From Pseudanabaena sp. BC1403 (lineage in GTDB: Bacteria > Cyanobacteriota > Cyanobacteriia > Pseudanabaenales > Pseudanabaenaceae): 64,000 nucleotides of DNA. Under the pieces are notes generated by a model. The model saw only the letters and a list, made by a program, of their open reading frames with translations, was not told the origin of the DNA and searched no databases. This document shows, in pieces, positions 1 through 64,000 of this stretch. The position numbers were made by a program, and so were the translations under genes. Numbering within the stretch: position 1 is the stretch's first letter; every line of letters begins with the position of its first letter. The stretch covers positions 1-64,000 of the forward strand of contig NZ_PDDM01000029.1 of assembly GCF_002914585.1 (NCBI RefSeq), given 5' to 3'.

Positions 1-115
1 GTTTCTGATATCTCCCTCCTGTTTCTATCCTTGCTTTTTTCCTATTCTAATTATTTTGCGCTTCTTTTTGGGAGCGGAATGTGGGTTCGAGCGTAAAAAT
101 GCCTATAAAAAATGT

Positions 116-1027
116 TCAAGAAGCTTTATGCACAATGGGCAAAATCAAAGTAATGAAGTAATACACCAATGGGGCAGTAAACACATAACTATCAGCGCGA
201 TCAAGAATTCCGCCATGTCCTGGCATAATCTGCCCCGAATCTTTGACTCCAGCATCACGTTTCATCATCGATTCAGTCAGATCTCCTAGCAACCCTGCAA
301 TACCGATCAATAATCCTAAAATTGCACCCAACAACCACCATTCCGCCCATCCCAGACTAAAAGCCCAGATAATTGCTGTCACACAACAGCAAAGCAACCC
401 TGCGATTGCACCTTCCACCGTTTTCTTGGGACTAATGTCAGAAAGTCTTGTGCGTCCAAATATCTTGCCAAATATATATGCGCCAACATCTGAAGCCCAA
501 ATGCAACAAAATGCCATCACTACATAAACGCTGCCTGAAGACACTGGAAAGGTAATTCGTAACCATGAAAGCTGTTCAATATTACGTAACTGATTAAAGA
601 AATCAAACTGGTGGAGGCGATCGCTAACTTCAAAGATGGTGCTATCGCCTAGCCCTCTAATCCTTACCCAAAAACTAGGCAAATAGCCACCATAAAACAA
701 CCCCAAAATCGAGGCGGAAATATCGGATATCGTGGCAATTCTGGTTTGAAACAGTAGATAAAAGCAAATAAAAGTTCCTGCGATCGGGATCACGGCATCC
801 GCAAGATCGACTCTCACTTGCGAAACGATGAGCAGTGCTAAACTAACAAAAATAGTGATCTTGCTGGCTGGGACAATTTCCTTGGCTCGTACCAATGCAA
901 AATATTCCATCTCACCAAAAATCACCAGCATAGCAAATGCGGCGGTGAACGCCCATCCACCTAGGGCGATCGCCGCTAGTACAAGAGGGACGACTAATAA
1001 AGCACTGATAATGCGAGTCCAATGCAT
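116..1027 (-). CDS. cdsA: Phosphatidate cytidylyltransferase
   Basis: Makes CDP-diacylglycerol from CTP and phosphatidic acid in the cytoplasmic membrane, the branch point for phosphatidylglycerol synthesis. The 303-residue product is a chain of hydrophobic segments, and the CdsA signature lies near residues 250-280: S..KRD....KDSG..PGHGG.LDR.DS, with the metal-binding Asp residues present. Length fits the family. The ATG at the right end is followed at once by MHWTRIISALL, a normal CdsA start. Transcribed leftward; nothing recognisable lies in bases 1-115 downstream of its stop. Confidence 0.96.
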   Translation of the reverse strand: MHWTRIISALLVVPLVLAAIALGGWAFTAAFAMLVIFGEMEYFALVRAKEIVPASKITIFVSLALLIVSQVRVDLADAVIPIAGTFICFYLLFQTRIATISDISASILGLFYGGYLPSFWVRIRGLGDSTIFEVSDRLHQFDFFNQLRNIEQLSWLRITFPVSSGSVYVVMAFCCIWASDVGAYIFGKIFGRTRLSDISPKKTVEGAIAGLLCCCVTAIIWAFSLGWAEWWLLGAILGLLIGIAGLLGDLTESMMKRDAGVKDSGQIMPGHGGILDRADSYVFTAPLVYYFITLILPIVHKAS

Positions 1028-1233
1028 GAAAATAGCACAACTGAGAAAGTGGATATGGGCAATTTACACAAAGCTAGACATTGTGCTACCTCAGAAGTAA
1101 ATATACTCCCATCAACAGTTGAAGCAACAAAATCGTTATGCAAATTTGCGAATTCTTGTGTTTTTGAGGATTTTGCCTACAGGCTTTGTCTGTAGATTGT
1201 ATATGCTATATCTGAAATACGACTGATTGTGAT

Positions 1234-1683
1234 ATGCCTAAAACCTATTACGCTGTACTCGGTGTCACTCCTTGGGCTAATGAAATCGATATTCGTCGAG
1301 CCTATAGAGATCTCAGCAAGCTCTACCACCCCGACACGACTCAATTGCCTAAAGATGATGCAGTTGAATATTTTCGACAAATTAATGAAGCTTATGCCAC
1401 ACTAAGTAATGCCGATCGCCGTAGTATCTACGATCGCAGTATTCAGTTTTCGCGATTTCAGTACACAGCAAATCAAACACCGAAAAACCTCCAAACCCAA
1501 GATGATGACGGTTTGCCCAGTGAGCGTCCATTATCTGGTGGTGAACTATTTGCACTCTTGTTAATTGGTGCTACGCTAGTTGCTTGTTTAGTGTTAGTTG
1601 TTTTAGTAGCATGGCTACGTGGCGATCGCCTTTTCCCCGAAGCGATCGCACCCATATCAACTTTTTGGCTTTACTTTCTATAA
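1234..1683 (+). CDS. J-domain protein with C-terminal membrane segment
   Basis: DnaJ-type co-chaperone expected to stimulate an Hsp70. The J domain fills residues 3-70 and carries the HPD motif at residues 32-34 (YHPDTTQ). There is no G/F region, zinc finger or substrate-binding domain. After a polar linker, residues about 103-128 form one strongly hydrophobic helix followed by a short tail, so the J domain is probably membrane-tethered. It lies 38 bases upstream of the DUF3143 gene in the same direction, a likely two-gene unit. Substrate unknown. Confidence 0.9.
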   Translation: MPKTYYAVLGVTPWANEIDIRRAYRDLSKLYHPDTTQLPKDDAVEYFRQINEAYATLSNADRRSIYDRSIQFSRFQYTANQTPKNLQTQDDDGLPSERPLSGGELFALLLIGATLVACLVLVVLVAWLRGDRLFPEAIAPISTFWLYFL

Positions 1684-1721
1684 ATCTCCCATCAATAATC
1701 ATTCCTATAAACTCGTCTACT

Positions 1722-1994
1722 ATGGCGCTTCCCTCTCCTGCTACACCACTCTACAATCACCCTTTGCCTGCACTTGAAGCATGGTTAGATGAGCAAGGAT
1801 GTTCACAAGATCAGTCAAATCCTAATGTCTGGCGCGTTACGCGATCGTCATGGCAAGCAGAAATTGTCATGGATATAGAAGATATTCGTGTGCGTTACAT
1901 TCAAGATGCTTATGGTGGAAAAGAAATTCAACGTGCATTTCCCTATTCACTCAGTCGCCAAGATGTTGAAGACGCAATTTTTACAGGCCCTTAG
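1722..1994 (+). CDS. DUF3143 family protein
   Basis: Small (90 aa) conserved cyanobacterial protein of unknown function. The body AWLDEQGCSQD, a WRVTRSSW stretch, then RVRYIQDAYGGKEIQRAFPYSLSR and DVE.AI matches what I remember of DUF3143. A longer open frame runs back to 1584 inside the J-domain gene, but the ATG at 1722 (MALPSPATPLYNHPLP) gives the family length and avoids that overlap. Probably cotranscribed with the J-domain gene. Confidence 0.82.
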   Translation: MALPSPATPLYNHPLPALEAWLDEQGCSQDQSNPNVWRVTRSSWQAEIVMDIEDIRVRYIQDAYGGKEIQRAFPYSLSRQDVEDAIFTGP

Positions 1995-2159
1995 CCAAAA
2001 ACATTAGCAATATTCTGAAAGTTTGTTAATATGTGATCAAGCAAGACAGGGAATCAATCTATGAATGATGAAACTATACATAAGTCATTTCATTAAGTAA
2101 TCTCATAGTCTTAGCTAAAGTTTTCCACCCTAACTTGATGTTTTTATTTTGGAGGTTCA

Positions 2160-3176
2160 TTGAGCAAGAATTATAATGTTGCCATTTTGGGAGCAACAGG
2201 CGCAGTTGGTACAGAGCTTTTGGCATTGCTGGAAGAAAGAAATTTTCCTTTAGGTAAGTTGAAACTTTTAGCTTCGGAGCGTTCGGCAGGTCAGTCGATT
2301 AAATTTGCTGGGGAAGACTTAATCATTGAAGCCGTCATCGAATCTTCTTTTGATGATATTGATATTGTTCTTGCTTCCGCAGGTGGCAGTATCTCTAAAA
2401 AATGGCTACCGATCGCTACCAAAGCAGGAGCAGTATCCATTGATAACTCCAGTGCTTTTCGGATGCATCCCGATGTGCCATTGATTGTGCCAGAAGTTAA
2501 TCCTGAAGCTGCCGCGCATCACAAGGGTATTATCGCTAACCCCAACTGCACGACAATTTTGATGGCTGTGGCAATATATCCACTACATCAGGTTCAGCCG
2601 ATCCAGCGTATTGTCGCCGCTACTTATCAGTCTGCAAGTGGCGCAGGCGCAAGAGCCATGGAAGAAGTAAAAGTACAGTCACAAGCAATTCTCAATGGTG
2701 AACCTGCTGTAACTGAGATTTTGCCCTATCCCCTCGCTTTTAACCTTTTCCCCCACAACTCGCCAATGACGGATAATTCCTATTGCGAGGAAGAGATGAA
2801 AATGGTCAATGAGACTCGCAAAATCTTTGGCGATTATGATATTCGGATCACGGCAACTTGTGTACGGGTTCCCGTATTGCGTGCGCATTCTGAAGCGATT
2901 AATCTAGAGTTTGCTCATCCCTTTAATCCAGACAAAGCTAGAGAGATTCTGGCTACAGCAGCTGGCGTAAGGTTGGTAGAAGACTTTAGCAAAAATTATT
3001 TCCCGATGCCCATTGATGCTAGTGGCAAAGATGAAGTTTTAGTAGGACGAATTCGTCAAGATATTTCTCACCCTAACGGTTTGGAATTATGGCTATGTGG
3101 CGATCAAATCCGTAAAGGAGCTGCATTGAATGCTGTTCAGATTGCCGAATTACTAATTGCCAAAGCTCTTATCTAA
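2160..3176 (+). CDS. asd: Aspartate-semialdehyde dehydrogenase
   Basis: NADPH-dependent reduction of aspartyl phosphate to aspartate semialdehyde, the entry to lysine, threonine and methionine synthesis. NADP-binding GATGAVG at residues 11-17, catalytic Cys130 in NPNCTT, and the substrate-binding RAHSEAI segment near residue 245 with the active-site His. 338 aa is normal. The start is TTG at 2160: a strong GGAGG at 2151-2155 precedes it and no in-frame ATG gives a complete Rossmann strand. dapA follows 52 bases later, so the two consecutive steps toward diaminopimelate are likely cotranscribed. Confidence 0.96.
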   Translation: MSKNYNVAILGATGAVGTELLALLEERNFPLGKLKLLASERSAGQSIKFAGEDLIIEAVIESSFDDIDIVLASAGGSISKKWLPIATKAGAVSIDNSSAFRMHPDVPLIVPEVNPEAAAHHKGIIANPNCTTILMAVAIYPLHQVQPIQRIVAATYQSASGAGARAMEEVKVQSQAILNGEPAVTEILPYPLAFNLFPHNSPMTDNSYCEEEMKMVNETRKIFGDYDIRITATCVRVPVLRAHSEAINLEFAHPFNPDKAREILATAAGVRLVEDFSKNYFPMPIDASGKDEVLVGRIRQDISHPNGLELWLCGDQIRKGAALNAVQIAELLIAKALI

Positions 3177-3228
3177 AAGTTTATCGACTTTTAATAAACT
3201 TTTAGCAAGCTTCTATTTATGAGAATCT

Positions 3229-4122
3229 ATGAGTGAAATCGATTTCGGGCGTTTACTAACGGCAATGATTACTCCCTTTGATATAGAAGGGAATGTTGAT
3301 TATGCGAAAGCAGAACAGCTTGCCATTCATTTGGTTGAGACAGGAACTGATACGATTGTCGTGTGCGGTACGACGGGTGAGTCACCAACTCTTAGTTGGG
3401 ATGAAGAATATAAATTGTTTTCGGTGCTACAACAGACGATCGCTGGTAAAGCGAAAATCATGGCAGGCACGGGATCTAATTCTACTTCAGAAGCAATCTC
3501 AGCTACCATAAAAGCCGCACATCTCGGATTAGATGGTACACTGCAAGTAACACCGTATTACAACAAGCCTCCGCAAGAGGGTTTATATCAACATTTTCGA
3601 GCGATTGCTGAAGCTGCGCCAGAGCTTCCGATTCTTCTCTATAATGTTCCTAGTCGCACGGGTTGCAAACTAGAACCTGAGACTGTTGCTAAGTTAGCCG
3701 AAATCTCTAATATTATTGGGATTAAGGAAGCAACAGGTGATTTAGATCAAGCTAGCCAAATTCGTGCCCTCACACCAGCCGAATTTTCGATCTATTCGGG
3801 TGATGACTCACTAACATTGCCATTAATGGCTGTGGGTGCAAAGGGAGTTGTCAGCGTTGCCTCGCATCTGGTTGGCACGCAACTGCAAGCAATGATGCAA
3901 TCCTTTGTCGCAGGTAAAGTGCAAGAAGCTTTGCAAATTCATATTCAGCTTTTTCCTTTGTTTAAGGCTTTGTTCTTAACCAGTAATCCTATTCCTCTCA
4001 AAGTGGCTTTGCGCTTGTTGGGGTTAGATACAGGCGTGGTGCGATCGCCTCTAGTGGCAGGTAATGCCGAACTCGAAGCCAAGCTGAAAGTTGTATTACA
4101 AGAAATTGGAATTATTGCTTAA
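3229..4122 (+). CDS. dapA: 4-hydroxy-tetrahydrodipicolinate synthase
   Basis: Condenses pyruvate with aspartate semialdehyde, the first committed step of lysine and meso-diaminopimelate synthesis. The 297-residue TIM barrel shows GTTGE at 47-51, Tyr138 in [10 protein letters not shown] and the Schiff-base Lys166 in IGIKEATGD. It uses the product of the asd gene just upstream. The ATG lies about 50 bases behind the asd stop; a weak GAGAA precedes it. Confidence 0.97.
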
Positions 4123-4328
4123 CAAAGGTTGATAACTTCAGTCTAGAGACATAGAACTTGATTACTTCTGATAATGATGAACTTGTGGGGGGACTAAACC
4201 TTTCTAGTCATTCTATCTAGGTATTTATAACCGTAAAGTTTTCCATCACCAATTAAATTGAATTATTTTCAAGATTCAATTTTCTCGTTTTTTCCTTTTA
4301 CCTTTTTACCTTTTACTTACCAAACAAT

Positions 4329-6236
4329 ATGCCTACAACCAACACTCCTTCTCTCAAAATAATCGCTCTCGGTGGACTCCATGAAATCGGCAAAAACACA
4401 TGGGTGTTTGAATACAACGATGAAATCATGCTGCTTGATGGTGGTTTGTCTTTTCCTGACGACATGATGCCAGGTGTAAACGTCGTCTTGCCTGACATGA
4501 CTTATTTGCGAGAAAACAAGCATAAGATCAAGGGCATGATTGTCACCCACGGTCATGAAGATCATATCGGTGCGATTTCTTTCCATTTAAAGCAGTTTGA
4601 AATTCCTGTTATTTATGGCCCACGTTTAGCGATGGCGCTACTCGAAGATAAACTCCGTGAAGCTGGCGTACTAAATCGCACTGAATTGCGCAGAGTTATG
4701 CCTCGTGATGTTGTTCGTGTCGGTACTAACTTCTTTGTGGAGTTTATTCGTAACACTCACTCGATCGCGGATAGTTTCTCGATCGCTATTAATACACCTG
4801 CGGGGATGGTAATTCACTCTGGAGATTTCAAGATTGACCATACTCCCGTTGATGGTGAATTTTTTGATCTCGCTCGTCTAGCTGAACATGGCGAGAAAGG
4901 CGTATTGGCTTTGATTAGTGACTCCACTAATGCCGAACTTCCTGGGATTACTCCTTCGGAAAGAGCTGTATATCCTAACCTTGAGAAATACATCATGATG
5001 GCAAAGGGGCGTGTGATTATTACCACATTTGCTTCTTCAGTCCATCGTGTCAACATGATTTTGGACATTGCCGATAAGCAAGGTCGTGTGGTTGGTGTAG
5101 TTGGCCGATCGATGCTCAACGTCATTGCCCATGCCCGCAATCTTGGCTACATTAAGTGCCGCGATGACCTATTCCAACCTTTACAAAATCTCCGTCATTA
5201 TCGTGATGATCAAATTCTGATTTTGACTACAGGCTCTCAAGGTGAGTCGATGTCTGCCTTAACAAGAATGTCAAATTCTAGTCATAGACAATTGGAAGTA
5301 CGTCAAGGCGATACAGTGATTTTCTCGGCAAATCCGATTCCAGGTAACACGATTCCAGTTGTTCGTACCATTGACCGCTTGATAGCACTTGGTGCAAATG
5401 TAATCTATGGTAAGGACAAAGGTATCCATGTTTCGGGACATGGTTCTCAAGAAGAACACAAAATGATGTTGGCGCTTGTCCGTCCGAAGTTCTTCTTCCC
5501 TGCTCACGGTGAGTTGAGAATGCTCAAGCAGCACGCGAAGATGGCTGAAGCAATGGGTATACCTAGCGAAAATATCGTGATTGCCGAAAATGGTGATGTT
5601 GTTGAAGTTTGTCAAGATTATATGCGGATTGTCGATAAAGTTCCTTCTGGTGTCGAACTAGTTGATTCTTCTCGCGATGGCATGGTGAAGGGCGATGTAT
5701 TACGCGATCGCCAACAGATTTCTGGCGAAGGTATCTTCACGATCGCTGTATCTGTCGGTCTTGACGGTAAGCTCTCCACAAATCCTGACATTCAACTAAG
5801 TGGCGTGGTTCTACCGATGGAACATTCCCAAATTATTGCTTTAGTTGCTAAGGCGATCGATAATTCTTTGGCTAATTCTTGGGGTAACTATGCTCGCAAT
5901 GTCGGTTCTTTAGAAATTGATTGGATCGGTTTACGTGGTCAACTTGAGCGCGACCTCACTCGTGTCTTGCGTCAACAGATTCAAAGTAAGCCAATGATTG
6001 TATTCCTGTTGCAAACACCTCCCAATTCCACTCAATCCGCTCCTGCTCCTGCCGCAAAGCCTAATGCCTTAGGTGTGACCTTAAAATCAGGCAGCAATAA
6101 GGTTATTCCTAAAGTTGATCAAGAAAGTAGTAATGGTAATGGTAATGGTAATGGCGCTGCCATTGAAGCACCTGTCGCGACTGGTGCTGCTACAGCTAGC
6201 GTTGGCAGACGCAAGCGCACTGCTGCAACTGTTTAG
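4329..6236 (+). CDS. rnj: Ribonuclease J
   Basis: Zinc metallo-beta-lactamase ribonuclease with endo- and 5'-exonuclease activity in mRNA decay and rRNA maturation. The 635 aa contain the metal site THGHEDHIGA (His74, His76, Asp78, His79), a further H..DH-like set and the beta-CASP domain with PIPGN and SGHGS motifs. The C-terminal 60 residues are low-complexity: a Pro/Ala stretch, an Asn-Gly repeat encoded by tandem GGTAAT hexamers (about 6132-6154), then an Ala-rich basic tail RRKR. In cyanobacteria rnj commonly follows asd-dapA, as here. Confidence 0.97.
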   Translation: MPTTNTPSLKIIALGGLHEIGKNTWVFEYNDEIMLLDGGLSFPDDMMPGVNVVLPDMTYLRENKHKIKGMIVTHGHEDHIGAISFHLKQFEIPVIYGPRLAMALLEDKLREAGVLNRTELRRVMPRDVVRVGTNFFVEFIRNTHSIADSFSIAINTPAGMVIHSGDFKIDHTPVDGEFFDLARLAEHGEKGVLALISDSTNAELPGITPSERAVYPNLEKYIMMAKGRVIITTFASSVHRVNMILDIADKQGRVVGVVGRSMLNVIAHARNLGYIKCRDDLFQPLQNLRHYRDDQILILTTGSQGESMSALTRMSNSSHRQLEVRQGDTVIFSANPIPGNTIPVVRTIDRLIALGANVIYGKDKGIHVSGHGSQEEHKMMLALVRPKFFFPAHGELRMLKQHAKMAEAMGIPSENIVIAENGDVVEVCQDYMRIVDKVPSGVELVDSSRDGMVKGDVLRDRQQISGEGIFTIAVSVGLDGKLSTNPDIQLSGVVLPMEHSQIIALVAKAIDNSLANSWGNYARNVGSLEIDWIGLRGQLERDLTRVLRQQIQSKPMIVFLLQTPPNSTQSAPAPAAKPNALGVTLKSGSNKVIPKVDQESSNGNGNGNGAAIEAPVATGAATASVGRRKRTAATV

Positions 6237-6270
6237 ATAAAAGAAGATTTACTCGACGGGTAGTGATCTA

Positions 6271-6309
6271 GATCTAGGATGGGCGGTGAGAAGCTACCCA
6301 TCCTAGATC
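6271..6309. terminator. Hairpin downstream of RNase J
   Basis: Perfect 13-bp stem GATCTAGGATGGG / CCCATCCTAGATC with a 13-base loop, 35 bases after the rnj stop. It lacks a following T-run, so it may stabilise or process the mRNA 3' end rather than terminate intrinsically. Confidence 0.6.
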
Positions 6310-6371
6310 CAGAATCTCGTAATCTTTAGCACCAACACCCTACTCTGTGGGGTGATCCGTTGGGAAAATGA

Positions 6372-6593
6372 ATGAAGAAATCGGTTAAGGTCAAGCCTAA
6401 TTCTAAAAAGCAAGCCATTATCGAAGAGTTAGATGGAAGTCTGACGGTGCATTTAAAATCTCCACCCGTTGATGGCAAGGCCAATAAGGAATTAGTTGAA
6501 CTTTTAGCTAAAAAGTTCAACTTGCCAAAATCTCACATCACGATTCAATTGGGCTTATCTAGTCGAAACAAATTAGTAGAGATAAAAGAGTAA
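6372..6593 (+). CDS. DUF167 (YggU) family protein
   Basis: 73-residue protein of the YggU/DUF167 family: VKPNSKKQ near the start, then [26 protein letters not shown] and a basic C-terminal SRNKLVEI. The PVDGKAN core is the family hallmark. Structures are known but no function is established. A palindrome that includes its stop codon follows. Confidence 0.93.
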
Positions 6594-6620
6594 AGGGAGC
6601 GCTTAGCGCTCCCTTTACTC
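6588..6620. terminator. Palindromic terminator overlapping the DUF167 stop codon
   Basis: Perfect 15-bp stem (GAGTAAAGGGAGCGC and its complement) with a TTA loop, followed by TTTAGATTT. The UAA stop at 6591-6593 lies inside the left arm, so the terminal codons of the gene are part of the hairpin. Confidence 0.8.
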
Positions 6621-6672
6621 TTTAGATTTGCTGTATATTGATCATGTTTAACCATCTTCGTGCTCTAAGCTC

Positions 6673-7272
6673 ATGTCAGAACCTATTTGGTCTTATGTCA
6701 CCCCCGGTATACCTGACGAATTATTCGATCGCTTACCAGGAATACCGATGAGCAAATGCGAGACGAGGCTATTAATTATCGGTCAGTTGCGTCTCAAAGC
6801 AGACTCGATACTGTGGGATATTGGAGCAGGTACTGGGACAATCCCCATTGAGACTGGGTTGCTCTGTCCTAAAGGGAAAATTGTCGCGATTGAACGCGAT
6901 GAAGATGTAGCGGGATTGATTGCCAAAAATTGCCAAAAATTTGGCGTAAATAATGTTGAGATTAAAATTGGCAGTGCACCAGAATGCCTGACAAGTATGT
7001 CAACAGATCCTGATCGCATTTGTATCGAGGGTGGGCGATCTGTATCAGAAATTCTGGAATATTGTTGGGAGCGTTTGCAAGATGAGGGCAGGGCGATCGC
7101 AACTACGAATAGTCTGGAAGGTTTATATGCAATTTCTGAAAGTTTTGCCAAACTACAAGCGCGAAACGTGGAAGTTGTGCAGTCTTCTGTGAACCGTTTA
7201 GAAACTCGTGGAAACCGTCAAGTCTTCGCGGCAGTTAGTCCCATGTTTATTATTAGCGGCGAAAAACTGTAA
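6673..7272 (+). CDS. cbiT: Cobalt-precorrin-6B C15-methyltransferase (decarboxylating)
   Basis: SAM-dependent methyltransferase of corrin ring synthesis that methylates C15 and decarboxylates the C12 acetate. 199 aa, the size of a stand-alone CbiT. WSYVTPGIPDELFDR at the N-terminus and the SAM-binding DIGAGTGTIPIE at residues 49-60 are characteristic; RICIEGGRSVSEIL is the later core. CbiE is not in the window. Its stop is immediately followed by a palindromic repeat shared with the convergent rpiA. Confidence 0.93.
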   Translation: MSEPIWSYVTPGIPDELFDRLPGIPMSKCETRLLIIGQLRLKADSILWDIGAGTGTIPIETGLLCPKGKIVAIERDEDVAGLIAKNCQKFGVNNVEIKIGSAPECLTSMSTDPDRICIEGGRSVSEILEYCWERLQDEGRAIATTNSLEGLYAISESFAKLQARNVEVVQSSVNRLETRGNRQVFAAVSPMFIISGEKL

Positions 7273-7541
7273 CCCCCTTTAATTCCCCCTTGCAAAGGAG
7301 GAAAACTAGAAATTTCGTTCCCTCCCCTTTGCAAGGGGCTACCGTGTACACACAAGTCTAACTGTCTACGTTTTGATTTATCTAAGCCCCCTAAATCCCC
7401 CAATTCTGGGGGACTTTGAAAGAAATTTATTTTCTTGTCCCCCCAGAATTGGGGGCTAGGGGGCGATTAATTGTTGACTTGACTGGGTTTTATGACTTGT
7501 GTGTACACCGTAGTTGCAAGGGGAGGGTGAGGGAGGGGTTA
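7273..7541. repeat. CCCCTTGCAA palindromic intergenic repeat, split by a MITE
   Basis: The left piece (7273-7338) and right piece (7514-7541) are parts of an imperfect inverted repeat: AACCCCC...CCCCTTGCAAAGGAGG on the left mirrors the CCCTTGCAA/GGGGAGGG...GGGGTT arms on the right. It fills the space between two convergent stop codons (cbiT and rpiA) and may once have been a bidirectional terminator of about 95 bases. It is interrupted by the element at 7339-7513. Confidence 0.7.
7339..7513. mobile_element. MITE-like element, 175 bp, 20-bp TIRs, 10-bp target duplication
   Basis: The ends CTACCGTGTACACACAAGTC (7339-7358) and the complement of 7494-7513 match at 19 of 20 positions. The element is bracketed by perfect direct repeats TTGCAAGGGG at 7329-7338 and 7514-7523, as expected of a target-site duplication. 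Inside is a second inverted repeat built on CCCCCAATTCTGGGGG. No open frame is present, so it would have moved in trans. A 10-bp duplication fits some IS4-like transposases, but no parent element is visible here. Confidence 0.85.
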
Positions 7542-8252
7542 AGAGATTTCGCGAATTTGGGGTTTTCCGTCTTTAAATTCACCAACTAAAATTAGATCGG
7601 TAACACCGACAAATAGACCATTCTCGACAACGCCAGGGATATTGTTCAAGGTTTTCTCAAGTTCGGCAGCATCTGCGATCGCATCAAAGGTGACATCTAA
7701 AACCATGTTGCCTTGATCTGTTATCACGGGGCCATCTTTCTTCACACCCATCCGCAGGTCAGGTTTGCCACCTAGCTTTTCTACAGCTCTGGTTACAGGA
7801 GAAACTGCCATCGGCAATACTTCGATTGGCACGGCAAAAGTCGAGCCGAGCTTATCGACCAATTTCGACTCATCAACAACAACGATAAACAGAGCCGCAA
7901 GTGAATCGACTACCTTCTCGCGGGTATGCGCTGCGCCACCACCTTTAATCAAAGTTTTATTGGGGTCAACCTCATCAGCACCATCGATTGCTACATCAAC
8001 GCGATCAACGTCATCAAGACTCCGAATCGGAATGCCATATTTTTTACCCAAGACTGAAGCTTGGAAAGAAGTGGGGATGCCGACAATATCGGTTAGTTCA
8101 CCCGCTGCAATGCGTCTTCCTAGCTCCTCGATCGCAAAGGCAGTAGTTGAGCCAGTACCTAAGCCAACCACCATGCCCGACTTCACCCGTTGCGCCGCTG
8201 CGATGCCAACTTCTTGTTTTAACTTTTTAATATCTTCAGCAGAAATACTCAT
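7539..8252 (-). CDS. rpiA: Ribose-5-phosphate isomerase A
   Basis: Interconverts ribose 5-phosphate and ribulose 5-phosphate in the Calvin cycle and pentose phosphate pathway. 237 aa; phosphate-binding GLGTGSTT near residue 31, DGADEVD near 88 and [12 protein letters not shown] near 101, containing the catalytic Asp and Lys of the family. ATG start at 8252 with no clear Shine-Dalgarno sequence. Convergent with cbiT. Confidence 0.97.
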
Positions 8253-8605
8253 GGGAAATACTTATTTATAAACTTAAAAGTAGTAATTTTAATCCTATCG
8301 CACCCTGTGAACAGCAACAGAGAAACCGTGCAAACAAAATGTGCTATATGATACATTTGTATAATGTACTAATCCAAAAACAGTTACGCCGTATGGCTGA
8401 TTACACTGCTGACATTATTTAAGTTACAAGTAAAGTGGGGGCTTAAAGATTGACTTTTTATCTACTCCCTTCCCAGTCTACAAATACAAAGTAAAACCTA
8501 ATAATTAGTGGTGCAGCACTCTGCGCCGCACCACTAATTATTGGGTGGGAAGGTAGTAATTTCACAGAGATTGAATTCTTTTGTAATTTAAAATATCGCA
8601 ATTTT
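8253..8605. promoter_or_regulatory. Divergent region rpiA / BLUF cyclase 1 with a hairpin
   Basis: No gene seen. It must hold the rpiA promoter (leftward) and that of the first BLUF cyclase (rightward). At 8500-8542 there is a perfect 15-bp stem AATAATTAGTGGTGC / GCACCACTAATTATT around a 13-base loop, with no T-run after it. Bases 8588-8610, ending in the start codon region, are repeated exactly at 9741-9763 in front of the second cyclase. Confidence 0.6.
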
Positions 8606-9682
8606 ATGAAAAGGCTAACCTATATTAGTAAGTTTGCGCGATCGCTTACCAAAAAGGAAATTGAGAGCATTGGTAGTATTTCGCAAACAAATAACTCTAG
8701 AGAAGGTATTACAGGAGTTTTACTTTGCTGTAGTGGTATATTTTTTCAGATTTTAGAGGGGGAAGAAGATAGAATTGATGGCCTCTACAAAAAGATTTTA
8801 GAAGATGATCGCCACGATCAAATTTTGTGCCTAAAATCAGAACTAAACGTCTCGCAGCGAAGATTTCCAGATTGGTCAATGGAAGTAATCGTCCTTGATG
8901 AAAATAACGATATTTTGTTGCAACCAATTAAGATTTTGCTGCAAACTTTGGCAGACTCACAAACAATCTTAGCAAGCTATACGCAGTCGGGAGTTTTGCA
9001 AGCCATAGCGAATGGAATTAATCCACTTACACTAGTTCCTCGCTATACAGAAAAGATCATTTTCTTTGCTGATATTATTAGTTTTACAAGCATCACCGAA
9101 AAACTAGAGGTAACAGAGGTTGTCGATTTACTTAATCAATTTTTTACTATTTGTACTAAGGCGATCACATCTAGGGGTGGTGAAGTCACTAAATTTATTG
9201 GTGATTGTGTGATGGCATATTTTGACGGTGATCGAGCTGACGAATCTCTGCAAGCAAGTTTAGATATCCTTGCAGAACTAGAGATGCTCCGCAATCAAGC
9301 TCCAGCGAATAGTCCGTTACGAGTTCTCTATATAGGTATTGGCTTATCGAAAGGAACAGTATTAGAGGGGAATATCGGTTCCCAGACTAAAAAGGAATAC
9401 GCTGTTATCGGTGATGCTGTAAACGTTGCCTCAAGGATTGAAGCATTGACTAGACAATTAAATCGATTTTTGGTGTTTTCGTCGGCTGTACGTGAAGGCT
9501 TAAGTGATCGCTGGCAACCTGTGCGGCTGGGCGATTTTAAGGCGAAGGGAAAAGATGCGATCGTCGAGGTTTATTCGATTGATGATGTCTTAACTTTCCA
9601 AAAATCGGACTTTCAGAAGCTAAAACAAGAAATTAAGCAACATCTTGAATTAATTAGCACGCCAACCCCAGAGTTGGTATGA
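8606..9682 (+). CDS. BLUF photoactivated adenylate cyclase, copy 1
   Basis: Blue-light sensor fused to a class III nucleotidyl cyclase, 358 aa. The BLUF domain (1-100) has the flavin-network residues Tyr6, Asn30, Gln48, Trp90 and Met92. After a helical linker the cyclase domain (about 148-330) has metal-binding Asp156 (FADIISF) and Asp200 (FIGD), Lys196 (VTKFIGD) for base recognition, and transition-state Asn273 and Arg277 (AVNVASRIE). The base-recognition partner at residue 266 is Ala (EYAVIGD), whereas copy 2 and characterised adenylate cyclases of this type have Thr, so substrate preference or activity may differ. Architecture and length match the Oscillatoria OaPAC type. Tandem paralogue follows after 76 bases. 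Confidence 0.93.
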   Translation: MKRLTYISKFARSLTKKEIESIGSISQTNNSREGITGVLLCCSGIFFQILEGEEDRIDGLYKKILEDDRHDQILCLKSELNVSQRRFPDWSMEVIVLDENNDILLQPIKILLQTLADSQTILASYTQSGVLQAIANGINPLTLVPRYTEKIIFFADIISFTSITEKLEVTEVVDLLNQFFTICTKAITSRGGEVTKFIGDCVMAYFDGDRADESLQASLDILAELEMLRNQAPANSPLRVLYIGIGLSKGTVLEGNIGSQTKKEYAVIGDAVNVASRIEALTRQLNRFLVFSSAVREGLSDRWQPVRLGDFKAKGKDAIVEVYSIDDVLTFQKSDFQKLKQEIKQHLELISTPTPELV

Positions 9683-9740
9683 GCAAAGCAAAGCACTGTT
9701 TATCCTCCACGATCAATCGCGAATTAGCGATGAATATAAC

Positions 9741-9763
9741 TTAAAATATCGCAATTTTATGAA
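9741..9763 (+). repeat. Duplicated leader of the BLUF cyclase genes
   Basis: 23 bases ending with the first codons of copy 2 are identical to 8588-8610 before copy 1 (starts TTAAAATATCGCAATTT). A second shared segment, TAGCGATGAATATAACT, occurs at 9725-9741 and 10872-10888, after each gene. The repeat spacing (1153 and 1147 bases) gives the tandem duplication unit. Confidence 0.9.
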
Positions 9764-10871
9764 ACGGCTAACCTATATCAGTAACTTCTCGCGATCGCTT
9801 ACGAGAAAGGAAATAGAAAACATCGAAAATATTTCGCAAGTAAATAATGCTAAGGAGGGGATTACAGGAATTTTACTAAGTTGTAACAGAACTTTTTTTC
9901 AAATTTTGGAAGGTGATGATGATCGCGTCGATCATTTGTATGAAAAAATCTTAAAAGACGATCGTCACCAACAAGTTGTATGTATTAGGTTGGATCGAAA
10001 CATTACTGAGAAATATTTCCCCAATTGGTCGATGAAAGTAATCATGCTAGAGGATAACACCGATACTTTACTCCAACCGATCAAAATATTGTTGCAAGCC
10101 TTGGGAGAGTCAAAAGCAGTTTTAGCGAATTATACTCATTCAGGGGTTTTACAGGCTATGGAAAATGGAATCAATCCACTCACCTTAATCCCTCGTTATA
10201 CTGAAAAAATCATTCTATTCGCAGATGTTATGGGCTTTGCGAGTATTACTGAAAAATTACAAGTGACCGAAGTTGTAGAGTTACTAAACCAATTTTTTAC
10301 AGTTTGCACTTCAGAGATCGTTGCTAAGGGTGGGGAAGTCACAAAATTTATAGGCGATTGCGTGATGGCATATTTCGATGGCGATCGCGCAGATGATGCT
10401 TTACAAGCAAGTCTAAACATTCTTTCAGAATTAGAGGTTTTACGCGCTCGCGCACCTGTCAATAGCCCATTACGAATTCTCTATATTGGGATAGGACTGT
10501 CTAAGGGAACGGTTTTAGAAGGAAATATAGGTTCTCAAACAAAAAAAGAGTATACAGTAATCGGCGATGCAGTCAATGTTGCATCAAGAATTGAATCGCT
10601 AACCAGACAGTTAAATAGATTTTTAGTATTTTCTGAAGCAGTACGCGATGGACTTAGCGATCACTGGAAGATCCTAAAAATGGGTGATTTCTATGCCAAA
10701 GGAAGAGAAGCGATCGTGGAAGTGTATTCGATTGACGATCCTTTAGCATCTCAAAAATCAGATTTTCACAGCTTAAAACAAGAGATTAAGGATCAGCTTG
10801 AACTCATAGGGAATCAAACTATAGAACCTTGCAAGCAACGCAAAACACTTTTTATGCTGTACGATCCCTAA
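9759..10871 (+). CDS. BLUF photoactivated adenylate cyclase, copy 2
   Basis: Paralogue of the preceding gene, 370 aa, with the same numbering: Tyr6, Asn30, Gln48, Trp90, Met92 in BLUF, and Asp156, Lys196, Asp200, Asn273, Arg277 in the cyclase. Residue 266 is Thr (EYTVIGD), the residue expected of adenylate cyclases of the bPAC/OaPAC group, so this copy should make cAMP in blue light. The last dozen residues (about CKQRKTLFMLYDP) are read through sequence corresponding to the non-coding spacer after copy 1, so the tail was added or lost after duplication. A Ser/Thr kinase begins 22 bases downstream and is probably cotranscribed. Confidence 0.95.
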   Translation: MKRLTYISNFSRSLTRKEIENIENISQVNNAKEGITGILLSCNRTFFQILEGDDDRVDHLYEKILKDDRHQQVVCIRLDRNITEKYFPNWSMKVIMLEDNTDTLLQPIKILLQALGESKAVLANYTHSGVLQAMENGINPLTLIPRYTEKIILFADVMGFASITEKLQVTEVVELLNQFFTVCTSEIVAKGGEVTKFIGDCVMAYFDGDRADDALQASLNILSELEVLRARAPVNSPLRILYIGIGLSKGTVLEGNIGSQTKKEYTVIGDAVNVASRIESLTRQLNRFLVFSEAVRDGLSDHWKILKMGDFYAKGREAIVEVYSIDDPLASQKSDFHSLKQEIKDQLELIGNQTIEPCKQRKTLFMLYDP

Positions 10872-10893
10872 TAGCGATGAATATAACTCAATT

Positions 10894-12699
10894 ATGTCAA
10901 ACCTTTTAGATAACCGCTATCGCGTCACTAGTGTCCTAGGCAGTGGCGGCTTTGGGGAAACCTATTTGGCTGAAGACACCAAAATGCCATCTAACCGTCG
11001 ATGCGTGATTAAGCAGCTTAAACCTGTTGCTGACAATCCGCAGATGTACGAATTATTGCAGCAAAGATTTCACCGTGAGGCAGCAGTCTTAGAAACCTTG
11101 GGCGAAGAAAGCCGCTATATTCCCAAACTCTATGCAAACTTCGCGGAAAATGGGTTATTCTATTTAGTCCAAGAATGGATTGATGGTTTAACACTTACGG
11201 AAACAATTGAACGTAACGGTAAATGGAATGAGAATGCTGTCCGACAATTGATGGTTAGTATTCTCCAAACCTTAATCTATGTACACGATCGCGGTATTAT
11301 TCATCGAGATATTAAGCCCGATAATATTATTTTGCGTTCTGGTGAACCTGTATTAATTGATTTTGGTGCGGTTAAAGAGATTATCAATGTCAGCACAATC
11401 CGCAGTTCGGCTCAACAGGTACATTCGATTGTGATCGGTACACCAGGGTTTATGGCATCGGAGCAGGCGGCTGGTAGACCCTTTTTTGCTAGCGATCTTT
11501 ACAGTCTTTCGCTAACTGCCATCTTTGCACTTACGGGTAAATATCCACAGGAGCTAGGTACTGATCCACAAACTGGAGAAGTACTATGGCAGAATCACTT
11601 AACAGGAATTAGTGCTGATTTAAAAGCAATATTTGCAAAAGTTCTACAATTTGATCCACGCGATCGCTATAGCTCCGCGAGAGAAATGCTAGAAGCGTTG
11701 CAACCAACTCAACTATTAAATCAATCTCCGCCAAAACAACCTCCAACTCCACCAGCAATGTCGAATATGCAGACGGTGGCAGTCACACCTAGAGGCTATA
11801 CACCGCCTACTATTCCTGATCAATCTGTTTATGTATATCAGCCTCAACAAGACCCTAAAAAGAAGATATTTGGTCAATTACTCGTAACAATAATTGTCGG
11901 TGGGGCTGTCGGGGCTGCGATCGCTCTAGGTGTAGTCATCTCTCAAAATGGCGGCATCGTTGCATTCTGGAACAAAATTTCCCCATTTAATAAAGCTGCT
12001 GCTAAAGTTCCATTTTATTTTCTGGCTGATTCTGCTTTTGAGGATGCTGAAAAAGCAAATCTTAGAGTAGAAAAATTGAAATCTCTAGGATATAAAGAAG
12101 CAGGAGTGTTTTGGATACCTGACTATCCCAATTTAGGAAGCAATAAATTTCAACAGGTATATACTAGCCAATTCAAAGATATTGAAAGTTGTAAGTCTAA
12201 GCTCAAGGAACATCTTAAATTTGTAGAAGATGCGTATTGCGCTCTGGCGAGTCCTAACGAAAAAGATTCAGTACAAAGAATTTCTGGGAGCGATATCCTA
12301 CAACCTACAGCTTCACCTTCGCCTTTGCCTACAGCAACACCCTCAAAAACACCAACCGCAACTCCATCTCCTGTAAGACCATCTCCAGAACAAGCAATTC
12401 GAGAATATTACAGCCTCATCAATGATCGCCAATTTCAAAACGCATGGCAAAATCTCACACCCAAATTTCAACGCGATCGGGCTGGTGGATACCAAACCTT
12501 TACTGATTGGTGGCAAACTGTAAGTCAAGTTTCTATCAATGGAGTACGTCTTGTTGAATCTAAAGAGAATTCTGCAATCATTGATATTGACCTTACTTAT
12601 CGCAAAGATAAAGCTATTTTCCCCGAAACTTTGCGGATGAGTTTAGTTTGGAATGAATCCTCAAAACAATGGCAAATCAATGAAACTCAAAGACAGTAG
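10894..12699 (+). CDS. Membrane Ser/Thr protein kinase with SPOR-like and NTF2-like extracytoplasmic domains
   Basis: 601 aa. Kinase domain residues 9-270: glycine loop GSGGFGETY (16-24), Lys40 in VIKQLKP, catalytic HRDIKPDN (137-144), DFG at 156-158, and GTPGFMASEQ as activation-loop end, so it looks catalytically intact. A Pro-rich juxtamembrane segment leads to one transmembrane helix (about 326-350). Outside lie a segment resembling SPOR domains (about 370-455: YFLADSAF...ADVE-like heptads and SCKSKLKEHL), a Pro/Thr/Ser linker (about 466-500) and a C-terminal NTF2-like fold (AIREYYSLINDRQFQNAW... to the end). It follows the BLUF cyclase pair closely, suggesting, as inference, that light or cAMP signalling and phosphorylation are linked. 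Confidence 0.93.
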   Translation: MSNLLDNRYRVTSVLGSGGFGETYLAEDTKMPSNRRCVIKQLKPVADNPQMYELLQQRFHREAAVLETLGEESRYIPKLYANFAENGLFYLVQEWIDGLTLTETIERNGKWNENAVRQLMVSILQTLIYVHDRGIIHRDIKPDNIILRSGEPVLIDFGAVKEIINVSTIRSSAQQVHSIVIGTPGFMASEQAAGRPFFASDLYSLSLTAIFALTGKYPQELGTDPQTGEVLWQNHLTGISADLKAIFAKVLQFDPRDRYSSAREMLEALQPTQLLNQSPPKQPPTPPAMSNMQTVAVTPRGYTPPTIPDQSVYVYQPQQDPKKKIFGQLLVTIIVGGAVGAAIALGVVISQNGGIVAFWNKISPFNKAAAKVPFYFLADSAFEDAEKANLRVEKLKSLGYKEAGVFWIPDYPNLGSNKFQQVYTSQFKDIESCKSKLKEHLKFVEDAYCALASPNEKDSVQRISGSDILQPTASPSPLPTATPSKTPTATPSPVRPSPEQAIREYYSLINDRQFQNAWQNLTPKFQRDRAGGYQTFTDWWQTVSQVSINGVRLVESKENSAIIDIDLTYRKDKAIFPETLRMSLVWNESSKQWQINETQRQ

Positions 12700-12769
12700 C
12701 CTAAAATTTGCCAAACAGGCAAACATAGAGTTTAATTTATAGTAGATAGCTAAACCATTAGATCTATAA

Positions 12770-13486
12770 ATGAAAATCTTTGTTTATCACACGCCTGAGT
12801 TAGTGCCTGCTGAAGGAAATCCAGATTGCGCGATCGCTGTTGATATTTTGCGAGCAACCACTACGATCGCCACAGCCCTTGCTGCGGGAGCTGAGGGAGT
12901 GCAAGTATTTTCCGATCTTGATGAGCTAATGCGCGTCAGCGAAGCACACCCACCAGAGTTACGGATTCGCGTTGGTGAGCGTGGGGGAAAGACTGTAGAA
13001 GGTTGTGATTTGGGGAATTCGCCCTTTGACTTTACGCCTGATGTCGTAAAGGGTAAGCGGATTTTTATGAGTACTACTAATGGCACGCGATCGCTACAAA
13101 AAATCGCCAATGCTAAGAGTGTTTTGGCTTGCGCGATGATTAATCTTGGCTCAGTATTGAGGTATCTTCGCGAAACTAAGCCTGAAACTGTGTGGATCGT
13201 TGGCTCTGGCTGGGAAGGTAGCTATTCGCTTGAGGATACTACTTGCGCGGGTGCGATCATGGCTAATCTCGAAGATGAGGCTGATTTTGGAAATGATGAA
13301 GCGATCGCAGCCGCAACCCTATACAAAGCTTGGAAAGGTGAGGTTGAAGACTTATTTTATCAAGCAAGTCACGGCAAACGCTTGCTCAACCTTAACGGCG
13401 CGGAAGATATTGCCTACTGTGCCAAGATTGATGTCGTCGATGTGCTACCAAAACAATCCAGTGCAGGCTTGCTAGTTGCCGCCTAG
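12770..13486 (+). CDS. comB: 2-phosphosulfolactate phosphatase family protein
   Basis: 238-residue member of the ComB family (Mg-dependent acid phosphatase of coenzyme M synthesis in archaea). Family motifs visible: [16 protein letters not shown] with the Asp-Arg pair near 25-30, a NSP.. segment ([11 protein letters not shown]), STTNGT near 99-104 and CAGAIMANL late in the chain. Cyanobacteria do not make coenzyme M, so the physiological substrate is uncertain; sulfolactate metabolism is a possibility. Monocistronic by spacing (70 bases after the kinase, 39 before the methylase). Confidence 0.88.
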
Positions 13487-13525
13487 TGGTACTAGATTGA
13501 ATAAGCATTAATTTCCCTTGTCGCC

Positions 13526-14407
13526 ATGCCATCGTCTCACCGTTCATCTCTGCTCATGACTCCCTTGGCAAAACAAGTGGCAAATATTACTGGATCGATC
13601 TCAAAGCCAGAACGTCTTACTCCACCCCTGAAATGGGCTGGCGGTAAGCGTTGGCTTGTGCAACATTTGCAGCACACTTGGCAAAAGCATAGCGATCGCC
13701 GTTTGGTGGAGCCATTTTGTGGAGGCTTAGCGATCGCCTTGGGCTTACAACCTCACAAAGCTTTGCTAAATGACATCAATCCCCATGTTGTCAATTTTTA
13801 TCAATGTTTGCAAAAGGGATTAAAGCTTGAAATTGAGGTTCAGAATGATCGCGAATTTTATTATGCTCAGCGTGTGGAATTTAATCGCCTAATTCATTCA
13901 GGACAAGCTGAAACTCCTAAAGCAGCGCAACTCTTTTATTACCTCAATCGCACAGGCTATAACGGGCTTTGTCGGTTTAATCAAAAAGGTGGTTTTAACG
14001 TTCCTTTTGGGAAATATAAAACCATAAATTACAATCGAGATTTCACAGCCTATAAGCCGACACTTTCACAATGGAAGTTTGCAAATCTAGACTTTGGTAA
14101 AATCAAGGTTAATTCTAATGATCTTATTTATGCCGATCCTCCTTACGATGTTGAGTTTCGGCAATATTCCAAAAATGGCTTTGAATGGTCAGAACAAGAG
14201 CGTTTAGCCCAATGGTTAGCTAGTCAAGATTGCCCTGCGATCGCATCTAATCAGGCGACGGATCGCATTCTTGCTCTCTACAAAGATCTAGGATTTGAAT
14301 ATCAAATTCTTGATGCTCCAAGACGGATTAGCTGCAATGGCGATCGCGTTCCTGCAAAGGAAATGCTTGCTTATAAAGGGTTTAATGGGGGCTTAGAACT
14401 ATTATGA
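13526..14407 (+). CDS. DNA adenine methyltransferase, Dam/DpnM class
   Basis: N6-adenine methyltransferase of the alpha class, 293 aa. LKWAGGKRWLV (35-45) and PFCGGLA (63-69) bind SAM, and the catalytic motif DPPY is at 204-207. The C-terminal RRISCNGDRVPAKEMLAY block corresponds to the SISSNG...ELL region of Dam, so GATC is the most likely target, by family analogy. An internal Met at residue 11 is an alternative start. The stop overlaps the next start (ATGA), coupling it to a nuclease-like gene, which would make this a type II restriction-modification pair rather than an orphan methylase. Confidence 0.9.
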   Translation: MPSSHRSSLLMTPLAKQVANITGSISKPERLTPPLKWAGGKRWLVQHLQHTWQKHSDRRLVEPFCGGLAIALGLQPHKALLNDINPHVVNFYQCLQKGLKLEIEVQNDREFYYAQRVEFNRLIHSGQAETPKAAQLFYYLNRTGYNGLCRFNQKGGFNVPFGKYKTINYNRDFTAYKPTLSQWKFANLDFGKIKVNSNDLIYADPPYDVEFRQYSKNGFEWSEQERLAQWLASQDCPAIASNQATDRILALYKDLGFEYQILDAPRRISCNGDRVPAKEMLAYKGFNGGLELL

Positions 14408-14823
14408 GTCTTCGCAATACCGAAACTGGGGCAGTTCTGGAGCAGATGGTATTGCATTCCTTAATTTATGGTGGATATCTCTCGCAGTCCCAGCAATACA
14501 TTGGCAGCCGCCCTGGGGGAGGTAGACACAAAATCGATGTGGTGGCAAATCGTGGCGATCGCAATGTTTTGATTTCTCTAAAATGGCAACAGGTGGGTGG
14601 CACTGCGGAACAAAAGGTTCCTTTTGAAGTAATTTGCTTAATGGATGCGATGGATCAAAACCCTAATTATCAAAAGGCTTATTTAGTCCTTGGTGGTGAA
14701 GGTTGGACTCTGCGCGAATTCTATATCTCAGGCGATTTGCAGCAATATATTCCCTATGGCGATCGCGTAGAGATTGTCACCCTTGAGCGATTTATCATGA
14801 AAGCAAATATGGCAAAGCTTTGA
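14404..14823 (+). CDS. Small PD-(D/E)XK-like nuclease, putative restriction partner
   Basis: 139 aa. A possible PD-(D/E)XK core is seen: Glu13 in the first helix (GAVLEQMV), Asp45 in HKIDVVA, and Lys60 in LISLKWQ, with Ser58 where Glu or Asp is usual. The layout GGRHKID...(about 13)...SLKWQ...PFEVICL resembles small nucleases of this superfamily. The gene overlaps the adenine methylase by four bases (ATGA). Function as a restriction enzyme is inference; a repair nuclease or a decayed enzyme are alternatives given the Ser at the acidic position. Confidence 0.65.
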   Translation: MSLRNTETGAVLEQMVLHSLIYGGYLSQSQQYIGSRPGGGRHKIDVVANRGDRNVLISLKWQQVGGTAEQKVPFEVICLMDAMDQNPNYQKAYLVLGGEGWTLREFYISGDLQQYIPYGDRVEIVTLERFIMKANMAKL

Positions 14824-14956
14824 TATTAGGGCTTGCAAAAAAATGATGAGATGTAGGGACAATTCATGAATTGTCCCTAATATAAACATTGTTCTTAAGG
14901 TGATTTTGCATAATTCCTAAATCTGATTTGGCTTATAACGCTTTGCGTTCAAAACC

Positions 14957-16342
14957 CTAATTAGTAGACATAGGAAGCGTAATAATGAATTCGCTTCCCC
15001 CTTCCTTCTGTGAAGTGAATTTCAGATCTCCTCCATGTTCTTGAATAATTGTGTAACTAATGGACAGTCCTAAGCCTATTCCCTTACCAACTGGCTTTGT
15101 TGTGAAAAATGGATCGAAGATAGAGTCTTGACTTTCTTTGTTAATACCAACCCCGTTATCAATAACCTTGATAATGATCGACTGATCGCCTAATTCAGTG
15201 CGAATTGTAATTTCTGGCGATCGCGTATGCATCAAACCTTCTACTGCATCAATGGAATTAGTGATGATAGACATAAAAACTTGGTTGAGCTGCGACGCAT
15301 TGCAATTTAACATTGGCAAATTGGCATATTCACGAATGATGTGGATATCCTTGAGACGATGTTGCAGAAATAAAAGTGTATTGTCAATCCCTTCATGTAA
15401 ATCAGATTCTTTTTGATTTGATTCATCCAAGCGGGAGAAATTACGCAATGACAACACAATTTGATTAATGCGCTCTGCACCATTTTCGACGGAAGATAGA
15501 GTGTCAGGCAAATCTTCGGCTAGAAATTCCAAGTCTAGCTCTTTAGCTTTGGTTTGAATGTTAGCACTGGGCTGCGGATGCTCATGCTGGTATAGTTTCA
15601 GAAGTTCTAGTATTCCCATTACTTGGTAACGAATATAGCTGACATTACCACAAATAAAGTTGATGGGGTTATTCAATTCATGGGCAATACCTGCCACCAG
15701 TTGCCCCAAGCTAGACATTTTTGCGGCATGAATAAGTTGTGCTTGCGTATTTTTTAGTTCTACTACAGTTTGTTCCAGTTGTTGATTGCTGTCCAACAGA
15801 GCATCTTCTATTCTTTGTCTTTCTGTGATATTTTCCCGCAGATTAGAGACATGATTGCGAAGTTCTAACTGCGTAATCACCTCCCGACCTAATGTCTGTA
15901 AAGCTTTTAGCTGCTCTGGACTGAGGTCTCTTGGGGTGCGATCAATAACACAGAGAGTTCCCAACGCAAATCCGTCTGGAGTCACTAAGGGTGTGCCAGC
16001 ATAGAATTGAATATTGGGTTCAGATGCTACCAATGGATTATTGGCAAATCGTTCATCTTTCTTCGTGTCAGGTACGACCAATGGCGTAGGCTGGAGAATT
16101 GCATGAGCACAAAAGGCAAGATCTCTTGGGGTTTCCGAAGCTTCTAGCCCAATTTTGGCTTTAAACCATTGGCGATTAGCATCAACTAGACTGATAAGTG
16201 CAATGGGAGTACCACAGATATAAGCCGCAAGATTTGTCAGATCGTCAAACGTTTCTTCTGGCAATGTATCAAGAATGTTGTACCTTTTTAAGGCTTCTAA
16301 ACGTTCTGCTTCATTCTCTGGGATAGGTGCTTTGGAATGCAT
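14957..16342 (-). CDS. GAF-domain sensor histidine kinase
   Basis: 461 aa, soluble. GAF domain about residues 20-160 (RYNILDTLPEETFDDLT, a common start of GAF kinases), a coiled coil (165-208), then HisKA with the phosphoacceptor His221 in GIAHELNNPINF, and an HATPase with NSIDAVE (N box), DNGVGI (G1) and GKGIGLGLSIS (G2). The GAF lacks an obvious CxxxH bilin site; its CAHAIL segment does contain Cys-Ala-His but of the redox or small-ligand GAF kind. No response regulator is adjacent, so partner and signal are unknown. Confidence 0.92.
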   Translation of the reverse strand: MHSKAPIPENEAERLEALKRYNILDTLPEETFDDLTNLAAYICGTPIALISLVDANRQWFKAKIGLEASETPRDLAFCAHAILQPTPLVVPDTKKDERFANNPLVASEPNIQFYAGTPLVTPDGFALGTLCVIDRTPRDLSPEQLKALQTLGREVITQLELRNHVSNLRENITERQRIEDALLDSNQQLEQTVVELKNTQAQLIHAAKMSSLGQLVAGIAHELNNPINFICGNVSYIRYQVMGILELLKLYQHEHPQPSANIQTKAKELDLEFLAEDLPDTLSSVENGAERINQIVLSLRNFSRLDESNQKESDLHEGIDNTLLFLQHRLKDIHIIREYANLPMLNCNASQLNQVFMSIITNSIDAVEGLMHTRSPEITIRTELGDQSIIIKVIDNGVGINKESQDSIFDPFFTTKPVGKGIGLGLSISYTIIQEHGGDLKFTSQKEGGSEFIITLPMSTN

Positions 16343-16862
16343 GATAAGTTTATTTGTTGTTTAAAGTTAAGGTTTATGATGTCTTAAGAATGTTGTGGAT
16401 TCCTATGATAAAAAGGAAATAATGCGAATTATAAATAACTGCATTTATATAGATAGAATTGAGCGTATAAACTTATAAATTACTGATATTAATTGGAGCT
16501 TAGATGACAGGCTTATTGCTGCTAGAGTGACAACTCTAGAACTATGCTATGACAAAAATTCTTTCTACGCAACATCGGTAATTATACATTCACAAATTGT
16601 TTGTTTAGGCTATAACAAAAACAAATAATTTGTAAATGCAGAGAAAAAGCTGTAAATATTCATCTCTAAGTATATTTAGTTTTTTAATATTTAGTTTTTT
16701 ATCATTTATTTATTTATTCCCTACTTATAATCTAAATCATTCCCTTTCTTCCTGTCAAATGAAACATGCGATCGCCCAGAATCGCACATAATTCAGTTCA
16801 CTAAAGTCTGCTAGTAATCTAGCGATTAGATGATGTGTATCATTTCGCGCCATAAATGCAAA
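16343..16862. other. AT-rich intergenic region, no gene seen
   Basis: 520 bases between the start of the GAF kinase and the end of recJ. Contains short inverted repeats only: CTAGAG/CTCTAG near 16530 and CACAAATTGTTTG...CAAATAATTTGTAAATG near 16590-16640. It must carry the GAF kinase promoter. No RNA gene recognised. Confidence 0.5.
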
Positions 16863-19301
16863 TCATTCTAAGTTTGTAAATAATGCTGACAGCTTTCCGA
16901 TCGCAATCTCATACCATTTTTGCATTCTGAGAAGTTCTCCATCAAGAGGTAATGTTGGAGGGAAGTCGCAGATGTAGTTCAATTCTCTCAAAGCCGAGAC
17001 GATCGTACTAGGAGAAATCCACCATTGCTGTGAGATATCTAACAGATTTAATTTCTCTATATTCTCTAAATCAAGAGATTGAACTTGGGCAAGAAATTGA
17101 TCAATAGAAGGGAGTGAAGGAATATGGGAACCGAGATAGATATAATCGGGTTTGGCGATCGCAATTAGCCATTGTAGGTGGGTGAAAGATGGTGGCAAAG
17201 TCCAAAGAACAATCGATTGATAATTGCGATTACGATTTGGGCGATCGCAATCGACATCGCCTTTAAATTTATCGGCAGGGCGATCGCAGCCATATAGCAA
17301 TAACGGACGAGGCAAAGGTCTTGGCGCTTCACTCAATTTCTGCCATTGAGGAAATTTCGTAATTATTGGAGCAGGGTTGTATTGCAACTGCAATTGCTTA
17401 GGCGAATTTTGAGAACTTTCCATTGCTGTACCTGTTGCCTCGCGAATACCAACTACTTCTAATTCTACTGAAGTTGTGTCTTGCCATTGATTCGCACGTA
17501 ACTTATAAGCAATATCCACATAATCAGGCACAGGGCAATATTCTCCCCATCGCCATGCGATCGCCTTCAGCTTTTCACCATTTCCAGTATCCAGCGTAAG
17601 CGAAAGATGTTTGACTTTATCCTTACCGCGAGTCTGTTGAGCTAGTACCCGTACATTTTTACTGTAAAATACGGGGTCAGGATTGCCTAGCCCACAGGGT
17701 TGCAGTCGATCGCAGGTCTGCAACATTGTCATTGAGATGTCACTAATGTCGGCAAGCACGTCAACATTGATTAACGGCATGATGTGACTAGGGAGAAGAT
17801 TTTCGCGATCGGCAAATTCTCTCAATCCGCTTCGCAACTTTTCCATATTCTCCGCAGGAAGCGTAAATCCTCCCGCCGCCTTATGTCCACCGCCTTTATT
17901 CCGTATATTTGCGATATATTCTAGGGAATGGAAGACATGAAATTCGGGAATACCACGTACTGAGAAGCGCACAGTTGCACCTTTATGTTTTGATTCTAAA
18001 TCTTCGTCATGAGCATCCTCATAACTACCAATAAAGACGGGTGCACCGTAGCGTTCGACTAGGCGCGAAGCGACAATACCGATTACGCCGTGATGCCAGC
18101 CATTGCCCTTTGGTAAATCTTGATCGCTGCTAGACAAGGTAGATTTCTTTTTTTTAGTTTTTGCAGGGGTGAGTGCATTTTGAACTTCTCGATCAACAAT
18201 CACCAAAACACGCTCTTGAGTAATATCAAAACCATCTAAACGTCTCTTAGTCATATAGGCGATCGCCTCTTGTTCGATCTCTTTACAAAGATCTTGGCGT
18301 TTACGATTAGTTGCCTCGCATTCTTGCGCTAAAGCGATCGCTTGCCCCATTTCTTCGCAAGTTAACAGGTCAATAATCACTTGCGGATTGCCGATTCGCC
18401 CGATCGCATTAATGCGAGGACCAAGTCCAAATCCGATCGCTTCAGGTTTCAATCCAGTTTGTTTGTCTTTAGCAATTCCCGTTTCGTTAATCAGCGCAAT
18501 AATGCCAATTACTTTAGATTGCGAAAGTAACCGTAAACCCTTTTTCACCAATCGACGATTAATACCAGTTAACGAGGCAAGATCAGCGATCGTGCCGAGT
18601 GTAAATAATTCTAATAAAGGATTTTCTAATTCAGTACGTTTGCCAAAGCGATCGCTTAATTCCAATGCCAACACATAGGCAACCCCAACACCAGCAATCG
18701 CTGCATAAGGTGAATTTGGATCAACCTGATATTTCGGATTGAGAATTGCTGTCGCGGGAGGAATTTTGTTAGGGTCTTCGGGGACTTCGTGATGATCGGT
18801 GACAATTACAGAAATATTTAAGGACTCTGCAAGAGCGATCGCTTCATATGCAGCGATACCATTGTCCACCGTAATAATTAATTTCACATCGCGATCGTGA
18901 CAATCCTGCACGATCCGCGCATTAATTCCATAGCCCTCCGTCATCCGACTCGGAATTTCATATTCCACAATTGCGCCTAATAATCGCAAGGTGCGAATTA
19001 ACAAAGCGGTGCTGGTCATGCCGTCAACATCATAGTCACCACAGATCGTGATGCGATCGCCATTTTTAATGGCTAGTTCAATACGGTCAATACTCCTAAT
19101 TAAGTCAGGAAATTCTTGTTTAGGATCAGGCAAATCTTCCAGTTCAGGATCGAGAAAGATCTTGGCAGCTTCGGGAGTATTAATACCGCGATTTAGCAAA
19201 ACCTGAGCAATTATGGGTGAAAGTCCCGTAGAATCAGCGATCTCTCGTGACAAATCTGGCTGTGGTGAGAAAATCTGCCATCGCTGTTGAGGTAAATGCA
19301 T
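16863..19301 (-). CDS. recJ: Single-strand-specific exonuclease RecJ
   Basis: 5'-3' exonuclease of recombination and mismatch repair. 812 aa, longer than the proteobacterial enzyme because of a C-terminal extension of about 200 residues found in cyanobacteria. DHH phosphoesterase motifs: CGDYDVDGMTS (88-98) and TDHHEV (168-173); the DHHA1 motif GGGHKAAGG is near residue 500, followed by an OB-like domain (LQPCGLGNPDPVF). Start ATG at 19301, with sasA diverging from the same narrow promoter region. Confidence 0.96.
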   Translation of the reverse strand: MHLPQQRWQIFSPQPDLSREIADSTGLSPIIAQVLLNRGINTPEAAKIFLDPELEDLPDPKQEFPDLIRSIDRIELAIKNGDRITICGDYDVDGMTSTALLIRTLRLLGAIVEYEIPSRMTEGYGINARIVQDCHDRDVKLIITVDNGIAAYEAIALAESLNISVIVTDHHEVPEDPNKIPPATAILNPKYQVDPNSPYAAIAGVGVAYVLALELSDRFGKRTELENPLLELFTLGTIADLASLTGINRRLVKKGLRLLSQSKVIGIIALINETGIAKDKQTGLKPEAIGFGLGPRINAIGRIGNPQVIIDLLTCEEMGQAIALAQECEATNRKRQDLCKEIEQEAIAYMTKRRLDGFDITQERVLVIVDREVQNALTPAKTKKKKSTLSSSDQDLPKGNGWHHGVIGIVASRLVERYGAPVFIGSYEDAHDEDLESKHKGATVRFSVRGIPEFHVFHSLEYIANIRNKGGGHKAAGGFTLPAENMEKLRSGLREFADRENLLPSHIMPLINVDVLADISDISMTMLQTCDRLQPCGLGNPDPVFYSKNVRVLAQQTRGKDKVKHLSLTLDTGNGEKLKAIAWRWGEYCPVPDYVDIAYKLRANQWQDTTSVELEVVGIREATGTAMESSQNSPKQLQLQYNPAPIITKFPQWQKLSEAPRPLPRPLLLYGCDRPADKFKGDVDCDRPNRNRNYQSIVLWTLPPSFTHLQWLIAIAKPDYIYLGSHIPSLPSIDQFLAQVQSLDLENIEKLNLLDISQQWWISPSTIVSALRELNYICDFPPTLPLDGELLRMQKWYEIAIGKLSALFTNLE

Positions 19302-19361
19302 GAGAACAATAATATAATTATTAAGAATGTCTTAAAAAATCCGTTGCGAGTCCGAAAAGTA

Positions 19362-20474
19362 ATGAGGACTATTCCAACATTACCTGAATCAACCCTACAA
19401 CTCTTACTATTTATTGACGATCGCCCCAAGGCAAAAGATTTAGTCAAGGATGTGGAGGAATTTTTGCAACGAGAAAGTGATTGTCGATCCGAACTCCAAA
19501 TTATTAATGTCGCCAGTCAGCCACAACTTGCCGAACTATTTAAAGTGGTCATGTCACCAGCCTTGCTCAAATTATCACCTTTACCAAGACAAACGATCGC
19601 GGGGAAAAACATACTCAAACAGCTAGAAAATAGCTTGGATACTTGGAAACAGCAGGTATTAGACAAAACAAATAACCATCCGCCTGAACTTGCTCAGAAT
19701 ATTGACTACATGAATGAAGTTGCACGTCTTGCTGATGACGTATTTAGACTGTCGCAAGAGAAATCTGAAATTGAAGAGCAAATTCGTTTTAAGGATCGCG
19801 TGTTAGGGATGCTAGCTCATGATCTGCGAAACCCCCTAACCGCAATTTTATTAGCGATCGACACCATCGAAAAAAGCGGCGACAAAATCGATCCGCAAAT
19901 GGTATCTCGTCTACTCAAACATGCTCGCAACAAAGCACGGGATGCCGATAACATGATTACCGACATTCTCGAAGCAGGACGGGGGGCTAATGCCCAATTT
20001 CGCACCCAACGACAAAAAATCCAATTTGATCAGCTTTGTCATAGCGTATTGAGCGATTTTTATTTCAGTAAATGTCTTGAGGGAAAGCACCAAAAATTAG
20101 TCAAGGATATTCCTAACGATTTGCCGCCTGTTTATGTAGATCAAGAAAAAATTCGTCAAGTTTTAATAAATCTCTTAGGCAACGCTACTAAATACACCCC
20201 CGAAGGCGGCAAAATAGAGCTTACAGTCATGCATCGCACTGCCCAAAAGATTGAAGTTAGCATTACTGACAACGGCCTTGGGATTCCTGCAGAAATGCGC
20301 GATCGCGTATTTGAGGAGCGTTATCGTCTAGAACGCGATGGTGATGCCGATGGCTATGGTATTGGTTTATCACTATGCCGCCGTATTATTACCGCCCACT
20401 ATGGTCACATCTGGGTTGATGACGCGATCGGCAAAAAAGGCAGTTGCTTCCGCTTTACGCTTCCCGTTTATTAA
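19362..20474 (+). CDS. sasA: Adaptive-response sensory kinase SasA (clock output)
   Basis: Histidine kinase that reads the KaiC phosphorylation state and phosphorylates RpaA. The N-terminal KaiB-like thioredoxin fold is clear: LQLLLFIDDRPKAKDLV, then LQIINVASQPQLAELFKVVMSPALLKLSPLPRQ. A helical stretch leads to the HisKA box MLAHDLRNPLTA, followed by NATKYTPEGG (N box), DNGLGIP and GYGIGLSLC. Start chosen at ATG 19362 (370 aa), which fits SasA length; an upstream in-frame ATG at 19296 would overlap recJ and add 22 basic residues. kai genes are not in the window. Confidence 0.95.
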   Translation: MRTIPTLPESTLQLLLFIDDRPKAKDLVKDVEEFLQRESDCRSELQIINVASQPQLAELFKVVMSPALLKLSPLPRQTIAGKNILKQLENSLDTWKQQVLDKTNNHPPELAQNIDYMNEVARLADDVFRLSQEKSEIEEQIRFKDRVLGMLAHDLRNPLTAILLAIDTIEKSGDKIDPQMVSRLLKHARNKARDADNMITDILEAGRGANAQFRTQRQKIQFDQLCHSVLSDFYFSKCLEGKHQKLVKDIPNDLPPVYVDQEKIRQVLINLLGNATKYTPEGGKIELTVMHRTAQKIEVSITDNGLGIPAEMRDRVFEERYRLERDGDADGYGIGLSLCRRIITAHYGHIWVDDAIGKKGSCFRFTLPVY

Positions 20475-20477
20475 TGA

Positions 20478-20510
20478 AAAAAAGAGGGGGTAAAACACCC
20501 TCTTTTTTTG
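20478..20510 (+). terminator. Rho-independent terminator of sasA
   Basis: A-rich left arm, GAGGG...CCCTC stem with a short loop, and a T7 run directly after the sasA stop. Symmetric, so it may also serve the convergent Z-ISO gene. Confidence 0.85.
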
Positions 20511-20521
20511 ATTTGAATTTT

Positions 20522-21307
20522 TTACCAATTTACATTTGCAGATGCAGTAATTGCGATCGGGTGTAGCCATCTAAATAAAACAATCGTAATTGCAACACCA
20601 ATATAAGCAGGGCGCACAAATTCTTTTAAAACTAATTGCTGACGACCTTGAGCGATCGCCACAAATGGCAATACTGAAGTCCGCTCCTTCACCGCTAAGA
20701 AAGCATCGCCATATCGTTTGAACAAACGCTGATCGCCATGCCACACAGCGTATAAATGATAGATAACTAATGCGATCGCTGTTACCAATGTAAAAGACGT
20801 TCCTACCCAAAGTGCATGAGCTATGCCCCATAGACATTGACCAATCATCTGTGGATGGCGACAAATACGAATGATCCCCGTTTCAAATAAATGTACCTCT
20901 GGCTTTTTGATCGCAGCAACTTCAGTTAAGTTAAACGTAGCAGGATAAAGAAAAAGAAATGAAATTGCTGAAAGAATCAATACAAACTCACTTACGCCCG
21001 TAACTCCTTGTACATTCCACAACTGTTCACCGTCATAACGATGGTTGAAGAAATAAATAAGTAGTACTACCGCAAGGGGAATGCTAACTAGTGCAAAAAT
21101 TACTCGATATAGCCTTGCTCCAATCCGTTCCTCTGCCCACATCCGTAATTCGGCAAGCCCACTATGGGCGATCGCAAAGGTCAAAATCAGCCCCAACATT
21201 ACAAAATGGGTGAAGTAAGTCGAGAAGAAGGAGCTAAGAGAGGTCATATTAAAACTATTAACTTTAGTGATGGCGGTGCTTTGCACCATTCTCACTAGTT
21301 TATCCAT
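20522..21307 (-). CDS. 15-cis-zeta-carotene isomerase (NnrU family)
   Basis: Integral membrane heme enzyme that isomerises the 15-cis bond of zeta-carotene between phytoene desaturation and zeta-carotene desaturation. 261 aa with 6-7 hydrophobic segments. Residues shared with plant Z-ISO, as I recall it: HSGLAELR.W.EE.IGAR.YR, FNHRYDGEQLWN, FLYPATFNL.EVAA, ETGIIRI.RHPQM.GQ.LW..AHALW, RYG.AF...K.RTSVLPF. The RHPQM His and AH His are candidates for heme ligation. The start overlaps the upstream SemiSWEET end by 8 bases; internal Met20 (MTSLSSFFST) is a possible alternative start. Confidence 0.88.
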   Translation of the reverse strand: MDKLVRMVQSTAITKVNSFNMTSLSSFFSTYFTHFVMLGLILTFAIAHSGLAELRMWAEERIGARLYRVIFALVSIPLAVVLLIYFFNHRYDGEQLWNVQGVTGVSEFVLILSAISFLFLYPATFNLTEVAAIKKPEVHLFETGIIRICRHPQMIGQCLWGIAHALWVGTSFTLVTAIALVIYHLYAVWHGDQRLFKRYGDAFLAVKERTSVLPFVAIAQGRQQLVLKEFVRPAYIGVAITIVLFRWLHPIAITASANVNW

Positions 21308-21554
21308 ATTTAAGTTTAAATCGTAAAATCAGTAGATTCAAAATCAAGGTAATGCCATTAGCAAGGTAGATGGGTGCAGCATTTACTAATAAGCCGTAAA
21401 TTAGCCAGAGCGTTATCCCAGCAATAAAAGTAACCAACATTGGCAAAGAAATATCCTTAGTTGAGTGCGATCGCCAAACCTTAATTACTTGGGGCAAAAA
21501 AGCAATAGTTGTTAGAGATGCAGCTGTAAATCCAAGAATATTGGTGAAATCCAT
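21300..21554 (-). CDS. SemiSWEET / PQ-loop protein
   Basis: 84-residue protein with three predicted transmembrane helices, one triple-helix-bundle unit of SWEET sugar transporters, which works as a dimer. The PQ motif is in TIAFLPQVIKVWR (about 16-28), followed by STKDISLPML and GITLWLIYGLL, as in bacterial SemiSWEETs. Overlaps the Z-ISO gene by 8 bases, so the two are translationally coupled, although no functional link is known. Confidence 0.9.
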   Translation of the reverse strand: MDFTNILGFTAASLTTIAFLPQVIKVWRSHSTKDISLPMLVTFIAGITLWLIYGLLVNAAPIYLANGITLILNLLILRFKLKYG

Positions 21555-21570
21555 GAGTTCAATAAATAGG

Positions 21571-21610
21571 ATAATTTGGGATGTTCTGCTCAGCAGAGCA
21601 TCCCAAATTA
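21571..21610. repeat. Long intergenic palindrome upstream of coaE
   Basis: AATTTGGGATG.TCTGCT...AGCAGA.CATCCCAAATT: arms of about 18 bases with one G-T pair, in the 68-base gap between divergent SemiSWEET and coaE genes. Being between two starts it cannot be an ordinary terminator; it could be an operator or a 5'-leader structure. Confidence 0.7.
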
Positions 21611-21622
21611 GAATTAAATCAC

Positions 21623-22231
21623 ATGAATCAGCGCATCATTGGCATCACAGGAGGCATTGCCACAGGTAAAACCACCGTCTCTGATTATTTGCATCAGACC
21701 TATGGACTGCCAATTCTTGATGCTGATTTATATGCTAGACAAGCTTTAACAGGCGATAGCCTTGCAAAACTCCGCGATCGCTATGGCAAATTAATCTTTG
21801 ATGATCAAGGAAACCTTGATCGCCGCAAGTTGGGCGCGATCGTATTTGAGAGCGAAATCGAGCGTCAATGGCTGGAAAGACTAATCCATCCCTATGTCCA
21901 AGAATGCTTAATTGCTGAAGCACAACATTTAGAGCCATCAACGGTGGTAATGGTGATTCCCTTACTGTTTGAGGCAAAAATGGAAGACTTAGTGACCGAG
22001 ACATGGGCGATCGCTTGCGATCCCCAACAACAGTTGCAAAGACTAATTAACCGCAATCATCTTTCAGAATCTGAAGCGCTACAGAGAATCTCTAGTCAAA
22101 TGTCTCAATCTGAAAAAATTGAATTAGCTGACATAATAATAGTTAACTCTGATAATACCGAAGAGCTATTTTTTCAAGTTGATCAAGCGCTACTTAACTC
22201 ATCACACGGCATATTTTTAAACGTGAGTTGA
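21623..22231 (+). CDS. coaE: Dephospho-CoA kinase
   Basis: Last step of coenzyme A synthesis. From the ATG at 21623 the product is 202 aa, starting MNQRIIGITGGIATGKTT with the P-loop at residues 9-16; DADLYARQ, the LIHPYV motif and VVMVIPLLFEA follow in the family order. The frame is open back to 21581 but that would run through a palindrome. The last 15 bases overlap the convergent Uma2 gene. Confidence 0.95.
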   Translation: MNQRIIGITGGIATGKTTVSDYLHQTYGLPILDADLYARQALTGDSLAKLRDRYGKLIFDDQGNLDRRKLGAIVFESEIERQWLERLIHPYVQECLIAEAQHLEPSTVVMVIPLLFEAKMEDLVTETWAIACDPQQQLQRLINRNHLSESEALQRISSQMSQSEKIELADIIIVNSDNTEELFFQVDQALLNSSHGIFLNVS

Positions 22232-22861
22232 TATCGCCCATTGGCGTACCTGCTGAATCAAAGCATTTTCTTTGAGAGTACTTTTGAGTTCTAAAAAATT
22301 CTGAAGATCGCTAGTTCTTAGTAAAGGAAAAGCAATACTATAATCATTCAAAGAATAGTGTGCGCCGACTAAATAATGAATCGTAATTACCTGCCCGTCA
22401 TAGCGCCAAACTTCAGGTACGCCTAATTGGGCATAGATAGAAAATCGATTCAGCGAACTACTCGTAATATCAATTTCGATCGCTAAATCTGGTGGCGGAT
22501 CGAGTTGTAAATCAATCTTGTCTTTACCCCAAACCTTCGCTTCATTCTGGATGTAATAGCATTGATCTGGTTCTAGACCTCTTGCTAAATCTTCGCGATC
22601 GCAAGTCATCGAACCTAAACTAAGAATTTCCATTCCTAGTGTCTCAGTCAGAGCCTCGACAATGCGACCCAAAATCTTTTTATAATTTTCGTGCAGGTCA
22701 GATGGCATCCGAATTTCTAACAGCCCATTGTCATAGGTGAGGCGCTTACTGGGCTGAGATTCTAAATCATCGGCGATCGCACGATACGTCTCCCATCTTA
22801 TCGATGGCAGCAATATATGATTACTTGCGCGATCGCTAGATTTAGGCAGAATTGCCGTCAT
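22217..22861 (-). CDS. Uma2 family (DUF820) putative endonuclease
   Basis: 214 aa, a family expanded in cyanobacteria. PD-(D/E)XK-like core: RLTYDNGLLEIRMPS, GLEPDQCYYI and PPPDLAIEIDITSSS with the conserved Asp/Glu, then YAQLGVPEVWRYDG. In vivo role unknown; many copies per genome and mobility are usual. The 3' end overlaps coaE tail-to-tail and the start lies 5 bases past the secG stop, so it may be cotranscribed with secG. Confidence 0.9.
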   Translation of the reverse strand: MTAILPKSSDRASNHILLPSIRWETYRAIADDLESQPSKRLTYDNGLLEIRMPSDLHENYKKILGRIVEALTETLGMEILSLGSMTCDREDLARGLEPDQCYYIQNEAKVWGKDKIDLQLDPPPDLAIEIDITSSSLNRFSIYAQLGVPEVWRYDGQVITIHYLVGAHYSLNDYSIAFPLLRTSDLQNFLELKSTLKENALIQQVRQWAISTHV

Positions 22862-22865
22862 GTTA

Positions 22866-23216
22866 TTACTGAGGTTTTTCTGGAGTTGTTGCTGGAGTTG
22901 TTGCTGGCAAATTTAGAGGGATTGGTTGTGCATTAGGTGCAGTCTGAGTTGCAGGAGCAACTTGTGCAGGGATCGGAGCCGTTACCGTTGGCTTAGTAAG
23001 CCAACCACCACTAAGCATCACTGTTAAGCCCAAAAAAGCTGCGGTTAAAAACCAAGTGACTCGATTGAGAGCTGTTTCTGCGCTTTTGGTACTTGAGAAC
23101 AATTGAGCTTGACCACTAAAGCCACCCAGACCATCACTTTTAGGACTATGTAAGAGAATTAAGACCACTAAGCAAATAGCAACAATAGACCAGACTATTT
23201 TTAAGGTTTCGTACAT
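22866..23216 (-). CDS. secG: Preprotein translocase subunit SecG
   Basis: Small Sec translocon subunit, 116 aa. Two transmembrane helices: residues 5-23 (VWSIVAICLVVLILLH) and 54-72, separated by the conserved SPKSDGLGGFSGQAQLF segment. The Pro/Ala/Thr-rich tail after residue 80, with a TTPATTPEKP-type repeat encoded by GTTGTTGCTGGA units, is longer than in most SecG proteins. Confidence 0.94.
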   Translation of the reverse strand: MYETLKIVWSIVAICLVVLILLHSPKSDGLGGFSGQAQLFSSTKSAETALNRVTWFLTAAFLGLTVMLSGGWLTKPTVTAPIPAQVAPATQTAPNAQPIPLNLPATTPATTPEKPQ

Positions 23217-23270
23217 TTTTAGATAGTTTTCTTTATATGGTTTTCTATAAACAGCTTAACGCATCTACTA

Positions 23271-23354
23271 AGTAGCTAAGCAAAATTAAATGTAAAACCC
23301 AAAATCTGTACCGCCCGCGTAGCGGGCGGTACAGATTTTGGGTTTAAATTAGGC
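23271..23354. repeat. AGTAGCTAAG palindromic repeat, copy 1
   Basis: Contains a perfect 24-bp stem with a GTA loop (23295-23345): AAACCCAAAATCTGTACCG...CGGTACAGATTTTGGGTTT. The left edge AGTAGCTAAGCAAAATTAAAT matches copies at 28547 and 47492. Its right side runs into the ntcA stop codon at 23349-23351, so it also serves as the ntcA 3' end. Confidence 0.85.
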
Positions 23355-24011
23355 AAATTGCTGACCTAACTCAATCGGGTTATGCACTGTAATTCGTTTT
23401 TTTGAAATTGCGATCATTTTTTGCTTGCGCAAATCGCCCAGCAATCGAGTTACCGTTACTCGTGTGGAGCCGATCGCTTCCGCGATCGCCTGATGGGATA
23501 GCTTCAAATCAATCGTTACGCCGTCAGTCGAAGGTGTACCAAAGTCACGACAAAGAATTAGCAAAAAGCTTACTAGCCTTGATCCCATGTCCCGATGGGC
23601 AAGCGTCTCAATCATCATCTCCGTTTGCAAAATCCTTGATGACAATCCGCGCAATAATACCATCGGCAATTCAGAATCTTCCTTCAGAGCCTTTTCAACC
23701 TGATCAATCGGTACAGAAAGCAACTCGACAGGCGTAAAGGCAACTGCATGATAAAAGCGATCGGAGCGATTGCCAGTAATCAAAGACAAAACTCCAAACA
23801 CACTATTTTCACGTAATAGGGCAACAGTAATTTCTTCACCTGCTTCATAAACTCTAGAAAGTTTTACAGCACCCTTAACCAAAAAGTAAAAACGTTCAGC
23901 AGGATCGCCAGGAAAAAAAATCGTCTTACCGCGTTCAAACGTTTCCGTCATGGGTGGGAACATCCCCCCATTCATTTCGCGAAAGACTTCAACAAGAGCA
24001 CGGTCAGCCAA
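23349..24011 (-). CDS. ntcA: Global nitrogen regulator NtcA
   Basis: CRP/FNR-family activator that binds 2-oxoglutarate and GTA-N8-TAC sites to switch on nitrogen assimilation. 220 aa: cNMP-binding beta-roll residues 25-120 ([30 protein letters not shown]), dimer helix, then the HTH ([26 protein letters not shown], about 170-195). Sequence is the standard cyanobacterial NtcA throughout. Confidence 0.97.
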
Positions 24012-24684
24012 TCTTATATATCCTCTTTAACCAAAAACAAAACAATATATAAAGCATCATTTATACCTATTCTAAAAATGAAGTTGCCATTTTTAGAACA
24101 TCAAAACCTTGCTGGGTTTGATTTTTAATTCTTGAAAGTGCTACTACACTTTCGAGAATTGGTATTAGATTTTATTCAGACGAGAAAACAGACAATCTAT
24201 CAAAAAATCGTAATCAATTGCGATCACCAATCTTTAGAAAAGTATCAGCAACTTTAATTATGAAACTAATTTTGGGATTTTCAACACCTAAAGTGCCGAA
24301 AATCCCAAAATTAGTTGTGATGGAAGCCTATTGATAGAGGGTCTTTATCACAAATAATGACAATTGCATGGAAAGTACGTCAGCAAACAATCGAGTGGAG
24401 TGACATATGTTGATTTGCATCTAAATGTACAAAGATAATCTACATGTAGATCGCTTGTACATTCACTTAAAATCATGACTATATAAAGCCTTTAAAACTC
24501 CTTTAATTCGTCAAAATAGGTCATAACTTTAGAAAGTTTGTCTAGCAATTGATATGAGTATTCTCACTTAAACTTACTACATAATTGCAATTTGTATCAT
24601 ACTGCACATTTTCTTGAATTAAGTATGATTGCGAAAATGATTACGAAATAAAAACTGACATATTCAAGAAATAAATGGCGATCG
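24012..24684. promoter_or_regulatory. ntcA upstream region with nested dyads and palindromes
   Basis: 673 bases between prs and ntcA (both leftward), all upstream of ntcA. Holds: a hairpin 24070-24098 (TTCTAAAAATG/CATTTTTAGAA); a family-B palindrome 24127-24160; a stem 24262-24323 (AACTAATTTTGGGATTTTC and complement); and at 24424-24463 the near-concentric dyads AATGTACAA...TTGTACATT and CTACATGTAG. No canonical GTA-N8-TAC NtcA box was found; GTA-N9-TAC occurs at 24446-24460. Confidence 0.6.
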
Positions 24685-25683
24685 CTATCTAAACATGCTA
24701 CTTACCGAAGTATCTTCGTGAACACGCCAGATTGTCTCACCTAAGAGGTCAGCAACTGATAGTACCCGCAATTGAGGAAAGTAGTTCTCCTGTCTTACAG
24801 GTGTCGAGTTGGTGACGATTACTTCTTCAAACACGCCACTTGATAAACGATCAATCGCTGGCGGTGAAAAAATAGCATGGGTTGCGCAAGCGTAAACTTG
24901 TCGCGCCCCCTCTTTTCTCAACAGCTTAGCCGCTTCGTAAATCGTCCCAGCCGTATCAATCATGTCATCGACAAGAACAGCAGTTTTACCCGACACATCT
25001 CCAATCACATTCATCACTTCAGCCACATTATGACTCTGGCGACGCTTATCAATGATTGCTAAAGGAGCATCATCAAGTTTTTTGGCAAAAGCACGAGCAC
25101 GAGCTACCCCCCCTACATCTGGTGAAACCACCACTAAGTCAGGTAGCTTCTTTTCATTGAGATAGTCAAATAAAACTGGTGAGCCATAAACATGATCGCA
25201 AGGAATATCGAAATATCCTTGGATTTGAGCTGAGTGCAAGTCCATCGCAATCACACGATCGGCTCCAGACTGCACGATTAAGTTAGCAACTAATTTCGCG
25301 GTGATAGACTCTCGTCCTGCGGTTTTGCGATCGGCGCGGGCATAGCCGTAGTAGGGCATTACTGCGGTGATCTGTCTTGCTGATGCGCGACGGCAGGCAT
25401 CAATCATAATCAATAATTCAGTCAAATGGTCGTTAACAGGGCGACAGGTCGGTTGGATTAAATAAACATCACAACCCCGAATCGATTCCTGTACTTGCAC
25501 GTAGACTTCCCCGTCAGCGAAATTTTTTCGCACCATAGGCCCTAGTTCTATACCTAAATAACGGGAAATCTCTTGGGCAAGTGGCAAGTTTGCTGAGCCA
25601 GCAAACAGCCTAAGTCGGTCTTCACCACTATTTAAAGAAGGTAGTCGGTGAATTCCATGCCTAGTAGTCGTTAAGTGTGTCAC
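24685..25683 (-). CDS. prs: Ribose-phosphate pyrophosphokinase
   Basis: Makes PRPP from ribose 5-phosphate and ATP for nucleotide, His and Trp synthesis. 332 aa with FADGEVYVQVQESIRGCDV, DLHSAQIQGYF (flexible loop / metal site), and the PRPP-binding VVLVDDMIDTAGT-type motif at about residue 240. A Thr/His-rich N-terminal lead (MTHLTTTRHGIHRLP) precedes the domain, as in other cyanobacteria. Confidence 0.97.
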   Translation of the reverse strand: MTHLTTTRHGIHRLPSLNSGEDRLRLFAGSANLPLAQEISRYLGIELGPMVRKNFADGEVYVQVQESIRGCDVYLIQPTCRPVNDHLTELLIMIDACRRASARQITAVMPYYGYARADRKTAGRESITAKLVANLIVQSGADRVIAMDLHSAQIQGYFDIPCDHVYGSPVLFDYLNEKKLPDLVVVSPDVGGVARARAFAKKLDDAPLAIIDKRRQSHNVAEVMNVIGDVSGKTAVLVDDMIDTAGTIYEAAKLLRKEGARQVYACATHAIFSPPAIDRLSSGVFEEVIVTNSTPVRQENYFPQLRVLSVADLLGETIWRVHEDTSVSSMFR

Positions 25684-25836
25684 TGCAATTTATCAGGAGG
25701 TAACATAGCCATCATTCTATTGTCAGGCTTAATTCGCTATTCGTACTATCTGTTTATGATTAAATTAGATATTTTTTTTCAGCCAGCATGAAATAAGAGC
25801 CGTAAATTAGAAGCACAGCCTCTAAATTTATGGCTC

Positions 25837-27120
25837 TTATTTAGGTGGGCGGCGACGTTGTAAAAAATCGGGAATATCAAGTCCTGGCTTACTAAGCTTA
25901 ATTTCAGGTTGGGAAGTACTGGGCATTGAAGAAGCTGACGTTCTTGGTTGCGGGCTAGGAGGCAGAGGTTGAACTTTTTTAGAAATTTGTGGTGGGATCG
26001 CTGGATGTGATTTGGGAGCAAAGCCAGTCGCAATTACCGTAATCCGAATCTCACCATCCATCTTGGGATCAATCACTGCACCAAATATAATATTCGCATT
26101 TTGATCAACAACTTCATAAATCGTTTCAGCTGCTGCGTTGACTTCATGCAAAGTCATGTCTTCGCCACCTGTGATGTTGAAGACAACTCCACTAGCCCCT
26201 TCGACTGAGGTTTCTAATAAAGGTGAAGAAATAGCAGTCATAGCTGCTTCTCTGGCTCTAGACTTGCCTGAGCCGATGCCAATGCCCATCATTGCTGATC
26301 CTGCATCCGCCATAATTGCGCGAATATCTGCAAAGTCAACATTAACAAGACCAGGAATCATAATAATGTCAGATATACCTTGTACTCCCTGACGCAGGAT
26401 GTCATCAGCAACCCTAAATGCCTCTTGGACTGGGGTTTGCTCAGAAATCACAGAGAGTAACTTATCGTTGGGAATAACAATCAGAGTGTCAACGCGACTC
26501 TGTAACCCTGCAATTCCTTCTTCGGCTTGCTGTCCACGTCTTCTACCTTCAAAGGTGAAAGGGCGTGTGACTATGCCAACCGTTAATGCGCCTGCCTCTT
26601 TGGCAACCTCAGCAATAATTGGCGCGGCTCCAGTGCCAGTACCACCACCCATACCTGCGGTAATAAATACTAAGTCGGCTCCTTCGACAGCCGCAGCGAT
26701 ATCATCACGAGACTCTTCGGCAGCCTTCTGTCCGATCGCAGGATTACCTCCTGCTCCCAAACCTCTGGTCAGTTTTTGACCCATCTGAAATCGCTTAGAA
26801 GCGGAGGATTGCAGTAATGCTTGAGCGTCTGTATTAAACGACCAAAACTCTACACCAACCACATCACTGGCGATCATGCGATTTACAGCGTTGCCACCGC
26901 CACCGCCAACACCAATTACCTTAATTTTTGCAACACTGCCCAACATGATATTATCCGCTTTTGCATCAACGCCTAACTGCTGCTTCATACGATTGTGAGA
27001 GTGACTTAGGTGTAGTCTAGAGTTATTTGAAAACTCAGAAAGTTCATCCATTTGCACGTCTACTTCTCCGTTTTCCGAACCATTTGAGTCCAAATCTGAC
27101 CAGTCATTTTGAGATGTCAT
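25837..27120 (-). CDS. ftsZ: Cell division protein FtsZ
   Basis: Tubulin-like GTPase forming the division ring. 427 aa: an N-terminal extension of about 60 acidic/polar residues typical of cyanobacterial FtsZ, the core from [18 protein letters not shown], the tubulin signature [12 protein letters not shown], the T7 loop [10 protein letters not shown], then a Pro/Ser linker and a C-terminal peptide [11 protein letters not shown] that docks partner proteins. Downstream of ftsQ with a 139-base gap. Confidence 0.98.
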
Positions 27121-27259
27121 TTATCGAGGGATGTCATAAATAGAATCGTTTTACTGATGCTCTCTAGATTTTGCTAAGCTTAAACCCCATTCGAGTCAAA
27201 AGTTCGAGTAACAGTTTAAACCTACCAGAAAAAAATAATAATAGCCTTAAAACGACAGT

Positions 27260-28072
27260 TTAAGATTTTGTTTCAGAAGATTTATCTTTGGATGGCAAAT
27301 TCATTTCCAAAATCGGATTGCTGGGCTGACTGATATCAATGTGGCTAAAACTTTTTGATTTCAATCTTTCGGGCAATGCTCTCAGTCGATCAAGCGTCTC
27401 TAACTGTGTGGTAAATAGTGATGGTTTGTATGTGCCACAATATACCAGACCAAGCTCTGTAGTCAAAATAAGATTTGATTCATCTCTAGCATCTACTTGC
27501 GAAATTTTGACCTGACTCTGGCTAATTTGGCGATAAAGGGTTGACCATTGACCAATCACCTTATCATTTGGCTCTAAGACTACGAGATTAGGTTTATTAA
27601 TATTTGATGGATAAGCTTTAGCAGATACCCATATGCCTTCAGTGTCAAGAAACCCTTTTTGACCTTTGCGTGTAGATTTAGCGATCGGCAAACGTTCTTG
27701 GACTTGAACAGTCAACTTGGACGGGAAAATGGTGCGCGAAACTAAAACCTTAGAAACTGGGGCATTTGCTTCTAATTGGGTAGCGATCAATTGAGGTTGA
27801 ATTTGAAAAATCGACTGTGGATATTGAATAGCTAGAGATTTTTTGATGGTTTCCTTGGAAAGCAGATTGTTCCCCTCAATCTCAATTTGGTTAGCACTAC
27901 GTAACTGCCACTCTGGGAGCATAGCTATCCAGAGCATCGCGCCAGTAAGTCCTGTGATGAATGTTAACTGCCAAATGCGTTGAAAGATGCGAAGGCGGCG
28001 TTGTTTCCGCAGTTGTTTGCGGCGAGCCACATAGTCTGCCTCTCCAGTGGAGATAGGGAATTCAACCGTCAT
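27260..28072 (-). CDS. ftsQ: Cell division protein FtsQ (POTRA domain)
   Basis: 270-residue divisome protein: a basic cytoplasmic head (RRKQLRKQRRLRIFQR), a transmembrane helix at about 36-52, then a POTRA domain (IEIEGNNLLSKETIKKSLAIQYPQSIF) and the beta domain. Sequence is divergent, as usual for FtsQ, but position upstream of ftsZ supports the call. Confidence 0.9.
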   Translation of the reverse strand: MTVEFPISTGEADYVARRKQLRKQRRLRIFQRIWQLTFITGLTGAMLWIAMLPEWQLRSANQIEIEGNNLLSKETIKKSLAIQYPQSIFQIQPQLIATQLEANAPVSKVLVSRTIFPSKLTVQVQERLPIAKSTRKGQKGFLDTEGIWVSAKAYPSNINKPNLVVLEPNDKVIGQWSTLYRQISQSQVKISQVDARDESNLILTTELGLVYCGTYKPSLFTTQLETLDRLRALPERLKSKSFSHIDISQPSNPILEMNLPSKDKSSETKS

Positions 28073-28096
28073 CTTTGCTCCTACTAGTTCATAGTG

Positions 28097-28342
28097 CTAG
28101 GAGTCAGATGATGGGCTACTAGCAAATTGTCGTTCCAGCATAGCAATGATTTCTTCCCGTCGGGTGGAAATCATTAAGGGATCATTAGATTTAGGGCGTA
28201 AAAACATTACTTGTTCTTTACGCTTGTAGTTTGATGTTTGTTGTTTATCCATTAATGAATGGATAGCCTTAATAAAAAATATACCTGCACTTATTACTAA
28301 GAGTATAGACACTGAGATGTAGATAACCGCTGCGATCGCCAT
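28097..28342 (-). CDS. Small single-span membrane protein upstream of ftsQ
   Basis: 81 aa, unrecognised. One hydrophobic helix at residues 3-27, then a basic stretch KQQTSNYKRKEQ, a RPKSNDPLMISTRREEIIAMLERQF segment and a Ser-rich end. 24 bases upstream of ftsQ in the same direction, so probably cotranscribed; a division-related role is guesswork. Coding is supported by spacing and sensible composition. Confidence 0.65.
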   Translation of the reverse strand: MAIAAVIYISVSILLVISAGIFFIKAIHSLMDKQQTSNYKRKEQVMFLRPKSNDPLMISTRREEIIAMLERQFASSPSSDS

Positions 28343-28546
28343 ATCTGTAAAGGTTGATTAAAAAGTGCTGATATCACAATAGATGAGCAAATCGGGTTTT
28401 TCAACTAGAGTTACAAAAATGTATAGATTTGCTTTGCAAACCTTCATAAATACAAGGTTAGGTACGGAGAACGCGACAAGCTCAAGGGCTTTGATATTGC
28501 TATTGGTTCTGTATAATCAGGCTTGATTAACACTCAGTAACATTTG

Positions 28547-28647
28547 AGTAGCTAGGCACAATTAAATATAAAGCTCCAAAATCCGTACCGCCCGCTGCGC
28601 GGGCGGTACGGATTTTGACCCTGGTTTTTTAATTATGCCGAGTTACT
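28547..28647. repeat. AGTAGCTAAG palindromic repeat, copy 2
   Basis: About 101 bp. Outer ends AGTAGCTAGGCACAATTAAA and the complement of AATTATGCCGAGTTACT are imperfect terminal inverted repeats; the centre is a perfect palindrome AAAATCCGTACCGCCCGC/GCGGGCGGTACGGATTTT (28579-28616). It lies just upstream of htpG, between divergent genes, so is not a terminator here. Confidence 0.87.
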
Positions 28648-28686
28648 TAGCAATACATTTAGTAATAATTAGGAGCTTTGCGCGAT

Positions 28687-30582
28687 ATGCAAGAGCAGGG
28701 AACGATCAGCATTCATACCGAGAATATCTTTCCCATTATCAAGAAGGCTTTATATTCAGAGCGAGATATCTTCTTGCGGGAATTGATCTCTAATGCCGTA
28801 GATGCCATCAGCAAACTTAAGATGGTTTCCTATGCAGGTGAAACAAATCACTCCGCCGATCCTGAAATTGTTGTGACGATTGATAAGGAGAAAAAAACTC
28901 TAGCGATCGCAGATACTGGTATCGGCATGACAGCGGATGAAGTAAAGAAATATATTAACCAAGTTGCATTTTCTAGTGCCCAAGAATTTGCTACTAAATA
29001 CGCGAGTAGCGGCACTGGCGATCAACAAATCATCGGTAATTTTGGTTTAGGCTTTTATTCGTCATTTATGGTGGCGAGCAATGTTGAGATTGATACCTTT
29101 TCCTACAAAGAAGGTGCAGAGGCAGTTCATTGGTCTTGTGATGGCTCAACGACTTTTACACTTGATGATAGCGATCGCACCAATGTTGGTACGACGATCA
29201 CCTTAACATTGCAAGAGGATGCTGAAGAATATCTAGAAGAAGCATCGATCAAGCGGATGATTCGCAACTATTGTGACTTCATGCCTGTGCCGATCAAGCT
29301 CAATGATGAAGTCATCAATAAACAAACTGCGTTATGGGATAAATCTCCCAAATCAGTCACCAAAGACGAATATTTAGAATTCTATCGTTATCTCTATCCT
29401 TACCAAGATGATCCTTTGTTTTGGATTCATCTGAACACAGATTATCCTTTTGTGATTAAGGGGATTCTTTATTTTCCGAAGATGAAGGCGGATATTGACC
29501 CAAATCGCGGACAGATCAAACTTTTCTGCAATCACGTTTTTGTTAGTGACAATTGCGATGATGTGATCCCTAAGTTCTTGATGCCTTTGCGTGGGGCAAT
29601 CGACAGCACCGATATTCCTTTGAACGTATCACGTAGCTTCTTGCAAGGTGATCCCAAAGTTCGTAAGATTCAAGATTTTATTGCTAAGAAAGTAGGCGAT
29701 CGCCTAACTGCCCTTTACAGCGATTCCCGTGAAGAATTTCTGAAGTGCTGGCAAGATATCAGTATCTTCATGAAGTTTGGCTCAATGAATAGCGACAAGT
29801 TTTATCAGCAAGTCAAGGAGATCTTGGTGTATGCCACCACTAGTGAATCTGATGAAGTCAAGAGCGAAAGCGGTAACTATACAACCTTGCAAGCTTATCT
29901 AGAGCGCAACAAAGCTGAGCATGAAAACCAAGTGTTCTACACTTCTGATCCGATCGCTCAAGGTACTTATGTGGAATTGCATAAAAACCAAGGCTTAGAA
30001 GTGCTCACATTTGATGCGTTTATTGATAGTCACTTCATTAATTTCCTTGAGCGCGAATTTAAAGATATTAAATTTTCCCGTGTTGATGCCGAAATTGACG
30101 ATCGCCTAGTTGATAAGGGAGCGAACACAGAAATTGTCGATCCAAAAACCAATAAAACCAAGAGCGATCATCTCCAAGATATTTTCCGTGCAGCGCTGAA
30201 TAAGCCCAAATTGGTAATTCGCACTGAGGCGATTAAAACTGAAGATGTGTCCTCTGCCCCACCTGCAATCATTCTGCTGCCCGAATCAGCGCGACGGATG
30301 CAGGAAATGATGGCATTGATGCAGCAAGGTACGGTGAGCTTCCCTGAAGATCATGTGTTACTTGTAAATACGACGCACCCGCTCATGGAGAAGTTGATTG
30401 AGCTTGATAGTAGTCAAATTTTGGCTGGTGGCAAATCAGAATCATTGGATCTAGCTAACTTGATATGTACACATGTCTATGACTTGGCACTGATGGCGCA
30501 GAAGAGCTTTGATGCTGACAGCATGAAGGGCTTCTTGCAGCGTTCTAATCAATTGCTAACTAAGTTGACTAGCAAAATTTAA
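28687..30582 (+). CDS. htpG: Chaperone HtpG (Hsp90)
   Basis: ATP-dependent Hsp90 chaperone, 631 aa from the ATG at 28687 (MQEQGTISIHTENIFPI). GHKL ATPase motifs: ELISNAVDAISKL, ADTGIGMT, GNFGLGFYSSFMVA, and VGTTITL; middle-domain PLNVSRSFLQ with the catalytic Arg follows. A TTG at 28678 is in frame but only 2 bases from AGGAG (28671-28675), whereas the ATG has 11-base spacing and matches known HtpG starts. Confidence 0.96.
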   Translation: MQEQGTISIHTENIFPIIKKALYSERDIFLRELISNAVDAISKLKMVSYAGETNHSADPEIVVTIDKEKKTLAIADTGIGMTADEVKKYINQVAFSSAQEFATKYASSGTGDQQIIGNFGLGFYSSFMVASNVEIDTFSYKEGAEAVHWSCDGSTTFTLDDSDRTNVGTTITLTLQEDAEEYLEEASIKRMIRNYCDFMPVPIKLNDEVINKQTALWDKSPKSVTKDEYLEFYRYLYPYQDDPLFWIHLNTDYPFVIKGILYFPKMKADIDPNRGQIKLFCNHVFVSDNCDDVIPKFLMPLRGAIDSTDIPLNVSRSFLQGDPKVRKIQDFIAKKVGDRLTALYSDSREEFLKCWQDISIFMKFGSMNSDKFYQQVKEILVYATTSESDEVKSESGNYTTLQAYLERNKAEHENQVFYTSDPIAQGTYVELHKNQGLEVLTFDAFIDSHFINFLEREFKDIKFSRVDAEIDDRLVDKGANTEIVDPKTNKTKSDHLQDIFRAALNKPKLVIRTEAIKTEDVSSAPPAIILLPESARRMQEMMALMQQGTVSFPEDHVLLVNTTHPLMEKLIELDSSQILAGGKSESLDLANLICTHVYDLALMAQKSFDADSMKGFLQRSNQLLTKLTSKI

Positions 30583-30584
30583 AC

Positions 30585-30649
30585 TATAAATTGCGGCGTT
30601 CCGCGCCGCAATTTATATAAAAAAGAGGGCGCAAAGCGCCCTCTTTTTT
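30585..30649. terminator. Two hairpins between convergent htpG and truB
   Basis: First stem TATAAATTGCGGCG/CGCCGCAATTTATA (30585-30617); second A6-GAGGGCGC / GCGCCCTC-T7 (30619-30649), a bidirectional intrinsic terminator overlapping the truB stop. Confidence 0.87.
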
Positions 30650-31557
30650 TAATTTATGGGATTTAAAACAACAATTGGTTGTAACCCAGCTTCAATAACT
30701 TCGCTAACGCCTAAAAACTTTTGATCGCGATCGCACATTCTTACGTACTGTGAAAGGATATTCTCACCTTCGGTAAGAACATCCTTTATTGCAATCACCT
30801 GTCCCATACACCAACGTTTTGTCGCATCTTCATCAAGAGACATCATTGGCAAGAAATGCAAACCATGATCGGGAGCAAGAACTTCAAAACTCCGCGATCT
30901 CAATAGATCCGCAATTTGCTCAAAAGTCAAACTAGAATTTAAATCAAACCCATTACTATAAGTACGTCTAAGTCCTGACAACGTCGCGCCACATCCCAGC
31001 TTTTCCCCTAAATCTCTGGCGATCGACCGAATATATGTACCTGACCCGCAGGCGATCGCTACATCTAATTCTGGATAGCTCCCCGTTGTCCAACTTAAAA
31101 CCCGAATTTCGGTAATTTCCACAGAGCGGATCGGAATATCAGATTCGACAATCTCGCCCCTACGAGCAAGATCGTAAAGACGTTTACCATTAACTTGAAT
31201 AGCGCTAAAGGCTGGCGGACGTTGAGTAATTTTGCCTTGAAATAAAGGTAATAATTTCTCAATGTCCTCAAGTTTTATATCTGGGCAAGGGCGATCGCTT
31301 AAAATTGCACCAGTAACATCATCGGTATTAGTTACCACCCCAAACCTAATCTTTGCCTCGTAAGCTTTCCCTTCTGGTAAAAATCTTAAAAGCCTTGTGG
31401 CATTACCAACTGCGATCGGTAAAACCCCTGTAGCCATTGGATCAAGCGTACCGCCATGACCAATTTTCTTTTGCTTAAGCAGTTTTCGTAATTTACTTAT
31501 GCAGTCATGAGCCGTAATAAATGGCGGCTTATCGATACTAATAAATCCATTGAACAT
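30649..31557 (-). CDS. truB: tRNA pseudouridine(55) synthase
   Basis: Forms pseudouridine 55 in the T loop of tRNAs. 302 aa: FISIDKPPFITAHDC, then KKIGHGGTLDPMATGVLP with catalytic Asp at about residue 40, later GSGTYIRSIARDLGE. C-terminal region short of a full PUA domain, as in other cyanobacteria. Confidence 0.96.
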   Translation of the reverse strand: MFNGFISIDKPPFITAHDCISKLRKLLKQKKIGHGGTLDPMATGVLPIAVGNATRLLRFLPEGKAYEAKIRFGVVTNTDDVTGAILSDRPCPDIKLEDIEKLLPLFQGKITQRPPAFSAIQVNGKRLYDLARRGEIVESDIPIRSVEITEIRVLSWTTGSYPELDVAIACGSGTYIRSIARDLGEKLGCGATLSGLRRTYSNGFDLNSSLTFEQIADLLRSRSFEVLAPDHGLHFLPMMSLDEDATKRWCMGQVIAIKDVLTEGENILSQYVRMCDRDQKFLGVSEVIEAGLQPIVVLNPIN

Positions 31558-31941
31558 AAAAATTGCAAAAACTATGACAATTTTTAATTAAACCCTAGAA
31601 AGTAGAAATGAGGAGGCATATCGTTCATCCTGTCTATGGTTGATGCACAAAGTACTTCAAGATTGGTTTCATAATGAGAATTGCTGTTTATTCTTGTGAC
31701 AGTGACAATTTAGCTCATGCTTATGATACTTTAGAGGTTTGCTTATCACCACAGGAGACAAAATGAAACGAAAGCAAGGAAAATCTGTCATAAAATATAG
31801 ATAGTAGATAAAAGAAAAATTTCTTTGAAGTTGTATATGTCTTGAAAATACTCTAGACCACTACACCTTATTCATGCCTATCGTTAGCTTTCAATACTTT
31901 ATGTTTTTGCCTTCACCATTTGTGATATGGGGTGAGATAAG
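31558..31941. other. Intergenic region truB / phosphatase, no gene seen
   Basis: 384 bases between divergent starts. No RNA or repeat recognised. A 30-codon frame at 31674 (MRIAVYSCDSDN) has no supporting context and is not called. Should contain both promoters. Confidence 0.5.
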
Positions 31942-32715
31942 TTGGCTCGATTAGTATTCGGAGATATTCATGGTCAGTTTGATGGCTTAATGAAGTTAAT
32001 TGACTTCATTAAGTGCGGTTCTAGTGACAAATTATTCTTTTTGGGCGACTTGATCGATCGCGGCGATCGCAGTGCCGATGTTGTGAAATGGATCATTGAA
32101 AATGGTCACACTTGTCTCAAGGGAAACCATGAACAAATGTGTCTTGATGCCTTTAGCAGTAATGAAGGATCATTGATCTGGAAAGGATGGTTACTCAATG
32201 GTGGAGCCAATACCTTGGCGAGCTATGGAGAAGACAGTTTGCCAGAAGCACATTTAGAGTGGATGCAGCAATTACCGCTGTATGTGGATTTAGGGGATGT
32301 GTGGCTAGTTCATGCAGGCTTAAATCCTAATTTACCGCTCGAATTACAGGGTGCTGCGGAATTTTGTTGGATTCGGGAAGAGTTTCATAGTGCCACAGAG
32401 CCTTTTTTTGAAGACAAAATTATTATTACTGGACATACGATCACCTTTGTCTTTCCTGGGGTAAAGCCCGGAAATTTGGTATTGGGTAAGGGCTGGCTCG
32501 ATATTGACACTGGTGGATACCACCCTAAGAGTGGTTGGTTGTCAGCTTTAGATGTCGATTCGGCAACAGTTTATCAATGCAATACTTTTACTAATGAGTT
32601 AAGGGTTAATTCACTATCAGATATCACAACTGTGATTGAACCAATGCCGACGCGATCGCAAAGGCTAGAAATTGGCAAGACCAACACCCCAAAACGCCGC
32701 TGGTCTTGGGTATAA
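31942..32715 (+). CDS. PPP-family metallophosphatase
   Basis: 257 aa with the calcineurin-like motifs in order: GDIHG (7-11), FFLGDLIDRGDRS, KGNHE, and later VHAGL and GHT. This is the bacterial PPP / diadenosine tetraphosphatase group; it may dephosphorylate Ser/Thr or Tyr proteins. Start is TTG at 31942 (MARLVFGDIHGQ) preceded by GGGGTGAG; no earlier in-frame start is consistent with the fold. Substrate unknown, though a Ser/Thr kinase is present elsewhere in the window. Confidence 0.88.
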   Translation: MARLVFGDIHGQFDGLMKLIDFIKCGSSDKLFFLGDLIDRGDRSADVVKWIIENGHTCLKGNHEQMCLDAFSSNEGSLIWKGWLLNGGANTLASYGEDSLPEAHLEWMQQLPLYVDLGDVWLVHAGLNPNLPLELQGAAEFCWIREEFHSATEPFFEDKIIITGHTITFVFPGVKPGNLVLGKGWLDIDTGGYHPKSGWLSALDVDSATVYQCNTFTNELRVNSLSDITTVIEPMPTRSQRLEIGKTNTPKRRWSWV

Positions 32716-32748
32716 AAAAGAGGCGGCACTCAGTGCCGCCTCTTTTTT
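32714..32748 (+). terminator. Terminator after the PPP phosphatase
   Basis: A6-GAGGCGGCAC, loop TCA, complement, T6: perfect 16-bp symmetric stem starting at the stop codon; convergent aguB ends 21 bases later. Confidence 0.9.
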
Positions 32749-32769
32749 AAGTTTTTTGGGAATTGGTAT

Positions 32770-33624
32770 TTAGGGAGATAATAAAACCTGATATAAATCA
32801 GGGCGGCGATCTCGAAAAAATCCAAAGGATGCCCGATTAAGTCGTACTTGATCGAGATCAAAACTGGCTAAAATCACGCCTTCTTCGGTGTCATTCAACT
32901 CTGCAACCTTATCGCCGCGATGGTCGGCAATAAAGGAATGACCATAAAAAGTTTGATTTCCCTCTAAGCCGATCCGATTTGCTGCCGCCACAGGGATCAC
33001 ATTACTAACAGCATGACCAATCATGGCGCGTTGCCAAGGATCTTTAGTATTTAGATTTGGCTCTTCTGGCTCAGTGCCGATCGCCGTTGGGTATAACAAA
33101 ATCTCTGCACCCATCAATACCATTGCTCTTGCACATTCAGGAAACCACTGATCCCAACATATGCCTACGCCAATTTTGCCGAAAGCGGTGTCCCAAACTT
33201 TGAAACCCGTATCGCCGCCACGAAAATAAAACTTTTCCTCATAGCCAGGCCCGTCGGGAATATGGCTTTTGCGATAGACTCCCAACAATGAACCGTCAGC
33301 ATCAACCATGGCAAGACTGTTGTAGTAGACCTGTCCTGATTTCTCAAAAAATGAAACAGGAATTACCACATTTAATTCTTGAGCCAGCTTTTGAAAATGC
33401 GCGATCGTCGGATGATTTTCCACAGGTTGCGCCCAATCAAAAAAGCGATCGCGCTCTTCTCGACAAAAATAGGGGCTTTCAAATAATTCTGGTGGCAAAA
33501 TCACCTGTGCACCTTGATGGGCTGCTTTGCTCACTAAGTCGGAGATTTTAGCAACATTAGTAGCTACATCAGCATTTAGGGATGCCTGAATAACAGCGAT
33601 CGTGACGTTTTTTGGGGATGACAT
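32770..33624 (-). CDS. aguB: N-carbamoylputrescine amidase
   Basis: Nitrilase-superfamily enzyme hydrolysing N-carbamoylputrescine to putrescine, CO2 and ammonia in the arginine decarboxylase route to polyamines. 284 aa; catalytic triad Glu46 (LPPELFESPYF), Lys119 (YRKSHIPDGPGY) and Cys156 (GICWDQWFPE). PDGPGYEEKFYF is diagnostic of AguB. ATG start at 33624. Confidence 0.95.
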   Translation of the reverse strand: MSSPKNVTIAVIQASLNADVATNVAKISDLVSKAAHQGAQVILPPELFESPYFCREERDRFFDWAQPVENHPTIAHFQKLAQELNVVIPVSFFEKSGQVYYNSLAMVDADGSLLGVYRKSHIPDGPGYEEKFYFRGGDTGFKVWDTAFGKIGVGICWDQWFPECARAMVLMGAEILLYPTAIGTEPEEPNLNTKDPWQRAMIGHAVSNVIPVAAANRIGLEGNQTFYGHSFIADHRGDKVAELNDTEEGVILASFDLDQVRLNRASFGFFRDRRPDLYQVLLSP

Positions 33625-33698
33625 CAGAAGATTAGGATGGAAACGGTAAAATGTATCTATAGCTTTATCAATAGCCTAGCGCAGTCACGCAAAAATCC

Positions 33699-33944
33699 AT
33701 GAAAAAACTTGTCATTTTATTGATCCAGTTTTATCGATTGTGTATTTCGCCATTATTTCCGCCGAGATGTCGATTTCAACCAACTTGTTCGCAATATGCA
33801 GGGACTGCGATCGATCGCTTTGGTTTAGTCAAAGGAGGGGGACAAGCTGTGAAACGGATTTGTAGTTGCCATCCTTGGAATATAGGTGGTTATGATCCTG
33901 TTCCAGAACTTTTACCGAAACAAGATGAGCATGCATCAGTTTAA
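33699..33944 (+). CDS. yidD: Membrane protein insertion efficiency factor YidD
   Basis: 81 aa, complete family pattern: [27 protein letters not shown] with the conserved Cys residues, then [24 protein letters not shown]. Acts near the YidC insertase at the inner membrane face. Confidence 0.95.
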
Positions 33945-33948
33945 TACC

Positions 33949-34141
33949 AAAGCACAAAGTGGCTACGCCACTTTGTGCTTTTAAAACCCTTACAGGGTTT
34001 GCTTTTTAATTCACAGAAGTGTTGTCACACTTTTGTGAATTGGTATAAAATATAAATATTAAAAGCCTTGCTGTTTAGGACAAAATCAAAACCCAAAAGA
34101 GAGTGGCGGCGCTTCGCGCCGCCATTCTCTTTTGGATTTTG
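33949..34141. repeat. Cluster of three palindromes downstream of yidD
   Basis: (1) 33949-33981, AAAGCACAAAGTGGC/GCCACTTTGTGCTTT, preceded by TTAATACC; (2) 33985-34047, AACCCT/AGGGTT, then AATTCACAGAAGTGT/ACACTTTTGTGAATT ending GGTATA, the family also at 24127 and 39066; (3) 34081-34141, CCAAAAGAGAGTGGCGGCGC, loop TTC, near-complement. These could end transcription of yidD and of the convergent ComFB gene. Confidence 0.85.
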
Positions 34142-34174
34142 TATCTTGATCCATTGGCGACAGCTATGTCGTCA

Positions 34175-35272
34175 TTATGCAGATTGACACACCAATAAAT
34201 CTTGCACAATTAGCACAATATTGTGGAGTGAAATATCTTCTCTTTTAAAAAAACTGTTTAAAACCTGCATTGATTGTTCATACTCTCGCTCAAACTGATA
34301 CGCATATATAGGGGGAACATCTGCATACGAAGCTTGCAGGACTTTCATTACACCAGTGCGCACCGCTCCGACCAATTCACGAGCAAATTCTGTAATTATC
34401 CTTTGCCTTAAATACTTAAATCCGCGATCGCTAGTTGCGTACATTGGCGGTAATCGATTTAGGGCATAGGCAGCTACTTCATTTTGGTTAATTCGTTCGT
34501 ATAACTCTGGTTTTGCAATACGCTCCATAGCTCGATATACAAGATGCTCTAAGACATTAACCAAACCTAACTGGGCTTGTAGAGTGTAGGCTTGTAGAGC
34601 TCTATATTCCATTTCAACTGCATCTTTTACTTTCTTCTCATAAGCCCAAGAATTTCCATATGGCAGTCCTTGAGCAACGAAAAGACTAGAGCCCTGTAGA
34701 CATAATTCTTGTCGCCTTAATTCCTGTTGCTTTTGAGCAATTTGCTTTTCCATAAATCTTTTTGAACTGGAAAGTAACGCTTTTGTATGTCTATTCAGAT
34801 AACTAGCATCTTGCATAACAGTTTCTTGGTCAGATTGAAGTACTGTCTGACCATTTATATTAATTGCAGAGTTAGTTTTACTAACCGTTGCTTCAACTAA
34901 GATTGGGACATCCCGCCAGCGTAAATTTTTACGTCCCAAAATTCGGCTTAACTGATAAAGTACTCCTGCACTATTGGTAAATAGGTGATTAGGTAGCGGC
35001 GTTAGATCATGTAGAGGATCGCCAAATAAGACAGCTTTAATCCCCTGTCTGACTAACTGAGTTATTTGGGGTTGTAATTCATTCAAAGCGTATTGATATT
35101 GATATTGCCACCCTTTCATAGATGTGGCAAATAATGGTGGCAAACGATTAATTGCATAGGCTACTACCTCTGCAACTTTGACTTTAGGTTGTATTTCTGG
35201 ACGAAGTTCTTCGATTTGAATATAAGTTTCTCTAACCAGAATTTCTTCTAAAACATTGACAAATCCAAGCAT
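34175..35272 (-). CDS. Tandem ComFB-domain protein
   Basis: 365 aa with two ComFB (late competence) domains, residues about 1-90 and 232-330, each with the family pattern VNVLE..LV and Y-A-(I/L)-NRLPP-(L/M)-(F/Y)-ATS (second motif starts at Tyr39 and Tyr269). Between them is a 140-residue linker with a Gln/Arg-rich helix (MEKQIAQKQQELRRQEL). Single-domain ComFB/CdgR proteins of cyanobacteria bind cyclic dinucleotides; whether this double form does is unknown. The linker N-part (NSAGVLYQLSRILGRKNLRWRDVPIL) resembles no family I recognise. Confidence 0.82.
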   Translation of the reverse strand: MLGFVNVLEEILVRETYIQIEELRPEIQPKVKVAEVVAYAINRLPPLFATSMKGWQYQYQYALNELQPQITQLVRQGIKAVLFGDPLHDLTPLPNHLFTNSAGVLYQLSRILGRKNLRWRDVPILVEATVSKTNSAININGQTVLQSDQETVMQDASYLNRHTKALLSSSKRFMEKQIAQKQQELRRQELCLQGSSLFVAQGLPYGNSWAYEKKVKDAVEMEYRALQAYTLQAQLGLVNVLEHLVYRAMERIAKPELYERINQNEVAAYALNRLPPMYATSDRGFKYLRQRIITEFARELVGAVRTGVMKVLQASYADVPPIYAYQFEREYEQSMQVLNSFFKREDISLHNIVLIVQDLLVCQSA

Positions 35273-35656
35273 TACTTTATACCTGTATTAGTATTAGACC
35301 AAATAGCAAGGTCAATATTCAACAAGCAATAAAGTCTATATTTAATTTAGGTTTTTCTGTTTTATAATAAATACACTTAAATATTTATCCCCTGTAACCC
35401 ATTTCCGATTTATCAATTTCATTAGAGAGCATATATAGCTAGTTGAATGCAGGAATTATTCAACTATTTATTGCTAATTATTCACAATCTAATTATATTG
35501 AATCCGACTTCTTTCAGTATAGCGAAAAACTTGTTTGTTCTGTCTCGGAAAGTTTTTTTGATAGACTTTCTGCTTAAATTCAAAGTATCAATAAATTGCA
35601 ATAAAAGAATTGTGCGAATGGCGTAAATTTGTATAGCTTTAGGCACTCTAGACAAA

Positions 35657-35717
35657 GCATAAAAGCCAAAAGAGGGTAGAGGCGCGAAGCGCCTCTACCC
35701 TCTTTTGGCTTTTATGC
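35657..35717. repeat. Perfect 29-bp-stem hairpin with GAA loop
   Basis: Left arm 35657-35685 (GCATAAAAGCCAAAAGAGGG then TAGAGGCGC), loop GAA, right arm 35689-35717, exact complement. It is the longest perfect palindrome noticed in the window. Confidence 0.95.
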
Positions 35718-35743
35718 TTTAACTTCTCTGGTTAGTCTATCCA

Positions 35744-35820
35744 GTAGGGTGAGTTAGCGATAGCGTAACGCACTCTCCAAATTTGACGGTGCGTTACGCT
35801 GCGCTAACTCACCTTACTAC
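35744..35820. repeat. GTGAGTTAGCG...GCGTTACGC palindromic repeat
   Basis: Arms of about 30 bases with three small mismatches: GTAGGGTGAGTTAGCG.TAGCGTAACGCAC / GTGCGTTACGCTGCGCTAACTCACC. This GGTGCGTTACGC / GCTAACGCACC type is a repeat I know as common in cyanobacterial genomes. Lies 31 bases beyond the response-regulator stop. Confidence 0.85.
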
Positions 35821-35850
35821 AACAAGGATTTTGGGTTTTCCGACAGGCTG

Positions 35851-36579
35851 CTAGCCTAAGCGATAACCAAAGCCTCTAACTGTGACAATGTGTTTTGGGT
35901 CGCTAGGATCAACTTCGATTTTTTCGCGCAGCCAACGAATATGCACATCGACAGTTTTGCTATCACCAACGAAATCCACACCCCAGACTTTTTCTAGCAG
36001 TTGCTCCCTTGACCAGACGCGGCGCGGATGACTCATAAATAGATCAAGCAAGCGAAATTCTTTAGGCGAAAGATTAATCTCAGTTTCATTAATCGTGACG
36101 CGGCATTCATCGGGATACATAGTGATATCCCCAAATTTGTAAACTGTGGCATTAGTTGCCACAAAGTCGCGACGACTACGGCGTAGCAAAGCTCGGCAAC
36201 GAGCCACTAGTTCCTTCATTCCAAAGGGTTTGCTGAGATAATCATCAGCTCCGACTTCCAATCCAACGATGCGATCTGATTCATTCCCCCTAGCGCTAAT
36301 CATCAATACAGGGACATTATTGCCTTCGTGACGCAAAATGCGGCAAAAATCCAGTCCATTTATCGATGGCAACATCACATCTAAAATTACTAAATCAAGT
36401 CTTGCCGCAGCTTTAGCAATTTGTAAAGCGCTGTAACCATCTTCAGCCAATAGAACGCTGTAACCTTCTTCACGCAAAGCTAGCGCGATCGCCTCTTGAA
36501 TAATCGCTTCATCCTCTACTACCAAGATACAACCGACAGTATTTTTAGCAGTAGCTGGAGCTTGTTCTGTTAAGAGCAT
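35851..36579 (-). CDS. OmpR-family response regulator
   Basis: 242 aa. Receiver domain: acidic pair ED at 22-23, phospho-acceptor Asp67 (LVILDVMLPS), Lys117 (LSKPFGM). Winged helix: LSPKEFRLLDLFMSHPRRVWSREQLL, VDVHIRWLREKIE, VRGFGYRLG. The wing resembles cyanobacterial SphR-like regulators more than RpaA/RpaB, but I cannot assign it firmly. No kinase is adjacent; the upstream gene is 115 bases away. Confidence 0.9.
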   Translation of the reverse strand: MLLTEQAPATAKNTVGCILVVEDEAIIQEAIALALREEGYSVLLAEDGYSALQIAKAAARLDLVILDVMLPSINGLDFCRILRHEGNNVPVLMISARGNESDRIVGLEVGADDYLSKPFGMKELVARCRALLRRSRRDFVATNATVYKFGDITMYPDECRVTINETEINLSPKEFRLLDLFMSHPRRVWSREQLLEKVWGVDFVGDSKTVDVHIRWLREKIEVDPSDPKHIVTVRGFGYRLG

Positions 36580-36694
36580 AAAAAAGTTTTATTAGGTTGG
36601 TCTAACCGTATCCGATTTTACATTGATTACAAGCTAATTATGTAGTCAGGTTTGAATTTTGTTGCACCGTAGGCACTGCAAAATTCAAACTTAA

Positions 36695-38197
36695 TTATGG
36701 CAGTGAGAAATTAGGAATCAAGGATTTTGCTATATTTCTTAGGGTTTGATTAAGCGATCGCGCAATCTGGATATGAGGTTCATCGGCTTCAATCGGCAAA
36801 ATCTGAGTCATGTTGCCATGACTAAATTGTTGAATCACCAAATTTGCGGCTTCTAAACCTGTGACATAGGCTTTTTCCTGTGACCATGAGCCGTGATTGG
36901 TAATCACCCAGTCACCACTCATATATAAATTGGGGAAACTGGTGATAGATCTAAGCAAATGCTGATAACTTCCAGGGGCAAAATGAGTCACCGCACGAGG
37001 CAACCGAATCACGCTGCTGTCAACAACTTTAGCAGTCTCAAATTCTGGCAAACAGGAAGCAAGATATTTCTGGACGATCGCAATAATTTCCTGATTATCA
37101 AGGGGCAAAAATTGATTCGCATGATAAAAATCGACTTCGATCACTGAGCCTGTCTCATCGGCATATTCATCATGGAGCGCGTTGAGATCAAAAAATGTCC
37201 AGCCTGTAGTTACGTCAAAACCAAAGCAGGCATTAGAAGGACGGGGAATATTGATTTTGCGATCGCACCATAGTCGTACTGCTAATACATCGATCGCACC
37301 CAAGTTCATCAAGTTACGAAATTCGCTACGCTTTTGCAAAGCAGGACTATTCGCCACAATTTTCTGCATTCCCGAAATGCCCACTGAGAAAATCACTGCA
37401 TCAGCTTCAAAGCTTTCATCACCACATACTACCGCCGTAATTTTGCCAGAATCATCAACGCAAACATCACTAACACGGCGATCAGTGAGGATTTTGCCGC
37501 CCAGATTAAGAATGCGATCGCACCAAGGTTTAAAGATTTTTTCGCCGACTGTACCTCGACACCAAACCACATCAAAATCTGCTTGATGCGCCAAGATGAA
37601 ATAGTAAAGCATCCCCAAAGCCGCCGCTGCCGAACATTGTTCTCCTGGAGCAAAGAGACCAACTAACAGCATTGGCTCAAAGGATTCACGGTATAGCCTT
37701 TCTGATACTCCATATTGACGAAATAGCTCGCGGGCGGTTATGCCGTCGTAACGTTTCCAAGCATCGTCAGAATTGTCAAAATCTACCACTGCATACATCA
37801 ATGGCAATGCAGAAAGGCGATCGCTTAAGGGCAATCTTTTAAATTGTGTATAGGCAAATGTCCCAAGAGGGGAAGGCAAGCGTGGTAAGTCTTGAAAAAT
37901 CGGTGATTCAACTTCTAGGCCTGCGGGGGAATATTGGGCTGATCGCGTCCAAGCAGTAAATGGATCAAGCTCTAATTCTTTAACTAAGGAAAAAATATTG
38001 CGATAGGGATACCAAAAGCCATGAATGCCAGCTTCAACGGATCTTCCCCCTTGCGTTTTCCATCCTGCGACTAATCCACCCGCTTGTGCTCCCGCCTCTA
38101 GTAAGGTTACGTCATATCCTTGTTTTGTGAGTTGATAGGTCGCACCTAGTCCCGCCCAACCTGCACCAACGACGATTACTTTTGGTTTTTCTGTCAT
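36695..38197 (-). CDS. FAD-dependent oxidoreductase, carotenoid-desaturase type
   Basis: 500 aa. FAD-binding VVGAGWAGLGATYQL (9-23) followed by LLEAGAQAGGLVAGW, then the C-terminal MSGDWVITNHGSWSQEKAYVTGLEAA block, the two ends of the amine oxidase / phytoene desaturase fold. EAGIHGFWYPYRNIF is like the GxHxF segment of plant-type desaturases. It is not CrtP or CrtQ as I remember them, so the substrate is unassigned; a carotenoid or quinone is plausible. PHP gene follows 68 bases upstream in the same direction. Confidence 0.85.
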   Translation of the reverse strand: MTEKPKVIVVGAGWAGLGATYQLTKQGYDVTLLEAGAQAGGLVAGWKTQGGRSVEAGIHGFWYPYRNIFSLVKELELDPFTAWTRSAQYSPAGLEVESPIFQDLPRLPSPLGTFAYTQFKRLPLSDRLSALPLMYAVVDFDNSDDAWKRYDGITARELFRQYGVSERLYRESFEPMLLVGLFAPGEQCSAAAALGMLYYFILAHQADFDVVWCRGTVGEKIFKPWCDRILNLGGKILTDRRVSDVCVDDSGKITAVVCGDESFEADAVIFSVGISGMQKIVANSPALQKRSEFRNLMNLGAIDVLAVRLWCDRKINIPRPSNACFGFDVTTGWTFFDLNALHDEYADETGSVIEVDFYHANQFLPLDNQEIIAIVQKYLASCLPEFETAKVVDSSVIRLPRAVTHFAPGSYQHLLRSITSFPNLYMSGDWVITNHGSWSQEKAYVTGLEAANLVIQQFSHGNMTQILPIEADEPHIQIARSLNQTLRNIAKSLIPNFSLP

Positions 38198-38265
38198 TTT
38201 TCTCTGAACGTCAATTTGATTTGGTAGAACAAACCTCGCATAGCATGGTTTGTTCCACCGAGAGG

Positions 38266-38964
38266 CTAAAGTCTTTTACTGATTTTAAACCCGTGCGAGT
38301 CTGTCCCGCAGGTATGCATTAATCCGTGTGATTCCGCAAGATGTCGAATTTCTTCGGTTTGGCGTGGACTAGGCTTCCAAGGATCACTATTGTCATAGCC
38401 ATAGTAGGTTTCAATACCATCAATCCCTAAAGCGGCGGCGGCGGGGATCAAGTCTTCAGGCGATCGCCTATATCGGGCAGGATGGGCAAGTACTGCTAAG
38501 CCTCCAGCCAAATGCATCGCCTTAATCACACTAATTGCTTGATAGTCTAGACCTGCGGTAGTTTTGCCTTGCAAATAAGGATGCATAGCCTCATGTTGGG
38601 GATCAAATCCATAGCCAAGAATATGCACTTCAGTAAAAATCAAACTGGCATTAACTTCGATCCCAGACCAGAGAGTTGGCAAAGAGTGGGGATCAGGAGA
38701 TTGACCCATAGATTGCTCAAGATATTGCTTAGCTATGTAATAGCCTGCGATCGCATGGTGATCGGTAATAGCAAGATCAGATAGACGCAAAGCGATCGCC
38801 TGTTGGATTAAATCCACAGGCTGCATTTTGCCGTCAGAATACACTGTATGCAAATGGAAATTTAGCCTATGTGGACAACTCACGGCATCGACGGACGCGA
38901 AAATCTTTCGGAGCCTACTGGTTGCACTCGATTCTGATATCAATAATGGAGTTTGAGTTACCAT
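38266..38964 (-). CDS. PHP-domain phosphoesterase
   Basis: 232 aa with metal-binding PHP motifs: NFHLHTVYSDGKMQP near 34-48, ITDHHAI near 80, ILGYGFD, and LAHPARY then CGTDSHG at the end. Related to 3',5'-nucleoside bisphosphate phosphatases (RnmA/YciV group). The last motif and stop are intact. Confidence 0.9.
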   Translation of the reverse strand: MVTQTPLLISESSATSRLRKIFASVDAVSCPHRLNFHLHTVYSDGKMQPVDLIQQAIALRLSDLAITDHHAIAGYYIAKQYLEQSMGQSPDPHSLPTLWSGIEVNASLIFTEVHILGYGFDPQHEAMHPYLQGKTTAGLDYQAISVIKAMHLAGGLAVLAHPARYRRSPEDLIPAAAALGIDGIETYYGYDNSDPWKPSPRQTEEIRHLAESHGLMHTCGTDSHGFKISKRL

Positions 38965-39050
38965 GGCAAATCTCTACATAAGCAAATCTTTAACAATTCT
39001 TAATTTCTTAATCACAATTTTACACAGACGATGGCAAGCATCATAACTTT

Positions 39051-39105
39051 TTGGGTTTGCTTTTTAATTCCCAAAAGTGTACTTATACTTTTGGGAATTG
39101 GTATA
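39051..39105. repeat. Family-B palindrome (AATTCCCAAAAGTGT)
   Basis: GGGTTTGCTTTTTAATTC, then AATTCCCAAAAGTGT...ACTTTTGGGAATT and GGTATA. The GGGTTTGCTTTTTAATTC block and GAATTGGTATA end are shared with 33990-34047 and, less exactly, 24114-24166. Lies in the promoter side of the PHP gene, so not its terminator. Confidence 0.85.
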
Positions 39106-39233
39106 AATGCTTAAATCATTGCTATCAATAAAGTTAGCAATCATAAAACATTAGGTAAATCCAATAAGTTTTTGGGAAATATTAGGTTCGTTAGTACTAC
39201 CTAAATAGCACAAGTATCCAAAGTGACCTAGGA

Positions 39234-39452
39234 TTATTGATCGAACTGAACTTGCTCAATCGCATTGCTGTCAAGATTTTGCTCAGATGTCTCGTAATAA
39301 TTAGGTAACAATTGGCGAGTTTCGACCTTCCCTAAATTCGACTCAATTTCAGCAGTGAGCGCGACGCATTCACTACCAGATATATCGATCGCCCGTTCAA
39401 CGATTTTGCCATCTTTCCCGATTAAGTACTCGATACGTTGATACTGAGACAT
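39234..39452 (-). CDS. DUF2997 family protein
   Basis: 72 aa: QRIEYLIGKDGKIVERAIDISGSEC.ALTAEIE..LG.VE.RQLLPNYYE matches the DUF2997 family of cyanobacteria and plastids, usually beside a ycf35/DUF1257 gene. That partner is not here. Function unknown. Confidence 0.85.
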   Translation of the reverse strand: MSQYQRIEYLIGKDGKIVERAIDISGSECVALTAEIESNLGKVETRQLLPNYYETSEQNLDSNAIEQVQFDQ

Positions 39453-39553
39453 GACGTATTAATTTTTCTCAACAATAACAATTACTAATATTCTAGCTTT
39501 TCTATATCCAAAATTGCAAAATGAAAAATGGCGCTTTGCGCCGTTTTTCATTT

Positions 39554-40222
39554 CTACTTAACTAGATGAGCGAGAAATTTTAAAATTTGGAGCACTACAT
39601 ATAAATGATTTTCTGCTTCAGATAATGAAAAAACTTTGGATAATGTATAAGTTGGTTCAGTTTCAGAATCTAGTTTGATAAAGCGAAACTCTCGTCCATT
39701 GGTGATTAGTCCAAATCTTGGTTGAGTGTGGTTAGGACTAGCAATCATATAAGTCAAAGCCTGTGGCAGAGCAACCATCACGTCATATTGAATGCTTTTG
39801 GCTTCGATCACCAATACCCAAATTGCTTGTTGTAAAACTAAGATATCTATCTGCCCCCGCACCACTTCTGCCCCGTCCTGAGATACTAACTCTATAGACT
39901 CTTCTAAAGTTGTATAAAAAGGTGGATCATAAAAACCTGCTAGGGATAGTAATGGCGACAAAGTAACCATCTTGACAGTTACTTCTAGCAGTGGGCGTTT
40001 AGCTAGATAGAGATAGTGCTGCCTAGTACGATCTAAAATTTGTTTCTCAAATTCGCTTAGGGGAGGAGCATTTTGCAATAGATCTGTAAAGAAATCGTTA
40101 GTTGTAAATTGCTGATGTGCATGAAATTTAGTTTCGACATCATATAAACTGAGCCTTGAAGCTTGTAGAGTTTGAACCATAGCTTTTTTCTCCTGTTTAT
40201 TGACCAATTGATTAGATCGCAA
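39554..40222 (-). CDS. Orphan HsdR N-terminal-like PD-(D/E)XK protein
   Basis: 222 aa. The segment VVRGQIDILVLQQ...WVLVIEAKSIQYDVMVALPQALTYM has the D-(x)n-E-x-K nuclease core (Asp in GQIDIL, EAK), followed by FGLITNGREFRFIKL, the pattern of type I restriction R-subunit N-terminal domains. No helicase domain, M or S gene is nearby; such orphans are frequent in cyanobacteria. N-terminal start could be Met15 (MVQTLQASRL), since the first 14 residues are very basic. Confidence 0.8.
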   Translation of the reverse strand: MRSNQLVNKQEKKAMVQTLQASRLSLYDVETKFHAHQQFTTNDFFTDLLQNAPPLSEFEKQILDRTRQHYLYLAKRPLLEVTVKMVTLSPLLSLAGFYDPPFYTTLEESIELVSQDGAEVVRGQIDILVLQQAIWVLVIEAKSIQYDVMVALPQALTYMIASPNHTQPRFGLITNGREFRFIKLDSETEPTYTLSKVFSLSEAENHLYVVLQILKFLAHLVK

Positions 40223-40228
40223 CGTTGA

Positions 40229-41260
40229 TTATCGCTCAGTTTCTAAAACCTTGCTAACGGATATGCCATCTACCGCAGTGCCAAAATACCAAAGCGAAGC
40301 GGCAGCCTCGGCACGGGTGACGGGCTTTTGTGGTTGTAATAATGTCGTAAATCCAAAACTGCGTCGAATGTTAGAAATATCGCGCAGTTGAGCATCAGCA
40401 AAGATCGCACTTAGAGCTTTCTCGCTAATGCGATCGCTATCTTTAAAACCCCATGATTGACTCACAGTCTCTAATGTGGCAATTGGCAAAGGTTGTCTGA
40501 GATCAAGTGGAATCTTCCATTGCACGAGTTCTTCGCGCAATAGGGGATCGTTAGGACGAAAGCGATCGCCTGTTCCGCCGATTAGTCCTGCGTTGGCTAA
40601 TCCCTGAATAATTGCAAAATCAGGATGGCTTTGAGGAATATCGGGGAAGCTGGCGCTATCGGTTGGTTGAGCAAGTCGAATTTGGCGGCTAGGTTGATTT
40701 TTATAAAGTTGATTATTCGTTTCTAATAACCATCGTGCATATTCACGACGTGCAACTAATATATTCGGCTTAAACTCTTGCCCTATTTTCGGAGTGATCG
40801 TTCCTAATTTGTTTAAGTCCTTAATCCAAGCCTTGAGGGGTGCAGGTGCTGTTTCTAGATCACTAAATTCACCAGATTGAGGCTGAGAATTAGTAAAGTT
40901 TATATAGAAAAGTTCTTTGAGTAAGTTCTTTTCTGAGGTTGACTCCTTTGGTAAGGATTGTAGAGAGATCGCTTTCATTTGAGCAGATAAGCGATCGCTA
41001 TTCACAGGATTAACGGAACTAGTAGGAGAATTAGTTGGTTTTGGTTCAGGTTTTGCGGTTGAGGTTGAATTAGCAGGTGGTGTAGCGATCGGGGTCGGTT
41101 GATTGGGCTTTTCTGCGATTGGCTCAGAAGTTGATGGACTCGCGGGAGCGATCGCTACCTCCAATGAGCTGCCGAGATTTGAGTCTTGGCAAGCTGCAAC
41201 AGAAGAAGCTAGAAAACCTATAAGGATAATTCTGGAAAGACTTCTAAATTTTAGTTTCAT
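40229..41260 (-). CDS. SLH-domain lipoprotein
   Basis: 343 aa from the ATG at 41260, chosen because GAGGAGG precedes it by four bases and because MKLKFRSLSRIILIGFLASSVAAC is then a proper lipoprotein signal peptide with lipobox VAAC. The longer frame to 41293 overlaps the antiporter end. After a Pro/Thr-rich linker come S-layer homology-like repeats (FPDIPQSHPDFAIIQGLANAGLIGG, RPNDPLLREELVQW, PVTRAEAAASLW). Probably anchors at the outer membrane/cell wall. Confidence 0.85.
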   Translation of the reverse strand: MKLKFRSLSRIILIGFLASSVAACQDSNLGSSLEVAIAPASPSTSEPIAEKPNQPTPIATPPANSTSTAKPEPKPTNSPTSSVNPVNSDRLSAQMKAISLQSLPKESTSEKNLLKELFYINFTNSQPQSGEFSDLETAPAPLKAWIKDLNKLGTITPKIGQEFKPNILVARREYARWLLETNNQLYKNQPSRQIRLAQPTDSASFPDIPQSHPDFAIIQGLANAGLIGGTGDRFRPNDPLLREELVQWKIPLDLRQPLPIATLETVSQSWGFKDSDRISEKALSAIFADAQLRDISNIRRSFGFTTLLQPQKPVTRAEAAASLWYFGTAVDGISVSKVLETER

Positions 41261-41270
41261 AACATCCTCC

Positions 41271-43073
41271 TCAAGAAGCCTTGTCAATCTCAACGAGATT
41301 AGGACTAGGTGGCAACATCGCCACAGTCACTGGCAATACACAGGCAATTTCAGGACGGAAATTAGCATAGCGGCTACTACGCACGGCGATAATTTCTGCT
41401 TGAATATCTTTAGTACTTTCGCCCAGACATAGTAGTAGATGTGTGGTTAGCTCCAAACTTGCCTCAAATGTAGGATGCACAACTTCCTTAGCGCCAAGTT
41501 GGTACAGCGTATCGATATCAGCATCTTTCTCAGCTCTGACCACAATATCAATTTCTGGAGAAATAGAGATGGCTCTCTGTACCGCCAATCTAGTAGCGAT
41601 CGGGTCGGAAATGGCGATTAACATCGATCGCGCATGGTCTATTTCCGCTTTTTCAAGTACAAAAGGGCTTGAGCAATTGCCGTATAGGTAGGGAATATTT
41701 TGCGATCGCAGAATTTCTATCTTTGACTCGGCATCCTCAATTACCAGCACAGGATATCCCTTGGACTGTAACAAAGTAACAATTCCCTGTCCAATCCGAC
41801 CATAACCACAGACCACCACATGATCCTTAAGTTCAGCATTGGCGGAAAGCTCTTGGGGCATATCGAGCTTGTTCATCCAAGCTTTTAGGAATGGAACTTT
41901 TTCAAGTAATTCTAAAATCTGCGGTGTTGCCTTCAGCAAGAACGGTGTAATTACCAACGTTACCGCAGTTGTCCCCAAAATCAGTAAGTAAACACGACGC
42001 GAAACTAAACCTAGCTTTTGTCCTTCACTTGCGAGCACAAACGAAAATTCTCCAATCTGAGCTAAACCTAGTCCCGCAAAAATGGCAACTCGCAAAGGAT
42101 ATCGAAAGATACTGACTAAAGGCACAACGATCAAAAATTTACCGATCATCACGATCGCGACCAGACTGAGAATTAACTCCCAGTTCTGAATCAGAAATAC
42201 AGGATCGATGAGCATCCCGATCGCTGCAAAAAACAGAGTGGCAAACACATCTCGCAGAGGTTCGACATAGGTGAGGGCTTGATCGGCGTATTCCACCTCG
42301 GAAATCATTAAACCTGCAACGAATGCGCCCATTTCAATCGATAAGCCTAAAGACTCGGTTAGGAGCGCAATCCCCAAGCACAACACAATTACACTTAGCA
42401 AAAATAATTCGCGGCTCTCGGTACTCGCTACCCATCGCAAAAATGGCGGAATTACCCAAATCCCTGCTGCGATCGCGCCACCTGCAAATAACGCCGTCAC
42501 CGACAATGCTTTGATAACTTCAATACCCACTGATTCAGGATGATCCAGCGCAGGCAAGACCGCCAACATCAATCCCAACGCTAAATCTTGGATGATCAAC
42601 ATCCCCAGCGTAACTTGTCCCTGTGCGGACTCCGTGGCATTGGTTTCCATCAAGCTGCGCAGCACCACAGCCGTTGACGATAGCGACAAAATTCCGCCTA
42701 AGAAGATTCCTTGGGTTGGTGTCTCGACCCATCCTACAAATACCGATACAGCTGTGGTAAGGGCGATCGTGAGCAAGACTTGTAAAGTTCCGCCGCCAAG
42801 GGCGATCGCTCTTACTTTATTTAATTGCTTCAGTGAAAACTCAACGCCGAGAGCAAACAGCAAAAAGGCAACCCCAAACTGAGCGAGGGTTTCTACCTGT
42901 ATCAATTCTTTGATCAGCCCTAAACCTGTGGGGCCAACGACGATGCCGCCAAAGATGTAACCCAATAAAACTGGTAATCGCAGCGCCGCCGCTAGCAATC
43001 CGCCAAAGGAAGCAGCCGCAAGAACAGTTACTAAATCAACAATTAACCGAAAATCTTCTTGCACAGAAACCAA
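41271..43073 (-). CDS. CPA2 cation:proton antiporter with TrkA-N domain
   Basis: 600 aa, Kef/Na-H antiporter family. Twelve or so membrane segments over residues 10-385 including LLGYIFGGIVVGPTGLG and the ion-site region FVAGLMISEVEYADQ, then a cytosolic RCK/TrkA-N domain from about 410 (HVVVCGYGRIGQGIV, GxGxxG) that binds NAD(H). Probably K+/H+ exchange. Upstream of, and nearly touching, the SLH lipoprotein; the two may form a unit. Confidence 0.93.
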   Translation of the reverse strand: MVSVQEDFRLIVDLVTVLAAASFGGLLAAALRLPVLLGYIFGGIVVGPTGLGLIKELIQVETLAQFGVAFLLFALGVEFSLKQLNKVRAIALGGGTLQVLLTIALTTAVSVFVGWVETPTQGIFLGGILSLSSTAVVLRSLMETNATESAQGQVTLGMLIIQDLALGLMLAVLPALDHPESVGIEVIKALSVTALFAGGAIAAGIWVIPPFLRWVASTESRELFLLSVIVLCLGIALLTESLGLSIEMGAFVAGLMISEVEYADQALTYVEPLRDVFATLFFAAIGMLIDPVFLIQNWELILSLVAIVMIGKFLIVVPLVSIFRYPLRVAIFAGLGLAQIGEFSFVLASEGQKLGLVSRRVYLLILGTTAVTLVITPFLLKATPQILELLEKVPFLKAWMNKLDMPQELSANAELKDHVVVCGYGRIGQGIVTLLQSKGYPVLVIEDAESKIEILRSQNIPYLYGNCSSPFVLEKAEIDHARSMLIAISDPIATRLAVQRAISISPEIDIVVRAEKDADIDTLYQLGAKEVVHPTFEASLELTTHLLLCLGESTKDIQAEIIAVRSSRYANFRPEIACVLPVTVAMLPPSPNLVEIDKAS

Positions 43074-43501
43074 CTAAAGAACGTTGCCACCTATACTTTA
43101 GCTTGGATTCAGATGATCAGAAAGGCAGAGATGTTACGTGGAAATCAGATGATGAATTTCTTGCTGTTAGCGAAGCAGGACAACCACGAGGAGATTGTCC
43201 CTAAACCAACATTTAAAGGTTGCCGAAGGGGGTGCGCCCCCTACCAGCCTCCAACCTATGCCATTACAGGAATTCTTCCCACGTAATGTCAGTAAATAAT
43301 ACCAATTCACAAAAGTGTGGCAACACTTCATCTGCAACATAAATTTTGCGTGAGGCTTGAGTAAAAACTACAATATTCCTGACGGTGAGGCGATCGCCCA
43401 TTCTTCAAGGGATATTTTTTGAAGGATTGGTGGAATTATACTTAACCCAAATAATGAAAGCGGCGTTTTCATTGTTTGGGAAAAGAAAATTTATTTTTTG
43501 C
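43074..43501. other. Intergenic region, repeat fragments only
   Basis: No gene supported. Contains GGGGG-TGCG-CCCCC (43228-43241) within an imperfect palindrome starting GGTTGCCG, and at 43300-43332 TAATACCAATTCACAAAAGTGT, an inverted fragment of the family-B palindrome. Confidence 0.5.
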
Positions 43502-43529
43502 TTGTCAATATTGCACACTGTGTTATCAT
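43502..43529 (+). promoter_or_regulatory. Promoter of tRNA-Arg
   Basis: TTGTCA (43502-43507), 16-base spacer, TATCAT (43524-43529); the mature tRNA begins 17 bases after the -10. Close to the sigma-70 consensus. Confidence 0.6.
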
Positions 43530-43545
43530 TAGATTCGCGAGTTAA

Positions 43546-43619
43546 GGGCTTGTAGCTCAGTGGACTAGAGCACGTGGCTACGGACCACGGTGTCGGGGGT
43601 TCGAATCCCTCCTGGCCCG
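43546..43619 (+). tRNA. tRNA-Arg (ACG)
   Basis: 74-base cloverleaf: acceptor GGGCTTG...CTGGCCC, D stem GCTC/GAGC, anticodon stem CGTGG/CCACG around CTACGGA (anticodon ACG, reads CGN with inosine), T arm GGGGG-TTCGAAT-CCCTC, discriminator G. The 3' CCA is not encoded (GTCC follows). Confidence 0.95.
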
Positions 43620-43630
43620 TCCTAAATAAT

Positions 43631-43659
43631 AAAAAAGCAGCGCTAAACGCTGCTTTTTT
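43631..43659 (+). terminator. Terminator after tRNA-Arg
   Basis: AAAAAAGCAGCG, loop CTAAA, CGCTGCTTTTTT. Symmetric, also fits the end of the convergent LCP gene at 43682. Confidence 0.9.
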
Positions 43660-43681
43660 ATTGGGTTTTTATATTGGGTAT

Positions 43682-44785
43682 TTATTTAGTATTTTGTTTG
43701 GTTGTAAATTTATCCGCGATCGCTTGATCGACATCCTCAGGGCTGACAATCCAATAGCTAAATCGAAACTCATTTGGCTCACTGGGTCTACCCTTGAGGC
43801 TAGTAGCTTGGATTTTGTCAGGTTTTAAAGTCATACTAAAAGTAGCGATCGCCATCATTTCGTCAAAGCTGAGATTAGAATCCACATGTTTTTGCATGAC
43901 GTTGATCAGATCAGGAAGATGCATTACAACCCCAGGATTAGCAATTTTTGCCTTCACAGCCTTTAAGACAATCTGTTGTCGCTTAATCCGTCCGATATCG
44001 CCCTCTTCATCATGGCGAAATCTCGCAAAGCCTTCAGCTTGTTCCCCGTTTAAAGTCTGCACACCTGCATAAAGATCGATATTGAGCTTTTGAGTATTGT
44101 CTTTGTACTTCATTCGCTTTGGTACATTCACCTCAATACCACCTAGGGCATCCACTAAAGCTGATAGCCCAGAGGTATCTACACGAACATAGCGATCGAT
44201 TTCAACACCATTAAGTTTCCCTGAGACAACCTCTTGAGCGAGCGACGCGCCACCATAGACATTTGCCGCATTAATTTTGGTCACGCCATAGTCTGGGATA
44301 GGCACTTGCGTATCACGAGGGATTGATAGCATCTGCACTGAGCGATCAATGGGATCGAGACGAATTAGCAACATGCTATCGCTACGACCATTAAAGGATT
44401 CGGGAGACCCAATTGGAGCATCAAGGACTCGATCTACCCCCATAACCAAAATCTGATAGGGACGCTCTAACTTGCGACCTAATCCCTCCATCAAGACTTC
44501 TTCAGGTTTGCGTCCCGATAACAAACCGCCCCAATCCAGAGCATTAATAGGGATGATCCGACCTAAAAGAGCTCCCGTTCCAATAGAAATTAATAGGGAT
44601 AGGGTAAAACCAATTTTCGCAAAGGGGATCCGCTTAATTTTTGTAATAGTTTTAGTAATAGTTGTGGGAACTGCATCGATTTGCGCTGGTTCTAGTAAAT
44701 TAATAGGCAAATCAGCCTGATTGGTGGTATCGGCTGACCGAATTTTGGATGCAGTTATCGGTCTATTACTCACACACCACTCCAT
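43682..44785 (-). CDS. LytR-CpsA-Psr family protein
   Basis: Transfers glycopolymers from lipid carriers to the cell wall. From Met at 44785 the product is 367 aa: cytosolic basic segment, one transmembrane helix (FAKIGFTLSLLISIGTGALLG), then the LCP domain with ILVMGVDRV, GRSDSMLLIRLDP, SIPRDTQVPIP, INAANVYGG and EGFARFRHDEEGDIGRIKRQQ, containing the catalytic Arg/Asp set. The frame extends to 44830 but that overlaps the divergent nucleotidyltransferase start region. Confidence 0.9.
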   Translation of the reverse strand: MEWCVSNRPITASKIRSADTTNQADLPINLLEPAQIDAVPTTITKTITKIKRIPFAKIGFTLSLLISIGTGALLGRIIPINALDWGGLLSGRKPEEVLMEGLGRKLERPYQILVMGVDRVLDAPIGSPESFNGRSDSMLLIRLDPIDRSVQMLSIPRDTQVPIPDYGVTKINAANVYGGASLAQEVVSGKLNGVEIDRYVRVDTSGLSALVDALGGIEVNVPKRMKYKDNTQKLNIDLYAGVQTLNGEQAEGFARFRHDEEGDIGRIKRQQIVLKAVKAKIANPGVVMHLPDLINVMQKHVDSNLSFDEMMAIATFSMTLKPDKIQATSLKGRPSEPNEFRFSYWIVSPEDVDQAIADKFTTKQNTK

Positions 44786-44834
44786 AACTTCTATAATGCT
44801 CAACAAACAACATATACCGCAAGTCAACAACTCT

Positions 44835-45791
44835 ATGCAAGCTGTAATTATTGCTGGTGGGAAAGGAACACGCCTCAGACCCTTGACCTATGGCTGTCCT
44901 AAGCCAATGCTACCTCTAATTGATCGCCCATTTTTAGAGTGGATGATTAATCGTTGCCGTGAAGCTAGTGTGTGCGACATTTTGCTAAACGTGCAGTATC
45001 AAGCGCGACAAGTGATCGATTATTTTGGAGATGGCGATCGCTTTGGGGTGAAAATTCGCTATATCGAAGAGTCAACCCCTCTCGATACCGCAGGCGCAAT
45101 TAAGCTAGCAGAGCCATATTTCACAGGTGAGTCATTGATCGTGTTCAATGCCGATATTCTTACTAATTTAGACTTGACGGCGCTAATAAAGTTTCATAAG
45201 GAAACTCAAGCTGATGCAACTTTGACCTTGACAAGAGTTCCTGACATTACGCCTTTTGGCTTAGTAGAAATTAATGAGCAAAGTCAGGTACAAGCTTTTC
45301 GTGAAAAACCGAATGCAGAGCAAGCGGTAGAATTTCTTGCTCAAGGGATCGATACAATTAACGCAGGAACCTATGTTCTTGAACCAAAGATTTTCGACAT
45401 CTATCCGACGGGTGAGCCTCTAAGCTTTGAAAGGAAAGTTTTCCCCAATGTTTTGGAACGAGGATTAAAGATGATGGGATTTGTATGGGATGGCTATTGG
45501 ATGGATATGGGAACACCTGAGAAGTATTTTCAAGCGCAAGTTGATGTTTTGGAAGGTCAGGTTGCCTATGATTTTGGCGATCGCGTTGAGCAGAGAAGTG
45601 AGGGTGTTTGGATCGCGAAAACGGCTAAGGTAGCTGAGGGCGCAGTTTTAAATGCTCCTTGTTATGTGGGAGAAGACGCTTCTATTGGCAAAGATGCTCA
45701 GATTCCATCGCAAACTTTAATCGGATCAAATTCCCTTGTGAATCGGGCGATCGCTTCAGGCATGTATGCCGCAGGTTCAATGTTAATTTAA
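44835..45791 (+). CDS. NDP-sugar pyrophosphorylase (mannose-1-P guanylyltransferase type)
   Basis: 318 aa from ATG 44835, giving the canonical opening MQAVIIAGGKGTRLRPLT. Motifs: PKPMLPLIDRP, NADILTNLD, FREKP, WDGYWMDMGTPEKY; a left-handed beta-helix of hexapeptide repeats closes the protein (APCYVGEDASIGKDAQI). Makes GDP-mannose or another NDP-sugar; exact sugar not decidable. The divergent LCP glycopolymer transferase beside it suggests a cell-envelope polysaccharide role. An earlier ATG at 44796 would add 13 residues. Confidence 0.9.
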   Translation: MQAVIIAGGKGTRLRPLTYGCPKPMLPLIDRPFLEWMINRCREASVCDILLNVQYQARQVIDYFGDGDRFGVKIRYIEESTPLDTAGAIKLAEPYFTGESLIVFNADILTNLDLTALIKFHKETQADATLTLTRVPDITPFGLVEINEQSQVQAFREKPNAEQAVEFLAQGIDTINAGTYVLEPKIFDIYPTGEPLSFERKVFPNVLERGLKMMGFVWDGYWMDMGTPEKYFQAQVDVLEGQVAYDFGDRVEQRSEGVWIAKTAKVAEGAVLNAPCYVGEDASIGKDAQIPSQTLIGSNSLVNRAIASGMYAAGSMLI

Positions 45792-45798
45792 ACAAAAA

Positions 45799-45877
45799 AA
45801 CTCTCCCTTTGGGAGAGTTAAAAAACAAATTAAAAAGCAAAAAAGATTCACTTAGTGAATCTTTTTTGCTTTTTAAT
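45799..45877. terminator. Two hairpins between convergent genes
   Basis: 45799-45819 AACTCTCCC/GGGAGAGTT, then 45829-45877, a perfect 23-bp stem (ATTAAAAAGCAAAAAAGATT + CAC) with loop TTA. The second covers the stop codon of the leftward MscS-like gene at 45873-45875. Confidence 0.9.
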
Positions 45878-47459
45878 CGTTCCGTTTGAATGATTCTAGC
45901 CATTCACGTAATTGTTGAGAAGCAATATCTTTGCCACCTAAACCAAAAGCAACTGCGATCGCAACTGCAATTGCGCCAGTTAATAAGCCAAAGGCGAGAT
46001 CGACAATATTACTAGCGATACCCATCTGTTTGAGAGCCATTGCTGTAATCAGAGCAACAATCGAAATCCGAGCCGCATGACCGAGGATTCGGGATTGTCT
46101 GCCGCCAGTGCTCGTAATCAAGTTAAAGGCAAGATTAGCAAGGTATAAGCCGATCGCAAAAATAACTACGCCGCTTAAAACTTGACCTGCTACTAGCAGC
46201 ACTCCAAAGACAATACGGGTGAGCGCATTAATCTGTAAAACATCGGTTGCTGTAGCGATCGCCACTAGCATAATCGCTAGAAACACTATAATGCCAACGA
46301 TTTGCGAAGGTGTTTGTGGTGGAAGTGAAGTGATGGAGCTATTCTCATCATCAACATTTACACGGGATTCCGTTGGTGCTGAAGCGATCGCTGAGAATCC
46401 TAACCATTGCAAGATATTGTTAAAGCCCAAGCCCGTCAGAATTCCAGAAATAATGTCTCTAGCAAATTGACCGAGGAAATAGGCAACAGTAAGAATCGCA
46501 CTAGCCACAAAAACTTGAGGTAAGAAGCGCAATACTTGATCAAGCATTGCTGTTGCAGGCCGAGAGATTGCGCCAACTTCTAAGGCTTCTAATGTAGAGA
46601 TAGCTGTGGGGATTAGAATCAATACATAGATGAAGTTCCCAACTACTTGAGACAGAGTATATTCAGTTTGATTAGGAGTCCAACGCTGAAGAAAACGATC
46701 TGCACCACTAGTAGCTAAGAGATTCGTGACAATTCGCTTTACTACTTGAGCAATCAACCAGCCGATCCCACCAATCATTAGCGCCTTGAGGATTTTTGGT
46801 AGAGCGCTCAAGACCTGATTGACAAGGTTTTGAATGGGCTGAAGTGCTTGAACTAAGCCAAGGGTATCAAGAATTAAAGGTAAAAAGAGCAGCAAGATAA
46901 ACCAATACAAAGCCGAAGATAGAGTCTCACTAAGAGGCATCACTTCGGTATTTGATTCACCCACGCTCTCATTTACTTTGGCATCAACTTGAGCCGATCG
47001 CAAATAGCGCCCGACGATGACTTTACTGATGGTTGCTAAGACCCATGCGATGCCTGCGATAATCGCTGCACCTCCAAGTTTCGGCAAGAATGATGCAATT
47101 TGCGCTAGCAAACTATTTAGTGGAGTTGCAACTGCATCTAGTCTAAGAAATTGGAAAAATCCAACCAAAGTGAATAGGATGATGATCCAAAAAACTGTAA
47201 TACCTGCCCATTTCTCAATTGGCAGACTACTACTACGAGAACCTGTTAACCAATTCGACAGTTTATTATCAACATCCGTCCGTTTCAGTAACCCTTCGGC
47301 CATAGAAGAGAAAAATATGGCAATTACCCAACCACCAACTAAGATAGCGATCGCAAAGACAAGCTGGAATACGATTCCTTCTGGTCTCAGTAATTCTTCG
47401 ATCGCAAAACTCTTTGTCGTCGAGGCTTGTGCCAAGACGAAAGAAGCCAACTCGCGCAT
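45873..47459 (-). CDS. Multi-helix mechanosensitive channel-like protein
   Basis: 528 aa, about 11-12 hydrophobic helices. Repeated units resembling the conserved TM-helix family of CmpX-like MscS proteins: FLPKLGGAAIIAGIAWVLATISK, ALPKILKALMIGGIGWLIAQVVKRI, FLPQVFVASAILTVAYFLGQFARDI. Ends with AIAVAFGLGGKDIASQQLREWLE, the MscS pore-proximal pattern. No beta-domain of MscS proper follows. Probably an osmotic or wall-stress channel. Confidence 0.87.
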   Translation of the reverse strand: MRELASFVLAQASTTKSFAIEELLRPEGIVFQLVFAIAILVGGWVIAIFFSSMAEGLLKRTDVDNKLSNWLTGSRSSSLPIEKWAGITVFWIIILFTLVGFFQFLRLDAVATPLNSLLAQIASFLPKLGGAAIIAGIAWVLATISKVIVGRYLRSAQVDAKVNESVGESNTEVMPLSETLSSALYWFILLLFLPLILDTLGLVQALQPIQNLVNQVLSALPKILKALMIGGIGWLIAQVVKRIVTNLLATSGADRFLQRWTPNQTEYTLSQVVGNFIYVLILIPTAISTLEALEVGAISRPATAMLDQVLRFLPQVFVASAILTVAYFLGQFARDIISGILTGLGFNNILQWLGFSAIASAPTESRVNVDDENSSITSLPPQTPSQIVGIIVFLAIMLVAIATATDVLQINALTRIVFGVLLVAGQVLSGVVIFAIGLYLANLAFNLITSTGGRQSRILGHAARISIVALITAMALKQMGIASNIVDLAFGLLTGAIAVAIAVAFGLGGKDIASQQLREWLESFKRND

Positions 47460-47483
47460 ACTGCAACCTCAATGTAAAGAACT

Positions 47484-47600
47484 AAGGATTAAGTAGCTAA
47501 GCATAATTAAATATAAAACCCTAAAAACTTTACCGCCTGCTGCGCGGGCGGTAAAGTTCTGGCTCTAGGTTTTTAATTGTGCTGAGGTACTTATCCTTAA
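47484..47600. repeat. AGTAGCTAAG palindromic repeat, copy 3
   Basis: TAAGGATTAAGTAGCTAAGC at the left end mirrors GGTACTTATCCTTA at the right; centre AAACTTTACCGCC.GC/GCGGGCGGTAAAGTT. Positioned upstream of the MscS-like gene start. Confidence 0.87.
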
Positions 47601-47689
47601 CACCGTATATTAAATGCAGTTATTGCTATGAAATAGCTATCAATAGTTAAGATTTCCCTTGTATTTACTATAAAAAACTTAACTTTAGC

Positions 47690-47740
47690 AAACCTAAAAG
47701 AGAGGCGCGGTGCGAAGCACAGCACCTCTCTTTTAGGTTT
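47690..47740. terminator. Hairpin after the ABC ATPase gene
   Basis: AAACCTAAAAGAGAGG and complement enclose GTGC-GAA-GCAC; T-rich sequence flanks it. One base before the ABC ATPase stop on its 3' side. Confidence 0.8.
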
Positions 47741-48751
47741 TTATTTTTTAGATTTCTTTTTACCTTTATTTGCTGACAATATCTCTGACTGGGCGATTTC
47801 GGCATCAAGAATAGTCTGCCCCGTTGCCGCTAGAAATACATCGTCAAGACTAGGTCGTGACTGGGACAAACTAAATACTTCAATATCAACTGCTGCCAAC
47901 ATATTTTGAATTTCGCTAATTGCATTCGCATCAGGTGTAACAAATAAATTAACTGCATTACCTTGAGCTGAATTAATTGTGATGCTCTGCACAATTGGTA
48001 ACTGCTGCAAAATCTTTTTAGCCTGTTCCGCATCTTGCCGATCCGCAAACTCACGAATTCTCACCGTAATGCGATCGCCTCCTACTTTAGTTTTTAGTTC
48101 ATCAGTAGTGCCTTCAGCAATAATTTTGCCCCTATCAATAATTGCGACGCGATCGGCAAGAGCATCAATTTCTTCAAGGTAATGACTTGAGATTAATACC
48201 GTTACACCCGATGCTCGGAGCTTGCGTAAGAACTCCCAAATCGCGAAACGACTCTGAATATCTAAGCCCACTGTAGGCTCATCAAGAATCAGCACTGATG
48301 GTTGATGTAGTAAACCAGCAGCCAAATCCAACCGTTTTTTCAAACCACCCGAATAAGTCCCCGAAAGTTTATCGGCGTAAGGCTCTAGTTGCAGCAAATC
48401 TAAGACACTGTCAATGCGATCGCCGATTTGGTTCGGCGCAATATGATACAAAGCAGCTTGAAACCTTAATAATTCACGACCCGTCAAGACTTTGTCCAAT
48501 GCCACTTCTTGAGCAACATACCCTAGTCGATTGCGAATAGCTCTTGCATCGGTTGCCCCAGCCACCTCGATCAACCCAGAGTCAGGCGTAGTGAGAGTGC
48601 AAAGGCAACGCATTGTTGTAGTTTTGCCTGCCCCATTTGGACCTAACAGCCCATAGATTTGTCCTTGCGTAACATTTAGAGAAATTCCATCTACGGCAAC
48701 GGTATCGCCATAAGTTTTCCTGAGATTTTCAATTTTTACTGCCGATTGCAT
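47741..48751 (-). CDS. ABC transporter ATP-binding protein (DrrA type)
   Basis: 336 aa. Walker A GPNGAGKTT, Q-loop GYVAQE, signature YSGGLKKRLD, Walker B LILDEPTVGLD, H-loop SSHYLEE, and a C-terminal DrrA-like domain ending in a Lys-rich tail GKKKSKK. The membrane partner is not adjacent, so the exported substrate is unknown. Confidence 0.92.
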   Translation of the reverse strand: MQSAVKIENLRKTYGDTVAVDGISLNVTQGQIYGLLGPNGAGKTTTMRCLCTLTTPDSGLIEVAGATDARAIRNRLGYVAQEVALDKVLTGRELLRFQAALYHIAPNQIGDRIDSVLDLLQLEPYADKLSGTYSGGLKKRLDLAAGLLHQPSVLILDEPTVGLDIQSRFAIWEFLRKLRASGVTVLISSHYLEEIDALADRVAIIDRGKIIAEGTTDELKTKVGGDRITVRIREFADRQDAEQAKKILQQLPIVQSITINSAQGNAVNLFVTPDANAISEIQNMLAAVDIEVFSLSQSRPSLDDVFLAATGQTILDAEIAQSEILSANKGKKKSKK

Positions 48752-49126
48752 GGAGGTATCTAAAATATTACGTTCTATTAAAAGACTATTTTAACTGTGT
48801 AGTTCTTCAAACGGCAATAAAATCCTCATCTCTCCTGCGATTCTCATGCAGAAACTAATTTTTAGTAGCAGATGCAAAAAAATTAGTTTCTTGAAAGCCT
48901 TTTGCGATATCGAGCCTTTTATAACATTGGAGTTTGATATTTAAGGACAACGATTATGTCGAAATGTGTTGTTACGTAACCTTTAATTTCATTCTTGAAT
49001 GTATTGAGGAATACAGTTGTATTGTTTTTTAAGGGTGGAGGAAAGTTTTTAGTTTAAAGATGATTCTTTGAAGTTTGGGGCGGAAGGCGTTTAAGTATAT
49101 TTACTTGAGGGGTAATAAAGAAGATT
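48752..49126. promoter_or_regulatory. Region upstream of the phycobiliprotein-like gene
   Basis: No gene seen. Contains an inverted repeat AGAAACTAATTTTT...AAAAAATTAGTTTCT (48851-48895) preceded by GCGATTCTCAT, the same lead as the composite repeat at 52846. The rest should hold the divergent promoters; AGGGGTAATAAAGAAGATT precedes the ATG at 49127. Confidence 0.5.
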
Positions 49127-49597
49127 ATGCTAACAATGCATCGTATCTTGGATGAAAAAGCCAATGACATCGGCAACGTTTACCTAACTGACAGTGATTT
49201 GCTCAGTTTAGAGCGATTTGCTAACAATTTTTCAGTGCGGCTTAAGACTTACAATCTTTTGCGCGATTGCAGTGATGAAATCACGATGCGATCGCTTAGG
49301 CTTTTGGCTCAACAATATCCTGAATTAATCCAGAAGCAGCTGCAACGCTGCAAATATGATATGTCTAACGTGATTCGTTATATGTCACTATCAATATTGC
49401 GTGACGATGAATTATTCTTTCGTGAAACATTGATGGATTGGTTGACAAATATTATCAATTCTTATCAAGTTACCAAGGAATGTTCTACTGCATATCGCCT
49501 TATGCAATCAGTTATAGATGAGATGTTACCCGCAGAATGTGCAGCACTGATAAAACCTTATTCAGAGATGTCTAAATCTTCTTTGCTCAACGTCTAG
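49127..49597 (+). CDS. Divergent phycobiliprotein / allophycocyanin-like subunit
   Basis: 156 aa, all-helical, the size of a phycobiliprotein subunit. Helix pattern LTDSDLLSLERFANNFSVRLKTYNLL and LQRCKYDMSNVIRYMSLSIL aligns with the chromophore helix of allophycocyanin (..CLRDLDYYLRLVTY..): the bilin-attachment Cys and the Asp three residues on are kept, the usual Arg between them is Tyr. Sequence otherwise far from ApcA/B/D/F. Followed after 135 bases by a linker gene, which supports a phycobilisome-related role. Confidence 0.75.
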   Translation: MLTMHRILDEKANDIGNVYLTDSDLLSLERFANNFSVRLKTYNLLRDCSDEITMRSLRLLAQQYPELIQKQLQRCKYDMSNVIRYMSLSILRDDELFFRETLMDWLTNIINSYQVTKECSTAYRLMQSVIDEMLPAECAALIKPYSEMSKSSLLNV

Positions 49598-49600
49598 GTG

Positions 49601-49692
49601 GTTTTCCTTTTGCCTACTGCAAAAGGAAAACTCTGAACCCTTATTGTGATTGTTTCTTGTTTTTCAAATGAGTTAATACTCATTTGAAAAAC
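49601..49692 (+). promoter_or_regulatory. Two hairpins between phycobiliprotein-like and linker genes
   Basis: 49601-49631 GTTTTCCTTTTGC/GCAAAAGGAAAAC (loop CCTACT-like, 5 bases) and 49659-49692 GTTTTTCAAATGAGT/ACTCATTTGAAAAAC (loop TAAT). Perfect stems; in phycobilisome operons such structures set subunit:linker stoichiometry. That role here is inferred. Confidence 0.7.
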
Positions 49693-49732
49693 GGGGTAAA
49701 TAATTTTTTAGAGATTTTTTGGAGAAGTTGTC

Positions 49733-50485
49733 ATGGATACCTATACCCCCATTACTATTGGTCGCAAGTCCACAGAAGTAGAGCGTCAAAACGCACTTCA
49801 TCAGATTTATGCTCAAGTGTTAGAGCGACAGCCCTATATACATGAACGCAAAGAACTCTCCAAGATCGAAAAGGATTTCCTGAAAGGTAAGCTTGGTGTA
49901 CGCCACTTCATCGGTGAGCTAGTCGTTTCATCTGTTTATCTCAATAGCTTCTATCAGGATTGCTCAAATCTCAAATTTGTGGAATGGAGCTTTAAGCATA
50001 TCCTTGGCAGAGCTCTACAAGGTAAAGAAGAAATTGCTAAGTACATGGATTTGCTGATGATGAAAGGTGTCTCTGCATTTTTTCATGAAATTCTAGGTTC
50101 TGAAGAATACCGTAAAGCGTTTGGTTGTTTCACAATTCCCTATGCCCGTGATGTCAAGTTCTATGACTCACCTCTTAACTATCTACAAACGAATCTTCTC
50201 CAACATGAGCATGTTGGTCAACGAGGCAAGATAATTCCCACAATCTATTGGCAACAGCTCGGTATGGATTGTGAAACTGGTACTTGCGTGATGCCTGAGC
50301 CTCAAGTGGAAACTTACAAGCCATCTCCAGACAGTGAAAAATCTATCGTGAAAGAGCCAATTGCTACTGTGCTAAATGCAGAAATTGAGGAGCTTCTACA
50401 AATGTTACAAAACAGCGATGCTAAGCAAGTTTTGCAAAGTATGAATGAAAATCAGCGATCGCTACTTCGCAGTCTAGCCAAATAA
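49733..50485 (+). CDS. Phycobilisome linker-domain protein
   Basis: 250 aa. A PBS linker domain fills residues 14-160: NALHQIYAQVLERQPYIHERKELSKIEKDFLKGKLGVRHFIGELVVSSVYLNSFY, then FVEWSFKHILGRA, IAKYMDLLMMKG.SAFFHEILGSEEYRKAFG and VKFYDSPLNY. The C-terminal 75 residues have no transmembrane helix, unlike CpcL, and no FNR domain; they end in a helix EIEELLQMLQNSDAK.VLQSM. Ribosome site GGAGAAG lies 5 bases before ATG. Partner of the upstream subunit, not a standard CpcG as I recall it. Confidence 0.87.
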   Translation: MDTYTPITIGRKSTEVERQNALHQIYAQVLERQPYIHERKELSKIEKDFLKGKLGVRHFIGELVVSSVYLNSFYQDCSNLKFVEWSFKHILGRALQGKEEIAKYMDLLMMKGVSAFFHEILGSEEYRKAFGCFTIPYARDVKFYDSPLNYLQTNLLQHEHVGQRGKIIPTIYWQQLGMDCETGTCVMPEPQVETYKPSPDSEKSIVKEPIATVLNAEIEELLQMLQNSDAKQVLQSMNENQRSLLRSLAK

Positions 50486-50490
50486 TCTCA

Positions 50491-50525
50491 AGAAAAGTGG
50501 CAGCTTGAATCGCTGCCACTTTTCT
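50491..50525 (+). terminator. Terminator after the linker gene
   Basis: AGAAAAGTGGCAGC, loop TTGAATC, perfect complement, then TTTGGG. Confidence 0.82.
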
Positions 50526-50658
50526 TTGGGTTTATATCTTACTTTTGAACCAGCTTTAAGGCGTTTGGTCTTGACTTCTAGCTTACAATGGTTAATAAAG
50601 CTAAAGGCAGTCACAGCGGTGATAACTACCGTAAAGATAATGGAACTAAAAGTTTGAC

Positions 50659-52695
50659 ATGACAAATTTGTGGATTGAGGGCGGTAGTAGGAGCGGTAAG
50701 ACTGAGCGAGTAGTTCAGCGATTTTGTGATTGGACAGAAACAGATTTTGCATACCAGTCTAATCCTCAAGCTGCTTCCCAAAAAGTTTTGGTTCTTACCG
50801 TCGATTCTCAACAGCGTCGTGAGCTTAGTGATCGCTTGATGATCGCAACTCATGGTAGCTATCCAGTTACCGCTGTCACCCCGCTAAGTTTTTTTCGTGA
50901 TGAAGTGCAATTGTTTTGGACATTATTAATCAAAAAGCTTGTCCTCAAAGCCCAGTTTCCTTTGCTCCTAAGAGTTGAGAATGAGCAGGAACTCGCGAAT
51001 AAGATATGGAAAGATCGCATCGAAACAGGAACCTTACAGATGGAAGGTATTGGGCGCGATCGCCTTGTACGAAGATTATTAGATTTGTTTCTATTAGCTG
51101 CCTATGGTGGTCGTGAGATTAACGAAATTCCTGCGATTTTAAATGCTGGTATCGAGACTAATATTCTAGAAAGCTCTGAAGTTGTTGAGAATAATATATT
51201 AGAACAATGGCAAGAAATTGGCGAAGCTTTACAAGAATGGCGCAAGTATTGTTGGGAGAGGGGATTGCTCACCTATGGAATTATTACGGATTTGTTTGCC
51301 CATTATTTACTTCCCAATCCTCAATACCAACGCAAACTTAAAGAAAGATTTCGATATGTTATCGTCGATCGCGCAGATGAGATGCCTGCGATCGCCTGTG
51401 ATTTATGCAGGCTACTGCTTCAAAATAGTGTGATCGGTATATTTACTTTTAATCCTGATGGATCGGCAAGATTAGGATTGGGAGGCGATCCTGAATATTG
51501 GCAATTACTTAAATCTGAATGTGAAATCGTAAATTTATCCCATGCGTCGCATACTCTGGGCGCTGAAATCGCTGAATCAGTTCAACAAGTTGTCAGCGAA
51601 CCAATTTTGCAATTTATCGAACCCTACGTCTCCATTCAATCAATTGAATCTGTTTCTCGTGCCAAATTATTCCGTAATGTTGCGGAAACGATTGCCGATG
51701 CGATCGCCGCAGATGAAATCAAAGCCAATGAGATCGCGATCATTGCCCCTGGATTAGATAATATTGCCAAGTATGCGATCGCGGAAATTCTGCGCAAAAA
51801 GAATATTAATATTACGCCCCTGAACGATCAGCGTCCATTGTCTTATTCCGCTCAAGTGCGATCGCTTCTGACCCTAATCACATTGGTCTATCCGAACCTT
51901 GGGCAACTCGTAAGCCGAGATCATATTGCTGAAATGTTAGTAGTACTTACCGAAGCGATCGATCCCGTTCGAGCAGGAATGCTGGCGGACTATTGCTTTG
52001 CTAGACATCCAGAGAATCCGCAACTACTGGAGGCGGAAACCTATAACCAATGGAATCGCCTTGGCTATGAAGCGACCCAAGCCTACGAAAAGTTGCGGCA
52101 ATGGATAGAACAACAATCTCCCAAAGATACTCCATTACTATTTATTGATCGCGCTATTCAAGCCTTCTTCAAACCGCGCAAACTCAGTTATGAACATACT
52201 TCTACTTTGCAATCATTGATTGAAACTGCCCAATATTATTGGCAATTGGGATATCGACTTGATCTAGAAGATGCAGTGATTCTTGAGAACTTCATTCAAT
52301 TGATTCGGCAAGGTACTGTTACTGCCAATCCCTATGCTCCTAGCCTACCTGAAGATAACGTTGTTCTCGCGACAATTATCCAATATCGCATGGCAAGACG
52401 ATCGCATCGTTGGCAATTTTGGCTAGATGCTAGTTCTGATCTATGGTTGCAGGGTGGAGCCGCTTCCCTATTCGGTGCGCCACTTTTTCTTAAAGGCTGG
52501 AATGGGACATTATGGACGATCGAAAATCAGCGTGATGCGGATATGCAGCGTTTACAGAGGTTACTTAGGGATTTGCTAGATCGCACAGGCGATCGCTTAT
52601 ATCTCTGTCATAGTGAACTTAGCACCAATGGACAAATCCAAAATGGCGTATTAATTCCATTAATTGAGATCAGTACTACAGCATCTTGCAAATGA
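50659..52695 (+). CDS. UvrD/AddB-like superfamily I helicase-related protein
   Basis: 678 aa. Walker A GGSRSGKTERV (9-19), a Walker B-like FRYVIVDRADEMP near residue 235, and helicase motif fragments (VTAVTPLSFF, IAIIAPGL). Resembles AddB / recombinase-B-like proteins of cyanobacteria with degenerated later motifs; no iron-sulfur Cys cluster seen. Probably a DNA-end processing or non-hydrolysing helicase paralogue. RNA polymerase start region not evident; ATG follows GACATGAC. Confidence 0.78.
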   Translation: MTNLWIEGGSRSGKTERVVQRFCDWTETDFAYQSNPQAASQKVLVLTVDSQQRRELSDRLMIATHGSYPVTAVTPLSFFRDEVQLFWTLLIKKLVLKAQFPLLLRVENEQELANKIWKDRIETGTLQMEGIGRDRLVRRLLDLFLLAAYGGREINEIPAILNAGIETNILESSEVVENNILEQWQEIGEALQEWRKYCWERGLLTYGIITDLFAHYLLPNPQYQRKLKERFRYVIVDRADEMPAIACDLCRLLLQNSVIGIFTFNPDGSARLGLGGDPEYWQLLKSECEIVNLSHASHTLGAEIAESVQQVVSEPILQFIEPYVSIQSIESVSRAKLFRNVAETIADAIAADEIKANEIAIIAPGLDNIAKYAIAEILRKKNINITPLNDQRPLSYSAQVRSLLTLITLVYPNLGQLVSRDHIAEMLVVLTEAIDPVRAGMLADYCFARHPENPQLLEAETYNQWNRLGYEATQAYEKLRQWIEQQSPKDTPLLFIDRAIQAFFKPRKLSYEHTSTLQSLIETAQYYWQLGYRLDLEDAVILENFIQLIRQGTVTANPYAPSLPEDNVVLATIIQYRMARRSHRWQFWLDASSDLWLQGGAASLFGAPLFLKGWNGTLWTIENQRDADMQRLQRLLRDLLDRTGDRLYLCHSELSTNGQIQNGVLIPLIEISTTASCK

Positions 52696-52845
52696 GCGTT
52701 TACTCGTCTACGAAATATAGCTGTCGCCAAATGTCCTAGGACATAAAATCCAAGAATTGATTTATGGTTTTCTTTTTGCCGTAGGCAAAGGGAAAACCAC
52801 AATAAACAAGGGTTTGACCAGAATATGCTGTAAGCAAGTAATACA

Positions 52846-52974
52846 GCGATTCTCATTATGAAACCAATTTTGGTGTTTCCAGCGCCGAAGGCGCTGGAAA
52901 CACCAAAATTGGTTATTTGAAAGCCCGCCAACGGCGGGCTTTCAAATAACCAATTTTTATAATGAGAACTGCGC
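52846..52974. repeat. Composite MITE-like element, 129 bp
   Basis: Outer ends GCGATTCTCATTATGAAACC and the complement of ...TTTTTATAATGAGAACTGCGC share TTCTCATTAT. Inside are two perfect hairpins: 52862-52914 (25-bp stem, AACCAATTTTGGTG..., loop GAA) and 52911-52951 (19-bp stem GGTTATTTGAAAGCCCGCC, loop AAC). They overlap by four bases, so the element can fold in more than one way. Related fragments lie at 24254-24325 and 48838-48895. Confidence 0.85.
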
Positions 52975-53027
52975 AAGTAATACCAAAGCACAAAATGGTG
53001 TAGCCATTTTGTGCTTTGGTATTACTT
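52975..53027. repeat. TAATACCAAAGCACAAA palindrome
   Basis: Perfect 24-bp stem AAGTAATACCAAAGCACAAA+ATGG, loop TGTAG. Same edge (TAATACCAAAGCACAAA) as the hairpin at 33943-33981, so this is a repeat family. Confidence 0.9.
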
Positions 53028-53041
53028 ATTCCTAGATTCAA

Positions 53042-53674
53042 ATGAATTACCTATATTTACATGGCTTTGCTTCCAGCCCTCAGTCTACTAAGGCGACATT
53101 TATGAAGCAAAAATTTGCGGAGGTTGGGCTAACTTTGCATGTGCCTGATCTCAATCTCACCGACTTTTCGACAGTGACGCTCTCAGATCAACTTGACTAT
53201 CTAGATCGCACTTACCTCAATAACAACGAACCGCTTGTGGTGATTGGCTCTAGCCTTGGTGGATTTTTAGCTACACAACTTGCTGCCCAAAAAACACAAG
53301 TCCAAAAACTAGTTTTGTTTGCCCCTGCTTTTGGATTTAGTCTGAGAATCTCCAAAGCATTAGGTGAAGAGAATGTTACTAAATGGCAACAAGATAACAT
53401 TCGTGAGTTTTATCATTACGGGCTGAAGCGTAATGTAAATTTACAATTTCAATTTTTTGTTGATGCTCAGAAATATTCCGAGGAAAAGCTCACGCGATCG
53501 CTACCTATCCTCATCTTTCATGGCGTTCATGATGATGTTGTGCCAGCATCTCTCAGTGAGGAATTTACCAAAAGGCGATCGCAAGTTACTTTAAAGTTAC
53601 TAGACGACGACCATGCCCTTGGTAAAGATTTGGAAAGCATTTGGCAAGACATCAAGTATTTTTGTGATTTCTGA
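53042..53674 (+). CDS. YqiA/YcfP-type alpha/beta-hydrolase
   Basis: 210 aa. YLHGFASSPQSTKA, nucleophile Ser in IGSSLGGFLA (about residue 76), HGVHDDVVPASLS with the acid, and catalytic His in LLDDDHALGKDL. Small intracellular esterase family; substrate unknown. Confidence 0.9.
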   Translation: MNYLYLHGFASSPQSTKATFMKQKFAEVGLTLHVPDLNLTDFSTVTLSDQLDYLDRTYLNNNEPLVVIGSSLGGFLATQLAAQKTQVQKLVLFAPAFGFSLRISKALGEENVTKWQQDNIREFYHYGLKRNVNLQFQFFVDAQKYSEEKLTRSLPILIFHGVHDDVVPASLSEEFTKRRSQVTLKLLDDDHALGKDLESIWQDIKYFCDF

Positions 53675-53692
53675 ACTATAGCGCTTTTCGCT

Positions 53693-53763
53693 CAAACTCG
53701 AAGCGCACAAATTCTTGAAAGTACTGCTTTGCAACACTTTCAAGAATTTGTGCGCTTCGTTTG
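53693..53763. terminator. Long hairpin after the esterase gene
   Basis: CAAACTCGAAGCGCACAAATTCTTGAAAG and its near-complement (ACTTTCAAGAATTTGTGCGC TTCGTTTG), loop ACTGCTTTGCA-like; shares GAAAGT..TTGCTTTGCAACACTTTC with 61128-61178. Confidence 0.8.
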
Positions 53764-53904
53764 ATCTAAGCTAATTAGAAAATAAAGGAGTTACTTCACA
53801 ATACTTCAACAAATACTCACTCCAAAGGGTAGTTACTTTTGATACAAAGCATCCGTTAGGATCTTAAAATCAGCAGTAGCATTTAAAAAAGGGTTTTAAA
53901 ACCG

Positions 53905-54678
53905 TTGAAAAATATTATCAAAACACTGCGAGCTGACTTCGCAATCATTTTTGAACGCGACCCTGCTGCGCGTAACTGGCTAGAAGTGCTGTTATGCTAC
54001 CCAGGACTTCACGCGATCGCCCTATATCGCTTTGCTCATTGGCTGCATACTCTTAAGTTACCCGTGATTCCCCGCATGATCTCACAATTTGCGAGATTCC
54101 TAACGGGCATCGAGATTCACCCAGGCGCGAGAATTGGCATGGGTGCATTCATCGATCACGGTATGGGCGTGGTAATTGGCGAAACTGCGATCGTTGGTGA
54201 ATATGTATTGATTTATCAAGGAGTAACCCTTGGTGGTACTGGCAAACAATCGGGCAAACGTCACCCCACCCTCGGCGACAACGTAGTTATTGGTGCTGGC
54301 GCAAAGGTCTTAGGCAATATTGAAATTGGTAGCAATTCGCGAATTGGCGCTGGCTCTGTTGTTTTGAAATGTGTTCCTCCCGATTGCACCGTGGTTGGCA
54401 TTCCTGGACGCATTGTCCATCGCCATGGTGTAAGGGTTTCCGCTCTTGATCACTTTCAGGTTCCCGATCCTGAAGGCGATGTCATCCGATCGCTTATTGG
54501 TCGCGTTGAGCAGTTGGAGAGACATGCTGAGGCTAACACCTTGCATCCCATTAACAATTACATTATTGATTCAGAACTGCTCAAGAATGTCCGACCTCGC
54601 CACCTTACGCCATGCGATCGTGCTAATTGTTTTGAACCTGAAGAATATGAAGGTTTTTCTGAAGGCGGTGGTATTTAA
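53905..54678 (+). CDS. cysE: Serine O-acetyltransferase
   Basis: Acetyl-CoA:serine acetyltransferase, first step of cysteine synthesis. 257 aa: helical N-domain ([29 protein letters not shown]), then hexapeptide left-handed beta-helix [30 protein letters not shown] with the catalytic His/Asp, and GGTGK. Start is TTG at 53905 (translated Met): [12 protein letters not shown] matches cyanobacterial CysE openings and there is no ATG before residue 60. Ribosome site weak. Confidence 0.95.
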
Positions 54679-54710
54679 TAACAAAGGCTCGCAACGCGAG
54701 CCTTTGTTAT
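54678..54710 (+). terminator. Terminator overlapping the cysE stop
   Basis: ATAACAAAGGCTCGC, loop AAC, GCGAGCCTTTGTTAT: perfect 15-bp stem beginning in the TAA stop. Confidence 0.88.
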
Positions 54711-55034
54711 GGAATTTTTAGCAAGCTTCTATAATTTATTCAAAAAAGCAGTCTAACGGGGGCTGTTCAGCAGCTGCCAATAAACTTTGCATCACCACCC
54801 GCAGCTTTAGCCAGTCCGCTGCAACAGTGTTGTTCGACCGTGCTGGGCTTTAGAAATGCTGTAGGTATTGGGTTTTCTCCAATTTTCCTCTATAATCTGA
54901 GGCGCTTTACTAGAGAAAGCCTACTTAAACTTCACACTCTATTTCACACTATTGGTATATCATAAGGGTAGTGAACAATAGGTATTATCTCTCGGCTCCA
55001 ACTATGATTAATTTCTTTGAAAGCTCTAAAAAGG
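54711..55034. other. Upstream region of the three-gene cassette
   Basis: No confident feature. Short leftward frames around 54750-54880 (for example one encoding SNNTVAADWLKLRVV) could be a transposase or toxin remnant, not recognised. TTTTAGCAAGCTTCTAT at 54717 also occurs at 3198. Promoter of the cassette presumably near 54950-55015. Confidence 0.4.
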
Positions 55035-55847
55035 ATGGAAAAGGTGGTTAATTTCAATCCATTCACTTCGCCACTACCCCAAGAGGTGCCCTTAAAAGAT
55101 GCACCCCTTATTCGAGTGATTGCACAGTTGCGCTTTCCACCTATTCTTTCAATTGGGAAGAGCGATTTTGTGGGTTCGTTTCAAGAAGCAATTTGTGAGA
55201 GCTATCCTATCCTCCAGCCTGAACAAACTCAGGGTTTTACTTTTAGTCATCAGGGTGTCGTTCCAATGGCACCTCAAGTTACTTGGCGGTTTGTAGATAA
55301 AGCGGATAACTGGAACTGGAGAGTTTCGTTAGCACCTAATTTTTTGGCGCTTGAAACGACGACTTACCTGAGTCGTCGTGATTTTTTAAAGCGTCTAGAA
55401 AATATACTTATTGCGCTTAATGATAGTTTTAAGCCTGCAAGTATCGAGCGTTTTGGATTGAGATACATTGACAGGATTGTTGGACAAAATTTGCAAGAGA
55501 TATCTTCTCTTGTAAAGCCTGAGATAGCGGGGATGATGGCTGTTAATTTTAGAGAACATATTCATCAAACCATCAGTGAATCTTTGTTCACTATTCCCGA
55601 CGGAGACGAGCAAATTGTTGCGAGATGGGGAGCTATGCCTGCTGGTGCAACTTTTGATCCAGAGGCGATAGAAGCTGTTGCAGATCCCAGTTGGATACTT
55701 GATCTTGACATGTCTGTTTCCAAGAATCGAGACTTCCGTGTTGAGGAGTTGATAAGTGAAGCACAACATTTTGCTGAAAGAATTTACACTTTCTTTCGAT
55801 GGGCGGTAGAAGATGATTTCTTAAAGCGTTATGGAGGTCAGCTATGA
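55035..55847 (+). CDS. TIGR04255 family protein
   Basis: About 270 aa from ATG 55035 (frame open from TTG 55017; GTG 55044 also possible). The stretch LKDAPLIRVIAQLRFPPILSI, then FSHQGVVPMAPQVTWRFVDK and WRVSLAPNFLALETTTYLSRRDFL, followed by RFGLRYIDRI, is the pattern of TIGR04255, a sporadic family of unknown function. Overlaps the next start by ATGA. First gene of the cassette at 55.0-57.3 kb. Confidence 0.8.
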   Translation: MEKVVNFNPFTSPLPQEVPLKDAPLIRVIAQLRFPPILSIGKSDFVGSFQEAICESYPILQPEQTQGFTFSHQGVVPMAPQVTWRFVDKADNWNWRVSLAPNFLALETTTYLSRRDFLKRLENILIALNDSFKPASIERFGLRYIDRIVGQNLQEISSLVKPEIAGMMAVNFREHIHQTISESLFTIPDGDEQIVARWGAMPAGATFDPEAIEAVADPSWILDLDMSVSKNRDFRVEELISEAQHFAERIYTFFRWAVEDDFLKRYGGQL

Positions 55848-56515
55848 ATGCGCTTTTGGCTAAACCAACTGTATTTATTCCCGATGTCGGAAAACCTAAT
55901 ATAAAACCTAATATAATTACATCAAGAATTTTAACCGCTCCCTCTGGTACAAGTACCTCCAGAGAAACTATTGATCGAAATTTAGTAGCTGCCTCAGAAA
56001 TGACAACGAGTGGAGTTACTATAGCATCGGCCAGTTCTCCAGAAGCAACACAAAAGGCTCTTAGTGAACTAAGAAGGTTAAGTGGATTAACTTGGGATCA
56101 ACTGGCAAAGATCTTTAATGTTTCTCGAAGAAGTCTTCATTTTTGGGCAAGTGGGCAACCGTTATCCCGCTTTAATGAGGAACATCTTAATCGACTTTTA
56201 GGTACTATTCGATATATTGACCAAGGAAGTGCAAATCTAAATCGCAGTCTTTTACTTCGTCCTGATAGTAATGGAAATCCCCTTCTCGATCTCCTGGTTG
56301 CAGGTAAATACGAAGAGTTCAAGCGGATCGCTGGTTCTAATAATGCGCCCCGAAGACCATTATTAGGTTCTCTGTCCGAAGATGCACGTAAAATGCGTAT
56401 GCCTCAGAAGCCCGAAGATCTAGTTGATGCTCTCAATGATCCTATCCATCGTGACGTAGGACGATCCAGACCAGCCAGAGCAGTAAGGAGCCGAAAAAAT
56501 AGTAGTGGTCAATGA
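55844..56515 (+). CDS. Helix-turn-helix protein of the three-gene cassette
   Basis: 223 aa. Disordered head (residues 1-60), then an XRE/antitoxin-like HTH at about 67-125: ATQKALSELRRLSGLTWDQLAKIFNVSRRSLHFWASGQPLSR. Basic tail PARAVRSRKNSSG. GGAGG at 55833 precedes the ATG by six bases. Likely DNA-binding; regulator or antitoxin-like role is inference from arrangement. Confidence 0.8.
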   Translation: MNALLAKPTVFIPDVGKPNIKPNIITSRILTAPSGTSTSRETIDRNLVAASEMTTSGVTIASASSPEATQKALSELRRLSGLTWDQLAKIFNVSRRSLHFWASGQPLSRFNEEHLNRLLGTIRYIDQGSANLNRSLLLRPDSNGNPLLDLLVAGKYEEFKRIAGSNNAPRRPLLGSLSEDARKMRMPQKPEDLVDALNDPIHRDVGRSRPARAVRSRKNSSGQ

Positions 56516-57344
56516 TCGTGTCATTTGGATTCAAGCAATAGACACCACTCTTTTAGAATGGTGTCAGGGTGATTGTGTGCTTGGAGAACACTGGTTCATC
56601 TATCGCTTTAACCCTCAACGACCTTTGACATCTGACTCTGCTGATGTTGCAAAGGAAGAAACTGATCTTGCAACATCTGAAGTCAAGGGTTTTACCATAG
56701 TCACACAGACCTGCGATATTGTTCGCAGTTGTAACGAACGCCCATTTGTTGAAATCGTCCCTCTTGTTGAGGTTGATGAGCAGCAGTTGCATGACGTTCA
56801 ACGAAGCAGGCGACCTCAATACGCTTACATTCCAGGGGTCGCGGAACTTTATCTTGTCGCTGACCTCAACCGTGTCATGACAGTAGAAAAGGCGGTTGTA
56901 GCAGAATGGGAGCGTAAACCTGGATGTCTTAATGATGACGAAATTAGGGTACTTGGGCAAGCACTGGCACGGAAACGTGCTCGATTTGCTTTCCCTGACG
57001 ACTTCACTGACTTTGCCAGAAAGCTCCAAAATCGTCTACGAGATAAGCATAATAAAGCTACTGATGAAGGAGAAGCACTTCGCGCCTTACGTGAGATTAG
57101 GGTACGTGCAGAACCTGCATGGAATAGTTCTGAAATCCAACTTATATTTTGGTTTATCCGAGATGAGGATCAGAATCAGTTCAAGGGAGTAGGATGGGAT
57201 CAATTTCTTAACCAGTGGCTGCAATTAATCCCTGAATCTGGACGATACAAAAATGTAGAAGGTTCAGTAGTCGCTTTGGAGGATATGACAGCAAAGGAGT
57301 ATGTTGAGAGCGATCCGTTGGATCTGGATCACTTATCCTCGTAA
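56505..57344 (+). CDS. Unknown protein with TQTCDI motif, third gene of the cassette
   Basis: 279 aa, unrecognised. Start GTG at 56505, overlapping the HTH gene by 11 bases; AAGGAG lies 14 bases upstream, and the only other nearby ATG (56512) is out of frame. The most regular part is GFTIVTQTCDIVRSCNERPFVEIVPLVEV (about 64-90), with Cys-Asp, then a YIPGVAELYLVADL strand, a basic helix RKRARFAFPDDFTDFARKLQNRLRDK and an acidic C-terminus. No signal peptide or membrane helix. Function unknown. Confidence 0.72.
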   Translation: MVNDRVIWIQAIDTTLLEWCQGDCVLGEHWFIYRFNPQRPLTSDSADVAKEETDLATSEVKGFTIVTQTCDIVRSCNERPFVEIVPLVEVDEQQLHDVQRSRRPQYAYIPGVAELYLVADLNRVMTVEKAVVAEWERKPGCLNDDEIRVLGQALARKRARFAFPDDFTDFARKLQNRLRDKHNKATDEGEALRALREIRVRAEPAWNSSEIQLIFWFIRDEDQNQFKGVGWDQFLNQWLQLIPESGRYKNVEGSVVALEDMTAKEYVESDPLDLDHLSS

Positions 57345-57856
57345 GGTACAGAATATGCTACTTTACTACTTGCAAGCTTCATGAGTAGTGATCTCTTGCC
57401 GAACCATTAAAGCTTTAGCTTATTGCTGAATCTCACGGTGCTTTAACGCTAAGCAATCATAGCCAGCAGTCAAGTAACGTCCCACAGATAACCTAGCTGC
57501 CTAACTATGTATTAGATGGAAATTTTCTGTCTAGTAAGACTATAAGCGATATAGCCTGAATGTCAATTTTCGGGCTAATCACCCTATACGGGGTGTTAGG
57601 CAGAAAATTTCTGGCTAATCACCCAAACCAAATGGCGTGTTAGCCCGACAACATAATGTATTATTCAGATTAGTTGCTTTATAATTTCATTATGTAAACT
57701 GAGCCGCCATCTCGGAAGTTTCTGGATCAAGTGAGGAATCGTATACGGGTTAAACATTAAGCTTACCGCACAGAGGAAACCTAATTGTCAGTCTTTTTAT
57801 TTGGATTTTTGTTCAAGCCGCTATAATGCAATCAAAAAAGCATCTAAAAAACATTC
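57345..57856. other. Intergenic region downstream of the cassette with nested palindromes
   Basis: 512 bases. Inverted repeats: GAAATTTTCTG (57521-57531)/CAGAAAATTTC (57601-57611); AATTTTCGGGCTAATCACCC...GGGGTGTTAGGCAGAAAATT (57566-57610); GGCTAATCACCC/GGCGTGTTAGCC (57613-57645). GCCTAAC (57499) and GTTAGGC (57595) are complementary 7-mers. No gene or known RNA identified; the binding-protein promoter should lie near 57700-57850. Confidence 0.5.
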
Positions 57857-58990
57857 ATGCATTATCAAAAGCGATCGCCTAATCAAGGTCTCTGGCACTT
57901 CTGGAAAAAGTTTCTTAATAGGCTAATTCATAGCGCATTCTGGCAAAAGGCGATCGCTTTGTTATTAGTAGGTTTATGTGTTTTTGCCTTAGCTGCTTGC
58001 GAGCCAATTCCAGAGCCAAATCAATCGACTGTTGGTAGTGCTAATCGACTCAAAAACGTACTTAGTCGTGGCAAGTTGGTTTGCGGTGTCAGTGGTGAGT
58101 TACCAGGATTTAGCTTTGTGAATAAAGAGGGCAAATATTCGGGGCTGGATGTCGATGTTTGTCGGGCGATCGCGGCGGCAATATTTGACAATCCTGAAGC
58201 AGTGCAGTTTCGCAACCTTAATGCCAAAGAGCGCTTTACGGCTTTGCAGTCTGGCGAAATCGATGTGCTAAGCCGCAATACTACATGGACATTGAGCAGA
58301 GACACCGCTTCTCGTCTTGCCTTTATGCCCGTAGTCTTTTATGACGGTCAAGGTGTGATGGTGCGGAAGGATAGCAATATTAAAGCGATCGCGGATCTAA
58401 AGGATGCGGATATTTGCGCTCAAACTGGGACAACGACAGAACAAAATCTCGCAGATCAAATGCGTAAGCGTAACCTTTCTTATAAGCCCGTAGTTTATGA
58501 AGACGTGAATGCTACTTTTGCGGCTTATCAGTCAGGACGTTGTGCAGCAATTACAGCCGATCGCTCTGCGCTGGTAGTACGTCGTACTCGACTTGCTGAT
58601 CCTGAAAATCATGTAGTTTTAGATTTTGTAATTTCCAAAGAGCCGCTAGCCCCTGCGGTTGGTGATGGTGACTCGAAATGGTCAGATATTGTCAAGTGGA
58701 TTATTTTTTCTGCGATCGAGGCAGAAGATTTAGATATTTCTTCGACGAATCTGACGACTCAATTACAAAGTAAAAATGCGGAAGTTCGGAGATTTCTAGG
58801 AGTTGATGGCAGCTTAGGTAAAGATATGGGCATCGCTAACGATTTCACAGCGCGAGTGGTTAAGCATGTTGGTAATTATGCCGAAATTTACGATCGCAAC
58901 CTTGGCAAAGATAGTCCATTCAAATTGCCGCGTGGACAAAATGAACTCTGGAAAAATGGTGGATTAATGTACGCACCACCATTTCGATAA
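57857..58990 (+). CDS. Amino-acid ABC transporter substrate-binding lipoprotein
   Basis: 377 aa, AapJ/NatF-like periplasmic binding protein. A 50-residue lead ends in a hydrophobic segment and the lipobox ALAAC (about residues 45-49), so lipid-anchored. Domain: LKNVLSRGKLVCGVSGELPGFSFVNKEGKYSGLDVDVCRAIAAAIF, RFTALQSGEIDVLSRNTTWTLSRD, and C-terminal NDFTARVVKHVGNYAEIYDRNLG. Permease genes are not adjacent. Confidence 0.92.
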   Translation: MHYQKRSPNQGLWHFWKKFLNRLIHSAFWQKAIALLLVGLCVFALAACEPIPEPNQSTVGSANRLKNVLSRGKLVCGVSGELPGFSFVNKEGKYSGLDVDVCRAIAAAIFDNPEAVQFRNLNAKERFTALQSGEIDVLSRNTTWTLSRDTASRLAFMPVVFYDGQGVMVRKDSNIKAIADLKDADICAQTGTTTEQNLADQMRKRNLSYKPVVYEDVNATFAAYQSGRCAAITADRSALVVRRTRLADPENHVVLDFVISKEPLAPAVGDGDSKWSDIVKWIIFSAIEAEDLDISSTNLTTQLQSKNAEVRRFLGVDGSLGKDMGIANDFTARVVKHVGNYAEIYDRNLGKDSPFKLPRGQNELWKNGGLMYAPPFR

Positions 58991-59054
58991 AAAAAGGAGC
59001 GCATAGCGCTCCTTTTTTTATATAAAAGAGAAGCACATAGCGCTCCTTTTTTTA
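58988..59054. terminator. Two terminator hairpins after the binding-protein gene
   Basis: 58988-59020: TAAAAAAAGGAGCGC, loop ATA, perfect complement, overlapping the TAA stop. 59023-59054: a degraded second copy (AAAAGAGAAGCACATAGCGCTCCTTTTTTTA) reaching the convergent cpcS stop. Confidence 0.9.
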
Positions 59055-59057
59055 TTC

Positions 59058-59657
59058 TTACCAGCCAAAAACAGAAGCGATCGCAGGTTGAGCCACAGGA
59101 CTAATCTCTTCTGATATCTCAGTATTATTAGCTTCTTCAATCAGTTCTTCAGTGCAGAAAGTCGCCTGAGTAAATCCACCAAATTGCTTGACTGAGCTTG
59201 CCCGCATCCGCACATTGGGAGATGGGAACCAGAAGCGTTCATAGGAACTCATGGAAGCATAATCAGTGATTAATACCAGCGCTTCTTCGTCATCGATTTC
59301 ATAGCGACCAATCACGGGCACAATTTCTGCATAGCCTCGTTCGCGTAGAAGCTTACCTTTACGACCTGTCTCATCATCTGGCACAAGTGCAAATACAGTT
59401 TCGCCTGAGTGGCTTTCACCATCTTCTTTATCCCATGCCATCGTTCCATCCCATTTAACATAGGCTCCGCCGATCGCAGTGGTTGGTTCGACTTCATGCA
59501 TTTGACAGATTTCGATCACCTTTGGATCATCAGCATTGAGTGGATTAACAAAAATTTCTGAACCACCCCTTTCAGCTCTGCGAAAGGCGAGATGATGAGT
59601 AGTTCGTTGAGATTTCCATTTGCCTGCACTTTTTTGAAAAAATTCTAAAGCATTCAT
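59058..59657 (-). CDS. cpcS: Phycobiliprotein lyase, CpcS/CpeS family
   Basis: Attaches bilin to the Cys84-type site of phycobiliproteins. 199 aa, lipocalin-like barrel: FFQKSAGKWKSQRTTHHLAFRRAERGGSEIFV, GGAYVKWDGTMAWDKE, GRYEIDDEEALVLITDY, ERFWFPSPNVRMRASSVKQFGGFTQATFCTE. Acidic tail. Last gene of a leftward run of four. Confidence 0.92.
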   Translation of the reverse strand: MNALEFFQKSAGKWKSQRTTHHLAFRRAERGGSEIFVNPLNADDPKVIEICQMHEVEPTTAIGGAYVKWDGTMAWDKEDGESHSGETVFALVPDDETGRKGKLLRERGYAEIVPVIGRYEIDDEEALVLITDYASMSSYERFWFPSPNVRMRASSVKQFGGFTQATFCTEELIEEANNTEISEEISPVAQPAIASVFGW

Positions 59658-59711
59658 AATAATGTTGATAAAAATTAAAAAATTGAATGAGAAGGTTAAA
59701 CAAGAAATTTG

Positions 59712-60296
59712 TTATTCAGATTTTGAACCAGAAAGCAATCCTTTGAGATTTTGCCAAAATCCCTTGCCAGAAGATGATGATGCATCTTCTATATTTTGAC
59801 TATTGGTTGATAGAGCGTCCATTTTAAAGTCAATTAGTAAAATCACTCTAGTGCGATCGCCACGATTCCAAGCTTCATGCTCAGTTGTATCATCAAATAC
59901 TAGACATTTTCCTTCTTGCCATTCTCGCACCTCATCGCCAACTCTCAAACTGCATCCATCACAACCCACTAAACCCAAATGACAGCGTAAAACTCCGTCA
60001 GGATAACCAGTGTGAGGGGCAATATGCGCATTTGGTGCAAGTGAAGAAAATCCTGCTGTTACCATGTTCGGAATCTTATTGACTAGCTTAGTCGTCTCTG
60101 GACAAATCTTGCAGTTCTTACCAAGTTTCATCCCAAAGCCATATAAACCAAAGGTTTGCCATCCTTTGCCATAGAGGTACTTTTCTGGCCAATCAAGAAA
60201 ATCGGAGCTGCTAATCTGCTCTAGTTCTTGCTTGATTACCTGCCAATTTGCCTCTAAGTCTTGAGTAAATTCATAATCAGTAGGATTTTTAAACAT
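59712..60296 (-). CDS. Aspartyl/asparaginyl beta-hydroxylase domain protein
   Basis: About 194 aa from ATG 60296 (MFKNPTDYEF); a frame to 60341 overlaps the small gene upstream. Fe(II)/2-oxoglutarate dioxygenase: first His in APHTGYPDGVLRCHLGL and second His in FDDTTEHEAWNRGDRTRVILLIDF. 54 bases upstream of cpcS, suggesting co-expression. Substrate unknown. Confidence 0.88.
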   Translation of the reverse strand: MFKNPTDYEFTQDLEANWQVIKQELEQISSSDFLDWPEKYLYGKGWQTFGLYGFGMKLGKNCKICPETTKLVNKIPNMVTAGFSSLAPNAHIAPHTGYPDGVLRCHLGLVGCDGCSLRVGDEVREWQEGKCLVFDDTTEHEAWNRGDRTRVILLIDFKMDALSTNSQNIEDASSSSGKGFWQNLKGLLSGSKSE

Positions 60297-60300
60297 GGAT

Positions 60301-60513
60301 TTACTTACCTCGAAATCCCCATTGCTTAAGTGTGCGAGCAACTAAAATTTTAATGGAAATAAAAATATTTTTAGTAATCTCGACGGGGCCACCCAAACGG
60401 CTCAAAATTTTAACCGAGAAAACTACCCATTCCCAGCCGCGTCCAATCTCAACTAAGAGAGAGGGTCTTTGGTTATTAGATTCAGAATTAGAATCAGGAT
60501 CTATAGGATACAT
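60301..60513 (-). CDS. Small protein upstream of the beta-hydroxylase
   Basis: 70 aa, unrecognised: acidic/Asn-Ser head, then an amphipathic basic stretch GRGWEWVVFSVKILSRLGGPVEITKNIFISIKILVARTLKQWGFRG. Its stop is 4 bases before the next ATG and its end supplies GAGGTAAG as a possible ribosome site. The opposite-strand frame here is judged a shadow. Confidence 0.55.
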   Translation of the reverse strand: MYPIDPDSNSESNNQRPSLLVEIGRGWEWVVFSVKILSRLGGPVEITKNIFISIKILVARTLKQWGFRGK

Positions 60514-60575
60514 ATGAGTTGTTTATATGCTTTCTATGCGTAAGTTTACTACCGAAAACACAACAAATATTAATC

Positions 60576-60974
60576 TTAGTTACTAAACTTTTTGCCCATT
60601 CCGATCGCCTTTGAGCGCTTTGGCGTTTTCTGGACTGTAATTCCAGTTATTGCTAAACCATACTCATTGATATGATCAGCCATTCTAGGAAGTAGAAGCT
60701 TCGCATTTTTGACGTAGTTTTTAGCCCATAGCTTTGATAGTTGATCTCTGGCTTCTTTATTGACATAGATATTTTTGTCTTTATCAATCATGGTCATTGC
60801 CACATCGCCATCTCTTACAGTGATCACAAAGGCACAATCTCCACTCTCAGCGGTTAGTTCTTCGTACCATTCATCAATATGTTCTGCTAGTTTGTCTTCG
60901 TAAAGCGCCTGAGACATGCTTTCGTCTTTCAACAAGGCTTTTCGCAATGCGTTTGATATCTCTCTGGTTCCCAT
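60576..60974 (-). CDS. Conserved hypothetical protein at the head of the cpcS operon
   Basis: 132 aa, not recognised with certainty. EISNALRKALLKDESMSQALYEDKLAEHIDEWYEELTAESGDCAFVITVRDGDVAMTMIDKDKNIYVNKEARDQLSKLW is regular coding sequence with balanced charge; basic C-terminus KRSKAIGMGKKF. First of the four leftward genes. Not membrane-bound. Confidence 0.75.
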   Translation of the reverse strand: MGTREISNALRKALLKDESMSQALYEDKLAEHIDEWYEELTAESGDCAFVITVRDGDVAMTMIDKDKNIYVNKEARDQLSKLWAKNYVKNAKLLLPRMADHINEYGLAITGITVQKTPKRSKAIGMGKKFSN

Positions 60975-61127
60975 CGATTTATTGAGCCTATTCCTGCTTG
61001 TTAGGTTAAATATTAGCCGCAGCGATTCTTACCGTCAAACTTATAGGACTTTTTGAACGTAGTTAACAAATATTTAAAATCTCTACACAGATATTGTCGT
61101 GATAATAGGTCAAAGAAAAAAAGAATA

Positions 61128-61178
61128 CAAGAAATTATTTGAAAGTGTTGCTTTGCAACACTTTCAAATAATTTCTTG
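61128..61178. repeat. Perfect 24-bp palindrome (GAAAGTGTTGC core)
   Basis: CAAGAAATTATTTGAAAGTG+TTGC, loop TTT, exact complement. Core GAAAGTGTTGCTTTGCAACACTTTC is shared with the hairpin at 53716-53741. Located in the divergent promoter gap before pfkA. Confidence 0.93.
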
Positions 61179-61254
61179 ACTTTTGTTGCAGCGCAAAGCG
61201 CTGTACAAATTATTGTCAATTCTCGATCAATATTCAGAAACTATTACAAGATTT

Positions 61255-62349
61255 ATGACAAAGCCTAAGCGTATTGGTATTTTGACAAGTGGTGGTGACT
61301 GTGGTGGACTAAATGCAGTGATTCGGGCAGTTGTGCGCCGCGCCCGTGACTACGATATAGAGATTTATGGCATTAAAGGAGCAACCCAAGGATTGATGAA
61401 TCGTCCAGTAGAAGCGGAATTACTGGACATGAAAAAGGTATCAGGGATTCTTCGCTACGGCGGCACAATTTTAGGAACCGTGAATAAAGGCAATCCCTTT
61501 GCTTATCCCATGCCCGATGGCACAATTCTCGATCGCTCTGAGGAAGTGATTGAGGGCTACCACAAACTCGGACTAGATGGACTGATTGGTATTGGAGGGG
61601 ATGGGAGCTTGGCAATCTTGCGCCGCCTCGCGCAGCAGGGCAATATGAATCTCGTGGCAGTGCCGAAAACTATTGACAATGATTTGGGCGTAACCGAGAA
61701 CTCGATTGGATTTAACACTGCGGTGAGTGTGGCGGTGGAAGCACTTGATCGCTTAACCTATACTGCCATCAGTCACAGCCGCGTGATGATTTTAGAAGTA
61801 ATGGGACGCGATGCGGGACATATCGCCGTAAGCGCAGGAATTGCAGGTGGAGCGCATATTATCTTGATCCCAGAGATTCCCTATGACCTTGATGAAATAT
61901 GCGATCGCTTGATGAATCGCGCTCTACGTGGTTTTAATTTCAGTACAGTGGTGGTCGCTGAAGCGGTAAAAACTCCTACTGGTGAGCCTGTCACATATAC
62001 GAACAGTCTTGGTCAGACTCTCTATGGTGGCATCGGTCAATATCTGGGAGATCAGATAAGTACGCGCACGGGCATGGAGAGCCGAGTCAGCGTTTTGGGA
62101 CATGTTCAGAGAGGTAGTACGCCATCACCACTTGATCGTATTCTTGGTGCAGCGTTTGGTGTGGCAGCGGTGGATTTAGTCTCGGAGGACAAATACGATC
62201 GCATGGTGGCTTGGTCAAATCGGGAAGTGATTGATGTACCAATTGCCGATGCGATCGCTAAATATAGCGCTGTTGATGTGCATGGCACATTGGTTCACAC
62301 TGCGATCGGTTTAGGGACTTACGTCGGAGAAATCGAACAACTAGCTTAA
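61255..62349 (+). CDS. pfkA: 6-phosphofructokinase
   Basis: 364 aa from ATG 61255 (MTKPKRIGILTSGGDCGGLNAVIRAV); the longer frame (TTG 61183) runs into a palindrome. GGDCGGLN replaces GGDAPGMN. GGDGS keeps Gly at the position where PPi enzymes have Asp, but PKTIDND has Lys where ATP enzymes usually have Gly: the Gly/Lys combination is seen in an ATP-using clade. NTAVSVAVEALDRL, ILEVMGRDAGHIA and RGGTPSP-type LGHVQRGSTPSPLDR also match. No Shine-Dalgarno is evident. Confidence 0.94.
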   Translation: MTKPKRIGILTSGGDCGGLNAVIRAVVRRARDYDIEIYGIKGATQGLMNRPVEAELLDMKKVSGILRYGGTILGTVNKGNPFAYPMPDGTILDRSEEVIEGYHKLGLDGLIGIGGDGSLAILRRLAQQGNMNLVAVPKTIDNDLGVTENSIGFNTAVSVAVEALDRLTYTAISHSRVMILEVMGRDAGHIAVSAGIAGGAHIILIPEIPYDLDEICDRLMNRALRGFNFSTVVVAEAVKTPTGEPVTYTNSLGQTLYGGIGQYLGDQISTRTGMESRVSVLGHVQRGSTPSPLDRILGAAFGVAAVDLVSEDKYDRMVAWSNREVIDVPIADAIAKYSAVDVHGTLVHTAIGLGTYVGEIEQLA

Positions 62350-62389
62350 AGAGGTTTGCGGCGCGAAGCGCCGCAAACCTCTTTAAGCT
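62343..62389 (+). terminator. Terminator overlapping the pfkA stop codon
   Basis: AGCTTAAAGAGGTTTGCGGC+GC, loop GAA, perfect 22-bp complement. The TAA stop (62347-62349) lies in the left arm. Followed by ATAGTTAAAAA, so no T-run; 36 bases from the next gene. Confidence 0.85.
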
Positions 62390-62424
62390 ATAGTTAAAAA
62401 ACTTGTCCAGTAAAGCTTCAGCCT

Positions 62425-63453
62425 ATGTCTAGTCGCCTTAAAGCCCTGTTTTATTACATTACAGCACGGTTGTTACTTGCACCGATCATGTTGTGGGCGA
62501 TCGCTACCGTCGTATTCCTGTTAATGCGAGCGACCCCTGGAGATCCCATCGATGCGATTTTAGGACCACGCGCTCCTGAGGAGGTTAAGGTTGCCTTGCG
62601 CGAACAAGTGGGGCTAACTGGATCTATATTTTCGCAATATTGGGAATATATACAGGATTTGTCCCGTTTTAATCTTGGTAAATCGATTAGTACCCGCGAG
62701 CAAACTGTTTGGCAAATCATTAAAAACTTTTTCCCAGCTACTGCTGAACTGGCGATGTATGCTCTGATTGTGGCTTTGGTGGTTGGATTAACAGTAGGCA
62801 TCATTGCGGCTCTACGCCCCAACACTAAATGGGATGTAGGTGGCAGATTATTTGGGATTATTACCTACTCATTGCCACTGTTTTGGGTGGGAATGATCTT
62901 GCAATTAGTATTTTCGGTGCAGTTGGGATGGCTGCCAATAGGAACACGTTTTCCTGCCAGTGCGGAGCCGCCTGTACAGATATTTGGGCTATATACGATT
63001 GATGCTTTGATTAAGGGCGATTGGCAAAGTCTTTGGACTAGTATCCAATATTTGATTTTGCCTGCGGCAAGTTTAGGCATCGTGATTAGTGGCATTTTTG
63101 AGCGGATCGTGCGGGTGAATTTGCGCCAAACTTTGCTGTCGGACTATGTGGAAGCGGCTAAAGCCAGAGGAATTAATTCCACAGCAATCTTGTTTAATCA
63201 TGCGCTGAAAAATGCGATGATCCCCGTAATTACAATTTTGGGTTTGACATTAGCGTCGATGTTAGGTGGCGCAGTGCTGACTGAAGTTACTTTTTCTTGG
63301 CCAGGGTTGGCAAATCGATTGTTTGAGGCGATCTCAGGGCGCGATTATCCAGTGGTTCAGGGAATAGTCGTATTTTTTGCGATCATCGTCACGATCGCGA
63401 GTATTCTCGTAGACATTGTTAATGCTTGGATTGATCCAAGGATTCGTTATTAA
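62425..63453 (+). CDS. ABC transporter permease, DppB type
   Basis: 342 aa, six transmembrane helices. N-terminal LAPIMLWAIATVVFLLMRATPGDPID is the hallmark of dipeptide/nickel-type permeases (DppB/OppB). EAA loop: EAAKARGINSTAILFNHALKNAMIPV. The partner permease (DppC type) and binding protein are not adjacent; cyanobacteria often keep dpp genes scattered. Confidence 0.94.
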   Translation: MSSRLKALFYYITARLLLAPIMLWAIATVVFLLMRATPGDPIDAILGPRAPEEVKVALREQVGLTGSIFSQYWEYIQDLSRFNLGKSISTREQTVWQIIKNFFPATAELAMYALIVALVVGLTVGIIAALRPNTKWDVGGRLFGIITYSLPLFWVGMILQLVFSVQLGWLPIGTRFPASAEPPVQIFGLYTIDALIKGDWQSLWTSIQYLILPAASLGIVISGIFERIVRVNLRQTLLSDYVEAAKARGINSTAILFNHALKNAMIPVITILGLTLASMLGGAVLTEVTFSWPGLANRLFEAISGRDYPVVQGIVVFFAIIVTIASILVDIVNAWIDPRIRY

Positions 63454-63510
63454 AGAGCTACTCAAAGCGTCATTTATCCTTCCAAAATCTTATTTTTTGT
63501 TGCTAGTGGT

Positions 63511-64000
63511 ATGAAAATAAAACCTATTTTTATCGGGATTGCGGTAGTTGGAGTTTTGCTGCTGGTGCTGAGCTTGAGCGCGGTGGGCAAGATTTTTGGA
63601 GCAAATCCCCGTGATGTTTTGGCGGGAGTCAAAACTCAGCCTCTAGCTGTGAAGTTTTTACCGCAGCGATCGCCTTTATTTTTATCGTTTTTGGTAAATC
63701 CAGACAAATTAGAATTATTCACCCAGTTGGCAGCGAAACCAAGCGATCGCGGCGATGTGCGGCATGAATTGTCTAACCTCAAACAGCAATTGCAGCAAAA
63801 CTGGTTGCTAGACTACGAGCGCGATATTCAACCTTGGCTCGATCAAGAAATCACCTTAGCCGTAACCGATGTTGATCTTGATCAGCAACCTGCTAATGGT
63901 TTGCAAACAGGATATCTATTAGCATTTGCAGCTAAAGATGCTGATCTTGCCAAAACAAGCATTGACGCTTTTTGGCAGAGATTGGCGGTGAATGGCTCAG
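63511..64000 (+). CDS. DUF3352 family protein, 3' end beyond the window
   Basis: ATG at 63511; the frame is open to the window edge (about 163 codons). A transmembrane helix (residues 5-27) precedes an ectodomain with QPLAVKFLPQRSPLFLSFLVNPDKL..., DRGDVRHELSNLKQQL and LDYERDIQPWLDQEITLAVTD, which fits the cyanobacterial DUF3352 pattern I recall. Truncated by the window only. Confidence 0.75.
   Translation, partial: MKIKPIFIGIAVVGVLLLVLSLSAVGKIFGANPRDVLAGVKTQPLAVKFLPQRSPLFLSFLVNPDKLELFTQLAAKPSDRGDVRHELSNLKQQLQQNWLLDYERDIQPWLDQEITLAVTDVDLDQQPANGLQTGYLLAFAAKDADLAKTSIDAFWQRLAVNGS

Follow-up and report, generated by a model that had tools for sequence, protein, structure and literature searches.

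A putative tripartite toxin–antitoxin-like module carried as an integron gene cassette in Pseudanabaena sp. BC1403

Genes and features of the locus

Between cysE and a binding-protein gene, the window (the whole stretch of 64,000 nucleotides of Pseudanabaena sp. BC1403 that was analysed) carries three overlapping genes and the parts of a chromosomal integron:

54751..54838, − strand: attC recombination site of the cassette (R and L boxes, extrahelical base; covariance model)
54757..57504, − strand: integron gene cassette, 2748 bp between crossover points (identity to L014/L015; sister genomes)
54930..54964, + strand: conserved promoter region containing TTCACACT repeats in tandem, a probable operator (hardly varies among 13 cyanobacterial loci)
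55044..55847, + strand: P1, TIGR04255 protein (152.8 bits on TIGR04255; start refined to GTG 55044)
55844..56515, + strand: P2, HTH protein related to MbcA-type antitoxins (family profile and HTH matches)
56505..57344, + strand: P3, predicted MazF/CcdB-fold protein with QGD and TQTCD motifs and a C-terminal extension (model, alignment)
57499..57691, − strand: attI region of the chromosomal integron, junction GCCTAAC at 57499-57505 (five sister genomes)
57692..57783, + strand: integron integrase relic of ~30 codons with a stop at codon 2 (intact integrases in L168 and L171)

The three genes are open reading frames on the + strand and overlap just as an earlier note on this DNA had read them: by 4 bp between P1 and P2 (55844-55847) and by 11 bp between P2 and P3 (56505-56515). 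Conservation does not extend to the ATG at 55035: in close relatives a stop codon follows it directly (ATG-TAA or ATG-TAG), and they share AAAGGA 5′ of the GTG at 55044. On both counts GTG 55044, rather than ATG 55035, is most likely the start of P1. Judged by their dN/dS values (0.13-0.37 across P1, P2 and P3, against three relatives), all three genes are under purifying selection. The tandem TTCACACT repeats ahead of P1 are a probable operator, an assignment made from sequence and without DNA-binding data.

P1 belongs to TIGR04255 (NCBIfam; E 1.4e-44, 152.8 bits against a cut-off of 30), as the earlier note had proposed. To our knowledge this is a sporadic family without an assigned role. 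It is unnamed in the literature searched, whose coverage left out most subscription papers and all preprints, and with these gaps, and a PADLOC copy from 2023, an existing description is not ruled out. The P1 model is confident (pLDDT 94). Its fold remains unnamed because every structural match, from arginine kinases at the top (Z 7.8) through Mediator Med18/20 and AdoMetDC to TBP-like proteins, falls below the reliability limit. A P1 profile compared with one SecB sequence gave no significant relation (P 0.26), and sequence searches of the PDB with P1 and P3 returned nothing usable.

The XRE-type HTH attributed to P2 is weak in the BC1403 protein itself (E 0.001-0.005, below Pfam cut-offs) and clearer among its relatives (best E 4.3e-7). 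A profile of the P2 family (57 sequences) matches mycobacterial MbcA (6fkg_C) at E 4.7e-8 over positions 87-173, in an alignment that spans the HTH and the domain after it; this is a family-profile result, the single P2 protein lying under Pfam and NCBIfam cut-offs. The N-terminal region is variable and Ser/Thr-rich, with a hydrophobic stretch in about one third of members. PF09722 gave no matches in relatives, and PADLOC-DB 2023 gave one weak HTH match for P2 (E 0.038) and none for P1 or P3. We name P2 MbcA-like, and not a member of a RES-Xre pair, because a RES domain, sought in P1, P2 and P3 with Pfam and NCBIfam, found no match in any of them.

P3 holds the Cys-Asp motif singled out in the earlier note (TQTCDI, residues 67-72) in a protein that matches no family in Pfam, NCBIfam, PADLOC or PHROGs. 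Nor did a housekeeping family, the identity that would have undone that note's reading, emerge from the sequence databases, the PDB or the fold search. The model of P3 (pLDDT 91.2) is predicted to have a MazF/CcdB fold at residues 15-160: MazF/Kid/CcdB toxins fill the best 50 structural matches listed, headed by MazF-mt3 (5hk0_A; VIA Z 10.0, 2.8 Å over 106 residues). Foldseek gives E 7.8e-4 against 4mzm_A, and phage PemK-like proteins are among the matches in the viral library. There are no activity data, and the relation to MazF is a statement about fold only, since sequence profiles miss it: PemK (PF02452) does not match P3 at E<=1, and profile-profile comparison with two MazF sequence sets is not significant (P about 0.2). 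The best local alignment of these profiles pairs DLDRVMTVEK with LEQIRTIDK, which alone is no evidence. Beyond the MazF/CcdB-fold part P3 has its C-terminal extension.

In a hand alignment, with no residue-level structural alignment behind it, the catalytic Arg and Thr of MazF fall on G62 and L87 of P3. Q21-G22-D23, Q68 and C70 are invariant in 57 P3 sequences, and D71 is nearly so. This apparent replacement, combined with the conservation of P3's own residues, suggests a chemistry that differs from that of MazF. The apparent lack of the catalytic residues also leaves room for an operon that serves regulation or metabolism and is not toxic, the MazF-like barrel of P3 then having a structural or binding role: a barrel fold alone shows no function, and the Cys-Asp motif could bind a metal or a ligand. 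We regard this as very unlikely in view of the antitoxin-like partner P2, the sporadic and mobile distribution, and the replacement of the effector by PIN and HEPN domains in other operons (see below).

A decayed chromosomal integron as the vehicle

The earlier note had seen an insertion between core genes, cysE and the binding-protein gene, with long non-coding flanks. Comparison with sister genomes confirms the insertion: in G305 (L167) cysE directly adjoins the binding-protein gene and there is no insert. The flanks, by contrast with that description, are integron parts, namely the attC site, the attI region and the integrase relic.

The cassette's canonical direction is leftward, from attI to cysE; P1, P2 and P3 run towards attI, opposite to the usual direction, and have their own promoter region. 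It is 93.4% identical to a cassette in Phormidesmis priestleyi (L014) and 86% identical to one in an Aphanocapsa MAG (L015). In both cases identity begins and ends at the cassette ends while the flanks are unrelated, and in P. priestleyi the cassette lies inside an array with five attC sites. The cassette is thus mobile, with the integron as its vehicle.

Two sisters (G303 and G300) retain an intact integrase here (454 and 471 bits on TIGR02249, cut-off 265), whereas only the relic is left in BC1403. Other sisters carry different cargo at the same site, for example a lone 141-residue gene, or an amidase and an IS element. The border NNNNAAC|TATGTATTAGA.GGAAA is common to BC1403 and five sisters, and the sequence to its left differs; on this sequence comparison it is the attI site. 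The attC at the cysE side shows the usual attC fold. A covariance model built from 12 attC sites shows covariation above that of shuffles and slid controls, a result that is partly circular because some of the sites were picked by pairing. Across the window the model finds only 54751-54838, itself a training sequence. Applied to 969 kb of module loci, it picks out sites only in L014 and L015, including three L014 sites outside the training set, and in 164 kb of sister integrons it gives 33 matches, a few of which are the same site in overlapping loci. Since attC sites were found in only these two of the other module loci, integrons are one vehicle among several.

The whole integron is flanked by a direct repeat (CAAGC..CTATAAT..A.TCAAAAAAGCA) at 54727-54757 and 57816-57847. 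The empty site in G305 (L167) has a single copy, so recombination at this repeat may account for gain or loss of the integron platform. Two sisters have a defence-like gene at the integron site (L169:2603-4244 and L173:2114-3115), which we take to be YhcG/DUF1016-like, and in one of them a small membrane protein is encoded beside it. In a further sister (G193) a transposase pair, presumably IS630-like, occupies the attI/intI region of the same locus (L166:2690-3930).

Integrons are known in Cyanobacteria (PMC2426708; PMC9668308), and Vibrio chromosomal integrons are stores of defence cassettes (PMC12409362); sedentary chromosomal integrons as carriers of such cassettes are treated there and in Darracq et al. 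2025, which it cites. The BC1403 locus resembles these integrons (PMC12409362) in its attC and attI, in the integrase of its sisters and in the variable cargo at one site. It differs in being cyanobacterial, in having a single cassette left and a decayed integrase, and in that the cassette genes run towards attI from their own promoter region. A cyanobacterial chromosomal integron can therefore carry a module of this kind, as reported for the defence cassettes of Vibrio (PMC12409362).

Distribution of the module and exchange of the last gene

Scanning one genome per species (85,000 species) with the P3 alignment yielded 76 loci; viral contigs added 6. The order P1-P2-P3 is kept in 68 of the 72 P3-found loci with at least 1.8 kb of upstream sequence. 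A neighbourhood search thus finds the three families together elsewhere almost without exception, as the earlier note's idea of a coupled cassette supposes. With P1 and P2 upstream at this frequency, and dN/dS as low as given above, the linkage of the three genes is, by comparative analysis, not a matter of chance.

Module loci lie on chromosomes, on plasmids and on phage-like contigs. By record title they come from Cyanobacteria, Alpha-, Beta- and Gammaproteobacteria, Myxococcales, Planctomycetes, Gemmatimonas, Acidobacteria, Chloroflexota, Actinomycetota and others, and single assignments are uncertain because many of the loci are MAGs. Among Cyanobacteria distribution is patchy: intact P3 occurs in 5 of 292 genomes, and one more has a broken copy. 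In the Desmonostoc copy (L068:8007-10450; L006/L007, G278) P3 is split by an insert of ~1.5 kb.

When plasmids were searched by tblastn with P3 as the only query, seven records came back, from Chroococcidiopsis, Sinorhizobium, Rhizobium (two), Sphingomonas, Kocuria and Paenarthrobacter. In all six records opened, a TIGR04255 gene is followed by a middle gene that aligns to P2 and then by P3; the seventh, a second R. etli plasmid, has P1 and P3 matches at the same spacing. Most of the plasmids are conjugative or mobilizable. Very distant triads, with P1 identity of only 20-29%, are found on plasmids of Pseudomonas putida, Robbsia, Meiothermus and Mesorhizobium and in an Acinetobacter phage-like contig, and their second and third genes are still matched by the P2 and P3 profiles.

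That all seven plasmid matches carry the module, mostly on conjugative plasmids, invites the view that it serves addiction or stabilisation, keeping plasmids, genomic islands or the integron in place without any role in defence. Toxin-antitoxin genes are common stabilisers of mobile elements, and a cassette with its own promoter, turned against the usual direction, would suit such a purpose. Yet in BC1403 there is little to stabilise, because the integron is almost empty and its integrase lost, and simple addiction needs no third constant partner; we think this explanation improbable.

TIGR04255 genes are not confined to this arrangement. At 18 other cyanobacterial TIGR04255 loci the gene heads a short co-directional run in all but one, and genes 2 and 3 vary. 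The last gene encodes a PIN domain in one run (43.3 bits, Pfam cut-off 23.6) and a HEPN domain in another (33.6 bits, cut-off 22). In two loci gene 3, of 179 residues, is the counterpart of P3's MazF-fold half and carries LRQGDY and TQSCDL; in two more a similar gene has RQGEI and TQ[DN]CDL and matches the P3 profile weakly. The remaining loci have gene pairs without a known family. Were TIGR04255 a shared sensor or stabiliser, one would expect such a pattern, in which the first gene stays while toxin-like last genes are exchanged; the promiscuous Panacea antitoxins (PMC10440598) and CmdTAC (PMC11618068) offer comparisons.

Short relatives of the MazF-fold half of P3 lie downstream of other TIGR04255 genes at L177, L181, L175 and L176, and at L177 and L181 a small gene (~97 aa) stands between the two. 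Elsewhere (L179, L182, L183, L187 and similar loci) TIGR04255 is the first gene in four or more other kinds of operon, each with two unknown genes of ~180-208 aa and ~150-175 aa.

The constancy of P1 beside a changing effector slot (MazF-fold, PIN, HEPN) could also mean a dedicated antiphage system, with P1 sensing a phage component, P3 acting as an abortive-infection effector and P2 being only a transcription regulator. Chromosomal integrons are known stores of defence cassettes (PMC12409362), and the nearest neighbours of the module (129 genes scanned) include some defence or mobile-element genes. These neighbours are nonetheless heterogeneous and not consistently defence genes; no recurring fourth gene was found among the 129, and as the scan had no background set, it is no test of defence enrichment. 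There is, moreover, no PADLOC system match, and P2 aligns to an antitoxin beyond its HTH. A dedicated antiphage system is in our judgement unlikely, if the most serious of the alternatives.

A toxin–antitoxin-like reading with three partners

The explanation towards which we lean, with only modest confidence, is that the integron gene cassette carries about a toxin-antitoxin-like effector module of three parts. P3 would be the effector, with a MazF/CcdB fold and its own RQGD and TQTCD motifs, and would probably attack RNA or another core target; its toxicity, and any RNase activity, are inferred. P2 would be antitoxin and autorepressor: through its HTH it would bind the TTCACACT repeats ahead of P1, and through its MbcA-like domain it would keep P3 in check, neutralisation and DNA binding alike being inferences. 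P1, the constant third partner, would be a sensor or a stabiliser of P2 and would release P3 in response to a trigger such as phage invasion or the loss of the element; this role, the trigger and a part in phage defence are inferred.

Support for the three-partner reading comes from the fixed gene order, the module's own conserved promoter region and purifying selection, and from a patchy distribution that includes mostly conjugative or mobilizable plasmids. The earlier note's notion of a mobile defence, toxin-antitoxin or stress cassette stands as regards mobility, by way of the integron; its toxin-antitoxin part is supported, though not by activity data, in that P3 has a predicted MazF-type fold, P2 resembles the antitoxin MbcA, and PIN and HEPN domains take the effector's place in other operons. 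Against the three-partner reading, there is no detectable sequence relation between P3 and MazF, the catalytic Arg and Thr seem replaced (by hand alignment only), and a MazF-like fold, here a modelled one, does not by itself show activity. The kin of P2 usually pair with RES-domain toxins, not with MazF folds. Defence genes are not a constant feature of the mixed set of nearest neighbours, and there are no toxicity or phage data.

The closest comparison is with TAC systems, including CmdTAC (PMC11618068), in which three coupled genes likewise provide an effector, an antitoxin and a third protein, here proposed to control the antitoxin; the CmdTAC chaperone senses a phage capsid protein (PMC11618068). 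TAC effectors also vary, as does the effector slot of TIGR04255 operons. In contrast to TAC, a profile of P1 shows no significant relation to the one SecB sequence compared, the effector is predicted to have a MazF-like fold, and the MbcA-like antitoxin carries its variable extension at the N-terminus instead of the C-terminus. P3 is like MazF/PemK/CcdB toxins in the predicted fold of residues 15-160 and in the place of its gene after an antitoxin gene; it departs from them in having no profile match, in its QGD and TQTCD motifs with an invariant Cys and in its added C-terminal domain, and the module lacks a MazE-type antitoxin. P2 aligns with the Xre/MbcA/ParS antitoxins of MbcTA and RES-Xre systems over the HTH and the next domain (E 4.7e-8), but the cassette has no RES toxin, P2 has an extra N-terminal region, and P1 is a third gene.

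More tentatively, and in our view a plausible idea that may well prove wrong, TIGR04255 could be the shared sensor of undescribed, widespread and modular anti-invader operons, whose effectors are PIN, HEPN or new Cys-Asp (RQGD/TQTCD) MazF-fold proteins and for which integrons are one vehicle. Short operons headed by TIGR04255 and ending in toxin-like domains give the family a testable function, and among MazF-fold toxins the RQGD/TQTCD proteins would form a new branch, of unknown chemistry. The genome of Pseudanabaena sp. BC1403 contains 13 PemK/MazF-family genes, and the host is thus rich in ordinary MazF-type toxins besides P3.
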